A DNA stretch of 64,000 bases. Origin: Serratia sp. DD3. Lineage in GTDB: Bacteria; Pseudomonadota; Gammaproteobacteria; Enterobacterales; Enterobacteriaceae. Positions 1 through 64,000 of this stretch are shown piece after piece (within the stretch, counting starts at the first letter, position 1; every line of letters begins with the position of its first letter). The DNA is taken from positions 1-64,000 of the forward strand of contig NZ_AYKS02000100.1 in assembly GCF_000496755.2 (NCBI RefSeq), read 5' to 3'. Both the position numbers and the translations under genes were made by a program. The notes below the pieces were generated by a model, which was not told the origin of the DNA, searched no databases, and worked only from the letters and a program-made list of their open reading frames with translations.

Positions 1-148
1 CCCCCTCCATCAGGCAGTTTCCCAGACATTACTCACCCGTCCGCCGCTCGTCACCCAGGGAGCAAGCTCCCCTGTGCTACCGCTCGACTTGCATGTGTTA
101 AGCCTGCCGCCAGCGTTCAATCTGAGCCATGATCAAACTCTTCAATTA
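1..148 (-). rRNA. 16S ribosomal RNA, 5' end (partial)
   Basis: The minus strand reads as the conserved 16S 5' end (GAAGAGTTTGATCATGGCTC, then the GGCGGCAGGCTTAACACATG region) and continues off the left edge of the window. Only about the first 148 nt are present. Variable region 1, with a loop built on GGGGAGCTTGCTCCC, looks like Serratia. Position next to murI matches rrnB of E. coli. The rest of the operon is outside the window. Confidence 0.97.
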
Positions 149-296
149 AAAGCTTGATTTGCTAAGTTAATAGCGATGCTCAAAGATTACTGCATGAATT
201 TTACTTACATGAGTCACTCTTTAAGACTTGATATTTTTTTGTTGCCGAAGCAACTGGATATCGTCTTTGTGAGTGCCCACACAGATTGTCTGATAA

Positions 297-310
297 ATTG
301 TTAAAGAGCG
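297..310 (-). promoter_or_regulatory. rrn leader boxA antitermination site
   Basis: The minus strand reads CGCTCTTTAACAAT, matching the boxA core TGCTCTTTAACAA, which recruits the Nus-factor antitermination complex on rRNA transcripts. It lies between promoter P2 and the 16S 5' end, as expected. A conserved leader segment follows it on the 16S side (about 265-296). Confidence 0.8.
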
Positions 311-345
311 TGGTTACCAAAACTTCCTGGTAACGCGGGAGGCAG

Positions 346-373
346 ATAATACGCTTTCCCGCTGAAGAGTCAA
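346..373 (-). promoter_or_regulatory. rrn promoter P2
   Basis: On the minus strand a -35 TTGACT (368-373) and a -10 TATTAT (346-351) are separated by 16 bp. The region closely resembles the rrnB P2 promoter of E. coli. It would drive the 16S transcript leftward. Confidence 0.8.
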
Positions 374-464
374 CCTTTTTCTCTACAAGAGACAGTGTTT
401 TCACCGGGTTGCTTCTTCCTGCCTAGGCGACTTGTCAGCCGTTGTTCCCGAGCAGTGGAGGCGC

Positions 465-520
465 ATTATAGGGAGTTCTCAGTTCACCGCAACCCCTAAA
501 TTCAATTTTTTGTTCAACCG
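465..520 (-). promoter_or_regulatory. rrn promoter P1 with A-rich UP element
   Basis: The -10 TATAAT (465-470) and -35 TTGCGG (487-492) are separated by 16 bp and are followed by the GCGCC discriminator typical of stringently controlled rrn P1 promoters. Upstream of the -35 is an A/T-rich tract at about 497-512 that fits an UP element. The promoter sits between the murI stop and the P2 promoter. Confidence 0.8.
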
Positions 521-543
521 TCTAATGTTTAATCAAAAGCCAT

Positions 544-1407
544 CTAAAGTGGCAATTTTTTCAACGAGTTGAAGCCATATTCCTGCAATACGGGTGATAT
601 AGCATCAGTAGCCTGATTGAATGTCATACAATACGCCAGGTTCTCTTCCTGAGTTGAGATCAGATTCTCTTGGGTAGCGATCAGCCAAGCAGCCCGACGC
701 GCAATCGCCGCCCCGGAATCCACTAATCGCGTCCCTTCAGGTAATACCTGCGTCAGTTCCTCAGCCAACAACGGGAAATGGGTACACCCCAGCACTACCG
801 TGTCAGGTGGCTCACGCATGCTCAACCACGGCTGTAGTATTTTCTTTAGTGTCGCCATAGGTACTGGTTCACCGTGTAACTTGGCCTCGGCGAGTTCAAC
901 CAGTTCTGAGGAACCCAACAATTCGATTTTGCAATCCTTGGCGAAACGCTCAATCAATTCGCGCGTATAAGTGCGCTGAACCGTGCCACGAGTTGCTAAT
1001 AAACCGACGATACCGTTAGCTGTGAGCTTAACCGCTGGTTTGATGGCAGGAACGACCCCCACCACCGGGAAGGTGAAGCTCTCTCGCAGCGCAGGTAAAG
1101 AAACGGTACTGGCAGTATTACAAGCGATGATAACGAGAGCCAAGGGGTGGTGTTGCTGAACCGCACTGACGATTTCCAGCACACGCTCAATGATAAATTC
1201 TTCGGATTTTTCACCATAGGGGAAAGCGACATTATCAAAGGCATATATATAGTGGAGATCCGGCAGCAATTGCCGAACCTCTTGATACACAGACAGCCCG
1301 CCGACACCGGAATCAAAGATCAATACCGAGGGGCGGGAGATCGCAGTGGTGTTAGAAGGTATAGCTTCCAGTGAGGTGGTATTCTCTTCCTGGTGTTGCG
1401 TAGCCAT
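544..1407 (-). CDS. murI: glutamate racemase MurI
   Basis: Glutamate racemase converts L- to D-glutamate for the peptidoglycan stem peptide in the cytoplasm. The 287-residue product is close to E. coli MurI throughout: the [10 protein letters not shown] motif near the N-terminus and both catalytic cysteines, in ACNTAST and GCTHFP. The start was placed at the ATG giving MATQHQEEN, which matches the E. coli N-terminus. An upstream in-frame start would add 15 residues with no counterpart. The first 56 bp overlap the 3' end of btuB in another frame, an arrangement also present in E. coli, so the genes are probably translationally coupled. Confidence 0.97.
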
Positions 1408-3244
1408 ATGCCGTCTCATACTCTTTATCAAACAGGTTGGCGATTCTACCACGAACTGTCAGATGTGAGGTGACCGGATATGAGACAGCAACATCCCATA
1501 GACTGACACCCCCCAGTTTGACGCTCTGGTTAGGATAGACGTTATAGTTCTTATCATACCGCTCTCCTAAGTATTGATAAGTGACCGCCCAATCAAAATC
1601 ATAAACCTGCCAATCCAATTCATATTTTACCAGTTGTTTGGAGCGACGCAGCAGTGTCTCATTAGTTTTGCGATTGCGCGGATCGACATAATCATAAGAA
1701 AGTTGATGAGTCAGCGGGCCGGTGTCAAATGACGCCGTGGCTTCAACCCCTTTAATCTTCGCCTGATCCACATTGTAATAAGCAAACTCACCCCCTTTTT
1801 GAGCGTAGTCGATCAGGTTATCGATATCGTTCTGATATCCCGTTACCCGCCAGCTTACCGGACCGGTCAAGCCTTCAAAACCGCCTTCCCACTGTTTGCT
1901 TTCTTCAGGCTTCAGGTCCGGGTTGCCCCAAGTACCGCCGTAAAGCTGGCCCAAATTTGGCCCTTTGAATGCTGTGCCGTAAGAGATAATGGCTCGATAA
2001 CCTTCAATAAACTCCCATGAAGTACTGGCTTGCCAAGTATTGTGCCAACCAAACTGCGAGCTATCATCGCCACGTAGCGCGCCTTCCAAAATCACCGTAT
2101 CAATTTGCTGCTGAGCTGTTAGATACAGACCGGTATTGCGCCGGCTTTTGCTATCCGTGATATAAGCCGTACCGGGTTCCAGCTTTTGCTCCTGCCAATC
2201 GACCCCAGTGCTGATGCTACCTTGCCCAACCTTGACGTTGTTGCCCCACTGAAGATTATATTGCGTGGTGTCATCCAGCGTAGACGAAACGGAATAACGA
2301 CCATATTTCGGGTCATAATTATAATCTTTGCTATGGCTATAACTGGCCGTCAATTGCGTGGCATAAATACCTTGGTGATAGCGTAAGCCACTGTCCCAAG
2401 ACTGACTGTATAGCTGGCGGGTATCCGGTAATGCATCAAAATTTACCGGGTCGTTAAAGCTATAGAAACCATCATAGGACGTGCGGTTATCGTAACCATA
2501 GCCGCGCACAAACCCCTGCAGTTGCCCACTGAATTGATGTTGCAGCTCACCATACAGCGACTTGCTCATAAAACCATCACGATCCGGTTGTGCCGGGTTA
2601 CCAAAGCTGTCCGGCAGACCGGCGACCACATCATAACCTTTGCTATAGGTGTAATTACCCGCCATGGTGGCGATAGTTTTGTCACCCAATTGCTGCTGGG
2701 TCGCGCCGTCATAAGCCTGAAAACCATTGGAGCCGATGCCAGCCGAAAGGGTAGAACCATTCTTTTCACGGGTGGTTATAATGTTGACCACCCCACCAAT
2801 CGCGTCTGAGCCATAGACTGCCGAGCGGGAGCCACGGATAAACTCCACTCTCTGTACCAGTGAAATGGGGATTTGGCTCAGATCAGAAGAGCCACTGATC
2901 CCTGCCTGGTTCAAGCGGACACCATTAATCAATAGCAGGACATGCCGTGATTCTGTACCACGGATAAATAGTGCGGAGCTCTGCCCCATCCCGCCATTTT
3001 GCGCGATATCCACCCCTGGCAAACGGCGCATAACATCAACCAGGCTTTTAGCCTGCCAACGCTCAATATCATTACGGGTCACAATAGAGGTGGGAGCTAA
3101 CACGGAGGAAACTGGCTGAGGAAAGCGATTGGCTGTCACCACCAGGTTGTCACTATCATTGGTTACGGTGTTGTCTTGCGCCCATGCTGAAAGTGCTGTT
3201 GTGGAGGAAACCACCACCAGCAGTACATTTTTTATCATTGTCAT
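1352..3244 (-). CDS. btuB: TonB-dependent vitamin B12 outer-membrane receptor BtuB
   Basis: BtuB takes up cobalamins across the outer membrane using TonB energy. The 630-residue product has a signal peptide ending AWA before QDN, a TonB box (DNLVVTA), an N-terminal plug domain ([22 protein letters not shown]) and a 22-strand barrel ending in the typical terminal Phe (GSYTF). The ATG at 3244 was chosen because it lies 8 nt after the GGATGC arm of the conserved regulatory hairpin. An ATG two codons later or a start four codons earlier remain possible. Expression should be repressed by adenosylcobalamin through the leader riboswitch. Confidence 0.96.
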
Positions 3245-3252
3245 TACGAAAA

Positions 3253-3279
3253 GCATCCAAACTTATCATTGGCGGATGC
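3253..3279 (-). promoter_or_regulatory. btuB ribosome-binding-site hairpin (riboswitch expression platform)
   Basis: On the minus strand GCATCC (3274-3279) can pair with GGATGC (3253-3258), which lies just before the btuB start. The same GCATCC/GGATGC pair precedes E. coli btuB, where it controls access to the ribosome binding site. This is the expression platform of the cobalamin riboswitch. Confidence 0.75.
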
Positions 3280-3330
3280 CGCAGAGCCACGGCCGATAAT
3301 CGCGACAGCTATGGATATTGCGACGTACAC

Positions 3331-3630
3331 CGGCAGGTTTTCGGGCTTGGGATTTGCTGATTGCCATTAGCAACCCGCACCGGGCGATGACTTCCCATCC
3401 AGCAGTGGACAGTGTCTATGTTGTTTAAACCTGATATACCCTTGGTTTTTTAGGCTGCAGAGCCGTTATGCTGGCCGACTTGTTACACTATTGCCGCTAT
3501 CTGCACCTTGAATAAACCCGAGCATCAACTCAAGATTAAAACGCTATCGCCGTGACTTCCCCATACCGCTGCGCGTCAGCTCCAGATTTGCACTGGATTC
3601 CCTTTTCACTCGCTGCTTGAGACCGGACGC
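3331..3630 (-). ncRNA. cobalamin riboswitch aptamer upstream of btuB
   Basis: The minus strand contains the elements of the E. coli btuB leader in order. They are a GGGAATCCAGTGCAAATCTG core, the GCTGACGCGCAGCGGTA segment, a GGGAAGTCATC B12-box region and the closing AAGCCCGAAAACCTGCCGG. In Enterobacteria this RNA binds adenosylcobalamin and lowers btuB translation. The whole 518-nt gap between btuB and trmA is accounted for by this leader plus promoters of the two divergent genes. Confidence 0.92.
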
Positions 3631-3762
3631 TCATGCTACCGCCAATAAAAATGGATGTCTAGATTGCCAATTGTGTTTCAAATTAGCACCGGACAAAGTT
3701 GGACTTCATCGAACGATGCCCTACAATCGCCGCTGTTCCAATTAGCCTGACGAGAATGAACC

Positions 3763-4872
3763 ATGACGCCCGAGACTTTGCCCACTGAACGCTATGATGA
3801 TCAACTGGCAGAAAAAACTGCCCGCCTGAAGACCATGATGTCTCCGTTTATGGCACCCGAGCCGGAAGTGTTTCGCTCGCCAGTCAGCCACTATCGCATG
3901 CGGGCAGAGTTCCGTATCTGGCATGATGAAGAAGATATGTATCACATCATGTTTGATCAGCAGACCAAACAACGCATTCGTGTAGATTCTTTCCCTGCGG
4001 CCAGTGAGCTGATCAACCGCCTGATGAGCGCGTTAATGGCAGCACTCAAGCCCAACCCGGTGCTTCGCCATAAATTATTCCAAATTGATTATCTCTCTAC
4101 CCAGAGCGGGAAAATCATTGCCTCTTTACTGTACCATCGCAAATTAGACGAGCAGTGGCAGCAAGCGGCCTCAGCATTGCGTGATACCTTACGTGCACAG
4201 GGGTTCGACCTCCAACTTATTGGCCGAGCCTCAAAAATGAAGGTGGTACTGGATCAGGATTATATTGATGAAGTCCTGCCCGTTGGCGGCCGTAATATGA
4301 TTTATCGGCAGGTGGAGAACAGCTTCACTCAGCCCAATGCGGCGATCAACGTGCAAATGTTGGAATGGGCGCTAGAAGTAACTCAGGATTCAAAAGGCGA
4401 CCTACTGGAACTGTATTGCGGTAACGGTAACTTCTCACTGGCACTGGCGCGCAACTTCGAACGGGTGTTGGCCACTGAGATCGCTAAACCGTCGGTGGCT
4501 GCAGCGCAATACAACATCGCTGCCAATCATATCGACAACGTACAGATTATCCGTATGGCCGCCGAAGATTTCACCCAAGCGATGCAGGGAGTACGTGAGT
4601 TCAACCGGTTAAAGGGGATCGACTTGAGCAGTTACCACTGCGAGACGATTTTCGTCGATCCTCCGCGTAGTGGGTTAGATGCTGAAACAATAAAGATGGT
4701 ACAAGCCTATCCGCGCATCCTTTATATCTCCTGCAACCCGGAAACACTGTGTGCCAACCTCGACACGTTGCAAGCCACACACAAAATTACCCGCCTGGCA
4801 CTGTTTGATCAGTTCCCTTACACCCACCATATGGAAGCGGGTGTGATGCTAGAGCGCATTGAATGCAAATAG
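3763..4872 (+). CDS. trmA: tRNA (uracil-5-)-methyltransferase TrmA
   Basis: TrmA makes 5-methyluridine at position 54 in the T-loop of all tRNAs, using S-adenosylmethionine. The 369-residue protein is collinear with E. coli TrmA. It has the SAM-binding motif [16 protein letters not shown] (about residues 212-227), the [10 protein letters not shown] motif, and the nucleophilic cysteine in YISCNPETL. The gene is divergent from btuB. Downstream, instead of meeting yijD directly as in E. coli, it faces a 5.9-kb island. Confidence 0.97.
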
Positions 4873-4947
4873 TGGCCTGACGCCCAATGAATCAGAGCGG
4901 CAATTAATGGGCATGCTCGCAACTCGGTGACCAATTTTTCTTGACCA

Positions 4948-5106
4948 CTACAATCCGCTCAATCGTGTTTTTCTCTTGAGCTCTCTGGAAACAGTGGATT
5001 GACTGATGCTTAGCAGTTTAGCGATACGACTTTGCGAGCAACTGCTTTTCTTTAGGGCTTCGATCTGGCATCGTTGACCCTTGGTCAGTTGTCGATATTG
5101 TCTCAT
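4948..5106 (-). pseudogene. IS30-family transposase, N-terminal remnant
   Basis: The minus strand encodes 52 residues starting MRQYRQLTKGQRCQIEALKK and ending in a stop at 4948. This is the N-terminal helix-turn-helix of IS30-family transposases: the QRxQIEAL start, then SQSRIAKLLSISQSTVSREL. Everything after the DNA-binding head, including the DDE catalytic domain, is missing. About 100 bp beyond the start (5165-5203), DNA reading AGATTCAACTACCAAGTGCG on the minus strand resembles an IS30-type terminal sequence. The element is therefore a dead 5' fragment and marks the left edge of the accessory island. Confidence 0.75.
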
Positions 5107-5228
5107 TTTGTGCATCTCTTGCTGGAAAGCAAAAGGTGAGCTTACCAGCAGCTAACCTTTCCTTCTCAGCTATCGCAAGTTACGCACTTGGTAGTTGAAT
5201 CTAAGTCTGATTAAACGGACTGACCGGT

Positions 5229-6821
5229 TCAGAAATCAAATTCTATTGTATCATCATGACCTGCAAGCCTGATCGGCTCGGGAACATGTTTACGGCGAAC
5301 GATTTTTTCTGGATAACTTAGGAAGTGTTTTTCAAAAACACGGATAAGCGCGTCATTCCAGGTCGCATTTATTCTGGCGCGAATGTCATGCGGCTCCATG
5401 ACGATTATGTTATAACGTTGATTAATTGAATTCTGTTCTTGAAATTTACGAAGAGACTCTCTCGAATCTTCACCAAGCTTCCCGGTAGTCCATAATTCAA
5501 CGTTAATTTCAGCGTTGGGATATTCCCTTTTTGCATAGCTAAAGAATACCGGCACCTGCTTAGCAATCCATCTCTTCACATCCTCATGTCTCACCGTCGA
5601 ATATGGCTTATAGCCCTTGCACTCAATGAAGGTAATTTTCGCATTTCCCTTCAGACTAAGAACATCACATTCTGCCGTATCCCCCTTATGAGATTTACAT
5701 ATTTTTCCAACCTCAACATCCTTACTGTCTATACGCAAGGTCTCTGCGACAATATATTCAAACAAATCCCCCTGAAGCTGATTAGTCGCGCCGGCTATAT
5801 TCGCCAGCTTGGACATGATGTCATCTATTGCGGCTATATTATCCTTTAAGCTGAGCGTTATGGAGCCGACAAGATCCCGTAGCTGCAAAAGTGCATCAGC
5901 AAAGTCTTTCCCGAACAGATTTTCCGGCGTGGCGGGTATTATCCCGGCACGCTTCATTTCCAGAAATACCTCTTCACTGTATTCATCGGCGATGAACATA
6001 AACAGGCATCTGGGGCTGTTCCTGAGGCTGTTTATAGAGCGACATTTTGTAATAAAGGGCTTGAGATGCACCAGACTGAGTTTACAGCCCAAAAGCATAT
6101 CGCAGACAAAGAAACCAGGCCGGATTTCACCTGACCGGGAGAACTGCAGAAGAGGATTAAGATAAGATGCTGCAGTGACGTCAAAATCAAAATTTGCCAC
6201 GCAGGGAGTCTGATCCGAATTGAGTTCCTCTCGCGTACGCAGCGTGTCGTAACTAATGATGCCATTGTTACGGATCCACTGCCCCAGGGATTTCATCAGA
6301 ACTGACTCGGTGAGCAGCCTGGCTTTCAGGGGATGGAGCGCACGCAGATAACCGTTATCATTTTTTTCTGTCAGCGCAACACACTCACCCAGACCTGGTA
6401 ACGTAACGACCCTGACCATTTTGTACTGAAGCAGACCATCCAAAACTGACTTCCAGGATAATCTGTTTTTCATTGCTACCGGCGAACCGCAGGCCGCAGA
6501 AAAATTTCTGACCGGCAGGATCCCCCCGCGCGCCCTGAGGCAACTCAGTGCGAGACCGTAGGCCGAGCCGGTATCAAGAAGGGCCGTATTGAGACTGGAC
6601 CAGTAGCGCCCGGTACCATACTGCTGTTTCAGATAAACAAATCGCTCGCGCTTGGGGAAAAGCTTATCAACACAGTGAATCTGCCCTGCAGAAGCAGCCC
6701 GGGAAATCTGTTTGCGCGCGGTATCACGGTTAACTCCCAGGGTTTTCAGCATTTCCTCTACAAGTACAGAGCTAAGGCAAGGACCGATTTTGAGTAATGA
6801 AGTAGCTATAAATGATGTCAT
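5229..6821 (-). CDS. winged-helix / PD-(D/E)XK nuclease-like protein, function unknown
   Basis: The 530-residue protein is not a family I can name. Residues about 12-68 look like a winged helix-turn-helix (VEEMLKTLGV, DTARKQISRAASAGQI, FVYLK), and a second such unit may follow at 85-150. Residues about 351-430 have the layout of a PD-(D/E)XK nuclease core: GDLFEYIVAE (E355), ECDVL (D386) and IECKG (E400, K402), then a DVKRWIAKQVPVFF helix-strand. This is typical of restriction-like endonucleases. The ATG at 6821 was chosen; a GTG six codons upstream is in frame. A predicted terminator separates it from the ART-like gene upstream, so it may be a separate transcript. A defence role is inferred. 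Confidence 0.75.
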   Translation of the reverse strand: MTSFIATSLLKIGPCLSSVLVEEMLKTLGVNRDTARKQISRAASAGQIHCVDKLFPKRERFVYLKQQYGTGRYWSSLNTALLDTGSAYGLALSCLRARGGILPVRNFSAACGSPVAMKNRLSWKSVLDGLLQYKMVRVVTLPGLGECVALTEKNDNGYLRALHPLKARLLTESVLMKSLGQWIRNNGIISYDTLRTREELNSDQTPCVANFDFDVTAASYLNPLLQFSRSGEIRPGFFVCDMLLGCKLSLVHLKPFITKCRSINSLRNSPRCLFMFIADEYSEEVFLEMKRAGIIPATPENLFGKDFADALLQLRDLVGSITLSLKDNIAAIDDIMSKLANIAGATNQLQGDLFEYIVAETLRIDSKDVEVGKICKSHKGDTAECDVLSLKGNAKITFIECKGYKPYSTVRHEDVKRWIAKQVPVFFSYAKREYPNAEINVELWTTGKLGEDSRESLRKFQEQNSINQRYNIIVMEPHDIRARINATWNDALIRVFEKHFLSYPEKIVRRKHVPEPIRLAGHDDTIEFDF

Positions 6822-6880
6822 CTTTCGCTCGTATGTCACACTGCGTATTTAATAAAAACAATACATAATCAGTAGAGAAA

Positions 6881-6915
6881 CAAAAAAGACTGAATTTTTA
6901 GTTCATTAAATTCAG
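6881..6915 (-). terminator. rho-independent terminator after the ART-like gene
   Basis: On the minus strand CTGAATTT (6908-6915) and AAATTCAG (6890-6897) form an 8-bp stem around a 10-nt loop, followed by TCTTTTTTG. It lies in the 200-bp gap between the ART-like gene and the PD-(D/E)XK-like gene. Confidence 0.65.
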
Positions 6916-7022
6916 AAACTTAAACGAAAAAAATGAGGCGCCTTAGATTATCCGTCACAAACTCATGTTATCTGTAATAAATTTTGTCACATATAGACTC
7001 AGTATGGATGACATCTTCAACG

Positions 7023-7811
7023 CTACGAGATTTTGCCATAGATCTCATGCGAATTTGTGAATTCAACGTTCACAATTGCATCGCCAGAAACGGATATACC
7101 ATGTCGATCAATACCGAACACAGCGCCGCTATCCGGCGGCAGTTCTCTAACAGACGTATATGCGTAACTAAGCGCAGCTTCAAGCGCACCTTCTTCATAA
7201 TCAATATCCGCCCTGAAACAGACTATGCAAGGTTTCAGCACCTTAAGATAATGTCCTGTAAGATCTTGCCCATGCTTTTTTTGGTAAGCATTGCAGACAT
7301 CCTCTACCAGTTCCGGCAGACGCATATAATCGTGCTGCCAGAGTTTTCGGGTATGAAGATGGATCTCCCGTACAAGATGCCCGAATGGCCCCCAGTGCAT
7401 TTTGTTTGTAGTTCGCAACCGGAAGAGTTTGTCAGGTACGCCAGCATGAAAATTCCAGGCCTGCAATTTCTCTTTAACCTCAGCGTCTGGTGCCAGATTT
7501 ACCAGCATGTCCATCACCAGTGACTCAGCCTGGTTCAGCGCAAGTAAACCCTCTTCAAAAGTATTGTCAGCTAAAGTGCGGGTACCGTGAAACCAGTATG
7601 CGGTGGTGAACTCACCCGTAGAACCCAGTTCCGTACATACGTACTCTCTCAGATACTGTTGTGAGTCGACCATAATGGAATGATCTGTCTCGTAAATCTG
7701 CTCAATATCGAGCGATAACAACACATTCTTTAGCTCCATTACGCTACAACCAAAACCGGTAGAAAGCGTAAGCAGCGCCTGAGATCGTGTTGAACAATCG
7801 AGAGTAAACAT
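7023..7811 (-). CDS. putative ADP-ribosyltransferase-like protein paired with HEPN
   Basis: The 262-residue cytoplasmic protein has no signal peptide or membrane segment. Residues 72-78 read YWFHGTR, followed by TFEEGLLAL (84-92). A His-Gly-Thr strand followed about ten residues later by a Gly-Leu turn is the first signature of the PARP/Tpt1-type ADP-ribosyltransferase fold. Further conserved-looking blocks are GPFGHLVREI (141-150), LPELVEDVCNAY (165-176) and PCIVCF (194-199). The assignment is tentative because the later catalytic Tyr and Glu cannot be fixed by eye. The gene starts 11 nt after the HEPN stop, and its AAGGA ribosome binding site overlaps that stop, so the two are translationally linked. 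A defence or toxin role is inferred. Confidence 0.6.
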   Translation of the reverse strand: MFTLDCSTRSQALLTLSTGFGCSVMELKNVLLSLDIEQIYETDHSIMVDSQQYLREYVCTELGSTGEFTTAYWFHGTRTLADNTFEEGLLALNQAESLVMDMLVNLAPDAEVKEKLQAWNFHAGVPDKLFRLRTTNKMHWGPFGHLVREIHLHTRKLWQHDYMRLPELVEDVCNAYQKKHGQDLTGHYLKVLKPCIVCFRADIDYEEGALEAALSYAYTSVRELPPDSGAVFGIDRHGISVSGDAIVNVEFTNSHEIYGKIS

Positions 7812-7822
7812 AATTACGTTCC

Positions 7823-8314
7823 TTACACACCGTCAGAAGCTGGGGTGCCTCGGTGGCTTCTCATATTGGCGAGCAGCAAAGCCGCATAATATTTTAGAAA
7901 GGGTAGAAGCTCCGGGGCGCTGAAAATTGCATAGGCACGGCCTGCACCATGTGTCTCTTTAAAGACTATCTGATCAACCAAGCGTGCATCGCTGATGGAT
8001 TCAACCTGAACACAGAAATGCGCCACAGAATTTCGCATTTTATGAATTAGCTCTCTTAAGTTCATTTCCTCACCCGGTAACTGCGACTGGTTTAATCCAA
8101 TTTCAGCTTTAAGCTTCAGCGTTAAACGGTCTGACGGTAGGTAAGAAACAGCGCGCTCTTTCGGCATCACGATTAGACCCAGAAGACAGTTCAGCGTAAG
8201 CGTGTAGTTGTACTGCTCAGGGAATGGCTTGCCCTCAATCATGGCGTTGTATTGATCGATTAGGGCCAGCGTTCTTTCAATAAAATCAGTCTCAAAGTCA
8301 GAATAGTTTCCCAT
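7823..8314 (-). CDS. HEPN-domain protein (pEK499_p136-like), putative RNase
   Basis: The 163-residue all-helical protein carries KMRNSVAHF. This is the R-x4-H signature of HEPN ribonucleases (R94, N95, H99), preceded by NYTLTLNCLLGLIVMPKE, which resembles the pEK499_p136 subgroup of HEPN proteins. HEPN proteins often cut RNA in abortive-infection and toxin-antitoxin systems. A strong AGGAGG ribosome binding site (8319-8324) supports the ATG at 8314. A TATAGT -10-like hexamer lies within 40 nt upstream of the start. It is the first gene of a two-gene unit with the ART-like gene. Whether this is the toxin or the partner cannot be told from sequence. Confidence 0.75.
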   Translation of the reverse strand: MGNYSDFETDFIERTLALIDQYNAMIEGKPFPEQYNYTLTLNCLLGLIVMPKERAVSYLPSDRLTLKLKAEIGLNQSQLPGEEMNLRELIHKMRNSVAHFCVQVESISDARLVDQIVFKETHGAGRAYAIFSAPELLPFLKYYAALLLANMRSHRGTPASDGV

Positions 8315-8470
8315 TAAATCCTCCTGTGGTGATAGAAAATCAAACTATACCATCCAGAGATACTTAGGGTTCATCCCGAATTCTGCAGCGACCCCAACTA
8401 CCTTACCTGTTTACCATTTTCGGCTGGGTTCGGTGCACACATGACTGTGATTCATAGATGACGCTCAGCG

Positions 8471-9010
8471 TTATTTTTTCCTAGCCATCCATTCATGTGT
8501 TCTTTCTATCAAACTCTGAATTTGTTCTGAATAAACCTCGATAAAGGCCTTATTTTCAATGGTCACTTCATCGCCATCAACTTCAACAAAAGCGCCATCC
8601 TTCCTTGCTCCCCAGAAGTGTCCTTTCCTCCCATAAACCCTTAGCAGTGGCAAAATATCCTTGATACCGAAACGCTCTACAAACTCGTCATAGATACTCA
8701 TAATGTTTGCCCATTCCGGGAGTTGTTCTGCCTCAATACCCAGGAGGATAACGCCAGACTGAAACTCCCACGCCTGACGAACTTCAATAAACTCAGGTTC
8801 AGGCCATATTTCCTCTTTTGCAAAAATACTTAGTCCATTGTATTTCTGAGAGAAAGCCAGAAAGTTACCAGGAATTTTGATGCCTGTGGTTTTTTCAACC
8901 AGATCAGTAGATTCCTGTGACGGTGGGCGCGATATGACAAGATCAAATTCATCTCTGCTGACTGTCTTAGCAATTTTTATCATTTCATTGCAGAATTGTT
9001 CTGATGACAT
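8471..9010 (-). CDS. SMI1/KNR4 (SUKH)-family protein, putative immunity protein
   Basis: The 179-residue protein has the SUKH layout. An early segment reads TGIKIPGNFLAFSQKYNGLSIF (charged helix, then the IP-x-x-F-x-x-F-x-x-x-NG motif). An EFIEVRQAWEF segment and a GRKGHFWGARKDGAFVEVDG strand pair follow. Many SUKH proteins neutralise secreted nuclease toxins of contact-dependent or Rhs systems. No same-strand toxin is present, so this may be an orphan immunity gene. Its start codon overlaps the stop of a 64-codon upstream frame by one base, so coupling is possible. Confidence 0.7.
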   Translation of the reverse strand: MSSEQFCNEMIKIAKTVSRDEFDLVISRPPSQESTDLVEKTTGIKIPGNFLAFSQKYNGLSIFAKEEIWPEPEFIEVRQAWEFQSGVILLGIEAEQLPEWANIMSIYDEFVERFGIKDILPLLRVYGRKGHFWGARKDGAFVEVDGDEVTIENKAFIEVYSEQIQSLIERTHEWMARKK

Positions 9011-9204
9011 TAATTAATATTCCTTTTTAATAAAATAACGGTGATAGCTCCAATCAGTAGAACTAAATTTACCATAACACCCGTTATCGGCATTACTGAA
9101 AATGTGAACGCAATCGAATAAGCATAAAAATAATTCACCAATAGATTGAAACACTGATTAGCCCGCTTACATAGATAATACGCGGCATAATTTCGTACCG
9201 CCAA
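9010..9204 (-). CDS. possible small two-helix membrane protein
   Basis: This 64-codon frame has two hydrophobic stretches (about residues 27-42 and 44-58) and ends KRNIN with its TAA overlapping the SUKH ATG by one base. The overlap and membrane-like composition are the only support. No clear ribosome binding site or recognisable homology was found, and the N-terminal third looks non-coding. It may instead be the tail of a decayed gene. Confidence 0.3.
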   Translation of the reverse strand: MAVRNYAAYYLCKRANQCFNLLVNYFYAYSIAFTFSVMPITGVMVNLVLLIGAITVILLKRNIN

Positions 9205-9242
9205 GGACTTAGTCCCTCAAACGAGTAAGTGAGGAAAGACAG

Positions 9243-9403
9243 ATGGCAAAATATCGGTCTGGGCAAGATGTCCCAAAACAGGTACATATGGTCAATATCA
9301 TGATACCGATAACTCATATGCCGGTTTTGAATATGATCACCATGTGAGCAAAGGTGATAAATTCCCACCAAGCAAAAACAATCACTACTTCAAAGAGAAG
9401 TAG
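9243..9403 (+). pseudogene. YjzC-like small protein gene, frameshifted
   Basis: A GAGGAAAG ribosome binding site precedes an ATG that reads MAKYRSGQDVPK. The frame then breaks at an A4 run (about 9274-9277). In the other frame the sequence continues TGTYGQYHDTDNSYAGFEYD and then GDKFPPSKNNHYFKEK to a TAG at 9401-9403. The joined protein of about 53 residues matches the pattern of small YjzC-like proteins (x-x-x-G-Q-x-x-P-x-x-G-x-Y, then GDKFPP). One missing A would explain it. Either the gene has decayed or the base call is wrong. Confidence 0.6.
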
Positions 9404-9428
9404 AATCACTTCGTTAGTCTTTACAAAA

Positions 9429-9446
9429 AGCCCTGCGGGGCTGTTT
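9429..9446 (+). terminator. short terminator-like hairpin
   Basis: AGCCC (9429-9433) pairs with GGGCT (9438-9442) and is followed by GTTTAT. It lies 26 bp after the stop of the YjzC-like gene and probably ends its transcript. The stem is short and the T-tract weak. Confidence 0.4.
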
Positions 9447-9561
9447 ATACCTACAGATCACTCTGATTGAACATAACATCTATAATAAAAACTGATATTT
9501 GTTGTTTTTTTATACATAAAATGTATAAATCTCCTAGGATTATTCCAAGGAGATCATTCGA

Positions 9562-9864
9562 ATGCTTAAGACTGTACATTTGTGTCTATTGTCAGCTTTA
9601 GTCACGTCTCTGTTTTTTAACAATATCGCCATAGCAAAAGATACAGTGTCAGACGAACAGGTAAAACAGTCCATCATTAATGAATCAATAGCAGCCTATC
9701 CTGGAACGTGTGCATGCCCCTTTAACACTGCAAGAAATGGCAGCTCTTGTGGCGGTCGCAGCGCATGGAGTAAAGCTGGAGGGTATTCACCGATCTGCTA
9801 CAAAAAAGAAGTCACGAAAGAGATGATCAAACAATGGCGGGATTCTCACTCAATCAATAATTGA
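9562..9864 (+). CDS. small secreted Cys-rich protein, function unknown
   Basis: The 100-residue product begins with a clear signal peptide (MLKTVHLCLL then a hydrophobic run ending NIAIAKD), so it should be exported to the periplasm. The mature part carries CACPFNTARNGSSCGGRSAW, then GGYSPICY, giving four cysteines in a compact glycine/serine-rich segment. The CPxNxARNGSxCGxRSA motif recurs in small exported proteins of Gram-negatives, but I know of no proven function. An AAGGAG ribosome binding site lies 10 nt before the ATG. It is a single gene inside the island. Confidence 0.75.
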   Translation: MLKTVHLCLLSALVTSLFFNNIAIAKDTVSDEQVKQSIINESIAAYPGTCACPFNTARNGSSCGGRSAWSKAGGYSPICYKKEVTKEMIKQWRDSHSINN

Positions 9865-9958
9865 AGCTATCCTCTCATTCAATCAATGCCTCTCACCCAG
9901 CCGCATGTTATTCCTGATAGCCACACTTTGAATTTAACATAAAACTAGTTCCAAGCAT

Positions 9959-10020
9959 CGCCAGAATGTCTCTGGCGGCGTTTCCGGTAGCTAAGGGATG
10001 AAACCCACCGGAAACCCGCC
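9959..10020. other. overlapping strong hairpins in an intergenic stretch
   Basis: The 312-bp gap between 9865 and 10176 has no gene I can support. It holds two overlapping inverted repeats. CGCCAGA (9959-9965) pairs with TCTGGCG (9971-9977). A longer stem GGCGG-c-GTTTCCGGT (9974-9988) pairs with ACCGGAAAC-CCGCC (10007-10020), 14 bp with one bulge, around an 18-nt loop with an inner GGG/CCC pair. The two share 9974-9977 and so are mutually exclusive. There is no T-tract. It could be a structured RNA, a processed 3' end or a mobile-element relic. Confidence 0.5.
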
Positions 10021-10197
10021 TGATAAATATTAACCTGATGCATACCTATGCAACCAGATGATTTGACCGCTGTTTTACGTCAAACAGATGATGTAAGCCC
10101 TGTTTAGACACAAGTCCCCCTTCTGAGCCGTCAAAGCGCCGCTCCTGGCCCTTCACCAATATACGATTTTCGGGCTTTGCCCGGCTACACTCCCACC

Positions 10198-10407
10198 ATG
10201 AGCAACACCTCACACTACGAAAATGCCAACTTCCTGCGGGAACTGGCAGAGAGTCTGCCCAGAATATTGCCTACGGGAGGCGCAGACAAAGCAACACTGC
10301 TGCAACGTCTCACTAACGAAGAACTGTCACAGGCCGAATATGAAGAACAGATCCGCGCCAGAGTGACGGCCGCACGTGCAGACACACGGCTGCAACATGG
10401 CGCCTGA
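10198..10407 (+). CDS. small protein of unknown function
   Basis: This is a 69-codon frame from the ATG at 10198 (MSNTSHYENANF); an upstream start at 10177 adds seven residues. The product is helical and charged, with ELAESLPRILP and a C-terminal ELSQAEYEEQIRARVTAAR. I do not recognise the family. Its size and composition would fit an antitoxin or small regulator, but no partner toxin follows. No convincing ribosome binding site is visible, so the gene is uncertain. Confidence 0.4.
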   Translation: MSNTSHYENANFLRELAESLPRILPTGGADKATLLQRLTNEELSQAEYEEQIRARVTAARADTRLQHGA

Positions 10408-10562
10408 GTCGATCACGGTTTGGCATCCTGCCAATCACTCCGGGAATTAATGCTTTCTTACACGGTCTCCATGGCTGATTTTTACGCTCTCTTACTCCCG
10501 CTTTCCGTACGTTTTCGCATGGTTGGCCCTCAATCCCCGATCCCGCCGTTATTCTTGAATGT

Positions 10563-10671
10563 ATAAGCTATAGCTTATGCACGGAGAGATAAATGTAGAC
10601 CGTAATTTTAAGCCAGTGGTTTGCTCACTGACTCAGTGAGCAAGTAAGCCGCATTGATTGAGGCTTACTTG
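10563..10671. repeat. cluster of three inverted repeats
   Basis: The 381-bp gap 10408-10788 has no gene. It contains a perfect 16-bp palindrome ATAAGCTATAGCTTAT (10563-10578). Next comes an 11-bp inverted repeat TTGCTCACTGA/TCAGTGAGCAA around one base (10621-10643). A 10-bp inverted repeat CAAGTAAGCC/GGCTTACTTG with an 11-nt loop follows (10641-10650 and 10662-10671). The last two overlap by three bases, so their hairpins compete. Function is unknown; operator or recombination sites are possible. Confidence 0.6.
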
Positions 10672-10735
10672 GGGTGAGTTTGGAACGGGAAGCCTGTTTT
10701 TTGAATAGACCACGTTATCGCAATAGGGCGGTAGC

Positions 10736-10769
10736 CCTGCGGGCAAGTGGCGCGGCACTTGCCCGCAGG
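10736..10769. terminator. 14-bp hairpin downstream of yijD
   Basis: CCTGCGGGCAAGTG (10736-10749) and CACTTGCCCGCAGG (10756-10769) form a perfect stem with a 6-nt loop, 20 bp past the yijD stop. There is no T-run on either side. It probably ends or protects the fabR-yijD mRNA. Confidence 0.5.
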
Positions 10770-10788
10770 TATTATTGTGGCGATTTGT

Positions 10789-11157
10789 TTATTGTGGTGA
10801 ATTGTCTTCTGGCACTTTACGTGTCTTTAGTTTGAAACCAATCCAAAATACCAGTGCTACGCAGAGAATAGAGGGGATAAAGTTGGAACCTATCTGTGGA
10901 AATTGCACACGTATCATGGTGCTGTAGCCGAAAATACCTAACAGAAAACAAGCGGCAGCCAGTTTGGGCATCCCCTCCAACATCGGCTGGTTCAAATAGC
11001 GCTGATGCAGGCAATACACCGCCAGCACTAACGCAATCAATGGGAAGAGAGAAAACGGCACCACCGAACTAAATAGTGCAGCAAAAGAGCCGTTCATCGA
11101 CAAACCAGTAATTAAAGCCAGCAATAATGTGCCATTCTCACAGTTTGGTTTTTCCAT
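10789..11157 (-). CDS. yijD: inner-membrane protein YijD
   Basis: YijD is a conserved inner-membrane protein (DUF1422) of unknown function that follows fabR in Enterobacteria. The 122-residue product has four hydrophobic segments, with [20 protein letters not shown] and [13 protein letters not shown] matching E. coli YijD. The ATG at 11157 is preceded by AAGGTG at 8 nt. A GTG three codons upstream would lie on top of that ribosome binding site and is less likely. It starts 13 bp after the fabR stop, so the two form an operon. Confidence 0.93.
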
Positions 11158-11170
11158 CGTTTTCACCTTG

Positions 11171-11809
11171 TTAATCTTGGGATACAGAGACTTTTTCCTG
11201 TTCGCGGCGATTCCAGTAACAGGCGCCTTTTGAAATCATCCGCAATTGCAACACTAATCGTTCTTCAAGCTGACGCCGTTGACCACTATCAATATCCAAC
11301 GCTTCCGCACCGGCACTGAACACAATGGTAACCATCGCTTCCGCTTGTGCTTCGGTAAAACTACGGGGCATATGGTTTTCCAGCTCAAGGTAATCGGCCA
11401 GTTCAGCAATAAAATGTTGAATTTCTCGTGCCACCGCAGCACGGAATGCCGCCGATGTCCCCGAGCGCTCACGCAGCAATAGTCGGAATGCATTAGGATT
11501 ATTGCCAATAAACTCCATAAAAGTAGACACCGAGGTGCGGATAACGCTGCCACCTTTGGCAATACGCTGGCGTGCCTGGCGCATTAACTGGCGCAGCATC
11601 AGGCCGCTTTCATCCACCATGGTCAGCCCCAGCTCATCCACATCACGAAAATGGCGATAAAACGAGGTGGGGGCAATACCCGCCTCTCGTGAGACCTCGC
11701 GCAGGCTTAGACTAGCAAAACTACGTTCGGCACTGAGCTGGCTAAAGGCAGCCTCGATGAGCGACCGACGCGTCCGTTCTTTTTGTTGTGCTCTGATGCC
11801 TATATGCAT
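11171..11809 (-). CDS. fabR: HTH-type transcriptional repressor FabR
   Basis: FabR is a TetR-family repressor of unsaturated fatty-acid synthesis genes (fabA and fabB in E. coli) that senses acyl-thioester composition. The 212-residue protein has the N-terminal helix-turn-helix ([20 protein letters not shown]) and the conserved core of E. coli FabR from [12 protein letters not shown] onward. The start was set at MHIGIRAQQ; an in-frame start 41 codons further up gives a non-homologous extension into the promoter. It is divergent from sthA and first gene of an operon with yijD. Confidence 0.95.
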
Positions 11810-12007
11810 ATCCGAATACTTCCATTCTCTAAATCTCACCCTGCTGAACTGGCAATATAGCAAATTTATCATCGGCGCATTTAACAAACACGCTTTATGC
11901 CCACTTGATCCCAAGTTGCAACCTGCACTCAATCTGAATCAACTTGGGGATAGCCGCTCACAATGTTAAGATAAGGTTGTTTTTTTGTATAGACAGGTCA
12001 CGCTAAC

Positions 12008-13405
12008 ATGCAACAAAACTATCAATTTGATGCCATTGTTATTGGCTCAGGCCCTGGCGGTGAAGGTGCTGCAATGGGGCTGGTGAAGCAAGGTGCCCAC
12101 GTAGCGGTGGTGGAACGATACAGTAACGTCGGTGGCGGCTGCACTCACTGGGGAACCATCCCCTCCAAAGCCCTGCGCCACGCGGTGAGTCGCATTATCG
12201 AATTCAACCAGAACCCACTTTACAACAACGCCCGCACACTCAGTGCCACCTTTCCTGATATTTTGCACCACGCAGACAATGTGATTAACCAGCAAACACG
12301 CATGCGACAAGGGTTTTACGAACGTAACCAATGCAAACTGTTTGCCGGTGATGCTTGCTTTATCGATGCCAATACCATCAGCGTAAAATATCAGGATGGC
12401 TCACAAGATATCCTTCGCGCTGACCATATCGTCATTGCCAGTGGTTCACGCCCTTACCACCCCAGTAACGTCGATTTTAAGCACCCCCGTATTTACGACA
12501 GCGATTCCATTCTGGAGCTGAACCACGAACCACGCCATATCATTATCTATGGTGCCGGCGTGATTGGCTGTGAATACGCTTCAATTTTCCGTGGCTTGAA
12601 CGTAAAAGTGGACCTGATCAATACCCGTGATCGTCTGCTGGCCTTTCTCGATCAGGAAATGTCGGACTCTCTTTCTTATCACTTCTGGAATAACGGCGTG
12701 GTGATCCGCCACAACGAAGAGTTCGATCAGATCCAAGGTACCGATAACGGCGTGGTTGTTCATCTCAAATCCGGCAAAAAAGTGAAAGCGGATTGTCTGC
12801 TCTACGCCAATGGCCGCACCGGCAATACCCACTCACTGAAGTTGGAGAACGTGGGGTTAACATCCGATAGCCGTGGCCTGCTGAAGGTCAATAACCAGTA
12901 TCAAACCGCAGTGCCCCATATTTACGCCGTAGGTGACGTTATCGGTTATCCCAGTCTGGCCTCTGCCGCTTACGATCAAGGCCGCATCGCCGCACAGGCC
13001 ATTTCTGGTGGCGAAGGGCACGGGCATTTGATCGAAGATATCCCCACCGGCATTTACACCATTCCTGAAATCAGCTCTGTCGGGAAAACCGAGCAACAAC
13101 TCACCGCCATGAAAGTCCCGTATGAAGTCGGTCGGGCACAATTCAAACATTTGGCGCGTGCACAAATTGCCGGGATGAATGTGGGTAGCCTAAAGATTCT
13201 GTTTCACCGGGAAACACTACAAATCCTCGGCATCCACTGTTTTGGCGAACGAGCGGCAGAGATCATTCATATCGGCCAGGCCATCATGGAACAGAAAGGT
13301 GAAGGTAATACCATTGCGTATTTTGTTAACACCACCTTCAACTATCCCACCATGGCTGAAGCCTATCGCGTGGCCGCACTCAACGGTTTAAATCGTCTGT
13401 TCTAA
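12008..13405 (+). CDS. sthA: soluble pyridine nucleotide transhydrogenase SthA
   Basis: SthA transfers reducing equivalents from NADPH to NAD+, balancing the two pools in the cytoplasm. The 465-residue flavoprotein has an N-terminal FAD motif ([13 protein letters not shown]), the [16 protein letters not shown] segment in which the usual redox disulfide is absent, a second nucleotide-binding motif ([13 protein letters not shown]), and the C-terminal dimerisation domain ending NGLNRLF. It is nearly identical to E. coli SthA. Its last 18 bp overlap the 3' end of oxyR, which converges on it. Confidence 0.97.
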
Positions 13406-14305
13406 AACCGTGCTGAGATAATGCTGCATATGCTCGCGAATCGCCTCGGCTAACTGTTCGTAGCGGCTACGTAACGGGGAGCCCGGGCGATACACCAGCG
13501 CAATGGTACGTTGCGGCTTCGGTTGGTCGCAATCCAGGTAACAAACACCATCACGTTCACGCTCGCGCGGCACCGCCAATGCCGGTAGCAAGGTAATGCC
13601 ACTACCCGCCGCCACCATATTACGCAACGTCTCCAGGCTGGTAGCGCGAAAGTGGGTATCTTCATCTGCCCCCGCCTGAAAGCAAAAGCCTAACGCCTGA
13701 TCACGCAAACAGTGGCCATCTTCCAGCATCAGCAGTTTTTCCCCGGCCAAATCGGCCATCGCAACACGATCACGCCCTGCCCAGGGGTGATCAGCATAGA
13801 TAGCCAACTTCATCTGCTCATCAAATAAGGGGACTTCGATAAATGCTTCGGTCTCTTTTACCGACGCCAGAATGGCGCAATCCAACTTGCCGCTATCAAG
13901 TTGCGCCAGCAATTGGTGGGTTTGCGCTTCATGCAGATACATTTCCAGCTTGGGAAAGGTTTTATGCAACAACGGAATAATGTGTGGTAACAGATACGGC
14001 CCCACGGTAGGGATCAAGCCAATATGTATTGGCCCGGACATCGCTTCACCCTGCTGGCTGGCCATTTCTTTCAGCACTTTCACTTCCCGCAGGATAGTAC
14101 GCGCCTGTTCCACCAGCAGTAACCCCGACTGAGTGAATAACACTTTACGACTGGTCCGCTCAAGTAGCATCACGCCCAGTTCATCTTCCAGTTTACGGAT
14201 CTGCCCACTCAATGTGGGTTGGCTGACATGGCACGAATCCGCTGCCCGCCGGAAGTGGCGGTGCTCAGCCAAAGCAATCAGATACTCCAAATCACGAATA
14301 TTCAT
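13388..14305 (-). CDS. oxyR: hydrogen peroxide-inducible activator OxyR
   Basis: OxyR is a LysR-family regulator that senses H2O2 by a disulfide and turns on antioxidant genes. The 305-residue protein has the winged helix-turn-helix ([20 protein letters not shown]) and both redox cysteines, in [17 protein letters not shown], at the spacing of E. coli C199 and C208. The start MNIRDLEYL was chosen over an upstream in-frame start that lies in promoter DNA. The gene is convergent and overlapping with sthA. Confidence 0.97.
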
Positions 14306-14321
14306 GGTTTTCCCGCGAGTG

Positions 14322-14358
14322 ATAGTTAATAGCGATAAATAGAATGATAACAAATGAT
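14322..14358. promoter_or_regulatory. possible OxyR autoregulatory site
   Basis: Just upstream of oxyR, ATAG, CGAT, ATGA and TGAT elements recur every 11 bp from 14322 to 14358. That is the spacing of the OxyR motif ATAG-N7-CTAT-N7-ATAG-N7-CTAT, although only the first element matches fully. OxyR represses its own gene in E. coli from a site in this position. No OxyS RNA was recognised in the 260 bp between oxyR and the hicA remnant. Confidence 0.35.
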
Positions 14359-14566
14359 TTTAACTATCAAAAGAGCAGGGCGAAAATCAAGAGGAATACG
14401 GGTGAGAATTCTCTCGCCTTAATACTAGGCCCCCACCACGCGTTTATTTTGCGTAATACACAGCAGATTAATTGCCCAGCCGTTGCCGAACGCTTATTCA
14501 GCCGTCATTTTTATCCGTAGACTTTTATTGTGATACTAATAATGATACTGTCATAAGGGTGTGTGG

Positions 14567-14828
14567 ATGAAAGAACTTAGCAACATCATCGAGATGTCTT
14601 CGCCAACGGCAGGCCAATATCAAATTTCATGAATTGGTAAAAATCTGCAACCGTTGGTTTGGCGCTCCACGGATGAGTAGTGGTAGTCACAAGGTTTACA
14701 GCATGCCATGGCCGGGGGATCCGCGAGTTAACATCCAACGTGCGGACAGCGGTATGGCAAAGGTTTATCAAGTCAGGCAGGTGATAGCTGCATTAGTCAG
14801 ATTGGAGGAACAACATGGAAATACATGA
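14567..14828 (+). pseudogene. hicA: hicA toxin gene with an N-terminal frameshift
   Basis: From 14598 the frame reads LRQRQANIKFHELVKICNRW, later SHKVYSMPWPGDPRVNIQ and MAKVYQVRQVIAALVRLEEQ. This is a full HicA-type mRNA interferase of the double-stranded-RNA-binding-like fold, including the catalytic His in GSHKVY. The frame has no ATG or GTG after its upstream stop. An ATG at 14567 reads MKELSNIIE, a good HicA N-terminus, but in another frame. Joining them needs a one-base shift near 14592-14597. The TTG at 14634 is the only alternative start and would remove the first helix. The 3' end overlaps hicB by 14 bp. Confidence 0.65.
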
Positions 14829-15141
14829 GCATTATACTTACCGGATCACCTGGTCAGCAGAAGACGGCGAATACGTTGGGTTATGTACAGAATTCCCTTC
14901 TCTGTCTTGGTTGGCTTCAACCCGCACCGCCGCGCTGGATGGTATTGAACAGCTAGTGGCACAGGTGATAACAGACATGGCCACCAACGGCGAAACACCA
15001 CCGCAAGCGCTAGCAGAGAAAAATTTCAGTGGCAAACTGGTACTGCGCCTGACGCCGGAACAGCACCGGCGCTTGGCCACCAGCGCCATGGAAGAAGGCG
15101 TTAGTCTAAATCGCTATCTGTGCGCACGGCTTGCCGGATAA
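14815..15141 (+). CDS. hicB: HicB-family antitoxin
   Basis: HicB antitoxins block the HicA toxin with an N-terminal partially degraded RNase H-like domain and repress the operon with a C-terminal DNA-binding domain. The 108-residue product fits: YRITWSAEDGEYVGLCTEFP at the N-terminus, then a ribbon-helix-helix segment (KLVLRLTPEQHRRLATSAME, SLNRYL). A GGAGG-like ribosome binding site lies within the end of hicA. With hicA apparently broken, hicB may be a relict or a free-standing repressor. Confidence 0.88.
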   Translation: MEIHEHYTYRITWSAEDGEYVGLCTEFPSLSWLASTRTAALDGIEQLVAQVITDMATNGETPPQALAEKNFSGKLVLRLTPEQHRRLATSAMEEGVSLNRYLCARLAG

Positions 15142-15148
15142 ATCCCTC

Positions 15149-15167
15149 AAGGCAGCAATAGGCTGCC
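15149..15167. terminator. hairpin between hicB and argH
   Basis: AGGCAGC and GCTGCCT form a 7-bp stem with a short loop in the 36-bp gap between the convergent hicB and argH stops. A bidirectional terminator is likely, though T-runs are weak. Confidence 0.4.
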
Positions 15168-15177
15168 TCAACTCAGT

Positions 15178-16551
15178 TTAAAACAAACGCTTTTTAGCTT
15201 CGCTAATGGCACTGGCAACCTGTAAAGGAGAAACGCCGCCTTTGGCTGCTCGTTTATCCAGGCAGGATTGCAGCGACAGAATCGGATAAACATCATCGCC
15301 AATAACATTGCTGAATTTTTGCAGGTCAGCCAGCGGCAAATCTTCCAGCGGTTTCCCCTGACGAATCGCTTCTACCACGGCTTCACCAACAATATGGTGC
15401 GCTTCGCGGAACGGCACACCTTTGGCAACCAGATAATCAGCCAACTCGGTGGCATTGGCATAACCTTGCTGTGCCGCTTCCTGGCAACGAGCGCGTTTTA
15501 CCTGAATACCATCCAGCACTAACGCTGCCATCTGCAAACAGTCCATCCAGGTGTCGAGCGCATCAAACAGCCCTTCTTTATCTTCCTGCATGTCTTTGTT
15601 ATAAGCCAGCGGCAAGCCTTTAAGCGTCATCATCATGCCCGTCAAGGCACCTTGCACACGGCCAGATTTACCACGGATCAGCTCCAACGCATCCGGGTTT
15701 TTCTTCTGTGGCATTAAGGATGAACCCGAGGTCACACGATCTGAAAGCTCGACAAATGCCGCTTCACCGCTATTAAAGAAGATCAGGTCTTCAGCAAAGC
15801 GCGACAGATGCACCATACTGATGGCCGCATTAGACAGCAGCTCCAGGACATGATCACGGTCAGAAACACTATCCAGGCTGTTACGGGTAGCAGAAGCAAA
15901 ACCCATCCAACCCGCAAGCTGTTCACGGTCGATGGGATAGGCAGTTCCGGCCAAAGCGCCACTGCCTAATGGGCTGACATCCAGACGTTTCAGGCAATCC
16001 TGCAAGCGAGTTTCATCGCGCGCCAGCATCTCAACATAAGCCAGGCACCAATGGGCAAAAGTCACTGGTTGGGCACGCTGCAAGTGGGTATAGCCCGGCA
16101 TTACGGCATCCTGGTTGGCTTCCGCCGTCATCACCAGCGCTTGCTGCAATTGTATAATCGCCTGATGCAACTCACTGACCTGATGTTTACACCATAGTTT
16201 CAGATCCGTCGCTACCTGGTCATTACGGCTACGGCCGGTGTGCAGTTTCTTGCCCAGATCACCGACTTGCTCGATCAGCTTCTGCTCTACCCAGCTGTGA
16301 ATGTCTTCAGCATCGCTGTTGAGAATCACTAACGGGTCGGCCTGTACTTCCTTCAATAGCACCTGCAGTGCCTGTTCAAGTTGCTGTTGTTCTGCTGCCG
16401 TCAGTACGTTGACGGTCACCAACGCCTTTGACCAGGCAACGGAACCCACAATATCCTGTTCCGCCAGGCGATAGTCGAAGCGCAGAGAATCATTGAGTTG
16501 TTTAAACCGCAGGTCTGCCGCCTGACTGAACCGTCCGCCCCAAAGTGCCAT
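15178..16551 (-). CDS. argH: argininosuccinate lyase ArgH
   Basis: ArgH splits argininosuccinate into arginine and fumarate, the last step of arginine synthesis. The 457 residues equal the E. coli length. The family signature with the catalytic serine loop, [17 protein letters not shown], lies at about residues 277-293, and the [10 protein letters not shown] motif near residue 103. It is the last gene of the argCBGH series, 134 bp after argG. That gap contains a GGGCGCA/TGCGCCC-type hairpin that may attenuate or protect the mRNA. Confidence 0.97.
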
Positions 16552-16685
16552 AATCTTGCCCCTGTTTAAGTATGCGCAAGGGCGCAGCCTGTGCGCCCCT
16601 GATCTTGTTACTATTAACGTAATTCTTTATAACCTGGCGCACCAGTGACGAATACCACCCATCGGTGCGCCCTTCTCATCGCAGA

Positions 16686-17903
16686 TTAGCGTTTATTCTC
16701 GTTCAACGCGCGAATACGTGAAGAGAGAGAGAATAAACGGATAAAACCGCCCGCATGGCTGTGATCGTAAACTTCGTCTTCACCAAAGGTCGCGAACTCT
16801 TCCGAGTATAGGCTGTTGGCTGATTTTTTCTGAATTGCCGTGACTTGGCCTTTATACAGTTGCAGCACCACTTCACCATTCACTTCTTCCGCTAACGCCT
16901 GTGCAGAAGCCTGAATGGAGCGACGCAACGGAGCAAACCAGCGACCATCGTAAACCACATAGGACATTTCCAGGCCCAGTTGTTCACGCCACTTAAAGCT
17001 GTCACGGTCCAGAACCAACTGCTCGATGCCACGCAGGGCCGCCACCATAATGGTGCCACCTGGGGTTTCATAGCAACCACGGGATTTAATGCCCACCAAG
17101 CGGTTTTCAACGATATCAATACGGCCAACACCGTGTTTGGCACCCACTACATTGAGGGTTTCCAAACATTTGTATGGGCTCATCGCCACACCGTTGACCG
17201 CCACTACGCAACCTTTTTCAACCGTCACCGTCACCTGCTCCGGTTGATCTGGTGCCTCCTGTGGGTCCACAGTCCATACCCAGCAATCCTTATTCGCAGC
17301 ATTCCATGGGCTTTCCAGCACGCCCCCTTCCGTAGAGATATGCCAGGCGTTTTCGTCACGACTGTAGATTTTCTCCAGTGAAGCGGTAGTCGGGATATTA
17401 CGCTCTTTCAGGTAATCCAGCAGCGCTTCACGGGAACGCAGGTTCCACTCACGCCACGGTGCCACCACTTTCAGTTGAGGTGCCAAGGCGGTATAGGTGG
17501 TTTCGAAACGCACCTGGTCGTTACCTTTACCGGTCGCACCATGGCACAGCGCATCTGCACCCACTTTCAACGCTAGTTCGACCTGAGCTTTGGCAATGAT
17601 CGGGCGCGCCATTGAGGTACCCAGCAAATAGCTGCCCTCATACAGTGCCCCGGTCTGCAATACCGGATAAACATAATCACGGATAAACTCTTCACGCAGA
17701 TCAGCCACATAGCAAGCTGAAGCACCAGACTGTAACGCTTTCTGCTCAACACCTTCCAGATCACCACGCTCCTGGCCAATGTCCGCCACAAAAGCGATCA
17801 CTTCACAACCACCGTAGTTCTCTTTCAACCATGGAATGATCGCTGAAGTATCCAGACCACCGGAGTACGCCAGAACAATTTTCTTGATACCTTGGTTTTG
17901 CAT
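16686..17903 (-). CDS. argG: argininosuccinate synthase ArgG
   Basis: ArgG condenses citrulline and aspartate with ATP. The product is 405 residues and starts [20 protein letters not shown], where the AYSGGLDTS loop binds [12 protein letters not shown] motif is near residue 120. This is the shorter type encoded within the arg cluster of Yersinia, Serratia and Vibrio, and is distinct from the roughly 447-residue ArgG encoded elsewhere in E. coli. A start six codons upstream (MKGNNT) is possible but less like the family. The gap to argB is 26 bp. Confidence 0.96.
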
Positions 17904-17929
17904 TGTGTTATTCCCTTTCAATTCTAAAT

Positions 17930-18703
17930 TTAAGCGAGGATCCGGGTGCCAATCGACACACCATTAAACAAAGCTGGAAGTTGTTCAGCATTGCGCCAAC
18001 TAGCGATATCCACAGGGCGGCCAAGTGTTCGTGCCGCATCCAGAGCCGCATTGACCTTCACCACCATGCCATCGGTGATAATGCCTTCATCAATCAGTTG
18101 TTCAGCTTTTTGCGCCGTCATTTCTGCGATGCGCTGCCCTTTACCATCAAGAATACCACTGACATCTGACAGCAGGATTAAATCAGCCCCTAGCGTGGCT
18201 GCCAGAGCGGTCGCCGCCTGATCAGCGTTCACATTCATCAGTTGGCCTTCGGCAGTAATACCGATAGAGCTGATCACTGGCAGGTAACCCGCCGTGAGCA
18301 ACATATTGAGCAGCACCGGTGAACCCGGTAACGCTAGCCCCACATGGCCCAACTCAGGATCCAACTGCGTAACCGCCACACTGCCACCGTCTGCCAGGCT
18401 CAAGCCCACAGCGTTGATTTTGTGCTTCAGCGCCCATGCCAGCAGGGTTTTGTTGGCAGTACCCGCCAGCGCACCGGTAATAATATCGATTTGTTCAGCC
18501 GGTGTAACGCGCAAACCGTTCTTCTTCACCACCGGCAAAGAGAGCTGTTTCATTAGCTCGTCCACCAGGCAACCACCGCCATGGACAATCACCAGCGGGC
18601 GCTGATGCTCCTGACGGTAGGTATCCAGCGCAGTAAACAAACGCTCCAGCGCTTCTTCACTGTCTAATAGCACACCACCTAATTTGATAATCAATGGATT
18701 CAT
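17930..18703 (-). CDS. argB: acetylglutamate kinase ArgB
   Basis: ArgB phosphorylates N-acetylglutamate, the second step of arginine synthesis. The 257-residue protein begins [20 protein letters not shown], with the phosphate-binding KLGG loop, and shows VHGGG and the NVNADQAA substrate loop. The chosen start matches E. coli; an upstream start 14 codons earlier lies in the leader. It is the second gene of argCBGH, 122 bp after argC. Confidence 0.97.
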
Positions 18704-18825
18704 TGCTGTGTACTCACGCTTATACTCTCTCTTACAAGTTGCCACGCGGTGTCACTGCCGTCAAAATTTCGGCGCCACGGTTAACGTGGCGACTTGGCGA
18801 CAACTGAACGCCTATGGGGTAAATA

Positions 18826-19830
18826 TTAGATTAATGACTGGGTTTCCGGGAACCCAAAACGGATATTCAGGCACTGCACCGCCTGCGCCGCAGCCCCTTT
18901 CAACAGGTTATCCTCTGCTGCCACGGTAATCAGATGCTCACCCTGAACAGCAAAACCGATATCACAGAACGGCAGCCCCACCACAGATTTCAGCGCGGGC
19001 ATACCTTGGTCATACAACCGTACCAGCGGTTTATCGTCATAGGCCCCATGGTAAACCGCCGCCACATCTTGTGCGGTGACACCGGCTTTCAAACGGCAGG
19101 TGATGGTGGCCAAAATTCCGCGCGGGAAACTCCCTAAATGGGGGGTAAAGATCACCGGCACCCCTAGATGAGTTGCTATCTCTGGCTGATGACGATGGTT
19201 AAACAGGCCATAAGGCTGAAGGCTCACTTCGCAGAAACTGGTGGCAACACTGGCTTTACGGCCCGCACCGCTCACACCGCTGACGGCATTAATCACCGGC
19301 CATTGCGTCAGATCCAGTAGTTGTTTATCAATGAGCGGTTTTAAGGCCAATTGTGCTGCGGTCGGGTAGCAGCCAGGTACTGCAATCAACTGCGCCTGTT
19401 TGAGTTTTTCACCCTGCCACTCCGCCAGACCGTAAACTGCCTGAGACAGCCACTGTTCATGCTGGTGTTGAAAACCATAATATTGGCTATAGAATTGGCT
19501 ATCCTGTATACGGAATGCACCGGAGAGATCGAACACCACGCAACCCGCTGCCAGAAAGATGGGGGCGATGTCATGGCTCACCTCATGGGCGGTAGCCAGG
19601 AAAACCACATCAATGTCTTTTGCGGCAGCGGCAGGGTCAACCAGGGGTTGCAATGGCAGGTCAACGATACCTTTTAATTGAGGATGCAGGTCAGAAAGTA
19701 ATTTTCCTGCATCTGCACTTTGCGCTGAAACCGCTAAAGCGGTTATGTTCATATGTGGATGACGATTCAGGTAAGCCGTAAGCTCCGCTCCGGCATAACC
19801 GCTGGCACCAACAATCAGCGTATTCAACAT
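18826..19830 (-). CDS. argC: N-acetyl-gamma-glutamyl-phosphate reductase ArgC
   Basis: ArgC reduces acetylglutamyl phosphate with NADPH. The 334-residue protein has the Rossmann motif [11 protein letters not shown] at the N-terminus and the catalytic cysteine in [13 protein letters not shown] (about residues 150-162). The start [11 protein letters not shown] corresponds to E. coli. The first gene of argCBGH, it is divergent from argE across a control region with two ARG boxes. Confidence 0.97.
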
Positions 19831-19977
19831 GTGGCCTTTCACCTTCTTGGCTAACAGTAAGAGTCATGGGTGACTCTGGTCGCAGGGTTTAAGCGCATAA
19901 TTGTGCCGGTCACCCCGATGGTTGAGCGTTGATGTTTTGAACAACATCCAGGCGTCGTTTCCTTTACGCTCTTATTT

Positions 19978-20016
19978 AATGTATTTTTATTCAGAATAAA
20001 TGCATGAATATTGATA
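19978..20016. promoter_or_regulatory. paired ARG boxes (ArgR operator) of argCBGH and argE
   Basis: Two 18-bp imperfect palindromes lie in the divergent promoter region: AATGTATTTTTATTCAGA (19978-19995) and AATGCATGAATATTGATA (19999-20016). They fit the ARG-box pattern wnTGAATwwwwATTCAnw and are separated by exactly 3 bp, the spacing that lets one ArgR hexamer bind both. Arginine would repress both transcription units. Confidence 0.85.
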
Positions 20017-20041
20017 CTACCCTAACCAAAGGCTGTCAACA

Positions 20042-21193
20042 GTGAAGATGAAATTACCCTCATTTATTGAGTTGTACCGGGCACTGATAAGCACAGAATC
20101 GATCAGTGCCACCGATGCTGACCTTGATCAGAGTAATGAAACATTAATCAACTTACTGGCCAGTTGGTTTAGCGATCTGGGTTTCCGTGTCGATGTACAA
20201 CCGGTGCCAGACACCCGCAACAAGTTCAACCTGTTGGCAAGTATGGGGGAAGGCCCCGGTGGGTTGCTGCTGGCCGGTCATACCGACACCGTACCCTATG
20301 ACCAGGGCCGCTGGACACGCGACCCCTTTACCTTAACCGAACACGACAACAAGCTTTATGGGCTGGGTACTGCCGATATGAAAGGCTTTTTTGCCTTTGT
20401 GCTCGATACAGTACGCGATATTGACCCCGGAAAACTGACTAAGCCGCTGTATATTCTGGCTACGGCAGATGAAGAAACCACCATGGCCGGGGCCCGTTAT
20501 TTTGCCGCCTCGAGCAAAATCCGCCCAGACTTTGCCATTATTGGCGAGCCGACATCTCTGCAGCCAGTACGTGCCCATAAAGGCCATATTTCCAATGCGA
20601 TCCGCATCGTGGGTCAGTCTGGTCATTCAAGCGACCCGGCTCGTGGCGTGAATGCCATCGATCTGATGCATGAGTCCATCGGGCATCTGATGACATTACG
20701 CAAGACACTGCAGGAGCGCTACCACAATCCCGCCTTTGCCGTGCCCTATCCAACCATGAACTTCGGTCATATCAACGGCGGAGATGCGGCCAACCGTATT
20801 TGTGCCTGTTGCGAATTACATATGGATATTCGCCCATTACCCGGTATGACACTGGATAACATCAACGAGCTGCTACACCAGGCACTGGCTCCCGTTATCC
20901 AACGCTGGCCGGGCCGTTTAACCATTGATGAACTGCATCCGCCCATTCCGGGTTATGAATGCCCTACCGACCACCACATGGTCGCGGTCATTGAGAAGTT
21001 GCTCGGCTCCCGTACCGAAGTGGTTAACTACTGTACCGAAGCGCCGTTTATCCAGAATGTGTGCCCAACGCTGGTGTTAGGGCCGGGTTCGATCAACCAG
21101 GCGCATCAACCTGACGAATATCTTGATATGGCGTTTATTGAGCCAACCCGTAGGTTGCTAGCAGAATTGGTCGACCATTTTTGCCAACAATAA
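20042..21193 (+). CDS. argE: acetylornithine deacetylase ArgE
   Basis: ArgE hydrolyses N-acetylornithine to ornithine with a di-metal centre. The 383 residues equal the E. coli length. Metal ligands are visible in [10 protein letters not shown] (His, Asp) and [11 protein letters not shown] (the catalytic Glu pair), with [15 protein letters not shown] after. The start is a GTG aligned to the E. coli N-terminus (MKMKLPSF), with AAAGG 9 nt upstream. The ATG two codons later would be 15 nt from it. Confidence 0.96.
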
Positions 21194-21504
21194 CTGATGG
21201 ATAAACAGCAAGTAACAGTCCATTACTTACCTCTAAAGAGGTAGTTCGTCGGGTGATAAGCCAAACTGATAACCGATGGGCTGTAATTAAATTTCAGAAA
21301 ATACGCTGATTTTTATGTTTTTTTGCTAAAAATAGTGTCAATTAATGATTAGGCCAGCACGTGGCACGATGAAGTGAGTTGTCTTCACCAGACACGTGAA
21401 ATTTACTTACAAGATGAAAATTATGTACTCAATACTTTCAGGCGGCAGGCAGTAACGCCATAGCCAGGAGATGATGAGTTTACAGAGGAGTGGGTCAGGG
21501 TCAT
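21194..21504. other. argE-ppc intergenic region (311 bp)
   Basis: No gene is seen here. A perfect inverted repeat TACCTCT-AA-AGAGGTA lies at 21228-21243, 35 bp after argE, without a T-run. The rest is A/T-rich around 21290-21350 and presumably carries the ppc promoter and leader. Confidence 0.6.
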
Positions 21505-24141
21505 ATGAACGAACAATATTCGGCAATGCGCAGTAATGTCAGTATGCTCGGCAAATTGCTCGGCGATACGATTAAAGAAGCGCTGGGTGAACATATTCTC
21601 GATCGGGTTGAAACTATCCGTAAGCTGTCCAAATCTTCACGTGCAGGTAGTGAAGTCCATCGTCAGGAGCTGTTATCGACGCTACAAAACCTGTCTAATG
21701 ATGAACTGCTGCCCGTTGCTCGTGCTTTCAGCCAATTCCTGAATCTGACTAACGTTGCTGAGCAATATCATAGTATTTCGCCCCATGGTGAAGCCCTCAG
21801 CAACCCAGAAGCCTTGGCTCAACTGTTTGTTCGGCTGAAAGACAAAAAAATCAGCGACAAAGAATTACAGAATGCGGTGGCTGATCTCTCCATCGAATTG
21901 GTGTTGACCGCTCACCCAACCGAAATTACCCGTCGTACCCTGATCCACAAACTGGTTGAGGTTAACACCTGTCTCAGTCAGTTGGACCATAACGATTTGG
22001 CCGACTATCAGCGCAATAAAATCATGCGCCGCCTGCGCCAGTTGGTGGCACAGTCCTGGCATACCGATGAAATGCGTAAAAATCGCCCATCACCGGTTGA
22101 TGAAGCCAAATGGGGCTTTGCTGTGGTGGAAAACAGTCTGTGGGAAGGCGTACCCGCTTTCTTGCGCGAGTTTAACGAACAGTTGGAAAAATCCATTGAT
22201 TACCGCCTGCCAGTAGAAGCGGTTCCCATCAGATTTACTTCCTGGATGGGGGGAGACCGCGATGGTAACCCCAATGTTACTGCTGAAATCACTCGCCATG
22301 TGCTGTTATTAAGCCGCTGGAAAGCTTGTGACCTGTTTACTCGTGATATTCAGGTATTGGTTTCCGAGCTATCAATGACCGAATGTACGCCAGAGTTGCG
22401 TGCACTGGCGGGTGGTGACGAAGTACAAGAACCTTACCGCGAATTAATGAAGCAACTACGCAGCCAGTTGATGAGCACTCAGGACTACCTTGAAGAGTGC
22501 CTGAAAGGTCAACGTGTTCTGCGCCCGCACAACCTGCTGGAAAACAATGAGCAATTGTGGGAACCGTTATATGCCTGTTATCGCTCATTGGTCGCCTGTG
22601 GCATGGGCATCATTGCCAACGGCCAACTGTTGGATACGCTACGCCGCGTGCGCTGCTTCGGTGTCCCGCTGGTTCGTATCGATGTTCGCCAGGAAAGCAC
22701 TCGCCACACTGAAGCCCTCGCCGAACTGACACGCTATCTGGGGCTAGGGGATTATGAAAGCTGGTCAGAAGCCGATAAGCAGGCATTTTTGATCCGTGAG
22801 TTAAGCTCCAAGCGCCCGTTGATTCCTTTGAAATGGGAACCCAGCAGCGAAACCAAAGAAGTACTGGAAACCTGCAAAGTGATCGCCGAAGCACCACAAG
22901 GTTCCATTGCCGCTTATGTCATTTCGATGGCGCGCACCCCGTCTGATGTATTAGCGGTGCATCTGCTGCTGAAAGAAGCCGGTTGTCCATTCGCTCTGCC
23001 CGTCGCGCCACTGTTTGAAACGCTTGACGATCTGAACAATGCCGACGATGTCATGACACAGTTGCTGAATATTGACTGGTATCGTGGCTTTATTCAGGGC
23101 AAGCAGATGGTGATGATCGGTTATTCCGACTCCGCGAAAGATGCCGGGGTAATGGCCGCCTCTTGGGCGCAATACCGGGCACAGGATGCGCTGATCAAAA
23201 CCTGTGAAAAAGCAGGCGTCGCCCTGACGTTGTTCCATGGTCGTGGTGGCTCCATTGGCCGTGGCGGTGCGCCGGCTCATGCTGCACTGCTATCGCAACC
23301 ACCAGGCAGCCTGAAAGGTGGCTTACGTGTTACCGAACAAGGGGAGATGATCCGCTTTAAATTCGGTCTGCCTGAAGTCACCATCAGTAGTCTGGCGCTG
23401 TATACCAGTGCGATTTTGGAAGCCAACCTACTGCCGCCACCGGAACCCAAGCCAGAATGGCGCACATTAATGGACGAACTGTCCGAGACTTCATGCAAAA
23501 TGTACCGGGGTTATGTGCGTGAAAATCCGGATTTTGTCCCCTATTTCCGTGCGGCGACACCAGAACAGGAGCTAGCTAAGCTGCCCCTGGGTTCGCGCCC
23601 GGCCAAACGGCGCCCGAACGGCGGCGTAGAAAGCCTGCGTGCTATTCCATGGATCTTCGCCTGGACCCAGAATCGCCTAATGCTGCCAGCCTGGCTGGGT
23701 GCAGGTGCGGGTTTGCAAGAAGCAGTGAAAGCGGGCAAGCAAGACCAGTTAGAAGCCATGTGCCGCGACTGGCCGTTCTTTTCTACCCGCATTGCTATGC
23801 TGGAAATGGTGTTTTCCAAGACCGATCTCTGGTTGACGGAATACTATGATCAGCGCTTGGTGGATAAGTCACTGTGGCCATTGGGCAAACAGTTACGTGA
23901 TCAGTTGGAGAGCGATATCAAGGCCGTGCTGACCATCGCCAATGACGATCATTTGATGGAAGCGCTACCGTGGATCGCTGAATCTATCGCCTTGCGTAAT
24001 GTTTATACCGATCCGCTCAACGTTCTGCAGGCAGAGCTGCTGTACCGCTCACGCCAGTTGGAACAACCGGATCCCCAAGTTGAACAGGCGCTGATGGTCA
24101 CTATCGCCGGTGTTGCTGCCGGGATGCGTAACACTGGCTAG
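21505..24141 (+). CDS. ppc: phosphoenolpyruvate carboxylase Ppc
   Basis: Ppc carboxylates phosphoenolpyruvate to oxaloacetate, refilling the TCA cycle. The 878-residue protein is very close to E. coli Ppc (883). The catalytic His lies in [13 protein letters not shown] near residue 138 and the glycine-rich active-site loop [12 protein letters not shown] near residue 580. The C-terminus is MRNTG. The small length difference falls in two variable loops (near residue 120 and near the C-terminus). The start MNEQYSAM was taken over an upstream frame extension of five codons. Confidence 0.97.
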
Positions 24142-24158
24142 GTGATACTCAATCTCAA

Positions 24159-24188
24159 CCCAAGGTACTGCCATTACAGTACCTTGGG
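24159..24188. terminator. bidirectional terminator between ppc and metF
   Basis: CCCAAGGTACTG (24159-24170) and CAGTACCTTGGG (24177-24188) form a perfect 12-bp stem with a 6-nt loop between two convergent genes. The flanks are AT-rich but lack a long T-run. Confidence 0.7.
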
Positions 24189-24215
24189 TATTATCAGTGT
24201 TATATCCGCGTTTAT

Positions 24216-25164
<949 letters not shown>

Positions 25165-25330
25165 AAAGAGAAAATGCCGGATGTTGCCTGAAGAGTCAAC
25201 AGGAAAGTAAGCGTAAGACGATGATTAATCCTCACGCTATGTGAAAAAATTTCATGTTCGGGGTCACAAGCGCCATCATTCAAGTGGCGAGGATAGCCCT
25301 GGCAGCTTGAATGACGACGGATAGGGCGAC

Positions 25331-27766
25331 TTAAAGTAACTGTGCCAAACGGTTAAGATCAGACTGAATTGCCCCGGCGGTAACATCGCGCCCAGCCCCT
25401 GGGCCACGGATCACCAGTGGGTTATCCCGATACCAACGGCTTTCAATGGCAAACACGTTGTCACAAGGCAACAGCGAAGCCAGTGGATGTTCTGGTCGCA
25501 CCGCCTCAACCCCCACACGCGCTTTACCATTGGCATCGAAACGCGCCACGTGACGCAGCACCAAGCCCATTTCGTTGGCGGCTTCATAACGCTGCAACAT
25601 TTGCTGATTCAGGGTATCGCCGTTTTCAAAAAACTGATCGATAGAACCTTGCTCGGCACCTGCTGGCACCAACGATTCAACACGAACCTGGTTAGGCTCA
25701 AGGTCATAACCCGCTTCCCGCGCCAAGATCACCAGTTTGCGCATCACATCCTGCCCCGACAGATCAGCCCGTGGGTCCGGTTCCGTCAACCCTTGCTGCC
25801 AGGCCTGATCCACCAGTTCAGTAAAGGGCACCGTGCCGTCAAACTGCAGGAATAACCAAGAGAGGGTACCGGAGAAAACACCACTGATCGCCAAGATACT
25901 GTCACCGCTGTCGCGTAGATCGCGTACCGCATAATTCACCGGCAACCCGGCACCCACCGTGGCGTTATACAACCAGTGACGCCCGGTCTTGGCAAACGCA
26001 TCACGCACCTGACGGTAATTGGCACCACTGGACGCCCCGGCAAGTTTATTGGCACTGATCACATGAAAACCATAACTGGCAAAATCCAGATACTGATCCG
26101 CCAGATTGCCACTGGCAGTGACATCAAGAACCACCAAATCATCAAACGGGTGTGCTCGCATCCACAAGAACAGGGATTCTTCATCCAACTGCTGGGCTTC
26201 TTCGTCAAAGAACGCTAACGCACGGCTGGCATCCAGCCCCTGGTAATCCAGTAAACTGCGGCTGCTATCCACCACCCCCGCCAGAATAAATTCAAAGCCA
26301 CTACGCGCAGAGAGGTTGGTCTGTTCACGAGCAAACAATTCCAACCAACGCGAGCCGATATTACCCTTGCCAAACAACACCAGCCCAATGCGCTTTTCCG
26401 CTCGGAACAGCGTCTGGTGCAAGCCCTGGATCAACAGACTGGTGGGCCCCTGGCGTAATACAGCTACCAGGCTGATGCCATCTTCTGCTTGCCAGATAAA
26501 TTCTACCGGTTGATCTTTCAATTGCTGATAGAAGCGATGGCTATGCAGCGGATTCTTACCAACGCCAGCGCCGACCAACGCCACCAGCGCCAAGCCTTCA
26601 CGCAGTTGTAACGTACCGGGCAACCCCGCCGCCTGTAAGATGTCCAGTGCACTCCCCGCTACTTCCGAGGTATAGCACAATTGGATCAGACTACGATCGG
26701 GGTGCAGCCCCACCGCCAAGGGTTTTATCTGTGCACGCTTGAGCACCAGTTCCAGCTCTTGCCGCCCCAGCTTGAAGTCACGCTGCGGAGCGACACTGAA
26801 CTCAATCAGGCAAACATCATCATGGCTGGTGACTATCTTGGCACCGGTACCGGAGGCCAACACACGTTCAATACGTGTCGAGCCCTGCTCAGGTTGGTAG
26901 CTACAACGTAGTTGTAAATCAATATCGCTGCCAGATACCGGCTGCAATGTCCGGGTATGCAGAACCGGTGCCGCGAGACGTGCCAATTCGCTGGCTTCAT
27001 CCAGACGCAACAGCGGCAACAGGCAGGCATCTTTCACTTTGCGCGGATCCGCACTGTAAACACCCGCGACATCGCTCCAGATAGTGACCCGCTCTACGCC
27101 CACCAATGCACCAACTTGCGTTGCAGAATAGTCACTACCATTACGCCCGAGCAACACCGTTTCACCGGCGTCATTACGCGAGATAAAGCCAGTCACCACC
27201 AGGCGTTTGCCAGGGTGCTGTGCCAACAGTTGCTGCAACAGTGGATAAGAGCGGCCTTCATCCACCTGCGGTTGTGCAGCACGTTCAGCGCGCAGGAAAT
27301 CACGGGCATCTAGCCATATCGCCTGCATATCCTGCTGGTTCAATACGGCGGCCATCAGCCGGGCAGACCAGATTTCCCCATGCCCCACCACTTCGGCATA
27401 GGCAGCATCGTCAACGTGACCATCCAGCAAAATGGCCAAACGCTCAAGATCGCGGATAAACTCGTCAACCAATGGCTGTGAACGCTCAGACGGTAATAAC
27501 CCCCTGATCAGTTCACTGTGATAATGGCGCAGCGTCTGCTGCGCCTGATGTGCCGCCAAGCGATCACTCTGGCTTAGTTTTAACCAGTTGATCAGTTGAT
27601 TCGTCGTGCTACCAGCAGCCGAAACCACCATCAGGTCGCCAGGTCGGCTATATTCCGCCATAATCCCGGCAACCCGTGAATAACACTTCACATCAGCCAG
27701 ACTACTGCCACCAAATTTATGTAGCTGCCGCCCACTCACCGGTCCTGCTACCGCAATTGCATTCAT
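25331..27766 (-). CDS. metL: bifunctional aspartokinase II / homoserine dehydrogenase II MetL
   Basis: MetL phosphorylates aspartate and, in its second half, reduces aspartate semialdehyde to homoserine, feeding methionine synthesis. The 811-residue protein has the kinase signature KFGGSSLADV at the N-terminus and LLGRNGSDYSAT near residue 208. A homoserine dehydrogenase domain begins near residue 450, with LVLFGKGNIGSRW as its NAD(P)-binding loop. Length equals E. coli MetL (810). It starts 2 bp after metB, so the two form an operon. Confidence 0.97.
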   Translation of the reverse strand: MNAIAVAGPVSGRQLHKFGGSSLADVKCYSRVAGIMAEYSRPGDLMVVSAAGSTTNQLINWLKLSQSDRLAAHQAQQTLRHYHSELIRGLLPSERSQPLVDEFIRDLERLAILLDGHVDDAAYAEVVGHGEIWSARLMAAVLNQQDMQAIWLDARDFLRAERAAQPQVDEGRSYPLLQQLLAQHPGKRLVVTGFISRNDAGETVLLGRNGSDYSATQVGALVGVERVTIWSDVAGVYSADPRKVKDACLLPLLRLDEASELARLAAPVLHTRTLQPVSGSDIDLQLRCSYQPEQGSTRIERVLASGTGAKIVTSHDDVCLIEFSVAPQRDFKLGRQELELVLKRAQIKPLAVGLHPDRSLIQLCYTSEVAGSALDILQAAGLPGTLQLREGLALVALVGAGVGKNPLHSHRFYQQLKDQPVEFIWQAEDGISLVAVLRQGPTSLLIQGLHQTLFRAEKRIGLVLFGKGNIGSRWLELFAREQTNLSARSGFEFILAGVVDSSRSLLDYQGLDASRALAFFDEEAQQLDEESLFLWMRAHPFDDLVVLDVTASGNLADQYLDFASYGFHVISANKLAGASSGANYRQVRDAFAKTGRHWLYNATVGAGLPVNYAVRDLRDSGDSILAISGVFSGTLSWLFLQFDGTVPFTELVDQAWQQGLTEPDPRADLSGQDVMRKLVILAREAGYDLEPNQVRVESLVPAGAEQGSIDQFFENGDTLNQQMLQRYEAANEMGLVLRHVARFDANGKARVGVEAVRPEHPLASLLPCDNVFAIESRWYRDNPLVIRGPGAGRDVTAGAIQSDLNRLAQLL

Positions 27767-27768
27767 GC

Positions 27769-28929
27769 TTACCTCGTTGCCGCTGCCTGGAAGGCTTGTT
27801 CCAGATCACTAATCAAATCTTCGCTGTCTTCAATACCCACAGAAACACGTAACAAACTGTCAGAAATGCCAGCAGCGGCGCGCGCTTCTGGCGCCATCCC
27901 GGCATGGGTCATGGTCGCCGCATGTGAGATCAGGCTTTCTACCCCACCCAGTGATTCCGCCAAAGTAAACAGTTGCAGCGCAGAGAGAAAACGGCGTAAC
28001 AACGCCTCATCACCATCAAGCTCAAAGCTGAGCATGGCACCAAACCCGCGCTGCTGGCGGCAGGCAATCTCATGGCCTGGGTTTTCCGGCAAGGAAGGAT
28101 GATACAACTTTTTAACCAAGGGTTGCTGTTGCAGATAACTGACAATTGCTTCGGCATTATGCTGTGCGGCTTTGATTCGTGGTGATAAAGTCCTTATGCC
28201 ACGCAATAACAGATAGCTATCGAATGCCGCCCCGGTCACGCCGATATTGTTCGCCCACCAAGCCAGTTCCACCGCCAGCTCCGGATCCTTGGCAATCACC
28301 GCGCCGGCCACCACATCGGAGTGACCATTCAGGTACTTGGTACAAGAATGCACCACCAGATCAGCCCCCAGTGCCAGTGGCTGTTGCAAGGCAGGGCTGA
28401 GGAAAGTGTTGTCGACAACCGCCAATGCCCCCACCTGGTGTGCGGCTTGGCAGATTGCCGCGATATCCACCACACGTAATAACGGGTTACTGGGCGTTTC
28501 GATTAATACCATTTTCGGTTTTTGTGCCAATGCCTGCTGCAATGCAACGGGGTTGCTCTGATCAACAAACAACACCTGATACGCACCACGTTTGCTGAGG
28601 CTATCAAACAGACGGTAACTGCCACCATAGCAGTCATGAGGTGCCACCAGCAGGTCGCCAGGCTTGAGCAATACCGTCGTCACCAGATGGATCGCCGACA
28701 TACCGCTTCCCGTCATCACCGCACCGGCGCCCCCTTCCAGTTCTGCTAGCGCACGTTGCACCACATCACGGGTCGGGTTTCCACGGCGTGAATAATCATG
28801 AGCACGAGGTTGGTTGAAGTCGATGAAATTGTAAGTACTTGAAAGATGGATCGGTGGGACAACACAACCGTACTGCTCATCATCGTTCAGGCCGCTACGC
28901 ACGGCAATCGTGGCTGGTTTATGTGTCAT
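27769..28929 (-). CDS. metB: cystathionine gamma-synthase MetB
   Basis: MetB joins succinylhomoserine and cysteine to cystathionine, a PLP-dependent step of methionine synthesis. The 386-residue protein carries the PLP-lysine motif SCTKYLNGHSDVVAGA near residue 198 and the YSRRGNPTRD motif near residue 46, as in E. coli MetB. It is the first gene of metBL and is divergent from metJ across a shared met-box operator. Confidence 0.97.
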   Translation of the reverse strand: MTHKPATIAVRSGLNDDEQYGCVVPPIHLSSTYNFIDFNQPRAHDYSRRGNPTRDVVQRALAELEGGAGAVMTGSGMSAIHLVTTVLLKPGDLLVAPHDCYGGSYRLFDSLSKRGAYQVLFVDQSNPVALQQALAQKPKMVLIETPSNPLLRVVDIAAICQAAHQVGALAVVDNTFLSPALQQPLALGADLVVHSCTKYLNGHSDVVAGAVIAKDPELAVELAWWANNIGVTGAAFDSYLLLRGIRTLSPRIKAAQHNAEAIVSYLQQQPLVKKLYHPSLPENPGHEIACRQQRGFGAMLSFELDGDEALLRRFLSALQLFTLAESLGGVESLISHAATMTHAGMAPEARAAAGISDSLLRVSVGIEDSEDLISDLEQAFQAAATR

Positions 28930-28990
28930 AGGGTATCTCGGCTCTCGGAAAGTGGGAGAATGAAGCCTAAAGATTAACCCCAGCAGAAAT

Positions 28991-29038
28991 AGACGTCAAT
29001 ACATCTAGCCATCTAAACTTCTTTGCGTATAGATTGAG
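28991..29038. promoter_or_regulatory. met-box array between metB and metJ
   Basis: Tandem 8-mers run AGACGTCA, ATACATCT, AGCCATCT, AAACTTCT, with weaker units TTGCGTAT and AGATTGAG after. The first four clearly fit the MetJ consensus AGACGTCT. They sit 62 bp upstream of metB. The rest of the 429-bp gap to metJ holds the metJ leader and no gene I can support. Confidence 0.85.
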
Positions 29039-29358
29039 CAAAAAGAAAATACCCGCTAACATTGTAGTTCTATTCGGATATTGTACTTCTATTCGGATTT
29101 ATTCAGGTTGCAGAACAGAAGCGCAATCGGTTTTTAAACTGTACTGCCGCTCCCCCGCGAGGGATGAGCCAGATAACGCAACCAACACCACGACCCCTTG
29201 CAGTATGAAGGGTATCGGTGGGATAGAGATTTCATCGATACTATTCAATGACCTTTGTCGTGTAAAATTGATATTTATTGAGTGAGAACAACGAAAATCG
29301 GGCATAATTGGCTGGTTTTTAGAATTTTGTAATTTCCAAACAAATCTTAAGGTGTCCC

Positions 29359-29676
29359 ATGGCTGAGTGGAACGGCGAGTATGTCAGCCCTTACGCTGAA
29401 CACGGTAAAAAAAGCGAGCAAGTAAAAAAAATCACGGTATCCATTCCGCTGAAGGTCTTGAAGATCCTGACTGATGAACGGACCCGCCGCCAGGTCAACA
29501 ATCTGCGCCACGCGACAAACAGCGAATTGCTATGCGAAGCATTTCTACATGCTTTTACTGGTCAGCCATTACCCGATGATGAAGATCTGCGTAAAGAGCG
29601 GAGTGATGAAATCCCGGAAGTCGCAAAAGTGCTGATGCGTGAATTAGGGGTGGACCCTGATACCTGGGAATATTGA
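29359..29676 (+). CDS. metJ: methionine repressor MetJ
   Basis: MetJ binds met boxes with S-adenosylmethionine as corepressor. The 105-residue ribbon-helix-helix protein starts [20 protein letters not shown], with the DNA-contacting strand [15 protein letters not shown] and the [20 protein letters not shown] helix, nearly identical to E. coli. It is divergent from metBL and so probably autoregulated. Confidence 0.98.
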
Positions 29677-29701
29677 TAGCCTAGCCAACAGACAAAAATG
29701 C

Positions 29702-29724
29702 AAAAGGCGCCCAAGGCGCCTTTT
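29702..29724. terminator. bidirectional terminator between metJ and rpmE
   Basis: AAAAGGCGCC (29702-29711) and GGCGCCTTTT (29715-29724) form a 10-bp stem with a 3-nt loop. A T-run follows on the plus strand and an A-run precedes it, serving both convergent genes. Confidence 0.88.
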
Positions 29725-29742
29725 GTCTGACTGCAAGAAAAC

Positions 29743-29958
29743 TTACTTCTTGCTGCCTGGTACGCTGAAACGCTTGTTGAAACGGTCAACGCGACCACCG
29801 GAAGCAACATCACGCTGCTTACCAGTATAGAACGGGTGGCATTCGCCACAAACGTCCAGGTTCAGATTATGACCCACAGTAGAGCGGATCTTGATCACAT
29901 TACCGCAAGAGCAGTTCGCAGTAACTTCTTCGTATTTTGGGTGAATACCTTTTTGCAT
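29743..29958 (-). CDS. rpmE: 50S ribosomal protein L31 (zinc-binding type)
   Basis: L31 sits at the 50S/30S interface. The 71-residue protein begins [20 protein letters not shown] and has the four zinc-ligand cysteines (C16, C18, C37, C40) of the C+ type, in CSCGN and DVCGECHPF. That type serves as a zinc reserve. It is divergent from priA and convergent with metJ. Confidence 0.98.
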
Positions 29959-30076
29959 GGGGGAACCTCAGTTAAGGCCGTGTCGCTATCCAGCCGTGTT
30001 CCGCCAGACACCACACGTAGTTAATCATCATATTTGATATGGAATTATATCAAAGGCGGCAAATTATACAGAATAA

Positions 30077-32353
<2,277 letters not shown>

Positions 32354-32652
32354 GTTGAAAACAACCTGGTTGAGCGGGGTAAGGCAGAGGTTAATCTTAC
32401 CAATTTGCGATCTAACACGGGAAAACCTTCCCGTATCACACTTTTTATGCAAATTAAGCAATAAAAGCAGATCGTAATCTGTTTATACTCAAGCTCATTC
32501 AAGTAACCTATGGCAGTAATGCAAGGAGGGGATGAGTCACTGAAGGCCCCCAGCGTAGATGGCTCGACTAAACCGTCACACCACCAAACGCCTGCTTGAT
32601 GAAATAGCTGAAGTAACTGCGTTGACTTAGGGATAATGCAAGGAGAGAGGCG
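32354..32652. other. priA-cytR intergenic region (299 bp)
   Basis: No gene is seen here. Near 32484-32503 it carries TATACTCAAGC followed by TCATTCAAG, a copy of the dispersed repeat found elsewhere in this window. AGGAGAGAGG just before 32653 is the cytR ribosome binding site. Confidence 0.5.
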
Positions 32653-33681
32653 TTGCAACACAAGAAAGAATTGCCCATGGCCACCATGAAGGACGTTGCC
32701 GATATGGCCGGTGTTTCAACTGCAACCGTATCGCGTGCGCTGATGAACCCGGAAAAGGTCTCAACATCAACACGCCAGAAAGTAGAACAGGCTGTGTTAG
32801 CCGTAGGTTACTCCCCTCACACTCTGTCACGTAATATCAAACGCAATGAGTCCCGCACCATTCTGGTCATCGTCCCTGATATCTGCGATCCGTTTTTTGC
32901 CGATGTGATCCAGGGAATCGAACAGACTGCGGTGCAACAGGGCTATCTGGTACTGATCGGCGATTGTGCCCAACAGAACCAACAGGAAAGAACCTTCGTC
33001 AATCTGATCATCACCAAACAGATTGATGGCATGTTGCTGCTTGGCTCCAATCTCCCTTTTGATGCGGGCAAAGAAGAGCAGCGCAATCTCCCACCGATGG
33101 TGATGGCCAATGAATTTGCACCGGAACTGGAACTGCCCACCGTTCATATCGACAACCTGACCGCCGCCTTTGAAGCGGTACATTATCTACAGCAATTGGG
33201 CCATAAGCAGATAGCTTGCATCGCCGGGCCCGAGCAGATGCCACTCAGCCATTATCGGCTACAGGGCTATATCCAGGCATTACGCCGCAATGGCATTAAT
33301 ATCGAAAGTAGTTATATTACCCGTGGTGATTTTACTTATGAGGCAGGTGCACAGGCATTAGCCTCGTTGATGGCACTGCCGAAACCACCCACGGCAATCT
33401 TTTGCCATAATGATGTCATGGCCATTGGTGCGCTCTCCCAGGCTAAAAAAATGGGTCTACGGGTGCCACAAGACTTGTCCATTATCGGCTTCGACGATAT
33501 AAAACAGGCACAGTATTGTGACCCCCCTCTGACGACAGTGGCACAGCCTCGTTTTCAGATTGGTCAGCAGGCCATGCTGCTCCTGTTGGAACAATTGCAT
33601 GGGCAGGTGGTTAACAGCGGTTCCCGGCTTTTAGACAGTGAATTGATCATCAGAGGCAGCACCGCCGCTCTTAAATGCTAG
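32653..33681 (+). CDS. cytR: LacI-family transcriptional repressor CytR
   Basis: CytR represses nucleoside uptake and catabolism genes together with CRP, and is released by cytidine. The 342-residue protein has the LacI helix-turn-helix and hinge (MKDVADMAGVSTATVSRALM), then a periplasmic-binding-type core close to E. coli CytR (FANEF-type segment PPMVMANEFAPELELPTVHI). The start is a TTG that follows AGGAGAGAGG by 2 nt and aligns with the E. coli N-terminus. The internal ATGs (residues 9 and 12) are alternatives. Confidence 0.93.
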   Translation: MQHKKELPMATMKDVADMAGVSTATVSRALMNPEKVSTSTRQKVEQAVLAVGYSPHTLSRNIKRNESRTILVIVPDICDPFFADVIQGIEQTAVQQGYLVLIGDCAQQNQQERTFVNLIITKQIDGMLLLGSNLPFDAGKEEQRNLPPMVMANEFAPELELPTVHIDNLTAAFEAVHYLQQLGHKQIACIAGPEQMPLSHYRLQGYIQALRRNGINIESSYITRGDFTYEAGAQALASLMALPKPPTAIFCHNDVMAIGALSQAKKMGLRVPQDLSIIGFDDIKQAQYCDPPLTTVAQPRFQIGQQAMLLLLEQLHGQVVNSGSRLLDSELIIRGSTAALKC

Positions 33682-33713
33682 TCAAATATTTTTGAGTTAA
33701 GTAACATGACTAA

Positions 33714-33740
33714 TCAGACGCCTGTCTGACCGGCGTCTGA
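33714..33740 (+). terminator. hairpin after cytR
   Basis: TCAGACGCC (33714-33722) pairs with GGCGTCTGA (33732-33740), a 9-bp stem 33 bp after the cytR stop. Only a weak T-rich stretch follows. The remaining gap to ftsN (to 34039) contains another partial copy of the dispersed repeat at 33845-33900 and the ftsN leader. Confidence 0.5.
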
Positions 33741-34039
33741 ATGATTTAAGCGTGATTTAAGCATGATTGTTGTGGTCATTTTATCAGCGCAGCCCTGTGG
33801 GGCAAACCCGCAGAATGTCGCCTTTTAGTGACCGAAAAATAGCCTATACTCAAGCAATTCGAAGTAGAACGGGTACATACACAGCCCATTGAAGTTGCAG
33901 GTCGGTGGTAAACAAACAGACGCGGAACCCGCTACTCTGGTGAGTAGTCAAGGGCATAAACCCAGTCACCGCGCGACAGCCTGCAAGATAACGGTAAACC
34001 AATAGGCCTTAACTTTAATCAGGATACAGCGGAATTATA

Positions 34040-34975
34040 GTGGCACAAAGAGACTATGTAGGCCGAGGGCGCTCAGGACCCGCGCGACGCAAGGCCCCCA
34101 GCCGTAAAAGACGCAATTCCCCGGGAGTATCTAAAACCATGGTGACGCTGGCGGTTGCCCTGCTGGTTGTCTTTATCGGTGGCCTCTATTTTATTACCCA
34201 TAACAAACCAGGGGATGCACCACTGATTCCTTCGCATGGGAATCACCCGGCGAATAGCCTGCCACCAAAACCGGAAGAGCGCTGGCGTTACATCAAAGAA
34301 CTGGAGAATCGCCAGATTGGTGTCCAGTCACCCACCCAGCCAACCGCCGGTGGTGAAGTGAATTCCAAAACTCAAATAACCAATGAACAGCGCCAACTGC
34401 TCGAGCAAATGCAAGCTGATATGCAGCAGCGGCCAACGCAGTTGTCTGAAGTGCCTTACAATGCCCCATCCCAGGTGCGCAACACTGAACATCCGCAGTC
34501 AGCACCACAACAGTCAGCACCACAACAGTCAGCACCACAACAACAGGTAACACAGCAACCCCGTAACCCATTCAACAATGGCGATAGTGCGGTTCAGCCA
34601 CAGCCTATGCAGCAGCCAAAACCAGTGGTGACGCAACCTAAGCCGGTTACCCCACCAGCTCAAACCCGACAGGTGGAACCGAAGCCACAACCGAAACCAG
34701 AAACCAAGCCACAAGAAACCGCCAAGCAGGACACCAAGCCTGAGTCGAAGCAGAAGTGGATGATACAGTGTGGCTCATTCCACGCCACTGAGCAGGCGGA
34801 ATCGGTACGAGCGCAATTAGCGTTTAGCGGTGTCGAAAGTCGTATCACTGCGGGTGGTGGCTGGAACCGTGTGATGCTTGGGCCATACAGTACCCGTGCC
34901 GCAGCAGACAAAGCCCTGGCTCGTTTAAAAGGCATGGGAATGTCAGATTGTATTCCTCTTGCGGTTGGGGGTTGA
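34040..34975 (+). CDS. ftsN: cell division protein FtsN
   Basis: FtsN triggers septal peptidoglycan synthesis and binds denuded glycan at the division site. The 311-residue bitopic protein has a basic cytoplasmic head (MAQRDYVGRGRSGPARRK), one membrane helix (about residues 34-54), a long Pro/Gln-rich linker, and a C-terminal SPOR domain (WMIQCGSFHATEQAESVRAQ, MLGPYSTRAAADKAL) with the two disulfide cysteines. The start is GTG. The linker contains three perfect 15-bp tandem copies (34496-34540) encoding QSAPQ units. Confidence 0.96.
   Translation: MAQRDYVGRGRSGPARRKAPSRKRRNSPGVSKTMVTLAVALLVVFIGGLYFITHNKPGDAPLIPSHGNHPANSLPPKPEERWRYIKELENRQIGVQSPTQPTAGGEVNSKTQITNEQRQLLEQMQADMQQRPTQLSEVPYNAPSQVRNTEHPQSAPQQSAPQQSAPQQQVTQQPRNPFNNGDSAVQPQPMQQPKPVVTQPKPVTPPAQTRQVEPKPQPKPETKPQETAKQDTKPESKQKWMIQCGSFHATEQAESVRAQLAFSGVESRITAGGGWNRVMLGPYSTRAAADKALARLKGMGMSDCIPLAVGG
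34496..34540 (+). repeat. 15-bp tandem repeat inside ftsN (3 copies)
   Basis: CAGTCAGCACCACAA is repeated three times exactly, in frame, coding QSAPQ units of the periplasmic linker. Copy number can change by slippage without breaking the frame. Confidence 0.95.
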
Positions 34976-35186
34976 AAAATGTCAACCATCCCCCATCTCT
35001 ATTCGGTGGTCGTCTCCCTTTATTACCCGTGAACAGCACGGTTAACCAAGAGGTACGGCCGGGTTCATTCAACTGGTAGACAGGTGGCAACTCGGTAGTC
35101 AATGGTTCAAGACGGATTAGAATCCCACTGGTACCACAGCGGCCCCGCCACTTGAATGACAGCGAGTCTATACTCTCAATATTATT

Positions 35187-35227
35187 CCCCGTCGCTTCTG
35201 CTCCCACAGAGCGACGGGGGCTTTTTT
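35187..35227 (+). terminator. intrinsic-terminator-like hairpin in the hslV leader
   Basis: CCCCGTCGCT (35187-35196) and AGCGACGGGG (35210-35219) form a 10-bp GC-rich stem with a 13-nt loop, followed by GC and six Ts. Only 23 bp separate the T-run from the hslV start, so there is no room for a promoter after it. It probably lies in the 5' untranslated region, where E. coli hslVU has a stabilising stem-loop, and may also end ftsN transcripts. Confidence 0.75.
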
Positions 35228-35250
35228 CCCTCGGCAATAAGGGTTTGCTC

Positions 35251-35781
35251 GTGACAACAATTGTAAGTGTACGCCGCAATGGCCAGGTAGTGATCGGGGG
35301 CGATGGTCAGGCCACTCTGGGCAATACCGTGATGAAGGGTAATGTCAAAAAAGTTCGCCGCCTATATAACGATAAAGTGATTGCTGGTTTCGCTGGCGGA
35401 ACGGCTGATGCCTTCACCCTGTTCGAACTGTTCGAGCGCAAGCTGGAGATGCACCAGGGCCATCTGGTGAAAGCCGCGGTTGAACTGGCAAAAGACTGGC
35501 GTACTGACCGTATGCTGCGCAAACTGGAAGCGCTGTTAGCGGTTGCAGATGAAAATGCTTCATTGATCATTACCGGTAATGGTGATGTGATTCAGCCAGA
35601 AAATGATTTGATTGCAATCGGTTCCGGTGGCCCCTATGCCCAGTCGGCTGCTCGCGCACTGTTGGAAAATACTGAATTGAACGCCCGCGAAATTGTAGAG
35701 AAATCTCTCTGTATCGCTGGAGACATCTGTATTTACACCAACCATTTCCACACTATTGAAGAATTACCTTCCAAAGCGTAA
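35251..35781 (+). CDS. hslV: ATP-dependent protease subunit HslV (ClpQ)
   Basis: HslV is the proteasome-like peptidase core of the HslVU heat-shock protease. The product starts at a GTG and begins [20 protein letters not shown]; after removal of Met, the N-terminal Thr is the nucleophile. The 176 residues equal the E. coli length. An upstream in-frame ATG at 35152 would run through the terminator-like hairpin and block Thr exposure, so it is rejected. It is 12 bp upstream of hslU. Confidence 0.97.
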
Positions 35782-35793
35782 GGATCGAATAAC

Positions 35794-37128
35794 ATGTCTG
35801 AAATGACCCCGCGCGAGATCGTCAGTGAACTGGACAGTCACATTATTGGCCAGAAACAAGCCAAACGTGCTGTTGCCATTGCCCTGCGTAATCGCTGGCG
35901 CCGTATGCAACTGAATGAAATGTTGCGTCATGAAGTGACCCCGAAAAATATCCTGATGATCGGCCCAACGGGTGTCGGTAAAACCGAAATCGCCCGTCGC
36001 CTGGCCAAATTGGCTAATGCGCCGTTCCTCAAAGTAGAAGCGACCAAATTCACTGAAGTAGGCTATGTGGGTAAGGAAGTTGACTCTATCATCCGCGATC
36101 TCACCGATGCTGCGGTAAAAATGGTACGTCTGCAATCCATCGAAAAAAACCGCATTCGCGCCGAAGAACTGGCTGAAGAACGCATTCTCGATGTCCTGAT
36201 CCCACCAGCGAAAAACAACTGGGGTCAGTCAGAAGAGCAAAGTGAACCCTCTGCCGCACGCCAGGTATTTCGTAAGAAACTGCGTGAAGGTCAGTTGGAC
36301 GATAAAGAGATCGACATTGACCTGGCGAGCGCCCCTATCGGGGTAGAAATCATGGCGCCGCCGGGTATGGAAGAGATGACCAACCAACTGCAATCCATGT
36401 TCCAGAATCTCGGTGGGCAGAAGCAAAAACCACGCAAGCTGAAGATCAAGGATGCTTTAAAACTGTTGGTGGAAGAAGAAGCCGCCAAGTTGGTCAGCCC
36501 GGAAGAATTAAAACAGCAAGCGATAGAAGCCGTTGAGCAACATGGTATTGTCTTTATCGACGAGATCGACAAAATCTGTAAGCGCAGCGGCCAAAGCTCC
36601 GGCCCTGACGTCTCCCGTGAAGGAGTACAACGTGACCTGCTGCCACTGGTGGAAGGTTGTACCGTGTCAACCAAGCACGGTATGGTGAAAACAGACCATA
36701 TTCTGTTTATTGCCTCCGGTGCATTCCAAACTGCCAGCCCTGCCGATCTGATCCCGGAATTACAAGGGCGCCTGCCGATCCGTGTGGAGTTGCAAGCGCT
36801 GACCACTGAAGATTTTGAACGCATCCTGACGGAACCGAGCGCATCGCTGACGGAACAATATAAAGCCTTAATGGCAACCGAAGGTGTCACCATTGAGTTC
36901 ACCACCGATGGCATCCGCCGTATCGCTGAAGCAGCCTGGCAGGTGAACGAAAGCACCGAAAATATCGGCGCACGTCGTCTACACACGGTACTAGAGCGGT
37001 TGATGGAGGATATTTCTTTCGATGCCAGTGAAAGTAATGGCCAATCGTTTACCATTGATGCCGATTATGTGCGTAGTCACCTGGATGAACTGGTCGCGGA
37101 TGAAGATCTGAGTCGTTTTATCCTGTAA
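35794..37128 (+). CDS. hslU: ATPase subunit HslU (ClpY)
   Basis: HslU is the AAA+ unfoldase that feeds HslV. The 444-residue protein has Walker [14 protein letters not shown] near residue 57, Walker [11 protein letters not shown] near 250, the [14 protein letters not shown] pore loop (GYVG) near residue 90, and the intermediate I domain between about 110 and 240. The C-terminus DLSRFIL is the tail that inserts into HslV. It is in one operon with hslV. Confidence 0.98.
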
Positions 37129-37208
37129 TCAGTTTGCTGTATTATTGCACTGCTAGTTATCTATGTGGGAGGTCTAACCTCCCATCTGTTGACTTACTGA
37201 AGTGAAAA

Positions 37209-38123
37209 ATGAGCTTATTAACCACTACATCGGCCAAAGCCTGGCTGGAAAGTTTGCGGCCACGAACATTACCCTTGGCCTTTGCCTCCATCGTTGTTGG
37301 TTCTGCTATCGCGGCTTGGCAAGATAGTCTGAAACCGGTCGTGGCATTGTTGGCTCTACTCACCGCCGGTCTACTGCAGATACTCTCCAACCTGGCCAAT
37401 GACTATGGTGATGCGATTAAGGGTAGTGATAAAGAAGACCGCATTGGTCCATTACGCGGTATGCAAAAAGGCATCATTACCCAAAGTCAGATGAAGCGAG
37501 CATTGGTGCTGACGGTAATTATGGTGGTTATTTCAGGCAGTTGGCTGATTGCCGTTGCCTGCGATACGCTGAGTGATGTAGTGGGATTCCTGATCCTGGG
37601 TGGGTTGGCGATCATTGCTGCCATTGCCTATACCGTTGGTAACAAGCCCTACGGTTATATGGGATTGGGGGATATTTCAGTATTGATATTCTTCGGCTGG
37701 CTCAGTGTGGCTGGCAGTTACTATCTGCAAACGCACACCTTCGACAGCATCGTTATGCTGCCAGCAACCGCCTGCGGACTATTAGCCACAGCGGTACTGA
37801 ACATCAATAATCTACGGGATATCGAAAGCGACCGTGCCAACGGTAAAAATACCCTGGCCGTCCACCTTGGCCCACAGAAAGCACGTTACTATTATGTTTC
37901 ACTACTAATGGGTGCCATGCTGTGCTTTGCTTTGTTTGCTCTGTTTAATTTGCACAGCTTATGGGGCTGGCTGTTTATATTTGCTATTCCGGCTCTATTC
38001 CGACACGGCCTACGCGTGCTACGTGACCCTACGACCACAGGTATGCGCCCACTTATGGGGCAGATAGTCAAAATCGCCTTGTTAGCCAATGTGCTATTTG
38101 CCATCGGGGTGGTTCTCAGTTAA
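37209..38123 (+). CDS. menA: 1,4-dihydroxy-2-naphthoate octaprenyltransferase MenA
   Basis: MenA attaches the octaprenyl chain in menaquinone synthesis in the inner membrane. The 304-residue protein is a UbiA-type prenyltransferase with about eight membrane helices. Its two Asp-rich motifs are NDYGDAIKGSDKEDR (about residues 63-77) and NNLRDIESDRANGKNTL (about 200-216). It lies 80 bp after hslU, in the E. coli order. Confidence 0.96.
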   Translation: MSLLTTTSAKAWLESLRPRTLPLAFASIVVGSAIAAWQDSLKPVVALLALLTAGLLQILSNLANDYGDAIKGSDKEDRIGPLRGMQKGIITQSQMKRALVLTVIMVVISGSWLIAVACDTLSDVVGFLILGGLAIIAAIAYTVGNKPYGYMGLGDISVLIFFGWLSVAGSYYLQTHTFDSIVMLPATACGLLATAVLNINNLRDIESDRANGKNTLAVHLGPQKARYYYVSLLMGAMLCFALFALFNLHSLWGWLFIFAIPALFRHGLRVLRDPTTTGMRPLMGQIVKIALLANVLFAIGVVLS

Positions 38124-38209
38124 CGGGTATTCACCTGAATGCCGTGATGATTTTGCCAACAGGGCGAATAAAGGGATATACTGATTATTCCAGCGGCAAA
38201 CCGACGTAA

Positions 38210-38701
<492 letters not shown>

Positions 38702-38747
38702 CCAACGAAGGGTGGTTAGTACCATGCTGGCCAGGTTCATTAGACTC

Positions 38748-38778
38748 ACTCAAGTTGCTGGCAAGTGGCAACTTGAGT
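38748..38778. repeat. inverted copy of the dispersed repeat between rraA and xylR
   Basis: ACTCAAGTTGC (38748-38758) and GCAACTTGAGT (38768-38778) form a perfect 11-bp stem with a 9-nt loop between convergent rraA and xylR. It uses the CAAGTTGC core shared with repeats near 52240 and 63411, and could act as a terminator. Confidence 0.65.
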
Positions 38779-38816
38779 CATAGTGGCTATTAAACCTATC
38801 ACGCCAGACCTTGCCT

Positions 38817-39995
38817 TCAATATCCTACTTCACCATAGCGATCTCGGTGCTCTTTCGGCGTCATGTCATAGCCTTTCTTAAATACAGAATAGAAATACTG
38901 TAGCGAAGGGTAACCGCACATTTGTGAAATTTCGTTGATTGACAACGAGGTGGCGGTGAGCAAATTGCGGGCGCGATCCAGTTTCTCTTCATGAATCACA
39001 TTATGGATGGTTTGGCCGGTTTCATCTTTGAAGCGTTTTTCCAGATTAGAGCGCGACATGCCCACAGCATCCAGCACCTGTTCCACCTTGATCCCTTTGC
39101 AGGCGTGGTAACGAATATAGTGCATCGCCTGGATCACCGCCGGGTCACGCAAGGAGCGGAAATCGGTAGAACGCCGCGCGATAACCTTCACCGGTGGCAC
39201 CAGGATCCGTTGCAATGGCAGTTGCCGCTGATCAAGGAGCTGATGCAATAACTTGGCAGCCCGGTAGCCCATCTGCCGGGTTCCCTGCACCACCGAAGAG
39301 AGCGCCACCCGTGAGAGGTAACGGGTCAACTCTTCGTTATCGATACCAATCACACAGAGTTTTTCTGGCACCGGTATATCCAAATGCTCACACACCTGCA
39401 GCAGGTGGCGTGCGCGTGCATCTGTCACTGCAATAATCCCGGTTTGCTGAGGCAGTGTTTGTACCCAGTCCGCCAACCGGTTCTGCGCGTATTGCCAGTT
39501 TTCAGGGGCCGTTTCCATCCCTTGATACACCACCCCTTGATACTGCTCTGCCGCCACCAACTGGCGGAAGGCATACTCACGCTCTTGTGCCCAACGTTTG
39601 CCCACGGCGACCGGCAAACCATAGAAGGCGAAGCGGTTCAACCCCTTCTCTTTCAGATGCATAAACGCCGCTTCCACCAGGGCGTAGTTATCGGTGGCAA
39701 TGTAATGCACTGGCGGGTAATCCTGTTGGCGATTGTAAGACCCGCCAACACCGACAATCGGCACATTGACGTTGTGTAACGATTGCTCAATCTTCCGATC
39801 ATCAAAATCAGCGATGACGCCATCCCCTAAGCAATCTTTGATATTATCGATACGGCAACGAAAATCCTCTTCGATAAAAATATCCCAGTCACTTTGTGAT
39901 GCCTGCAAATACTCCCCAACCCCCTCCACTACCTGGCGGTCATACACTTTATTGGCATTGAACAGCAGAGTAATACGGTAGCGTTTCTTGAACAT
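38817..39995 (-). CDS. xylR: xylose operon activator XylR
   Basis: XylR binds D-xylose and activates xylAB and xylFGH. The 392-residue protein has a LacI-type sugar-binding core at the N-terminus (MFKKRYRITLLFNANKVYDR) and an AraC-type double helix-turn-helix at the C-terminus (MSRSNLEKRFKDETGQTIHN and ISQMCGYPSLQYFYSVFKKG). The start MFKKRYRI matches E. coli; an upstream start 16 codons earlier is less likely. It follows xylH by 86 bp on the same strand. Confidence 0.96.
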   Translation of the reverse strand: MFKKRYRITLLFNANKVYDRQVVEGVGEYLQASQSDWDIFIEEDFRCRIDNIKDCLGDGVIADFDDRKIEQSLHNVNVPIVGVGGSYNRQQDYPPVHYIATDNYALVEAAFMHLKEKGLNRFAFYGLPVAVGKRWAQEREYAFRQLVAAEQYQGVVYQGMETAPENWQYAQNRLADWVQTLPQQTGIIAVTDARARHLLQVCEHLDIPVPEKLCVIGIDNEELTRYLSRVALSSVVQGTRQMGYRAAKLLHQLLDQRQLPLQRILVPPVKVIARRSTDFRSLRDPAVIQAMHYIRYHACKGIKVEQVLDAVGMSRSNLEKRFKDETGQTIHNVIHEEKLDRARNLLTATSLSINEISQMCGYPSLQYFYSVFKKGYDMTPKEHRDRYGEVGY

Positions 39996-40081
39996 GGGCT
40001 TCCCTAGAAATATACCCGCTCTCTGCATGGCGCAACCTGACAAAGAGCAGGAAAAATGCCACCACAGTCGTGAAGTAGCCG

Positions 40082-41281
40082 CTATACCCGACGTTTAGTG
40101 GCCGAATCCATCCAGACCGCCAGTAACAGAATTGCCCCCTTGACGATGTACTGCCAGAACGTCGGTACATCCAGCATACTCATACCATTATCGAGGGAAG
40201 CCATAATAAATGCCCCCATCACCGCACCGGCCACACTGCCGACGCCCCCGGCCAAGCTGGTTCCCCCGATCACGCAGGCGGCGATGGCGTCCAATTCGGC
40301 AATGTTGCCCGCAGAAGGGGAGCCTGCCCCTAAACGTGAACTGAGGATCAACCCAGCAATCGCCACCATCAGGCCATTAATCGCAAATACGGCCAGTTTG
40401 GTGCGCTCTACGTTAACACCAGAAAGCCGCGCCGCATCAATATTGCCGCCGATGGCATAAATCCGCCGGCCAAAAGCAGTACGCGTTGCCATAAAAATCC
40501 CCGCCAGCATCAGAGCCACCAGGATCAGCACTGGCGTTGGCACACCGCGGTAATCATTTAGCAGATAGATAGCCCCTAGCACCAATACAGCCATGATGCT
40601 CTGCCGAGTCACATCGCCATTGACGGTGGTGACAGGTAAACCCAACTGTGCGCGTTTACTGCGCCGCCGCCACTGCCAGGTAACAAACAGCATCAACCCG
40701 ACAGCACCGATACCAAACCCTACCCCATTGGGTAAATAGCTCTGACCAATCTGCGACATGGCATTGCTGGTGGGGGAGACCGTGGTGCCATTGGTAATCC
40801 CAATCAGGATGCCCCGAAAAGCCAGCATCCCCGCCAGCGTGACAATAAACGACGGTACCTTGCGATAGGCCACCCACCAGCCATTCCAGGCCCCCAGCAG
40901 CACCCCAGCCAACAGCGTAACCACAATGGTCAATGGCAATGGCCAACCAAACCAAACGTCGAATATCGCCGCCGCCCCGCCCAATAGCCCCATCATTGAA
41001 CCCACGGAAAGGTCAATCTCTGCCGAAATAATCACAAATACCATGCCCACCGCCAGAATGCCGGTGATCGCCGTCTGGCGTAGCAAGTTAGAGATATTAC
41101 GGGCACTGAGATAGGCCCCTTCGGTGGTAAAGGTAAAAAACAACATGATGACGACCATCGCCGCCAACATCACGAACACTTGCAGATTGACGCTTTTTAG
41201 CCCCAGCAAAGGCTTTTTCTGCACCCTATTTTCCTGCACCATCGGCGGTAAACTTGCTTCAGATTGCGTGCTTTTCGACAT
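40082..41281 (-). CDS. xylH: D-xylose ABC transporter permease XylH
   Basis: XylH forms the inner-membrane channel for D-xylose import. The 399-residue protein has about ten hydrophobic helices and the permease motif [14 protein letters not shown] and IEAD-type region [15 protein letters not shown] precedes the ATG at 41281 by 8 nt; a GTG three codons earlier lies on that site. Its 5' end overlaps xylG by 23 bp. Confidence 0.95.
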
Positions 41282-42800
41282 GTGTTTCACTCCTCAAGGC
41301 CGCTTCCATGACTTGTTCCTGGGTCAGATTTCGGTTCACCAAATCGGCTTTGATCTGCCCTTGGTGCATCACCAGCACCCGATCGCTTAATCCCAATACT
41401 TCCGGTAATTCGGAAGAAACCACAATCACGGCAATCCCTTGTTGTACCAGTTGATTGATTAACTTATAAATTTCCTGCTTGGCACCAATATCAATGCCAC
41501 GCGTCGGCTCATCCAAAATGAGGATTTTCGGGTTCAGCAACAGGCACTTCGCCAAAATCGCTTTTTGCTGATTGCCCCCGCTCAACCGGGCAATGGCCAA
41601 TTCCGGGGAGGAAGTTTTTACCCGTAATCGTGCTAATGATTGCTGAATGGTGGCCTGTTCCTGCGCATCATCGAGCACCGTCAAGGCCCCGCTAAAATCA
41701 TCCAGTGCCGCCAATGTCATATTGGCTCCCACCCCCATCACCGGCACAATGCCATCACGTTTGCGATCTTCCGGCACCATCGCGATGCCATAGCCCATCG
41801 CCTGACGGCAGTGATTAATGGTCGCCACTTGCCCCTCAATGGTGATGCTGCCCTGCCAACGCCCCGGGTAAACACCAAACAGACACTGCATGGTTTCAGT
41901 ACGCCCAGACCCCACCAACCCGGCCACACCGAGGATCTCACCACGCCGCAGAGTGAAGGACACATTGTCTACCCGGCGAATATGTCGGTTAACCGGATGC
42001 CAGGCGGTCAGGTTTTCCACCTGCAGGACCACCTCACCAATGGTATGGGGCTCCTGTGGATAGAGTTCGGTCAGCTCACGGCCCACCATCATGGCAATGA
42101 TCTCGTCTTCACTCATTCCAACCGCTTGCCGAGTACCGATATGCTTACCATCCCGGATCACACAGATAGCGTCGGAGATGGCTTTCACTTCGTTAAGTTT
42201 GTGTGAGATATAAATGCAGGCAATACCGTGATCACGCAGGTCGGCAATGATCGTCAGCAATGTGGCGGTTTCACTTTCGGTTAATGACGCGGTGGGTTCA
42301 TCCAGCACCAGCAAACGCACCTGTTTGTTCAAGGCTTTGGCAATCTCCACCAGTTGCTGCTGCCCTAACCCCAGCTCACCCACCCGGGTATTGGGATCAA
42401 CCTCCAGCTTGACCTGTGCCAACATACGTTGACAACGCAGATACATCCCGTCGTAATCCATCAACCCAAAACGGCCCCACTCGTTACCGAGAAACATGTT
42501 CTCCAACACCGTCATCTGTTTCACCAAGGCCAACTCCTGGTGAATGATGGCAATCCCTTTCTGCTCGGTGTCACGAATGGTTTTCGCGGTGATAAGGTCG
42601 CCGGAAAAATAAATGTCCCCTTGATAACTGCCGTGCGGATATATTCCGCACAGCACTTTCATCAACGTTGATTTTCCTGAGCCATTTTCACCACATAAAG
42701 ATAATACCTGACCTGCCTCTAATTGCAGGCTGATATTATCTACCGCTTTCACTGCACCGAATTGTTTAGTGATATTTCTCATTTCTAACAGGCAGGGCAT
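41259..42800 (-). CDS. xylG: D-xylose ABC transporter ATP-binding protein XylG
   Basis: XylG powers D-xylose import. The 513-residue protein has two ATPase halves: Walker [13 protein letters not shown] with signature [15 protein letters not shown] and Walker [12 protein letters not shown] in the first, and [12 protein letters not shown] with [13 protein letters not shown] and [12 protein letters not shown] in the second. The duplicated layout is that of sugar-type (CUT2) transporters. It follows xylF by 33 bp and overlaps xylH. Confidence 0.97.
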
Positions 42801-42833
42801 TATTTACTCCCCCCACGACGAGTTTGCCAGGAA

Positions 42834-43829
42834 CTAATTAATATCGGATTTCTTATGAAAGCCATCGGCAATAATAGTGCTGTCAATATTAGATTTATCC
42901 ACCTGAACCGGTGTTAATAACCAGGCTGGGACCTCTTTATTGCCATTATTTAATTGGGCGTTGGATTTAGGTTGTTCCCCTTTACCCAGTTGTACCGCGA
43001 TATCTGCCGCCTCATTCGCCAATTTGCTGATCGGTTTATACACCGTCATCGTTTGTGTGCCTGCCACAATACGTTTTACCGCCGCCAAATCAGCATCCTG
43101 ACCAGAAATAGCCACCTTACCTGCCAACCCTTGTGCAGCCAGAGCCTGAATAGCACCACCAGCCGTCGCATCGTTAGAAGCAACCACCGCATCAATATGA
43201 TTGTTGTTGGCGGTCAGGGCGTTTTCCATAATCTTCAGCGCATTTTCTGGCAGCCAGCCGTCGGCCCACTGATCACCGACAATTTTGATTTTCCCACTGT
43301 CGATTAAAGGTTGTAGTACCGTCATTTGCCCCTTGCGGAACAGCTTGGCGTTATTATCTACCGGCGAACCGCCCATCAGGAAATAGTTACCCTGCGGTAC
43401 CCGTTGCACCAGACTTTGAGCCTGCATCTCGCCCACTTTTTCATTATCGAACGAGATATAAAAATCGATATCCGCGTTGTTAATCATGCGGTCATAAGCC
43501 AGAACCTTGATCCCTTCACGCTTTGCCTCACTGATCACATTACTCAACACCTGGCCGTTATAAGGAATAATCACCAGTACATCGACACCACGGTTGATCA
43601 TATTTTCGATCTGCGCCATCTGGGTCTCTTCATTGCCATTGGCAGATTGGACAAATACATTCGCCCCCAGCGACTCGGCTTTTTTTACAAAAATATCGCG
43701 ATCTTTTTGCCAGCGCTCTAAACGTAGATCATCAATGGACATACCGATTTTAATCTCTTTGCTGTATCCCGTTTGGCTGGCTAACAGCAGAAGTGTACAA
43801 GCAGAAAGAAGAAGTGATTTGAATTTCAT
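42834..43829 (-). CDS. xylF: D-xylose-binding periplasmic protein XylF
   Basis: XylF captures D-xylose in the periplasm for XylGH. The 331-residue protein has a signal peptide (MKFKSLLLSACTLLLLASQT) and mature start near KEIKIGMSIDDLRLERWQKD, which carries xylose-contacting residues. INRGVDVLVIIPYNG and VAISGQDADLAAVKRI are typical of the family. It is the first gene of xylFGHR and is divergent from xylA. Confidence 0.97.
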   Translation of the reverse strand: MKFKSLLLSACTLLLLASQTGYSKEIKIGMSIDDLRLERWQKDRDIFVKKAESLGANVFVQSANGNEETQMAQIENMINRGVDVLVIIPYNGQVLSNVISEAKREGIKVLAYDRMINNADIDFYISFDNEKVGEMQAQSLVQRVPQGNYFLMGGSPVDNNAKLFRKGQMTVLQPLIDSGKIKIVGDQWADGWLPENALKIMENALTANNNHIDAVVASNDATAGGAIQALAAQGLAGKVAISGQDADLAAVKRIVAGTQTMTVYKPISKLANEAADIAVQLGKGEQPKSNAQLNNGNKEVPAWLLTPVQVDKSNIDSTIIADGFHKKSDIN

Positions 43830-44263
43830 CTTATAACCCTTTAGTTGTGTAGGGAAATAGTGTTCCGCTCACTTTCAGACAACATAAATTGAAAGGAAAC
43901 GGGATAAATTACGAAACTTCCCATGGATTGTTATCACTTATGGTGTATTCAGCAATTACAGATTTTTATCGGCCAATTATGATTTTTGGTTTAATGTTAA
44001 ATTTATGATAGCGATCATGTTTTATACTCATGCAAACTACAAGCCGTCAGTGACAAACCCATCGAGCTCTATGCGGTGAAATAACGAGGCAGCCAGCCCC
44101 AAGGGTTAATAGCATCAATTGAAGCAATAATGAGATCCGGCGCACATTTAATAATTCTGTGAATTTAAGTGTGAAATAACGTAATTGAGCATTGCATTAA
44201 TTACTCTGAAGATTAACGCATCCCGCCCCTTTTACACCGGGCATTGTTAGCGAGGAGTCACTC
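43830..44263. promoter_or_regulatory. divergent xylF-xylA control region
   Basis: The 434-bp gap carries a likely XylR site for xylF at 43953-43992. On the minus strand it holds direct repeats AAAAATCATAAT and AAAAATCTGTAAT, 21 bp apart and almost as I recall them upstream of E. coli xylF. Near xylA, GTGTGAAATAACGTAATTGA (44169-44188) resembles the E. coli xylA promoter region, and TGTGA half-sites at 44158 and 44170 suggest CRP. No gene is seen here. Confidence 0.7.
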
Positions 44264-45583
44264 ATGCAATCCTATTTTGATCAGCTTGAACAAGTTCGTT
44301 ACGAAGGTACCAATAGCACCAATCCATTAGCATTCCGCCACTACAACCCCGACGAAATCATCTTGGGTAAACGCATGGCTGACCATCTGCGATTTGCCGC
44401 TTGCTACTGGCATACTTTCTGCTGGAATGGTGTAGACATGTTTGGTAAAGGAACTTTTGATCGCCCTTGGCAGCAATCCGGGGAGGCCTTGGCGCTAGCC
44501 AAACGCAAAGCTGATGTCGCTTTTGAGTTTTTCCATAAGCTGAATGTGCCTTACTACTGCTTCCATGATATCGACGTTTCACCTGAAGGGGCGACACTGA
44601 AAGAGTACCTGAACAACTTTGCCATTATGACCGACGTGTTGGCGGAGAAACAGCAAAGTAGTGGGGTGAAACTCCTCTGGGGCACCGCTAACTGCTTCAC
44701 CCATCCGCGCTACGGTGCAGGTGCCGCGACCAATCCAGACCCTGAAGTCTTCAGTTGGGCGGCGACCCAGGTATTCACCGCCATGAACGCCACTCAGCGT
44801 TTGGGGGGGGAAAACTATGTGCTGTGGGGAGGACGTGAAGGCTATGAAACATTGCTCAATACCGATCTGCGCCAGGAGCGTGAACAGATTGGCCGCTTTA
44901 TGCAGATGGTGGTTGAGCATAAGCATAAAATTGGCTTCCAAGGCACACTGCTGATCGAACCTAAACCCCAGGAACCAACCAAGCATCAATATGATTATGA
45001 TGTCGCTACCGTCTACGGCTTCCTCAAGCAGTTCGGTTTGGAAAAAGAGATCAAAGTGAACATTGAAGCCAACCACGCCACGCTGGCAGGTCACTCTTTC
45101 CACCACGAAATAGCAACTGCCATCGCATTGGGGATTTTTGGCTCGGTGGATGCCAACCGTGGCGACGCACAACTGGGTTGGGACACCGACCAGTTCCCAA
45201 ATAGCGTAGAAGAGAACGCGCTGGTGATGTTTGAAATCCTCAAAGCGGGCGGCTTTACCACCGGGGGACTCAACTTTGATGCCAAAGTACGCCGTCAAAG
45301 CACCGATAAATATGACCTGTTCTATGGTCATATTGGGGCAATGGATACCATGGCACTGGCATTGAAGGTAGCAGCCCGGATGATCGAAGACGGCAAGCTA
45401 CACCAGTTGGTGGCAAAACGTTATGCGGGTTGGAATGGCGAATTGGGCCAGCAAATCCTGCAAGGTAAGTTGTCACTTGCTGAGTTGGCACAGTACGCTG
45501 AACAACAGACCTTGGCCCCCCAGCATGCCAGTGGGCAGCAGGAAAAACTGGAGAACCTGGTGAACCGTTACTTGTTCGGCTAA
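44264..45583 (+). CDS. xylA: xylose isomerase XylA
   Basis: XylA converts D-xylose to D-xylulose with two divalent metals. The 439 residues are of the class II (long) type, as in E. coli (440). The catalytic His and Asp lie in [13 protein letters not shown] near residue 101, metal ligands in [18 protein letters not shown] near 230, and [17 protein letters not shown] near 267. The ATG is preceded by a GAGG site. Followed by xylB after 51 bp. Confidence 0.98.
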
Positions 45584-45634
45584 TTCACTGTTGCGCGGTG
45601 GCCTCAATCGCCTCGCCTTAAAGGACTTGTGCTT

Positions 45635-47086
45635 ATGTATATTGGTATCGATCTCGGCACTTCCGGCGTAAAAATCATCCTGCTCGGGGAACAAGGCCAG
45701 TTGCTGGCCAGCCATAGTGAACCCTTACCTATTTCACGCCCTCACCCCTTATGGTCTGAACAATCCCCTGAAGATTGGTGGCAGGCCACTGACCGCGCCA
45801 TGCTGGCATTAGGCAAGCAACATAATCTGCAAGCAGTTAAAGCCATTGGCCTGACCGGCCAAATGCATGGCGCCACCTTATTAGATAAGCAACAACAGGT
45901 ACTGCGTCCGGCGATCCTGTGGAACGATGGCCGTAGCTTTACCCAATGCCAAACTCTGGAGCAAGCGGTTCCTAATTCGCGCGACATTACCGGTAATTTG
46001 ATGATGCCGGGGTTTACCGCTCCAAAGCTCCTATGGGTAAAAGAAAACGAGCCACAACTCTTCAACCAAATCGACAAGGTGTTATTGCCGAAAGACTATC
46101 TGCGTTGGTGCATCACTGGCGAGTTTGCCAGCGATATGTCCGATGCGGCTGGCACCCTGTGGTTGAACGTCGCCCAACGTGACTGGGACGATACGCTGCT
46201 CAATGCCTGTGGGTTAACCCGCAGACAAATGCCCATACTGTTTGAAGGTAACCAGATCACTGGCCGGGTACATTGCCAACTGGCTCAGCGTTGGGGCATA
46301 CCATCGGTACCAGTGGTAGCGGGTGGCGGTGACAATGCGGCAGGTGCTGTGGGTGTCGGTTTATATCAAGCCGGGCAAGCCATGTTGTCACTGGGAACCT
46401 CTGGGGTTTATTTTGCCGTTAGTGACGGTTTTCTCAGTAACCCAGCGCGCGCAGTACACAGTTTTTGTCATGCCTTACCGCAAACCTGGCATCTGATGTC
46501 AGTGATACTCAGCGCCGCCGCTTGTCTGGATTGGGCTTGCCAGCTCACCAATGTGGACAGTGTCGCCACTTTACTACGCAACGTTGAGCAGGCGACACCA
46601 GCGGCCGCGCCACTGTGGTTCTTGCCCTATCTGTCCGGTGAACGTACCCCACATAACAACCCCAATGCCAAAGGTGCCTTCTGGGGGTTGACTCACCAAC
46701 ATGGCCCCAATGACTTGGCGCGTGCGGTGCTGGAAGGGGTGGGATTTGCCCTGGCTGACGGTATGGACGTGCTGCATGCCAGTGGTCTGCAGCCTTCATC
46801 AATTACCTTGATTGGTGGTGGGGCACGTAGCCCATTCTGGCGGCAGATGCTGGCGGATATCAGCGGTCAACAGTTGGAATACCGTACCGGGGGGGATGTC
46901 GGCCCAGCGTTAGGGGCCGCTCGCCTGGCCCAGATTGCCCTCAACCCCGAGCAGCCATTAAGCGCACTATTACCGCAATTACCACTGGAGCAGGTACATA
47001 AACCCAATGCAGAGCGACACCAGTACTATACCGAGCAACGGGCTACCTTCCGTGAGTTGTATCGCTGCCTGCAACCGCTAATGTAA
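45635..47086 (+). CDS. xylB: xylulokinase XylB
   Basis: XylB phosphorylates D-xylulose to xylulose 5-phosphate, feeding the pentose phosphate pathway. The 483-residue FGGY-family kinase begins MYIGIDLGTSGVKIILL, with TGQMHGATLLD near residue 77 and GGGARSPFWRQMLADI near 395. AAAGGA lies 9 nt upstream of the chosen ATG; a GTG two codons earlier is less well placed. It is in one operon with xylA. Confidence 0.97.
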   Translation: MYIGIDLGTSGVKIILLGEQGQLLASHSEPLPISRPHPLWSEQSPEDWWQATDRAMLALGKQHNLQAVKAIGLTGQMHGATLLDKQQQVLRPAILWNDGRSFTQCQTLEQAVPNSRDITGNLMMPGFTAPKLLWVKENEPQLFNQIDKVLLPKDYLRWCITGEFASDMSDAAGTLWLNVAQRDWDDTLLNACGLTRRQMPILFEGNQITGRVHCQLAQRWGIPSVPVVAGGGDNAAGAVGVGLYQAGQAMLSLGTSGVYFAVSDGFLSNPARAVHSFCHALPQTWHLMSVILSAAACLDWACQLTNVDSVATLLRNVEQATPAAAPLWFLPYLSGERTPHNNPNAKGAFWGLTHQHGPNDLARAVLEGVGFALADGMDVLHASGLQPSSITLIGGGARSPFWRQMLADISGQQLEYRTGGDVGPALGAARLAQIALNPEQPLSALLPQLPLEQVHKPNAERHQYYTEQRATFRELYRCLQPLM

Positions 47087-47104
47087 TCTCTTACCGCTAA
47101 AACC

Positions 47105-47130
47105 CTTGGCGTTGTCACCACAACGCCAAG
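47105..47130 (+). terminator. terminator of xylAB
   Basis: CTTGGCGTTGT (47105-47115) and ACAACGCCAAG (47120-47130) form an 11-bp stem with a 4-nt loop, followed by TTATTAAC, 18 bp past xylB. Confidence 0.7.
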
Positions 47131-47316
47131 TTATTAACCTATCCGTCCGTTCCTGGCACATCACAATTGCGTTTCTATATTTTAATAACATATTGATTTT
47201 TATGTTAATTTCTTATTTTATTGATTTAAACTTACTGACTTTCTATAGTGAGCTCTGCTTTTCATGTGTTGTTTTTCCCATCGCCAACCGTTTCTCTTTG
47301 TTTTAGAAGGCATACC

Positions 47317-49203
47317 ATGCTGACCACTTTGCGCTACACACTCACCACCGGCCTTGTTTTACTGTGTCTGAATACCCCGGCGTTAGCCAATTATGACGAA
47401 GGGGCTGCCGCGTACAGTAGAGACGATTACAGCGAAGCATTGAAACAATGGTCGCCTTTAGCACAACAAGGCGATGCCAGAGCCCAATACCAGCTAGGTT
47501 TCATGTATAGCAATGCTCTGGGGGTAGAGCAAAATCTTGCGCAAGCGGCGAAGTGGTTTCGTAAAGCCGCAGAACAAGGGGATGTGAATGCTCAGTTTGA
47601 ACTAGGCCAAGCATATGCAGGTGGCCAAGGTGTGGAAAAAGATAGTCAGCAAGCCATAGCTTGGTTGCGCAAAGCAGCGGAACAAGGGCATACCGAGGCC
47701 CAAAACTCACTGGGTAATATCTACTTGTTAGCGGGAGATTATACCCAAGGCCTCACTTGGTATCAAAAAGCAGCAGAGCAAGGGGATGTGCTTGCCCAAG
47801 GCAAGCTAGCTGACCTGTACAAGGTCGGTCAAGGGGTGGCAAAAGATCCCGCGCAAGCCATCCTGTGGTATCGCAAGGCTGCAGAGCAGAACGATAGAGT
47901 GGCTCAGTTCGAGCTGGGTCTGATGTACCAAACCGGCCAAGGTGTCGCAAAGAATGATGCGTTGGCGCTAGAGTGGCTGCGCAAAGCCGCTGACCAGGAT
48001 TTAATGGATGCTCAGTACCAATTGGGCATCACTTACCTACAAGGCGTGAATGGCGTAAAAGATTATACTCAAGCCGCGCAGTGGTTTGAAAAAGCCGCCA
48101 ACCATGGGTCGGGGGATGCGCAATACCAGCGCGGTATGATGTACTTACAAGGGCTGGGGGGAGAACAAGATGAGGGCAAGGCGTTGGTGTGGTTTAACAT
48201 GGCCGCAGAATCATTAAATGTGGATGCTTACCTGCAACTCGCTTACCTATACGAACGTGGTAATGCCTTAGAATATGACTGCGAAGAATGCGACCTCATC
48301 GAACAAATAGAACAAGATGATAAAACCTCCTTAGCGTGGTTGCGCAAGGCAGAGGAGAGGGGTAATGCTGAGGCCCAACTACAACTCGGCTACCGATATG
48401 AAAGAGGCCAGGGGGTAAAAAAAGATCATCAATGGGCCATAACGTTGTTTCGTGCCGCGGCGGAAAAAGGTAATGCAGAAGCGAAACAGCAGCTTGAATA
48501 TGAAGCCCAAGGCATCGGAGAGGAAAAAGCACAAGCGGCAGCCTGGTTTATGAAAGCAGCAGAAGAGGGCGATGTCTACAATCAAACTAAACTCGCCTAT
48601 CGCTACCAACAAGGCCTAGGCGTACCACAAAGTGATACACAAGCTGTCATCTGGTTCCATAAAGCCGCAGAACTTGGTGTTGTTGAGGCCCAATATCGGT
48701 TAGGTTACCACTACTACCAAGGCCTAGGGGTAAAACAGGATAAAGCCCAAGCGGCGGTATGGTTTCGTAAAGCCGCAGAGCAGGATTATATCGACGCTCA
48801 AGTGAAGCTTGCCAATATGTATCGTCATGGTGATGGTGTGCCAGAAGACAATAAGCAAGGTTTTATATGGACTCAACGGGCCGCAGAACAGGGCGATGGC
48901 GATTCTCAATATGATTTGGCGTTCATGTACCTGGAAGGTAACGGGGTCGAAAAAAAGGAAGTGGAAGCAGCCAAATGGTTCCTTGCTGCCGCCGAGCAAG
49001 AGGACCCTTCCCCCTATGCTCAATATCAACTGGGAATTATGTACCGTGATGGCGTGGGTGTAAACCAAGATAAAGAACAGGCCCTTTTTTGGTTGCGGGC
49101 GGCTGCGGCCATTGAAGCCCCTAATGACCAGGCCGCAGAGGCCTTGAAAGCGCTGGAAAGTGATTCACCGAGCGCTAAAAAAAAAGCGAAGGGTCAGCAG
49201 TAA
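47317..49203 (+). CDS. exported Sel1-repeat protein
   Basis: The 628-residue protein has a signal peptide (MLTTLRYTLTTGLVLLCLNT, then PALA before NYDEG) and about 15 Sel1-like repeats. Each is close to 36 residues, of the form AQxxLGxxYxxGxGVxxDxxQAxxWxRKAAEQGD. Such solenoids act as protein-binding scaffolds. One repeat (about residues 305-355) is enlarged by an acidic insert DCEECDLIEQIEQDD, and the C-terminus is Lys-rich. An AGAAGG site precedes the ATG at 47317; an upstream in-frame start at 47248 would spoil the signal peptide. The function is unknown; it is likely periplasmic. Confidence 0.88.
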   Translation: MLTTLRYTLTTGLVLLCLNTPALANYDEGAAAYSRDDYSEALKQWSPLAQQGDARAQYQLGFMYSNALGVEQNLAQAAKWFRKAAEQGDVNAQFELGQAYAGGQGVEKDSQQAIAWLRKAAEQGHTEAQNSLGNIYLLAGDYTQGLTWYQKAAEQGDVLAQGKLADLYKVGQGVAKDPAQAILWYRKAAEQNDRVAQFELGLMYQTGQGVAKNDALALEWLRKAADQDLMDAQYQLGITYLQGVNGVKDYTQAAQWFEKAANHGSGDAQYQRGMMYLQGLGGEQDEGKALVWFNMAAESLNVDAYLQLAYLYERGNALEYDCEECDLIEQIEQDDKTSLAWLRKAEERGNAEAQLQLGYRYERGQGVKKDHQWAITLFRAAAEKGNAEAKQQLEYEAQGIGEEKAQAAAWFMKAAEEGDVYNQTKLAYRYQQGLGVPQSDTQAVIWFHKAAELGVVEAQYRLGYHYYQGLGVKQDKAQAAVWFRKAAEQDYIDAQVKLANMYRHGDGVPEDNKQGFIWTQRAAEQGDGDSQYDLAFMYLEGNGVEKKEVEAAKWFLAAAEQEDPSPYAQYQLGIMYRDGVGVNQDKEQALFWLRAAAAIEAPNDQAAEALKALESDSPSAKKKAKGQQ

Positions 49204-49345
49204 CTGACAAAATCCGCATCACAACGCCTTAAACAATTATTGCCAAGGTGAATAATTGGCGGCAGAATAGCCGCCATAACTCGCTCTGATGGCTTATCCT
49301 TGCCTTGGCAGTTCCTAATTTCCCCTTGTTGTCAGTAAAATAAAA

Positions 49346-50575
49346 ATGAAAAAGTCATTACCTTCTGCGGTGCGTCTTGGCCGACAGGCGCTGTTATTCC
49401 CACTCTGTCTGGTGCTGTTCGAATTCACCACCTATATTGCCAACGATATGATCCAACCGGGCATGTTGACGGTAGTTGCCGAGCTCAATGCCAGTGCTGA
49501 GTGGGTTCCCACGTCAATGACCGCTTATCTGGCTGGGGGTATTTTCCTGCAGTGGCTGCTTGGCCCGCTATCGGATCGCCGTGGTCGCCGCCCGGTAATG
49601 TTGGCTGGGATAGCGTTCTTTATCGTTGCCTGCCTGGCTATTTTGCTGGTCACCAACATCGAGCAGTTTCTTATTATGCGCTTCCTGCAAGGGATTGGGC
49701 TGTGCTTTATTGGTGCCGTCGGCTATGCCGCCATTCAGGAGTCATTTGAAGAGTCGGTCTGTATCAAAATCACCGCGCTAATGGCCAATGTGGCCTTGAT
49801 AGCCCCGTTACTTGGGCCGTTAGCCGGTGCAGCATGGATCGATATCGCCCCTTGGCAAAGCATGTTTGTGCTCTTTGCCATCTTGGCGGCCATTGCCTTT
49901 GTTGGCTTGTGGAAAGCCATGCCGGAAACCGCCACCCTACTGGGAGAACGCTTTTCTGCCGCCAACCTGTGGCGCGATTATCGCCAAATCCTGGCGAATC
50001 GCCGTTTTCTCTGCGGTTCACTGGCGATTGGTTTTGCCAGTTTGCCGCTGTTGACCTGGATTGCGCAGTCGCCAGTGATCCTGATCAGTGGTGAGTCGCT
50101 TTCCACCTTAAATTATGCGCTATTACAGATCCCGATATTCGGCGCGCTGATCCTCGGTAACCTGACCCTGGCACGGTTGGCAGGCAAATACAGTATTGAA
50201 CAGCCAATTAAACTCGGTGCTTGGCCGATGTTATTAGGGTTGTTGATTGCCGCATCAGCGACACTGTTTTCTGCTCATAGCTATCTCTGGATGACCGCCG
50301 GACTGAGCTTTTATGCATACGGTATTGGCCTGGCTAATGCCGGATTATACCGCCTGACGCTCTTCTCCAGCGATATCAGTAAAGGGTCGGTGTCCGCCGC
50401 GATGGGGATGTTGAGTATGGCGATATTCACCATCGGCATCGAACTGGCTAAATTCGCTTATGTCTGGGGAGGGAACGGGCTATTTAACCTGTTTAATCTG
50501 CTCAGCGGTTTGTGCTGGTTGCTGCTGGTTGTGCTGTTCCTCAAGAAACACCATGGGAGTAATACCGCTGTCTAA
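49346..50575 (+). CDS. mdfA: multidrug efflux MFS transporter MdfA
   Basis: MdfA exports cationic and neutral drugs in exchange for protons. The 409-residue protein has twelve hydrophobic helices and is close to E. coli MdfA throughout. The membrane acidic residues in [16 protein letters not shown] correspond to E26 and D34. It also has the MFS motif [15 protein letters not shown] and the helix-5 motif [14 protein letters not shown]. It is followed by a strong bidirectional terminator. Confidence 0.93.
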
Positions 50576-50577
50576 GC

Positions 50578-50608
50578 GAACACAGGGGCACGCGGTGCCC
50601 CTGTGTTC
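50578..50608. terminator. bidirectional terminator between mdfA and aldB
   Basis: GAACACAGGGGCAC (50578-50591) and GTGCCCCTGTGTTC (50595-50608) form a perfect 14-bp stem with a 3-nt loop between convergent genes. T-runs are short on both sides. Confidence 0.8.
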
Positions 50609-50612
50609 GAGA

Positions 50613-52151
50613 TTAAAACAGACCGAGTGGTTTTTCCGAGTAACTCACTAGCAGACATTTGGTCTGCTGATAGTGTTCCAACATCATCTTGTGGGTTTCA
50701 CGGCCAATTCCTGACTGTTTATACCCCCCAAACGCCGCATGGGCCGGATAGGCGTGATAACAGTTAGTCCAGACACGCCCGGCCTGGATATTGCGCCCCA
50801 TATGGTAGGCAATATTACCATTACGGCTCCATACCCCAGCCCCCAGGCCGTAGTCAGTATCGTTTGCCAGCGCCAGCGCTTCATCCATATCCTTAAACGT
50901 GGTCACGGCCAATACCGGGCCAAAAATCTCCTCCTGGAATACCCGCATACTGTTTTTGCCGAACAAAATCGTTGGCTCCAGGTAATAGCCGGCACCCAGC
51001 CCGCCATCCAGTACTTTACGGCGGCCACCGGTTAGCACCTTCGCCCCCTCTTGTTTGCCAATATCAATATAATTAAGGATGGTCTTCATCTGCCCTTCAG
51101 AGACTTGCGCCCCCATCTGAGTAGCGGCATCCAGCGGATTACCGGTACGGATGCTCTCTACGCGTTTGATCGCCCGCTCCATAAAGCGCTCATAGATCGA
51201 CTCCTGCACCAAAGCACGGCTCGGGCAAGTACAAACCTCCCCCTGATTGAAGGCAAACAGCGCGAATCCTTCCAGCGCCTTATCAAAATAGGCATCTTCT
51301 TTATCCATCACGTCGGCAAAGAAAATGTTAGGGGATTTGCCCCCCAGCTCTAACGTCACGGGGATGATATTCTGGGTCGCATAGCCCATAATTTGGCGCC
51401 CCACCTCCGTGGAACCGGTAAAGGCGACTTTGGCGATACGTTTAGAGGTTGCCAGATACTCGCCGATCTCGCCTCCGGCCCCATTAACCACGTTGATCAC
51501 GCCCGGCGGTAAAATATCCTGAATCAGTTCCATTAACACCAGCACCGACAGTGGGGTCAGTTTGGCCGGTTTAAGCACAATGCAGTTACCTGCCGCCAAC
51601 GCCGGGGCCATCTTCCAACAAGCCATCAGCAGCGGGAAGTTCCAAGGGATAATTTGCGCCACTACCCCAAGTGGCTCATGGAAATGGTACGCGACCGTTT
51701 CAGAATCTATCTCACTGATGCCGCCCTCCTGCGCACGCACACAGGCAGCAAAATAGCGGAAATGGTCAATCGCCAGCGGCACATCGGCATTCTCGGTTTC
51801 GCGAATCGGTTTTCCGTTGTCCCAGGTTTCTGCGGTGGCCAGCAAATGGAGGTTCTGCTCCATACGGTCAGCCACCCGGTTGAGTAAATTAGCGCGCCCC
51901 TGTACCGACATTTTGCCCCAGGCTGCTTTGGCATCGTGAGCCGCATCCAGTGCCAGTTCAATATCTTGCGCAGAAGAGCTTGCCACCTCACACAATGGCT
52001 GCCCGGTGACCGGTGTCAGGTTGGTGTAATACTCCCCCTGCACGGGTGCTACCCAGGCCCCCCCGATAAAGTTGTCATAACGTTTTTTTAATTTCAGCGG
52101 GGAACCGGTATTTTCAGGTGTGATGTGACTTGTCTTCGTGGTATCTGCCAT
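50613..52151 (-). CDS. aldB: NADP-dependent aldehyde dehydrogenase AldB
   Basis: AldB oxidises acetaldehyde and related aldehydes, mainly under stress or in stationary phase in E. coli. The 512-residue protein is strongly alike to E. coli AldB. The catalytic Cys is in [15 protein letters not shown] (about residue 308), the catalytic Glu in [11 protein letters not shown] (near 270), and the C-terminus is KPLGLF. The start MADTTKTS is preceded by GGAGATAG. A longer frame of eight codons upstream is not needed. selB lies 278 bp upstream on the same strand, as in E. coli. Confidence 0.94.
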
Positions 52152-52237
52152 TTCTATCTCCTTAATACGCAGCAATGACCTTACCGCCCACAGACAGTAA
52201 GCTCGTTCACGGCCAATTGACCGCTAATTGAATGTGC

Positions 52238-52306
52238 ATACCCAAGTTCATTCCGGTTGCAGGCAGTAAAGGTACCGATACCCTGCAACCTGGATGACGA
52301 AGGGAA
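52238..52306. repeat. dispersed intergenic repeat between aldB and selB
   Basis: TACCCAAGTTCATTCCGGTTGCAGGCAG on the left and CCCTGCAACCTGGATGACGAAGGG on the right can fold as a long imperfect hairpin. The CAAGTTCATTC and TTGCAG elements recur near 25276, 35064, 38748 and 63411. It is a candidate member of a Serratia/Yersinia-type palindromic repeat family. The remaining sequence to the selB stop shows no gene. Confidence 0.55.
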
Positions 52307-52429
52307 ATATAAAAAGCAGAATTTGGGAGAAGATCTCTATCTTAAGGATAGGTGAAGAGCACCGAGCATGACGAAATTAGCATCAAAGGCGCGAAGAAGG
52401 TCACAGTTTAAATTCGCTGCCGGATGGGT

Positions 52430-54271
52430 TCACCCGCCAAACAAACCGCTATCGCGCAGTAAATGCTGGTCCCCTTTGCGGCGCGTAAAGCCACTGCGAT
52501 CGAAGAATTCCAACACCTGGATCGCCAGCTTACGCCCCACGCCCAATTGATCACGGAAATCAGCGGCGGTGGCCCCGCCTTGAGCAGTATTCAGCTCACG
52601 AATTAAGGCGGCAAACTGTTCAATACGTTGGCTTGGATAGTAGCGGTCCACCACCACGGCGGCCACATGGCCAAGCTGGGCCGCTTTACGTAATGTAGTG
52701 CGGATCTGGCTCTCATCTTCACCCAATGAGGATGCCAAATCCCGCACCCACCAAGGGTCTTCACCCAGCAGGGGGACAATTCGGGCCCAAAGTGCTTGCT
52801 GCTCACTACTGAACGCTAAACCATGCTCAGGGAGATGCAACCAACCACGCGTATTACGCAGTGCACCCGCAGCCAGCAACCGATCAATAATCATAAATAC
52901 CAGCGCTTCATCCAGCGTCGGTAATGCCATACGGCGCAAGCGGGCACGCCCCAAACCTAATTGGTCACTATGTTGTTGATGGTATTCAGCCAATACCTGC
53001 AGCAATTTCTGTTCTTTTTCCTGCACAATGGCAGGAGCCAATGCCATTTGACCGGCGATCAACAATTCTGAATTCGCCAACAACCCGCGTAAGCCGTCAT
53101 CAGTCAATTGCCGAGCCCAGGCGAAGGCAGCCAAATCCAACGCCCCACCAGGCAGATGCAAACGCAATACTTGCTCATCGCTTGGCGCTTGAGCCAGTTC
53201 GGCCAGCCAAGCCAGATACGCGGGCTGGCGTTTGCCCCGTTTCGGGGATGAGAGCAACAACACCCGAGCCGCAGCCAAGGTTTGCCGGGCACCGATATCA
53301 CGCAGTACCAGACGATCGTTTTCCACCATCCAGAGTGGACGATCAAGGATCAATTCCGCCAGATTGCCGGTTAACAGCGCAATACGCCCCGTGATATGGC
53401 TGGCAGCATGATGAATATGCAGTGGTTGCCAATGTTGTAACGGCACATCAGCGTCAATCTCCACCAGAATACGCTCGGCTGGCATAGTGGGGCGTTGTTC
53501 CAGCAACCAATCACCGCGCGTTAGCTGCTCTTTGCTGACATCACCGCTGATATTCAACGCAATACGTTGCCCAGCAAATGCCTGCTCCACCACTTGATTC
53601 TGTGCGTGTAACCCGCGCACCCGAACTGGCGCTTCTGCACCGGTCAACCATAAGCTGTCACCTAACGCGACACGCCCCCCCAGTGCCGTACCGGTGACCA
53701 CCAACCCGGCCCCTTTGACACTGAACGCCCGATCCACCGCCAAACGAAAACGGCGGCTTCGCCAATGTTCGGTGGGTTGTAGTGCCAACAGGTGCTGACG
53801 CAAGGCATCGATACCCTCATTCTGCGTCGCCGCAGTAATAAACAGCGGGGTATCATGCCAGCCCTGTTGTGCCAGCTCAGCCTGCACCTGGGCCTGTACT
53901 TGTGCGACTTGCTGCGGTTCTACTCGGTCAGCCTTGGTCAAAACCACCGTTAATTGCACCCTGCCGCTTAAACGCAGGATCGCCAAGTGTTCGCGAGTTT
54001 GCGCCATCACGCCATCGTCACAAGCCACCACCAGCAGGGCATGATCAATCCCACCAATACCTGCCAACATATTGGCAAGAAACTTCTCATGGCCGGGAAC
54101 ATCAATAAAACCGAGTACCTGACCATCTGGCTGTGGCCAATAGGCGTAGCCAAGGTCAATTGTCATACCTCGGCGTTTTTCTTCCGGCAGGCGGTCGGCA
54201 TTAATGCCGGTGATCGCCTGTAGCAGGGTAGTTTTGCCATGGTCAACGTGACCAGCGGTAGCAATAATCAT
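52430..54271 (-). CDS. selB: selenocysteine-specific elongation factor SelB
   Basis: SelB carries selenocysteyl-tRNA to UGA codons marked by a SECIS hairpin. The 613-residue protein has the EF-Tu-like GTPase motifs [21 protein letters not shown] and TKAD in the first third, beta-barrel domains, and the C-terminal winged helices that bind SECIS RNA (ending in the [17 protein letters not shown] region). Its start overlaps the selA stop by one base, so translation is coupled. Confidence 0.97.
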
Positions 54272-55659
54272 CAGTTCAAGGCCTCAAGTAGTGCCTCTTC
54301 CTGTTCCAGGCAACGCAGATCAAGCCATAGCTTGCCATCCTTTAAGCGACCAATCACCGGTTGTGGCAGGCTGCGCCACTGCTGTGCCAGGCTTTCCAAG
54401 GTTGCTCCCCGACCATCAAGTGGGGTAAAGGTCAAGGCATAGCTCGGCAAACGATCCACCGGCAAGGAGCCACTGCCAATCTGTGACCAGCAGGGTTCGC
54501 AGCGTAATTCAAAACGGCCAGCAAACCGTGGCGCCAATTGCTTCTGCAATCGTTCAGCGATTTGCTGTATCGCCGGTTGTGGGCGGGTAAGCAGACGCAA
54601 GGTCGGCAGATGTGCTGCCAATAACTCCGGCTGCAGATACAGGCGCAGCGTCGCTTCCAATGCCGCCAAGGTTATTTTACCAACGCGCAATGCACGCTTG
54701 AGCGGATGCTGCTGTAAACGGTCAATTAATGCCTTCTTACCAATGATAATTCCAGCTTGTGGCCCTCCCAACAGCTTGTCACCAGAAAAAGAGACCAAAT
54801 CAACGCCGTCGGCAATCAACCGTTGTGGCATCGGCTCGGCGGGCAAGCCATATTGCACCATATCGATCAGCGAACCACTCCCCAGATCCGTGGCAGTAGG
54901 AATACCCTGTTCGCGCCCCAACGCCACCAGCTCACTTTCCTCCACCGCTGCAGTAAACCCTTGAATACAGTAATTACTGGTGTGTACTTTCATCAGCAAA
55001 CCGGTTTGCTCATTGATAGCGGCACGATAGTCTTTCAAATGTGTGCGATTGGTGGTGCCCACTTCCACCAGTTGGCAACCCGCCTGACGCATCACATCTG
55101 GGATACGGAACGCGCCGCCAATTTCCACCAATTCACCGCGCGACACTATCACCTGTTGCCCTGGCGCCACTGCGGCCAACATCAATAGCACCGCAGCCGC
55201 GTTATTATTGACAATACAGGCATCTTCCGCCCCGGTAAGCTGGCAGAGCAAATCGGCAATAGCGCGATCACGGTGCCCACGACCAGCATCATCTAAATCA
55301 TACTCCAGCGTCACCGCGTTCCCCATGGCGCTCACTACCGCATCCATCGCCACCTGAGGGAGCAATGCGCGCCCCAGATTGGTATGCAGTACGGTACCAC
55401 TGAGATTAAACACCGGTTGCAACGCCAAACGCAGTTGTTGGTTCAGGCGCACCTGTAATGCCTGTGGCCAATCCTGACACCATGCCGGCATCTGCTGTTG
55501 TATCTTGATGGTGTCACGCGCCTGTGCTTGCATTTGGCGCAATAATTCGCTGATCAGCGTCTGGCCATGTTTAGCGACAACAGGTTCAATAGCGGGATCG
55601 CGTAATAAGCGATCGATAGCGGGTAACTGGCTATAGAGTTGCTGGGTTTCAGTGCTCAT
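54271..55659 (-). CDS. selA: L-seryl-tRNA(Sec) selenium transferase SelA
   Basis: SelA converts seryl-tRNA-Sec to selenocysteyl-tRNA-Sec with selenophosphate. The 462-residue protein equals the E. coli size (463), with the PLP lysine in [18 protein letters not shown] near residue 294 and [14 protein letters not shown] near residue 188. The start [12 protein letters not shown] was chosen; the frame extends 22 codons upstream through the structured leader without homology. It lies 84 bp after fdhE in what looks like one transcript with fdoGHI-fdhE. Confidence 0.97.
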
Positions 55660-55683
55660 GCTCACTCGGTTGTTAAGTTTGCC

Positions 55684-55735
55684 AAGAGGGTTTGAATCCT
55701 CTTCTCGCCCACACATTTGCTGCATGGGGAGAAGA
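55684..55735 (-). promoter_or_regulatory. two mutually exclusive hairpins in the selA leader
   Basis: On the minus strand, hairpin 1 is CTTCTC-C-CCCATGCA (55721-55735) pairing with TGTGTGGG-C-GAGAAG (55701-55715): 14 bp including two G-U, with one C-C mismatch and a 5-nt loop. Hairpin 2 is AAGAGG (55698-55703) with CCTCTT (55684-55689) around the loop ATTCAAAC. They share 55701-55703. The loop of hairpin 2 contains UUCAAA, the anticodon-loop core of tRNA-Sec (anticodon UCA). It may regulate selAB; this is inferred. Confidence 0.5.
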
Positions 55736-55743
55736 ACCGCCGT

Positions 55744-56673
55744 TTATTCCCCTGGGAACAGGAATGGATTGATGCTGCTACGTGCAAACCCCTCTTCTTC
55801 CATTCTGGCATCCAGCACCAGCGAGGCCAAATCATCAGCTACTGCCTCTACTTTTGGGTCCTTTTCCTGATAGAGAAGTTTCAGGTAGGTTCCACAATCG
55901 CCACAGCTTTCGGCTTTCACTGCGGCCTGTTCACTCTCTAATGACCAGTAGTTGAGATCGCGCGTTTGCTCGCAATTACTGCATTTCACCCGCACCACAT
56001 GCCACTCACTTTCACACAGGTTGCAGTGCAGATAACGCAAACCATTCACAGTACCAATATGCACCATACTGGACACCGGCATACTGCCGCAAACCGGGCA
56101 GAACTGACGCTGTTCACCATATTCGGCTCTGGCCTTACCCGGGATCAGGCTGGCCATTTGTGCCCAGTATAACGACAAAGCCGCCCAAAGGAACGGCGCT
56201 TTATCACTACCCACTTTGCCAAATTCCCCTTTTAGCAAGTGGTCGGCCATCTGTTCCAACTCATGGGATGAGGATTTTTCCAGGTTCTCCAGCACGGTCA
56301 AGACATGATCTTGCGCCTGTGGACGTAACTCGGCAATCAACGAAGTCAGGAGATGGTGCCAGTGTTCACTGCGTGGATAAACGCTGATATCCAATGGCGG
56401 CTTGCCGCTGTTGGCGCTCTGCGTCAATGCCTGGTTAAGATCCAGTACCAATGGATTATCGTGGCAAGCATTGTGCTGCGCCTGCGCGATACCGGCGGCA
56501 AAGTTAAGATAGTCGCCCAGAGGATGGTCTGTTGCCAGTTGGCGCAAACGCTCCGCTCGGCGAGTATAAAGGCTCTTCAAATTAGCGAAAAGTAACGGCG
56601 GAATAGTTTCCGCCGTTTTTGACTTCTCGCATGATGCTCCTAATTGATCTTTAGGAACGATGCGAATACTCAT
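55744..56673 (-). CDS. fdhE: formate dehydrogenase accessory protein FdhE
   Basis: FdhE is a cytoplasmic iron-binding factor needed for assembly of formate dehydrogenases N and O. The 309-residue protein equals the E. coli length and has four paired-cysteine motifs in its C-terminal half: [28 protein letters not shown] and ESCGDCGTY, which bind metal. Its first bases overlap fdoI by 4 bp, so it is co-translated with fdoGHI. Confidence 0.97.
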
Positions 56674-57308
56674 CTGGGTTTATCTTCCTGTTGTTTTTCG
56701 CGGACCTCACGGTACCAGCGCGGATGATGTTTCTTGGCCCAGGCGGCAGGTACCCAACCCTCGACCATGGCAGTAATGGTGCCTTTTACCCATAGCGCGG
56801 CGTAAATATGCACCATGATGACCATAATCAACGCCACAGCAGACAGCGAATGCACCAACAGTGCAATGCGGATCAACGGGATAGGGAACGATGGGGCAAA
56901 GTAAGGCCGCCAGATCACCACTCCCGTGGCCAGCAATAGCACCAGAAAGGTTATTGCTGCCCAGAACACACACTTCTGGCCGAAATTATAGCGCCCGACA
57001 TCACCCACTTCCTCATTCATCGCGATTTTGTGGATGTTTTTTGCCCAAACGATATCTTCCCGGTTGAACAGGTTATGTCGCCAGTAACGCCGGAACATCA
57101 GCAAGAATGCCACGAACATAATCACCCCGACGAAAGGGTGAAGGATCCGTGCCAACTGCGGGGTACCGAAGATATTCATCAGCCAGTTAAAGGAGGGAAA
57201 CATAAACCCCAACCCGCTGATGGCGGCAAAAATAAAGCAGAACGCCACAATCCAGTGGTTAATCCGCTCCGGCGCACTATAGCGCTGAATTGGCTTTTCC
57301 TTCCTCAT
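56670..57308 (-). CDS. fdoI: formate dehydrogenase-O cytochrome b556 subunit FdoI
   Basis: FdoI is the inner-membrane diheme cytochrome b that passes electrons from FdoH to quinone. The 212-residue protein has four membrane helices and the conserved histidines, in [25 protein letters not shown] and [20 protein letters not shown]. Overlaps of 4 bp with fdoH and fdhE show tight coupling. Confidence 0.96.
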
Positions 57309-58204
57309 TTGCGCGTCTCCTCATCATGCGGTTGCTCTGGCTCTTCCTCTTCGACGCGGTTTGGCCCTACGCCGACATAGTGGAAGATACTGGCGGCAAA
57401 GGTAACAGCAAAGCCGACAGCAGCCAGCGGCTTCCATACCCCTTTCCAGAATTTAACCGCCGAGCTGATACTCGGGTCCTCTGGCAGGCCATGATACAAC
57501 TGCGGCTTGTCAGCGTGATGCAAAACATACATCACATGCGTGCCGCCAACCCCTTGAGGATCGTACAGGCCCGCATTCTCGAAGCCGCGAGTTTTCAGCT
57601 CCTGAACACGTTCAGCCGCAATATCATGCATCGCCGCTTTGGTGCCGAAGTGAATCGCCCCGGTAGGACAGGTTTTCACACAGGCTGGCTCCTGGCCCAC
57701 AACAACACGGTCAACACACAGGGTACATTTGTACACCCGGTTGTCTTCCGGATTCATGCGCGGCACATCGAACGGACAACCCGCGATACAATAACCACAA
57801 CCGATACAGTGTTCAGACTGGAAATCGACGATGCCATTCGCGTACTGGATGATCGCCCCTTCTGCCGGACAGGACTTCAGGCAACCCGGATCGGCACAGT
57901 GCATGCAGCCATCCTTACGGATTAACCACTCCAACTTGCCGTGCTCCTCTACTTCAGAGAAGCGCATCACCGTCCAGGATTTAGCCGTCAAATCGGCGGG
58001 GTTATCGTAAACCCCGACGTTATGACCGACCTCATCACGAATATCGTTCCATTCAGAACAAGCTACCTGACAGGCTTTACAACCAATACAGGTGGTCACA
58101 TCAATCAGCTTGCCCACTTCTTCCTGGTAATCACGCACCTGCGGAGCTGGTGTGAGGCCATTGGTCGCGGATTTACGAATGATGTCTTGAGATTGCATTG
58201 CCAT
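57305..58204 (-). CDS. fdoH: formate dehydrogenase-O iron-sulfur subunit FdoH
   Basis: FdoH relays electrons through four [4Fe-4S] clusters on the periplasmic face. The 299-residue protein contains four ferredoxin-type Cys groups ([62 protein letters not shown]). A C-terminal membrane anchor (about residues 257-280) precedes an acidic tail. It lies 12 bp after fdoG. Confidence 0.97.
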
Positions 58205-58216
58205 AATTCGTCTCCG

Positions 58217-61200
58217 TTACACCTTTTCCACGTTAACCAGGAACGCCTTGAATTCCGGCGTTTGCGTGTTGGCATCACCGACAAACGGCGTCAGTGTGTT
58301 GGCAAGGAAGCCCTTCTTCGCCACCCCTTCGTAACCCCAGTGAATAGGGATACCGATGGTGTCCACATCCTGCCCATTCACCTGCAGTGTCCGGATACGT
58401 TTGGTCACCACCGCCTTGGCTTTGATATAGCCCCGGTTGGAACTGACTTTTACCGTATCGCCATTCTTGATGCCTTTCTTCCCTGCCAGTTTCTCGCCAA
58501 TTTCCACAAACTGTTCCGGCTGAGTAATCGCATTAATCAGTGAATGTTTGGTCCAGTAGTGGAAATGCTCGGTCAGACGATAGGTGGTACCGACATACGG
58601 GAACTTGTCAGATTTACCCATGGCCGCCAAGTCATCTTTAAACACCCGCGCAGCAGGGTTAGAGACCACGTTCGGGTGCAGCGGGTTAGTACCCAGTGGT
58701 GTTTCAAAGGGTTCATAGTGTTCAGGGAATGGCCCTTCCGCCATTTTGTCGATGGCAAACAGGCGGCCCATCCCTTCCGGCTGCATGATAAATGGCCCAA
58801 CATCGCTACCCGGTGCCGCAGCACTATAGTCAGGAATATCTATCCCGCTCCATTTGGCACCATCCCACTCGATCAGTTGGCGCTTGGCATCCCACGGTTT
58901 ACCAGCAGGATCGGCGGAGGCACGGTTATACAGAATGCGACGGTTGAGTGGCCAAGCCCAGGCCCAGCCCAAGGTATTACCGAGACCGGAAGGATCAGCA
59001 TTATCGCGACGAGCCATCTGGTTACCCGCAGGGGTCCAACTACCGGTAAAGATCCAGCAACCACTGGCAGTAGAACCATCATCACGCAAGTGTGCGAAGG
59101 TGCTCAGTTGCTCACCCTTCTTCGCTAACACTTTACCATCAGGATCGAGCACATCGGCCAACGCACGGCCATTGCTCTCCATTGCCACTTCTTCCGGCTC
59201 TGGATTTTCTGGCGTGAGATAATCCCAGCTCATGTTCAGCACTTGCTCTGGTACGGCCCCGCCCTCACTCTGGTACATTTCGCGCAGGCGTGTAAACAAC
59301 CCAGCCAAAATTTGACCATCGTTCAGTGCTTGCCCCGGGGCATCAGCCCCTTTCCAGTGCCACTGTAACCAGCGACCTGAGTTAACAATCGAACCTCTTT
59401 CCTCTGCAAAGCAGGTTGATGGCAAGCGGAACACCTCGGTCTGAATCTTGGACGGATCCACATCATTAAATTCGCCGTGATTCTGCCAGAAGTTGGCGGT
59501 TTCAGTATTCAGCGGATCAATGGTGACCAGGTACTTCAATTTAGCCAGCGAAGAGACGATTTTGTGCTTGTTCGGGAAGGACGCCACCGGGTTGAAGCCT
59601 TGGCAAATATAACCGTTGACCAACCCTTTCGACATCATTTCAAAGTACTGCAGTACGTCGTAGCCTTTGTCCCATTTGGGCAACCAGTCAAAGCCCCAGT
59701 TGTTCTCCTTCTGCGCTTTATCGCCATAGAAGCTCTTCATCAGGCTGACAAAGAATTTGGGATAGTTGCCCCAATAGTTTACTTGACCAGGCAGCAGCGC
59801 CTTCGGCGTGTTGGCTTTCAGATAGCTGTCGAGGTCAGTGTGTTTTTCAGAAGGCAGGCTCAAATAACCCGGTAGGCTTTGTGACAACAGGCCCAGATCC
59901 GTCAACCCCTGAATATTGGAGTGACCACGCAGTGCGTTCACACCGCCACCCGCCATACCCATATTGCCGAGCAGCAATTGGATCATCGCCATGGTACGGA
60001 TGTTCTGCGACCCCACGGAGTGCTGTGTCCAACCCAAGGCGTACAGGAACGAAGCGGTTTTATTCGGGCTACTGGTTTCTGCGATATATTCACAAACCTT
60101 AAGGAAATCCTCGGTTGGCGTTCCGCAGATATTGGTCACCACCTCAGGCGTATAACGGCTGACGTGCTGTTTCAGCATATTCCATACGCAACGTGGATCT
60201 TGCAATGTGATATCACGCTTGGCAAAACCGTTCTCGTCGAGTTGGTAGTTCCAAGTGGTTTTATCGTACTTGCGATGTTCCGCGTCATAACCACTAAACA
60301 AACCGTCGTCAAAGCTGAAATCTTCCCGCACCAGCAAGCTGGCATTGGTATAAGCATTAACGTATTCACGGTTAATTTTGTTGTTATTGATCAGGTACAA
60401 CAACACCCCTGACAAGAAGGCAATGTCAGTACCGGAACGAATCGGCGTGTAGAAATCCGCTACGGATGCGGTACGGGTAAAGCGCGGATCAATGACGATC
60501 AGCTTGGCTTTATTATGAATCTTGGCTTCCATTGCCCAGCGGAACCCCACTGGATGCGCTTCTGCCGCGTTCCCCCCCATAACGATAATTAAGTCGGCGT
60601 TCTTGATATCAACCCAGTGGTTGGTCATCGCACCGCGACCAAATGTTGGAGCAAGACTTGCTACCGTTGGTCCGTGTCAAACACGCGCTTGATTATCTAC
60701 GGCAAGCATGCCGAGAGAGCGACTAAATTTTTGTGTCAGGTATCCGGTTTCATTGCTGGAAGCCGAAGCGCACAGCATGCCCGTGGTCAACCAGCGGTTA
60801 ACCGTTACCCCTTGGTCATTGGTTTTAACGAAGTTGGCGTCCCGGTCTGCTTTCATCAATTTGGCGATGCGGGTGAAGGCATCATCCCAACTGATACGTT
60901 GCCATTTATCAGAGCCAGCAGCGCGATATTCCGGGTATTGGAGACGGCTTTCGCTGTGGATAAAATCCACCAGCCCTGCACCTTTCGGGCAAAGTGCCCC
61001 ACGGTTTACCGGGTGGTCCGGATCCCCTTCGATATGGAAGATACTCTCTTTGGCGTTTTTAGCGCCATCACCTAGGCTGTACATCAACAGCCCGCAGCCG
61101 ACGGAACAATACGTACAGGTATTACGGGTTTCACGGGCGCGCAGCAGTTTGTACTGCCGAGTCTCCGCTAACGCCGCTGCCGGGCTAAAGCCCAACGCAG

Positions 61201-61264
61201 CAACCGTCGTTCCTGCCATACCGCCAGCGCAGATCTTAAAGAACTGCCTTCTGCTGACCTGCAT
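58217..61264 (-). CDS. fdoG: formate dehydrogenase-O major subunit FdoG (selenocysteine-containing)
   Basis: FdoG oxidises formate to CO2 at a bis-MGD molybdenum (or tungsten) site with selenocysteine as ligand. The 1,015-residue reading contains an in-frame TGA at 60677-60679, in the context DNQARV-U-HGPTVASLAPTF, exactly the selenocysteine site of E. coli FdoG. It starts with a Tat signal (MQVSRRQFFKICAGG), and an N-terminal [4Fe-4S] motif follows (TCTYCSVGCGLL, later ALCPKG). The two separate open frames are one gene; it is not a pseudogene. The context fdhD/fdoGHI/fdhE identifies the O isoform rather than fdnG. First gene of the array leading to selAB. Confidence 0.97.
60637..60672 (-). 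promoter_or_regulatory. bacterial SECIS element in fdoG
   Basis: Directly after the UGA, mRNA GACCAA (60667-60672) pairs with UUGGUC (60637-60642), and an inner AGCAAG/CUUGCU stem presents an AGUCU apical segment. This resembles the SECIS hairpins of E. coli fdhF and fdnG, which SelB binds to insert selenocysteine. Confidence 0.85.
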
Positions 61265-61424
61265 GGGGGTCTCCTTTCACTCGTGTTGTCACATTGTTTC
61301 AAATGGCGCTTCCTCTCCCAAAGCGGGAAGCGCTAGAATCACTACCTGTTATGTTTGGCTTGGCCTGAAACGCTGGGATAATACCATAGCGTTCATCGGG
61401 TTGTTACAAACAGGTGCTAATTAA

Positions 61425-62252
61425 GTGAACAATTCAGAACAAGAACAACCCACAAATGAGAGCACTCTCACAGGCTTGTCCCAAGTCCCGGTCTATCAAC
61501 GGGGGCAACTCAGCACAATGCAGCAAGATTGGCTGGCGGAAGAGGTGCCGGTTGCACTGGTCTATAACGGTATTTCTCACGTAGTCATGATGTGCACCCC
61601 AAAAGATCTGGAGGCATTCGCTCTGGGTTTTTCCCTGTCAGAAGGCATTATCGATTCACCACGGGATATCTACAGTATAGAGATTAATCCCACCTGCAGT
61701 GGTCTAGAAGTGCAAATAGAGCTCTCCAGCCGCCGTTTTGCTGGCTTGAAAGAACGGCGGCGCGCCATGGCGGGTCGTACCGGTTGCGGGGTTTGTGGCA
61801 TCGAGCAGTTAGCAGATATCTTCCGCCCCGTCACACCGCTGCCCTTCACGCAAACCTTCTCCTTGGCTAATCTCGACCATGCCCTTGGGCAACTGCGCCA
61901 GGTGCAAAACGTTGGGCAACTGACCGGTTGTACCCATGCCGCCAGTTGGATCTCGCCACAGGGTGAATTGTTGGGAGGGTGCGAAGACGTTGGCCGCCAT
62001 GTGGCGCTGGACAAGATGCTCGGTATGCGCGCCAGACAAGGGTGGCAACAAGGGGCGATCCTGGTTTCCAGCCGAGCAAGCTATGAAATGGTGCAAAAAT
62101 CTGCCATATGTGGTGCCGAGATTTTATTTGTCGTCTCTGCCGCCACGTCACTGGCGGTGGAAATAGCAGAACGCAGCAATCTAACTCTGGTTGGCTTTAG
62201 TAAGCCTGGTCGGGCCACGGTGTTTACTCATCCGCAGCGCCTCACCGATTAA
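61425..62252 (+). CDS. fdhD: sulfurtransferase FdhD for formate dehydrogenase
   Basis: FdhD moves sulfur from IscS to the molybdenum cofactor of formate dehydrogenases. The 275-residue protein has the catalytic CxxC in [13 protein letters not shown] near residue 123, and [16 protein letters not shown] near residue 184. The start is a GTG with AGGTG upstream. The gene is divergent from fdoG, so cofactor activation and enzyme genes share a 160-bp control region. Confidence 0.96.
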
Positions 62253-62287
62253 TTGGAAGACTTTTCACGACGATGACGGAGGCCATC

Positions 62288-62980
62288 ATGTATCACCCAG
62301 ACGTTTACCTTGGTCCTATACAACCCTATGAAGGTCGAACCAGTGCCATTGCTAAACGGCTGGTGGAAGGCGTAATAAATCTCACGCCATTAGGCCTGGA
62401 AGGGGATGAACAGGCAGAAAAAATTCACCATGGTGGCCCTGATCGTGCGCTATGCCACTACCCAAGAGAGCATTACGCCCATTGGCGTGATCAGTTCCCC
62501 GCTCAGGCGGAGCAGTTCTGCGCACCCGCCTTTGGCGAAAATATTTCTACTCTTGGTTTAACCGAACAAAACGTGTTTATGGGGGATATTTTCCGGTGGG
62601 GTAAAGCATTGATTCAGGTGACGCAGCCACGTTCCCCTTGCTTCAAGCTCAACGACCATTTGGCTATCAATGATATCTCCGTGTTAATGCAGCAAACTGG
62701 CCGCTGTGGTTGGCTATACCGTGTGGTTTCTGCGGGTACCGTCAGTGGTGATCAGCCACTGGAACTGGTCGTGCGCAATAGCGATGTTTCCGTCGCGCAA
62801 GCCACCGGCATTGCCTGGCATATGCCATTTGACGAAGAGCAGTATCGTCGCCTACTGGCAGTGTCGGGGCTTTCCGCCAGTTGGAGCAAAACCCTAGTGG
62901 CACGCATCACCCGCGGAGCAATAGAAGATTTTAACTACCGTCTATTAGGTCACTCAGCAAACCAAAATATTGCCGTCTAA
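62288..62980 (+). CDS. yiiM: MOSC-domain protein YiiM
   Basis: YiiM is a molybdenum-cofactor protein that reduces N-hydroxylated compounds such as 6-N-hydroxylaminopurine in E. coli. The 230-residue product has the MOSC motifs GLEGDEQAEKIHHGGPDRAL and QPRSPCFKLN, the latter with the conserved cysteine, and AFGENISTLGL. GGAGG lies 6 nt before the chosen ATG; another ATG five codons upstream is less well placed. It follows fdhD by 35 bp and is probably co-transcribed. Confidence 0.94.
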   Translation: MYHPDVYLGPIQPYEGRTSAIAKRLVEGVINLTPLGLEGDEQAEKIHHGGPDRALCHYPREHYAHWRDQFPAQAEQFCAPAFGENISTLGLTEQNVFMGDIFRWGKALIQVTQPRSPCFKLNDHLAINDISVLMQQTGRCGWLYRVVSAGTVSGDQPLELVVRNSDVSVAQATGIAWHMPFDEEQYRRLLAVSGLSASWSKTLVARITRGAIEDFNYRLLGHSANQNIAV

Positions 62981-63017
62981 TGGACAACCTGGCTCTGCTA
63001 CGCAGAGCCAGTCAAAT

Positions 63018-63380
63018 TCAAAACGCTTTTTGGGCGTAGCCAGTAACCACTTTCAGCCCCATCTCACGGCCTAATGCCGTCATGGGATGCACCACGATCA
63101 GGCCTCGGGCACTTTTCTTCAATGCCCCCATATCAGCTTGCTCTTTCTTGGTAATTTCGCGGCTGAATGGTAACTGGCTCAACTTCTGCGCTTCTGTGCT
63201 CAGTTTTTCAACACGCACATTTTTCAAGCGCTCAATCTCTGCTGCCAGTTTCTCTTTTTCTTTGCTGTGTTGTGCAATCAGCTCTGGATTACCTCGTTGG
63301 ATCACCAGGGTGTCTTTATGGTTCAAAGCATCCAGTTGGTCACTCAGGCGCTTAATCTCTGCCTTTTCTTTCTCTTTCAT
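63018..63380 (-). CDS. yibL: ribosome-associated protein YibL
   Basis: YibL is a small basic protein found with ribosomes in E. coli; its role is unknown. The 120-residue product starts [20 protein letters not shown], is coiled-coil-like in its first two thirds, and ends in the conserved [20 protein letters not shown] block. The frame extends 18 codons further upstream through a dispersed repeat copy, so the internal ATG at 63380 is used. It lies between yiiM (convergent) and ligB. Confidence 0.93.
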
Positions 63381-63410
63381 CTCGTTGGCCTGTTTTGTGT
63401 TATACCCAGG

Positions 63411-63432
63411 TTCATTCAAGTTGCTGGCCAGC
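63411..63432. repeat. dispersed repeat copy between yibL and ligB
   Basis: TATACCCAGG (63401-63410) runs into TTCATTCAAGTTGCTGGCCA. The TTCATTCAAGTTGC core is shared with the intergenic repeats near 25276, 32495, 38748 and 52240. Confidence 0.5.
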
Positions 63433-63434
63433 AT

Positions 63435-64000
63435 CTACTCCAAAGATTCTGAGTAGAATGCAGGATCACCAGCAACAGTCTCGAAGCCATTTATATTATG
63501 CTGTTGCAATAGTAGCACGAGTGCCAAAAATGCCGAAGAGTGGAGAAAACTCTCTATATCCTGGGCCTTTTTAGCCCCAATGCCGGCCAGTTTCTGCCAT
63601 TGTGTCTGGGTCATCTGTTGCACCTGAGACCAACTTTGCAAATGCGTTATTTGGGATGAGGAAACGGGCATACCCAGCGCCATTAACCAACGGTGAAAAG
63701 GTTGCTGCCGAGCCAGACGGAATTGCTGGTAAAGAGCCTGTGCACGTTTCTCCCCCCAGCCGGGAACCTGATTGAGCAATTCGGGGGTTAAATCGAGCCA
63801 ACTCAGCAAGCCATCCACCCGCCCCTGATCGATTAACGCCTGCCACCCCGCTTTACTCATCCCCCTGATATTCAGCCCATTTTCACTCCCTAGCCACACC
63901 AGGCGTGCCAGAAATTGCTGGTGACAACCGGGCTGCAAGCTAAAGCAACTCAATAGATGGTAATCCTGCTGCTTTGGCACCACCACGGTGGCCCTTTCTA
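63435..64000 (-). CDS. ligB: DNA ligase B LigB, C-terminal part (runs off window)
   Basis: LigB is the second NAD-dependent DNA ligase of enterobacteria. About 188 C-terminal codons are present and the frame stays open to the right edge. The visible part holds OB-fold-adjacent and helix-hairpin-helix segments: MSKAGWQALIDQGRVDGLLS, LTPELLNQVPGWGEKRAQAL and TQWQKLAGIGAKKAQDI. LigB lacks the BRCT domain, and the protein ends soon after these motifs, as expected. The N-terminal adenylation domain lies outside. Confidence 0.85.
   Translation of the reverse strand, partial: ERATVVVPKQQDYHLLSCFSLQPGCHQQFLARLVWLGSENGLNIRGMSKAGWQALIDQGRVDGLLSWLDLTPELLNQVPGWGEKRAQALYQQFRLARQQPFHRWLMALGMPVSSSQITHLQSWSQVQQMTQTQWQKLAGIGAKKAQDIESFLHSSAFLALVLLLQQHNINGFETVAGDPAFYSESLE

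Follow-up and report, generated by a model that had tools for sequence, protein, structure and literature searches.

A HEPN/ART-like gene pair of mobile elements and the separate predicted nuclease gene beside it at the trmA-yijD locus of Serratia sp. DD3

The interval between trmA and yijD, which measures 39 bp in E. coli K-12, holds a 5.9-kb insertion in Serratia sp. DD3. The insertion lies in the stretch of DNA analysed here, the first 64,000 nucleotides of contig NZ_AYKS02000100.1 (hereafter, the window), and contains three genes, all on the minus strand, at the location and in the open reading frames given by the original prediction. The first gene (7823..8314, minus strand) encodes a HEPN RNase-type protein of 163 residues that belongs to the pEK499_p136 family. 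Its partner gene (7023..7811, minus strand) encodes a protein of 262 residues that resembles ADP-ribosyltransferases (ART), with WFHGTR at about residue 75 and PELVED at about residue 167. The third gene (5229..6821, minus strand, starting at ATG 6821, with GTG 6839 as a possible start) is predicted to combine a winged helix, an α/β region, and a PD-(D/E)XK domain. All three lie in a DNA block (5206..8374) that is common to E. coli plasmids at ~89.5% identity. The gap between the ART-like gene and the third gene (6822..7022, minus strand) is ~200 bp, versus 11 bp between the HEPN and ART-like genes, and the count of promoter-like and terminator-like sites in the region does not clearly exceed the shuffled expectation. 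Close to the left border of the insertion is a 55-residue open reading frame (4948..5115, minus strand) that presumably resembles the N-terminus of an IS30-type transposase.

The first protein matches Pfam PF18736 with an E-value of 2.5e-53 and a score of 180.3 bits, against a curated cut-off of 26.6. The R-x4-H motif predicted for it (R94, H99) is present, invariant in an alignment of 27 sequences, and kept by 118 of the best 120 of 238 HEPN relatives; the two relatives that lack it are 103 and 130 residues long and divergent at the motif. These conserved active-site residues are consistent with a putative RNase, and one copy carries the NCBI label ‘HEPN family anti-phage nuclease’. The more distant relatives L044, L045, and L046 (27–45% identity) have no ART-like gene in their ~1.5 kb flanks, and neither does L047 in flanks of similar length (~1.5 kb), which indicates that this ART is dispensable for HEPN proteins in the wider family.

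An HGT-type NAD-binding motif is typical of PARP and KptA, and the partner protein carries one: FHxTR is found in 40 of its 44 relatives (FHGTR in 39, FHLTR in one), and the four others are partial sequences of 155–185 residues. The original prediction had described this protein as ART-like, with a YWFHGTR motif. The motif stands, and the ART fold is weakly supported: the AF2 model (pLDDT 85.8) has a weak likeness to ART folds, comparison with the PDB gave no significant match, and hhalign against KptA paired a single segment, YWFHGTR with FLYHGTA, at a probability below 1%. Neither the partner nor any of the 26 relatives aligned with it matched a nucleotidyltransferase family. We regard the gene as encoding a candidate ADP-ribosylating protein.

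The HEPN and ART-like genes form a tightly linked pair of toxin type, as had been proposed. The ART-like gene starts 11 nt after the HEPN gene, and its Shine-Dalgarno sequence, TAAGGA, overlaps the HEPN stop codon, where the original prediction had placed the ribosome binding site. In E. coli, with all pairing counts being bounds at the sensitivity of the search used, 434 of 472 matching records hold both genes at a coverage of at least 80%; HEPN reaches this coverage in 433 of the 442 records that match it, at most 8 of these 442 hold HEPN without ART, and ~30 records hold a piece of ART without a HEPN match. Among 5426 complete E. coli genomes, 432 have the pair at a coverage of at least 80%. 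The resistance plasmid pEK499 also bears it: the HEPN family is the same by Pfam, and a member of the ART-like family lies 12 bp after the HEPN gene. The pair is thus not undescribed, contrary to what had been suggested, since Anantharaman et al. 2013 list ‘ADP-ribosyltransferase-like enzymes (ART)’ as operon partners of the pEK499_p136 HEPN family in the accessible part of their paper (PMC3710099). That part of the paper names no PD-(D/E)XK third gene and reports no experiment for this family, and our literature search found no experiment on this pair. A Klebsiella plasmid that carries the trio joins a pEK499-type HEPN to a window-type ART; the two types of ART are only ~65% identical. A recombination joint, new here, sits at the HEPN/ART border. 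The mix implies that any specific contact between HEPN and ART must tolerate ARTs that are ~65% identical.

The pair invites comparison with HEPN-MNT, in which HEPN is the first gene, the motif extends as R-x4-H-x-Y, and MNT adenylylates HEPN. The likeness consists of a HEPN RNase motif in gene one and a second gene, coupled to it, whose product is a likely group-transferring enzyme. The differences are that the partner here is no MNT nucleotidyltransferase and that the motif region reads RNSVAHFCV, with no Tyr two residues past the motif His. We favour the reading in which HEPN is an RNase toxin and the ART-like protein its brake. Together they would form a toxin-type module of two genes that mobile elements carry, with the RNase restrained by the ART-like protein, most likely through binding or ADP-ribosylation of HEPN, by analogy with MNT adenylylation. 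When the brake fails, for example upon phage takeover or plasmid loss, HEPN would cleave RNA and growth would halt. A more specific version, a toxin-antitoxin type in which HEPN is silenced by covalent ADP-ribosylation, is unlikely in our estimation. The NAD+ level, or a phage activity that depletes NAD+ or removes ADP-ribose, could then free the toxin, and a conserved site of modification would explain how ~65%-identical ARTs serve one HEPN clade.

HEPN and ART are mostly, not always, lost jointly, an observation that is new here. We read 24 loci, 15 with a damaged ART and 9 with a full ART; the damaged loci were chosen for their split or partial look, and several come from one lineage. An intact HEPN is missing in 14 of the 15 damaged-ART loci: it is deleted in six, frameshifted in six, interrupted by a stop codon in one, and full length in one, where the catalytic His is changed to Pro (RNSVAHF to RNSVAPF). 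The HEPN with this change is four residues off its nearest intact relative, two of them at invariant positions. The sole damaged-ART locus with an intact HEPN (L131) also has two frame breaks in its nuclease gene within the same 3 kb, and the breaks at this locus are likely, but not proven, to be assembly indels. HEPN is intact in 8 of the 9 full-ART loci; at L132, an intact ART sits next to a HEPN truncated at its 5' side beside ISKpn26, so an ART that lacks a full HEPN partner is tolerated. Joint decay alone accounts for much of this pattern, and six damaged loci lost HEPN through upstream-side loss, a route that removes HEPN first anyway.

Joint loss would also be expected if each protein were useless alone, as when both are effectors: HEPN would cut RNA, the ART-like protein would modify nucleic acid or protein, and defence would need both, with neither acting as antitoxin. 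Both motifs are conserved, and ART-type enzymes occur in toxin-type modules such as DarTG. The same is true of CmdTAC, whose CmdT is an ART toxin in phage defence according to the accessible part of PMC9519451. The present pair differs from both systems by its HEPN RNase partner, and in the loci read, no SecB-like chaperone or macrodomain is annotated beside it; ART is flanked there by HEPN on one side, and on its other side lie nuclease, DUF3800, KorC-like, or insertion-sequence genes. Two unrestrained effectors on hundreds of plasmids would, however, need a control that is not seen here: no third gene recurs constantly enough to serve as antitoxin, and both the window and the L037 stretch lack the KorC-like gene. 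In addition, L132 keeps its ART intact beside a cut HEPN. We hold this two-effector arrangement to be rather unlikely and retain the HEPN toxin with its ART-like brake.

The distribution of the pair raises a further alternative, namely that it serves plasmid maintenance (addiction) and that any phage effect is secondary. In E. coli, 476 of the 482 places of the pair lie on plasmids. Of the 781 plasmids that carry the ART-like gene, 531 are predicted to be conjugative, and ccdAB, vapBC, or partition genes are close to the pair in several loci. Against this, the window and the six chromosomal places in E. coli are not plasmid-borne, and defence genes are among the neighbours in some loci, with Gabija ~6 kb away from the pEK499 pair and HerA, with SIR2, near the trio of L002. 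RmrA and GajA lie near the nuclease gene in L058 and in Rhizobium L043, respectively, and PADLOC models match eight of ten neighbour proteins that were hand-picked for a defence-like look. Plasmids of this kind often carry defence genes, a point against the argument from defence company. DefensePredictor (PMC13092281) counts 4 HEPN and 13 PD-(D/E)XK systems in its validated set. Addiction as the main role appears rather unlikely to us. The addiction and defence roles are mutually compatible.

The third gene encodes a predicted DNA-cutting nuclease, in line with the nuclease role first suggested for it. It spans 536 residues when counted from the GTG at 6839, and most aligned homologues begin at the residue of ATG 6821. 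Residues 1–90 match winged helices of the DNA-binding type, and the structure prediction places a PD-(D/E)XK fold around the expected E..D..ExK core. The core residues E361, D392, E406, and K408 (E355, D386, E400, and K402 counted from the ATG) are conserved in 40 relatives, the first being invariant and the others each at least 90% conserved. The predicted architecture is an N-terminal winged helix, a middle α/β domain, and a C-terminal PD-(D/E)XK domain of NERD/Mrr/Card1-like type. The winged-helix N-terminus sets the protein apart from Card1/Can2 and NERD/Mrr nucleases; 40 members of its family gave matches to 26 Pfam families at E ≤ 1, of which the 25 listed include no CARF model, and the PADLOC CARF_PDDEXK model covers residues 338–414 only.

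This gene behaves independently of the pair. All three genes do co-occur elsewhere, the block matching 71 of 5426 E. coli genomes, so the trio is not refuted by absence. The nuclease gene is, however, optional to the pair, being found in 64 of the 5426 genomes versus 432 for the pair (coverage of at least 80%), and a HEPN-ART-DUF3800 stretch occurs in 328. It is also kept without the pair: L057, L059, and L060 retain it after HEPN-ART is gone, none of 34 genome loci of its family includes this HEPN, and in other proteobacteria it occurs without an adjacent HEPN and without a common neighbour. The family is widespread with no constant partner. A single three-gene system, as originally proposed, is not supported, the co-occurrence not being obligate. 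On plasmids, the nuclease gene heads its own unit, nuclease-DUF4238-KorC-like, and the position behind HEPN-ART is filled by this unit, by DUF3800, or by nothing except the KorC-like gene. It is an exchangeable cargo slot, new here.

The recurrence of identical order and ends on plasmids with differing inserts could instead mean that HEPN-ART, an exchangeable nuclease, DUF4238, and a KorC-like repressor together make up a single modular system whose nuclease arm can be swapped. The entire block (query 607–3775) is spanned by all 40 listed of 72 E. coli matches, one with an internal insertion sequence, and the Klebsiella trio keeps ART and nuclease together relative to HEPN. Yet DUF4238 and KorC-like genes are missing from the Serratia window, 1415 plasmids carry the KorC-like gene, many more than carry HEPN-ART, and the gap before the nuclease gene is wide. 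The nuclease unit outlives the pair, as described above, though the nuclease gene of L074 is itself split by IS200C. One modular system is, in our view, quite improbable. We prefer, with a probability of roughly 0.42, two units side by side: a HEPN-ART toxin/brake module and an independent winged-helix/PD-(D/E)XK nuclease, probably directed against foreign DNA, in the slot behind it.

Should the ART-like protein prove to be a brake on the HEPN RNase, ADP-ribosylation would join the known ways of switching off HEPN toxins. The slot illustrates how plasmids swap defence parts, and it cautions against equating adjacent genes with one system. The pair itself is common on E. coli plasmids and sits on the resistance plasmid pEK499.

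In the window, three minus-strand genes, encoding a HEPN protein (8314–7823), an ART-like protein (7811–7023) and a nuclease-like protein (ATG at 6821, ending at 5229), are flanked by trmA (3763–4872) on one side and yijD (10789–11166) on the other. Because only 39 bp separate trmA from yijD in E. coli K-12, this region represents an insertion of ~5.9 kb, and close to its left edge lies a 55-aa ORF that we take to resemble the start of an IS30-type transposase. The minus-strand gene upstream of HEPN (8471–9010) encodes a SUKH-like (SMI1/KNR4) protein, with weak Pfam matches under the cut-off, and is possibly an orphan immunity gene. On the plus strand, the reading frame at 9220–9405 appears broken, with its start in one frame and the remainder in another, and presumably resembles a small YjzC-type protein; a 100-aa protein encoded at 9562–9864 has a signal-like start and a Cys-containing stretch (CACPFNTARNGSSCGGRSAWSK), and a Pfam search with it returned no match.

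HEPN and ART belong together. The HEPN protein falls in PF18736 (pEK499_p136; Pfam E-value 2.5e-53), and its R94 and H99 are invariant across 27 aligned relatives. The R-x4-H motif is kept in 118 of the best 120 of 238 relatives; the two listed without it are 103 and 130 aa long and divergent at the motif. The closest relative of the ART-like gene is annotated in Kosakonia (89%). Measured as DNA coverage at a single sensitivity, which is blind to frameshifts, both genes are present at no less than 80% coverage in 434 of 472 matching E. coli records, and HEPN reaches at least 80% in 433 of 442. The former set necessarily includes part of HEPN, so HEPN lacks ART in at most 8 records; about 30 carry an ART piece with no HEPN match. 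Among plasmid records, counted separately, the ART-like gene occurs in 781 and HEPN in 745. No ART-like gene was found within ~1.5 kb of the HEPN relatives at loci L044, L045 and L046 (27–45% identity), or in equivalent flanks of the HEPN at L047, and the wider HEPN family manages without a window-type ART.

This common pair had been noted before. The available text of Anantharaman 2013 (PMC3710099), the only mention recovered by a literature search with the family identifiers, describes pEK499_p136 HEPN operons in which R-M genes, ART-like enzymes and Macro occur, as well as operons with Pgl components and a NamA-like nuclease of the RNase H fold, and thereby removes the pair from the undescribed systems. 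On plasmid pEK499, HEPN adjoins a member of the ART-like family, and beyond them lie an IS66 element and DUF3800. The accessible text of DefensePredictor (PMC13092281) reports 31 validated systems, including four HEPN systems that it does not name, so a window-type HEPN or nuclease may already have been tested, for instance among these.

Damage to the two genes was compared at 24 loci, nine with full and 15 with damaged or truncated ART; the damaged loci were picked from rows appearing split, partial or without HEPN, and at least ten further such rows (H44, H156, H158–H160, H180, H211, H218, H220, H530) lie outside the comparison. Full ART accompanies intact HEPN (RNSVAHF) in eight of nine (the window, L001, L002, L037, L038, L039, L040, L070); at the ninth, L132, HEPN is cut on its 5' side beside ISKpn26, with ART and nuclease intact. 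Among the 15 loci with damaged ART, 14 have no intact HEPN. Six lack any HEPN match (L057, L059, L060, L067, L072, L074), and six carry a frameshifted HEPN (L062, L063, L064, L065, L068, L073) and probably form one lineage; all adjoin TrlF and, where retained, DUF3800. L071 has a stop in HEPN, and L066 encodes a full-length HEPN whose catalytic His is lost (RNSVAPF), with four residue differences from its nearest intact relative, two at family-invariant positions. At L131, HEPN is intact and ART frameshifted; the nuclease gene there also has two frame breaks, which suggests assembly indels. This joint loss is consistent with a toxin whose activity is difficult to maintain in the absence of its partner, but shared decay of the two genes would produce the same picture.

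By analogy with HEPN-MNT, in which the HEPN ribonuclease is reportedly neutralised through oligoAMPylation, HEPN would be toxic as a ribonuclease, with the ART-like protein serving as its brake, possibly through ADP-ribosylation. Unlike in HEPN-MNT, the partner here is not MNT, and the HEPN motif is not followed by a Tyr. Ten neighbour proteins were preselected because their genes looked like defence genes; eight of them match PADLOC models (including Gabija, HerA and RmrA), and two large ones (at L004 and L057) match none. NCBI labels WP_000528930.1 'HEPN family anti-phage nuclease' in one record and 'HEPN family nuclease' in another. The matching neighbours and this label point to a defence role, without proving it.

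The nuclease beside the pair is independent. It matches 72 E. coli genomes and reaches at least 80% coverage in 64 of them (some lower matches are an 85-bp match within a transposase region), and the pair occurs in 432. All 40 listed of 72 E. coli records matching the window block extend across all three genes at ~89.5% identity, and one (H6) has an insertion sequence inside them. DUF4238 follows the nuclease by 33–34 bp, and then a KorC-like gene, at L001, L002, L038, L057, L059 and L060; at L057, L059 and L060 this unit persists without HEPN, and all that survives of ART is a 3' remnant. L074, with its nuclease gene split by IS200C, is likewise without HEPN. None of the 34 nuclease-family loci from GTDB genomes carried HEPN in its locus DNA, which was short in some cases. 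Among 38 family loci, two of which yielded no usable frame, same-strand neighbours showed no mutual similarity in 36. Because some of these neighbours are very close (for instance at L014, L016 and L032), 'no constant partner' is safer wording than 'always alone'. The original suggestion of one three-gene system is thus supported for HEPN and ART, which co-occur tightly in E. coli, and not supported for the separable nuclease, which can remain where the pair is lost and has no HEPN in the GTDB loci. The predicted nuclease probably acts on DNA, by itself.

Relatives of the nuclease occur in other settings. In one of the 34 GTDB loci, from Photorhabdus (L004, 7662–7745), a 26-residue ART 5' remnant immediately follows a 47% relative; the order is opposite to that on plasmids, which suggests a second association. 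Remote relatives reside on plasmids of about 3.3–3.6 kb; on the 3.6-kb mobilisable plasmid NZ_CP065110.1 (L041), a 30% relative is the largest annotated gene, and similar small plasmids exist in E. coli and Klebsiella. The middle domain of the third protein (5229–6839, minus strand; residues 170–330), with invariant E178, D220 and D247, has a weak NucS-like structural match that profile comparison did not support.

Plasmids also vary what surrounds the pair. A HEPN-ART-DUF3800 stretch, as at L037 and L039, is found at 80% coverage or above in 328 E. coli genomes, and on a Serratia plasmid the KorC-like gene, named korC in some matching database rows, directly follows ART. The KorC-like gene at L001 (4575–4865, minus strand; 96 aa) has matches in 1415 plasmids, ends the variable stretch in most plasmid loci examined, and perhaps marks an exchange site. 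In 90-bp steps, the HEPN gene of the Klebsiella trio plasmid L038 is 89–98% identical to the pEK499 type and 62–83% to the window, and its ART gene 84–94% identical to the window and 58–78% to the pEK499 type. The joint of this mosaic, located within about 90 bp, falls at the HEPN/ART border; therefore, HEPN alleles can be exchanged beside an existing ART-nuclease block. What is new is this view of how plasmids exchange parts.
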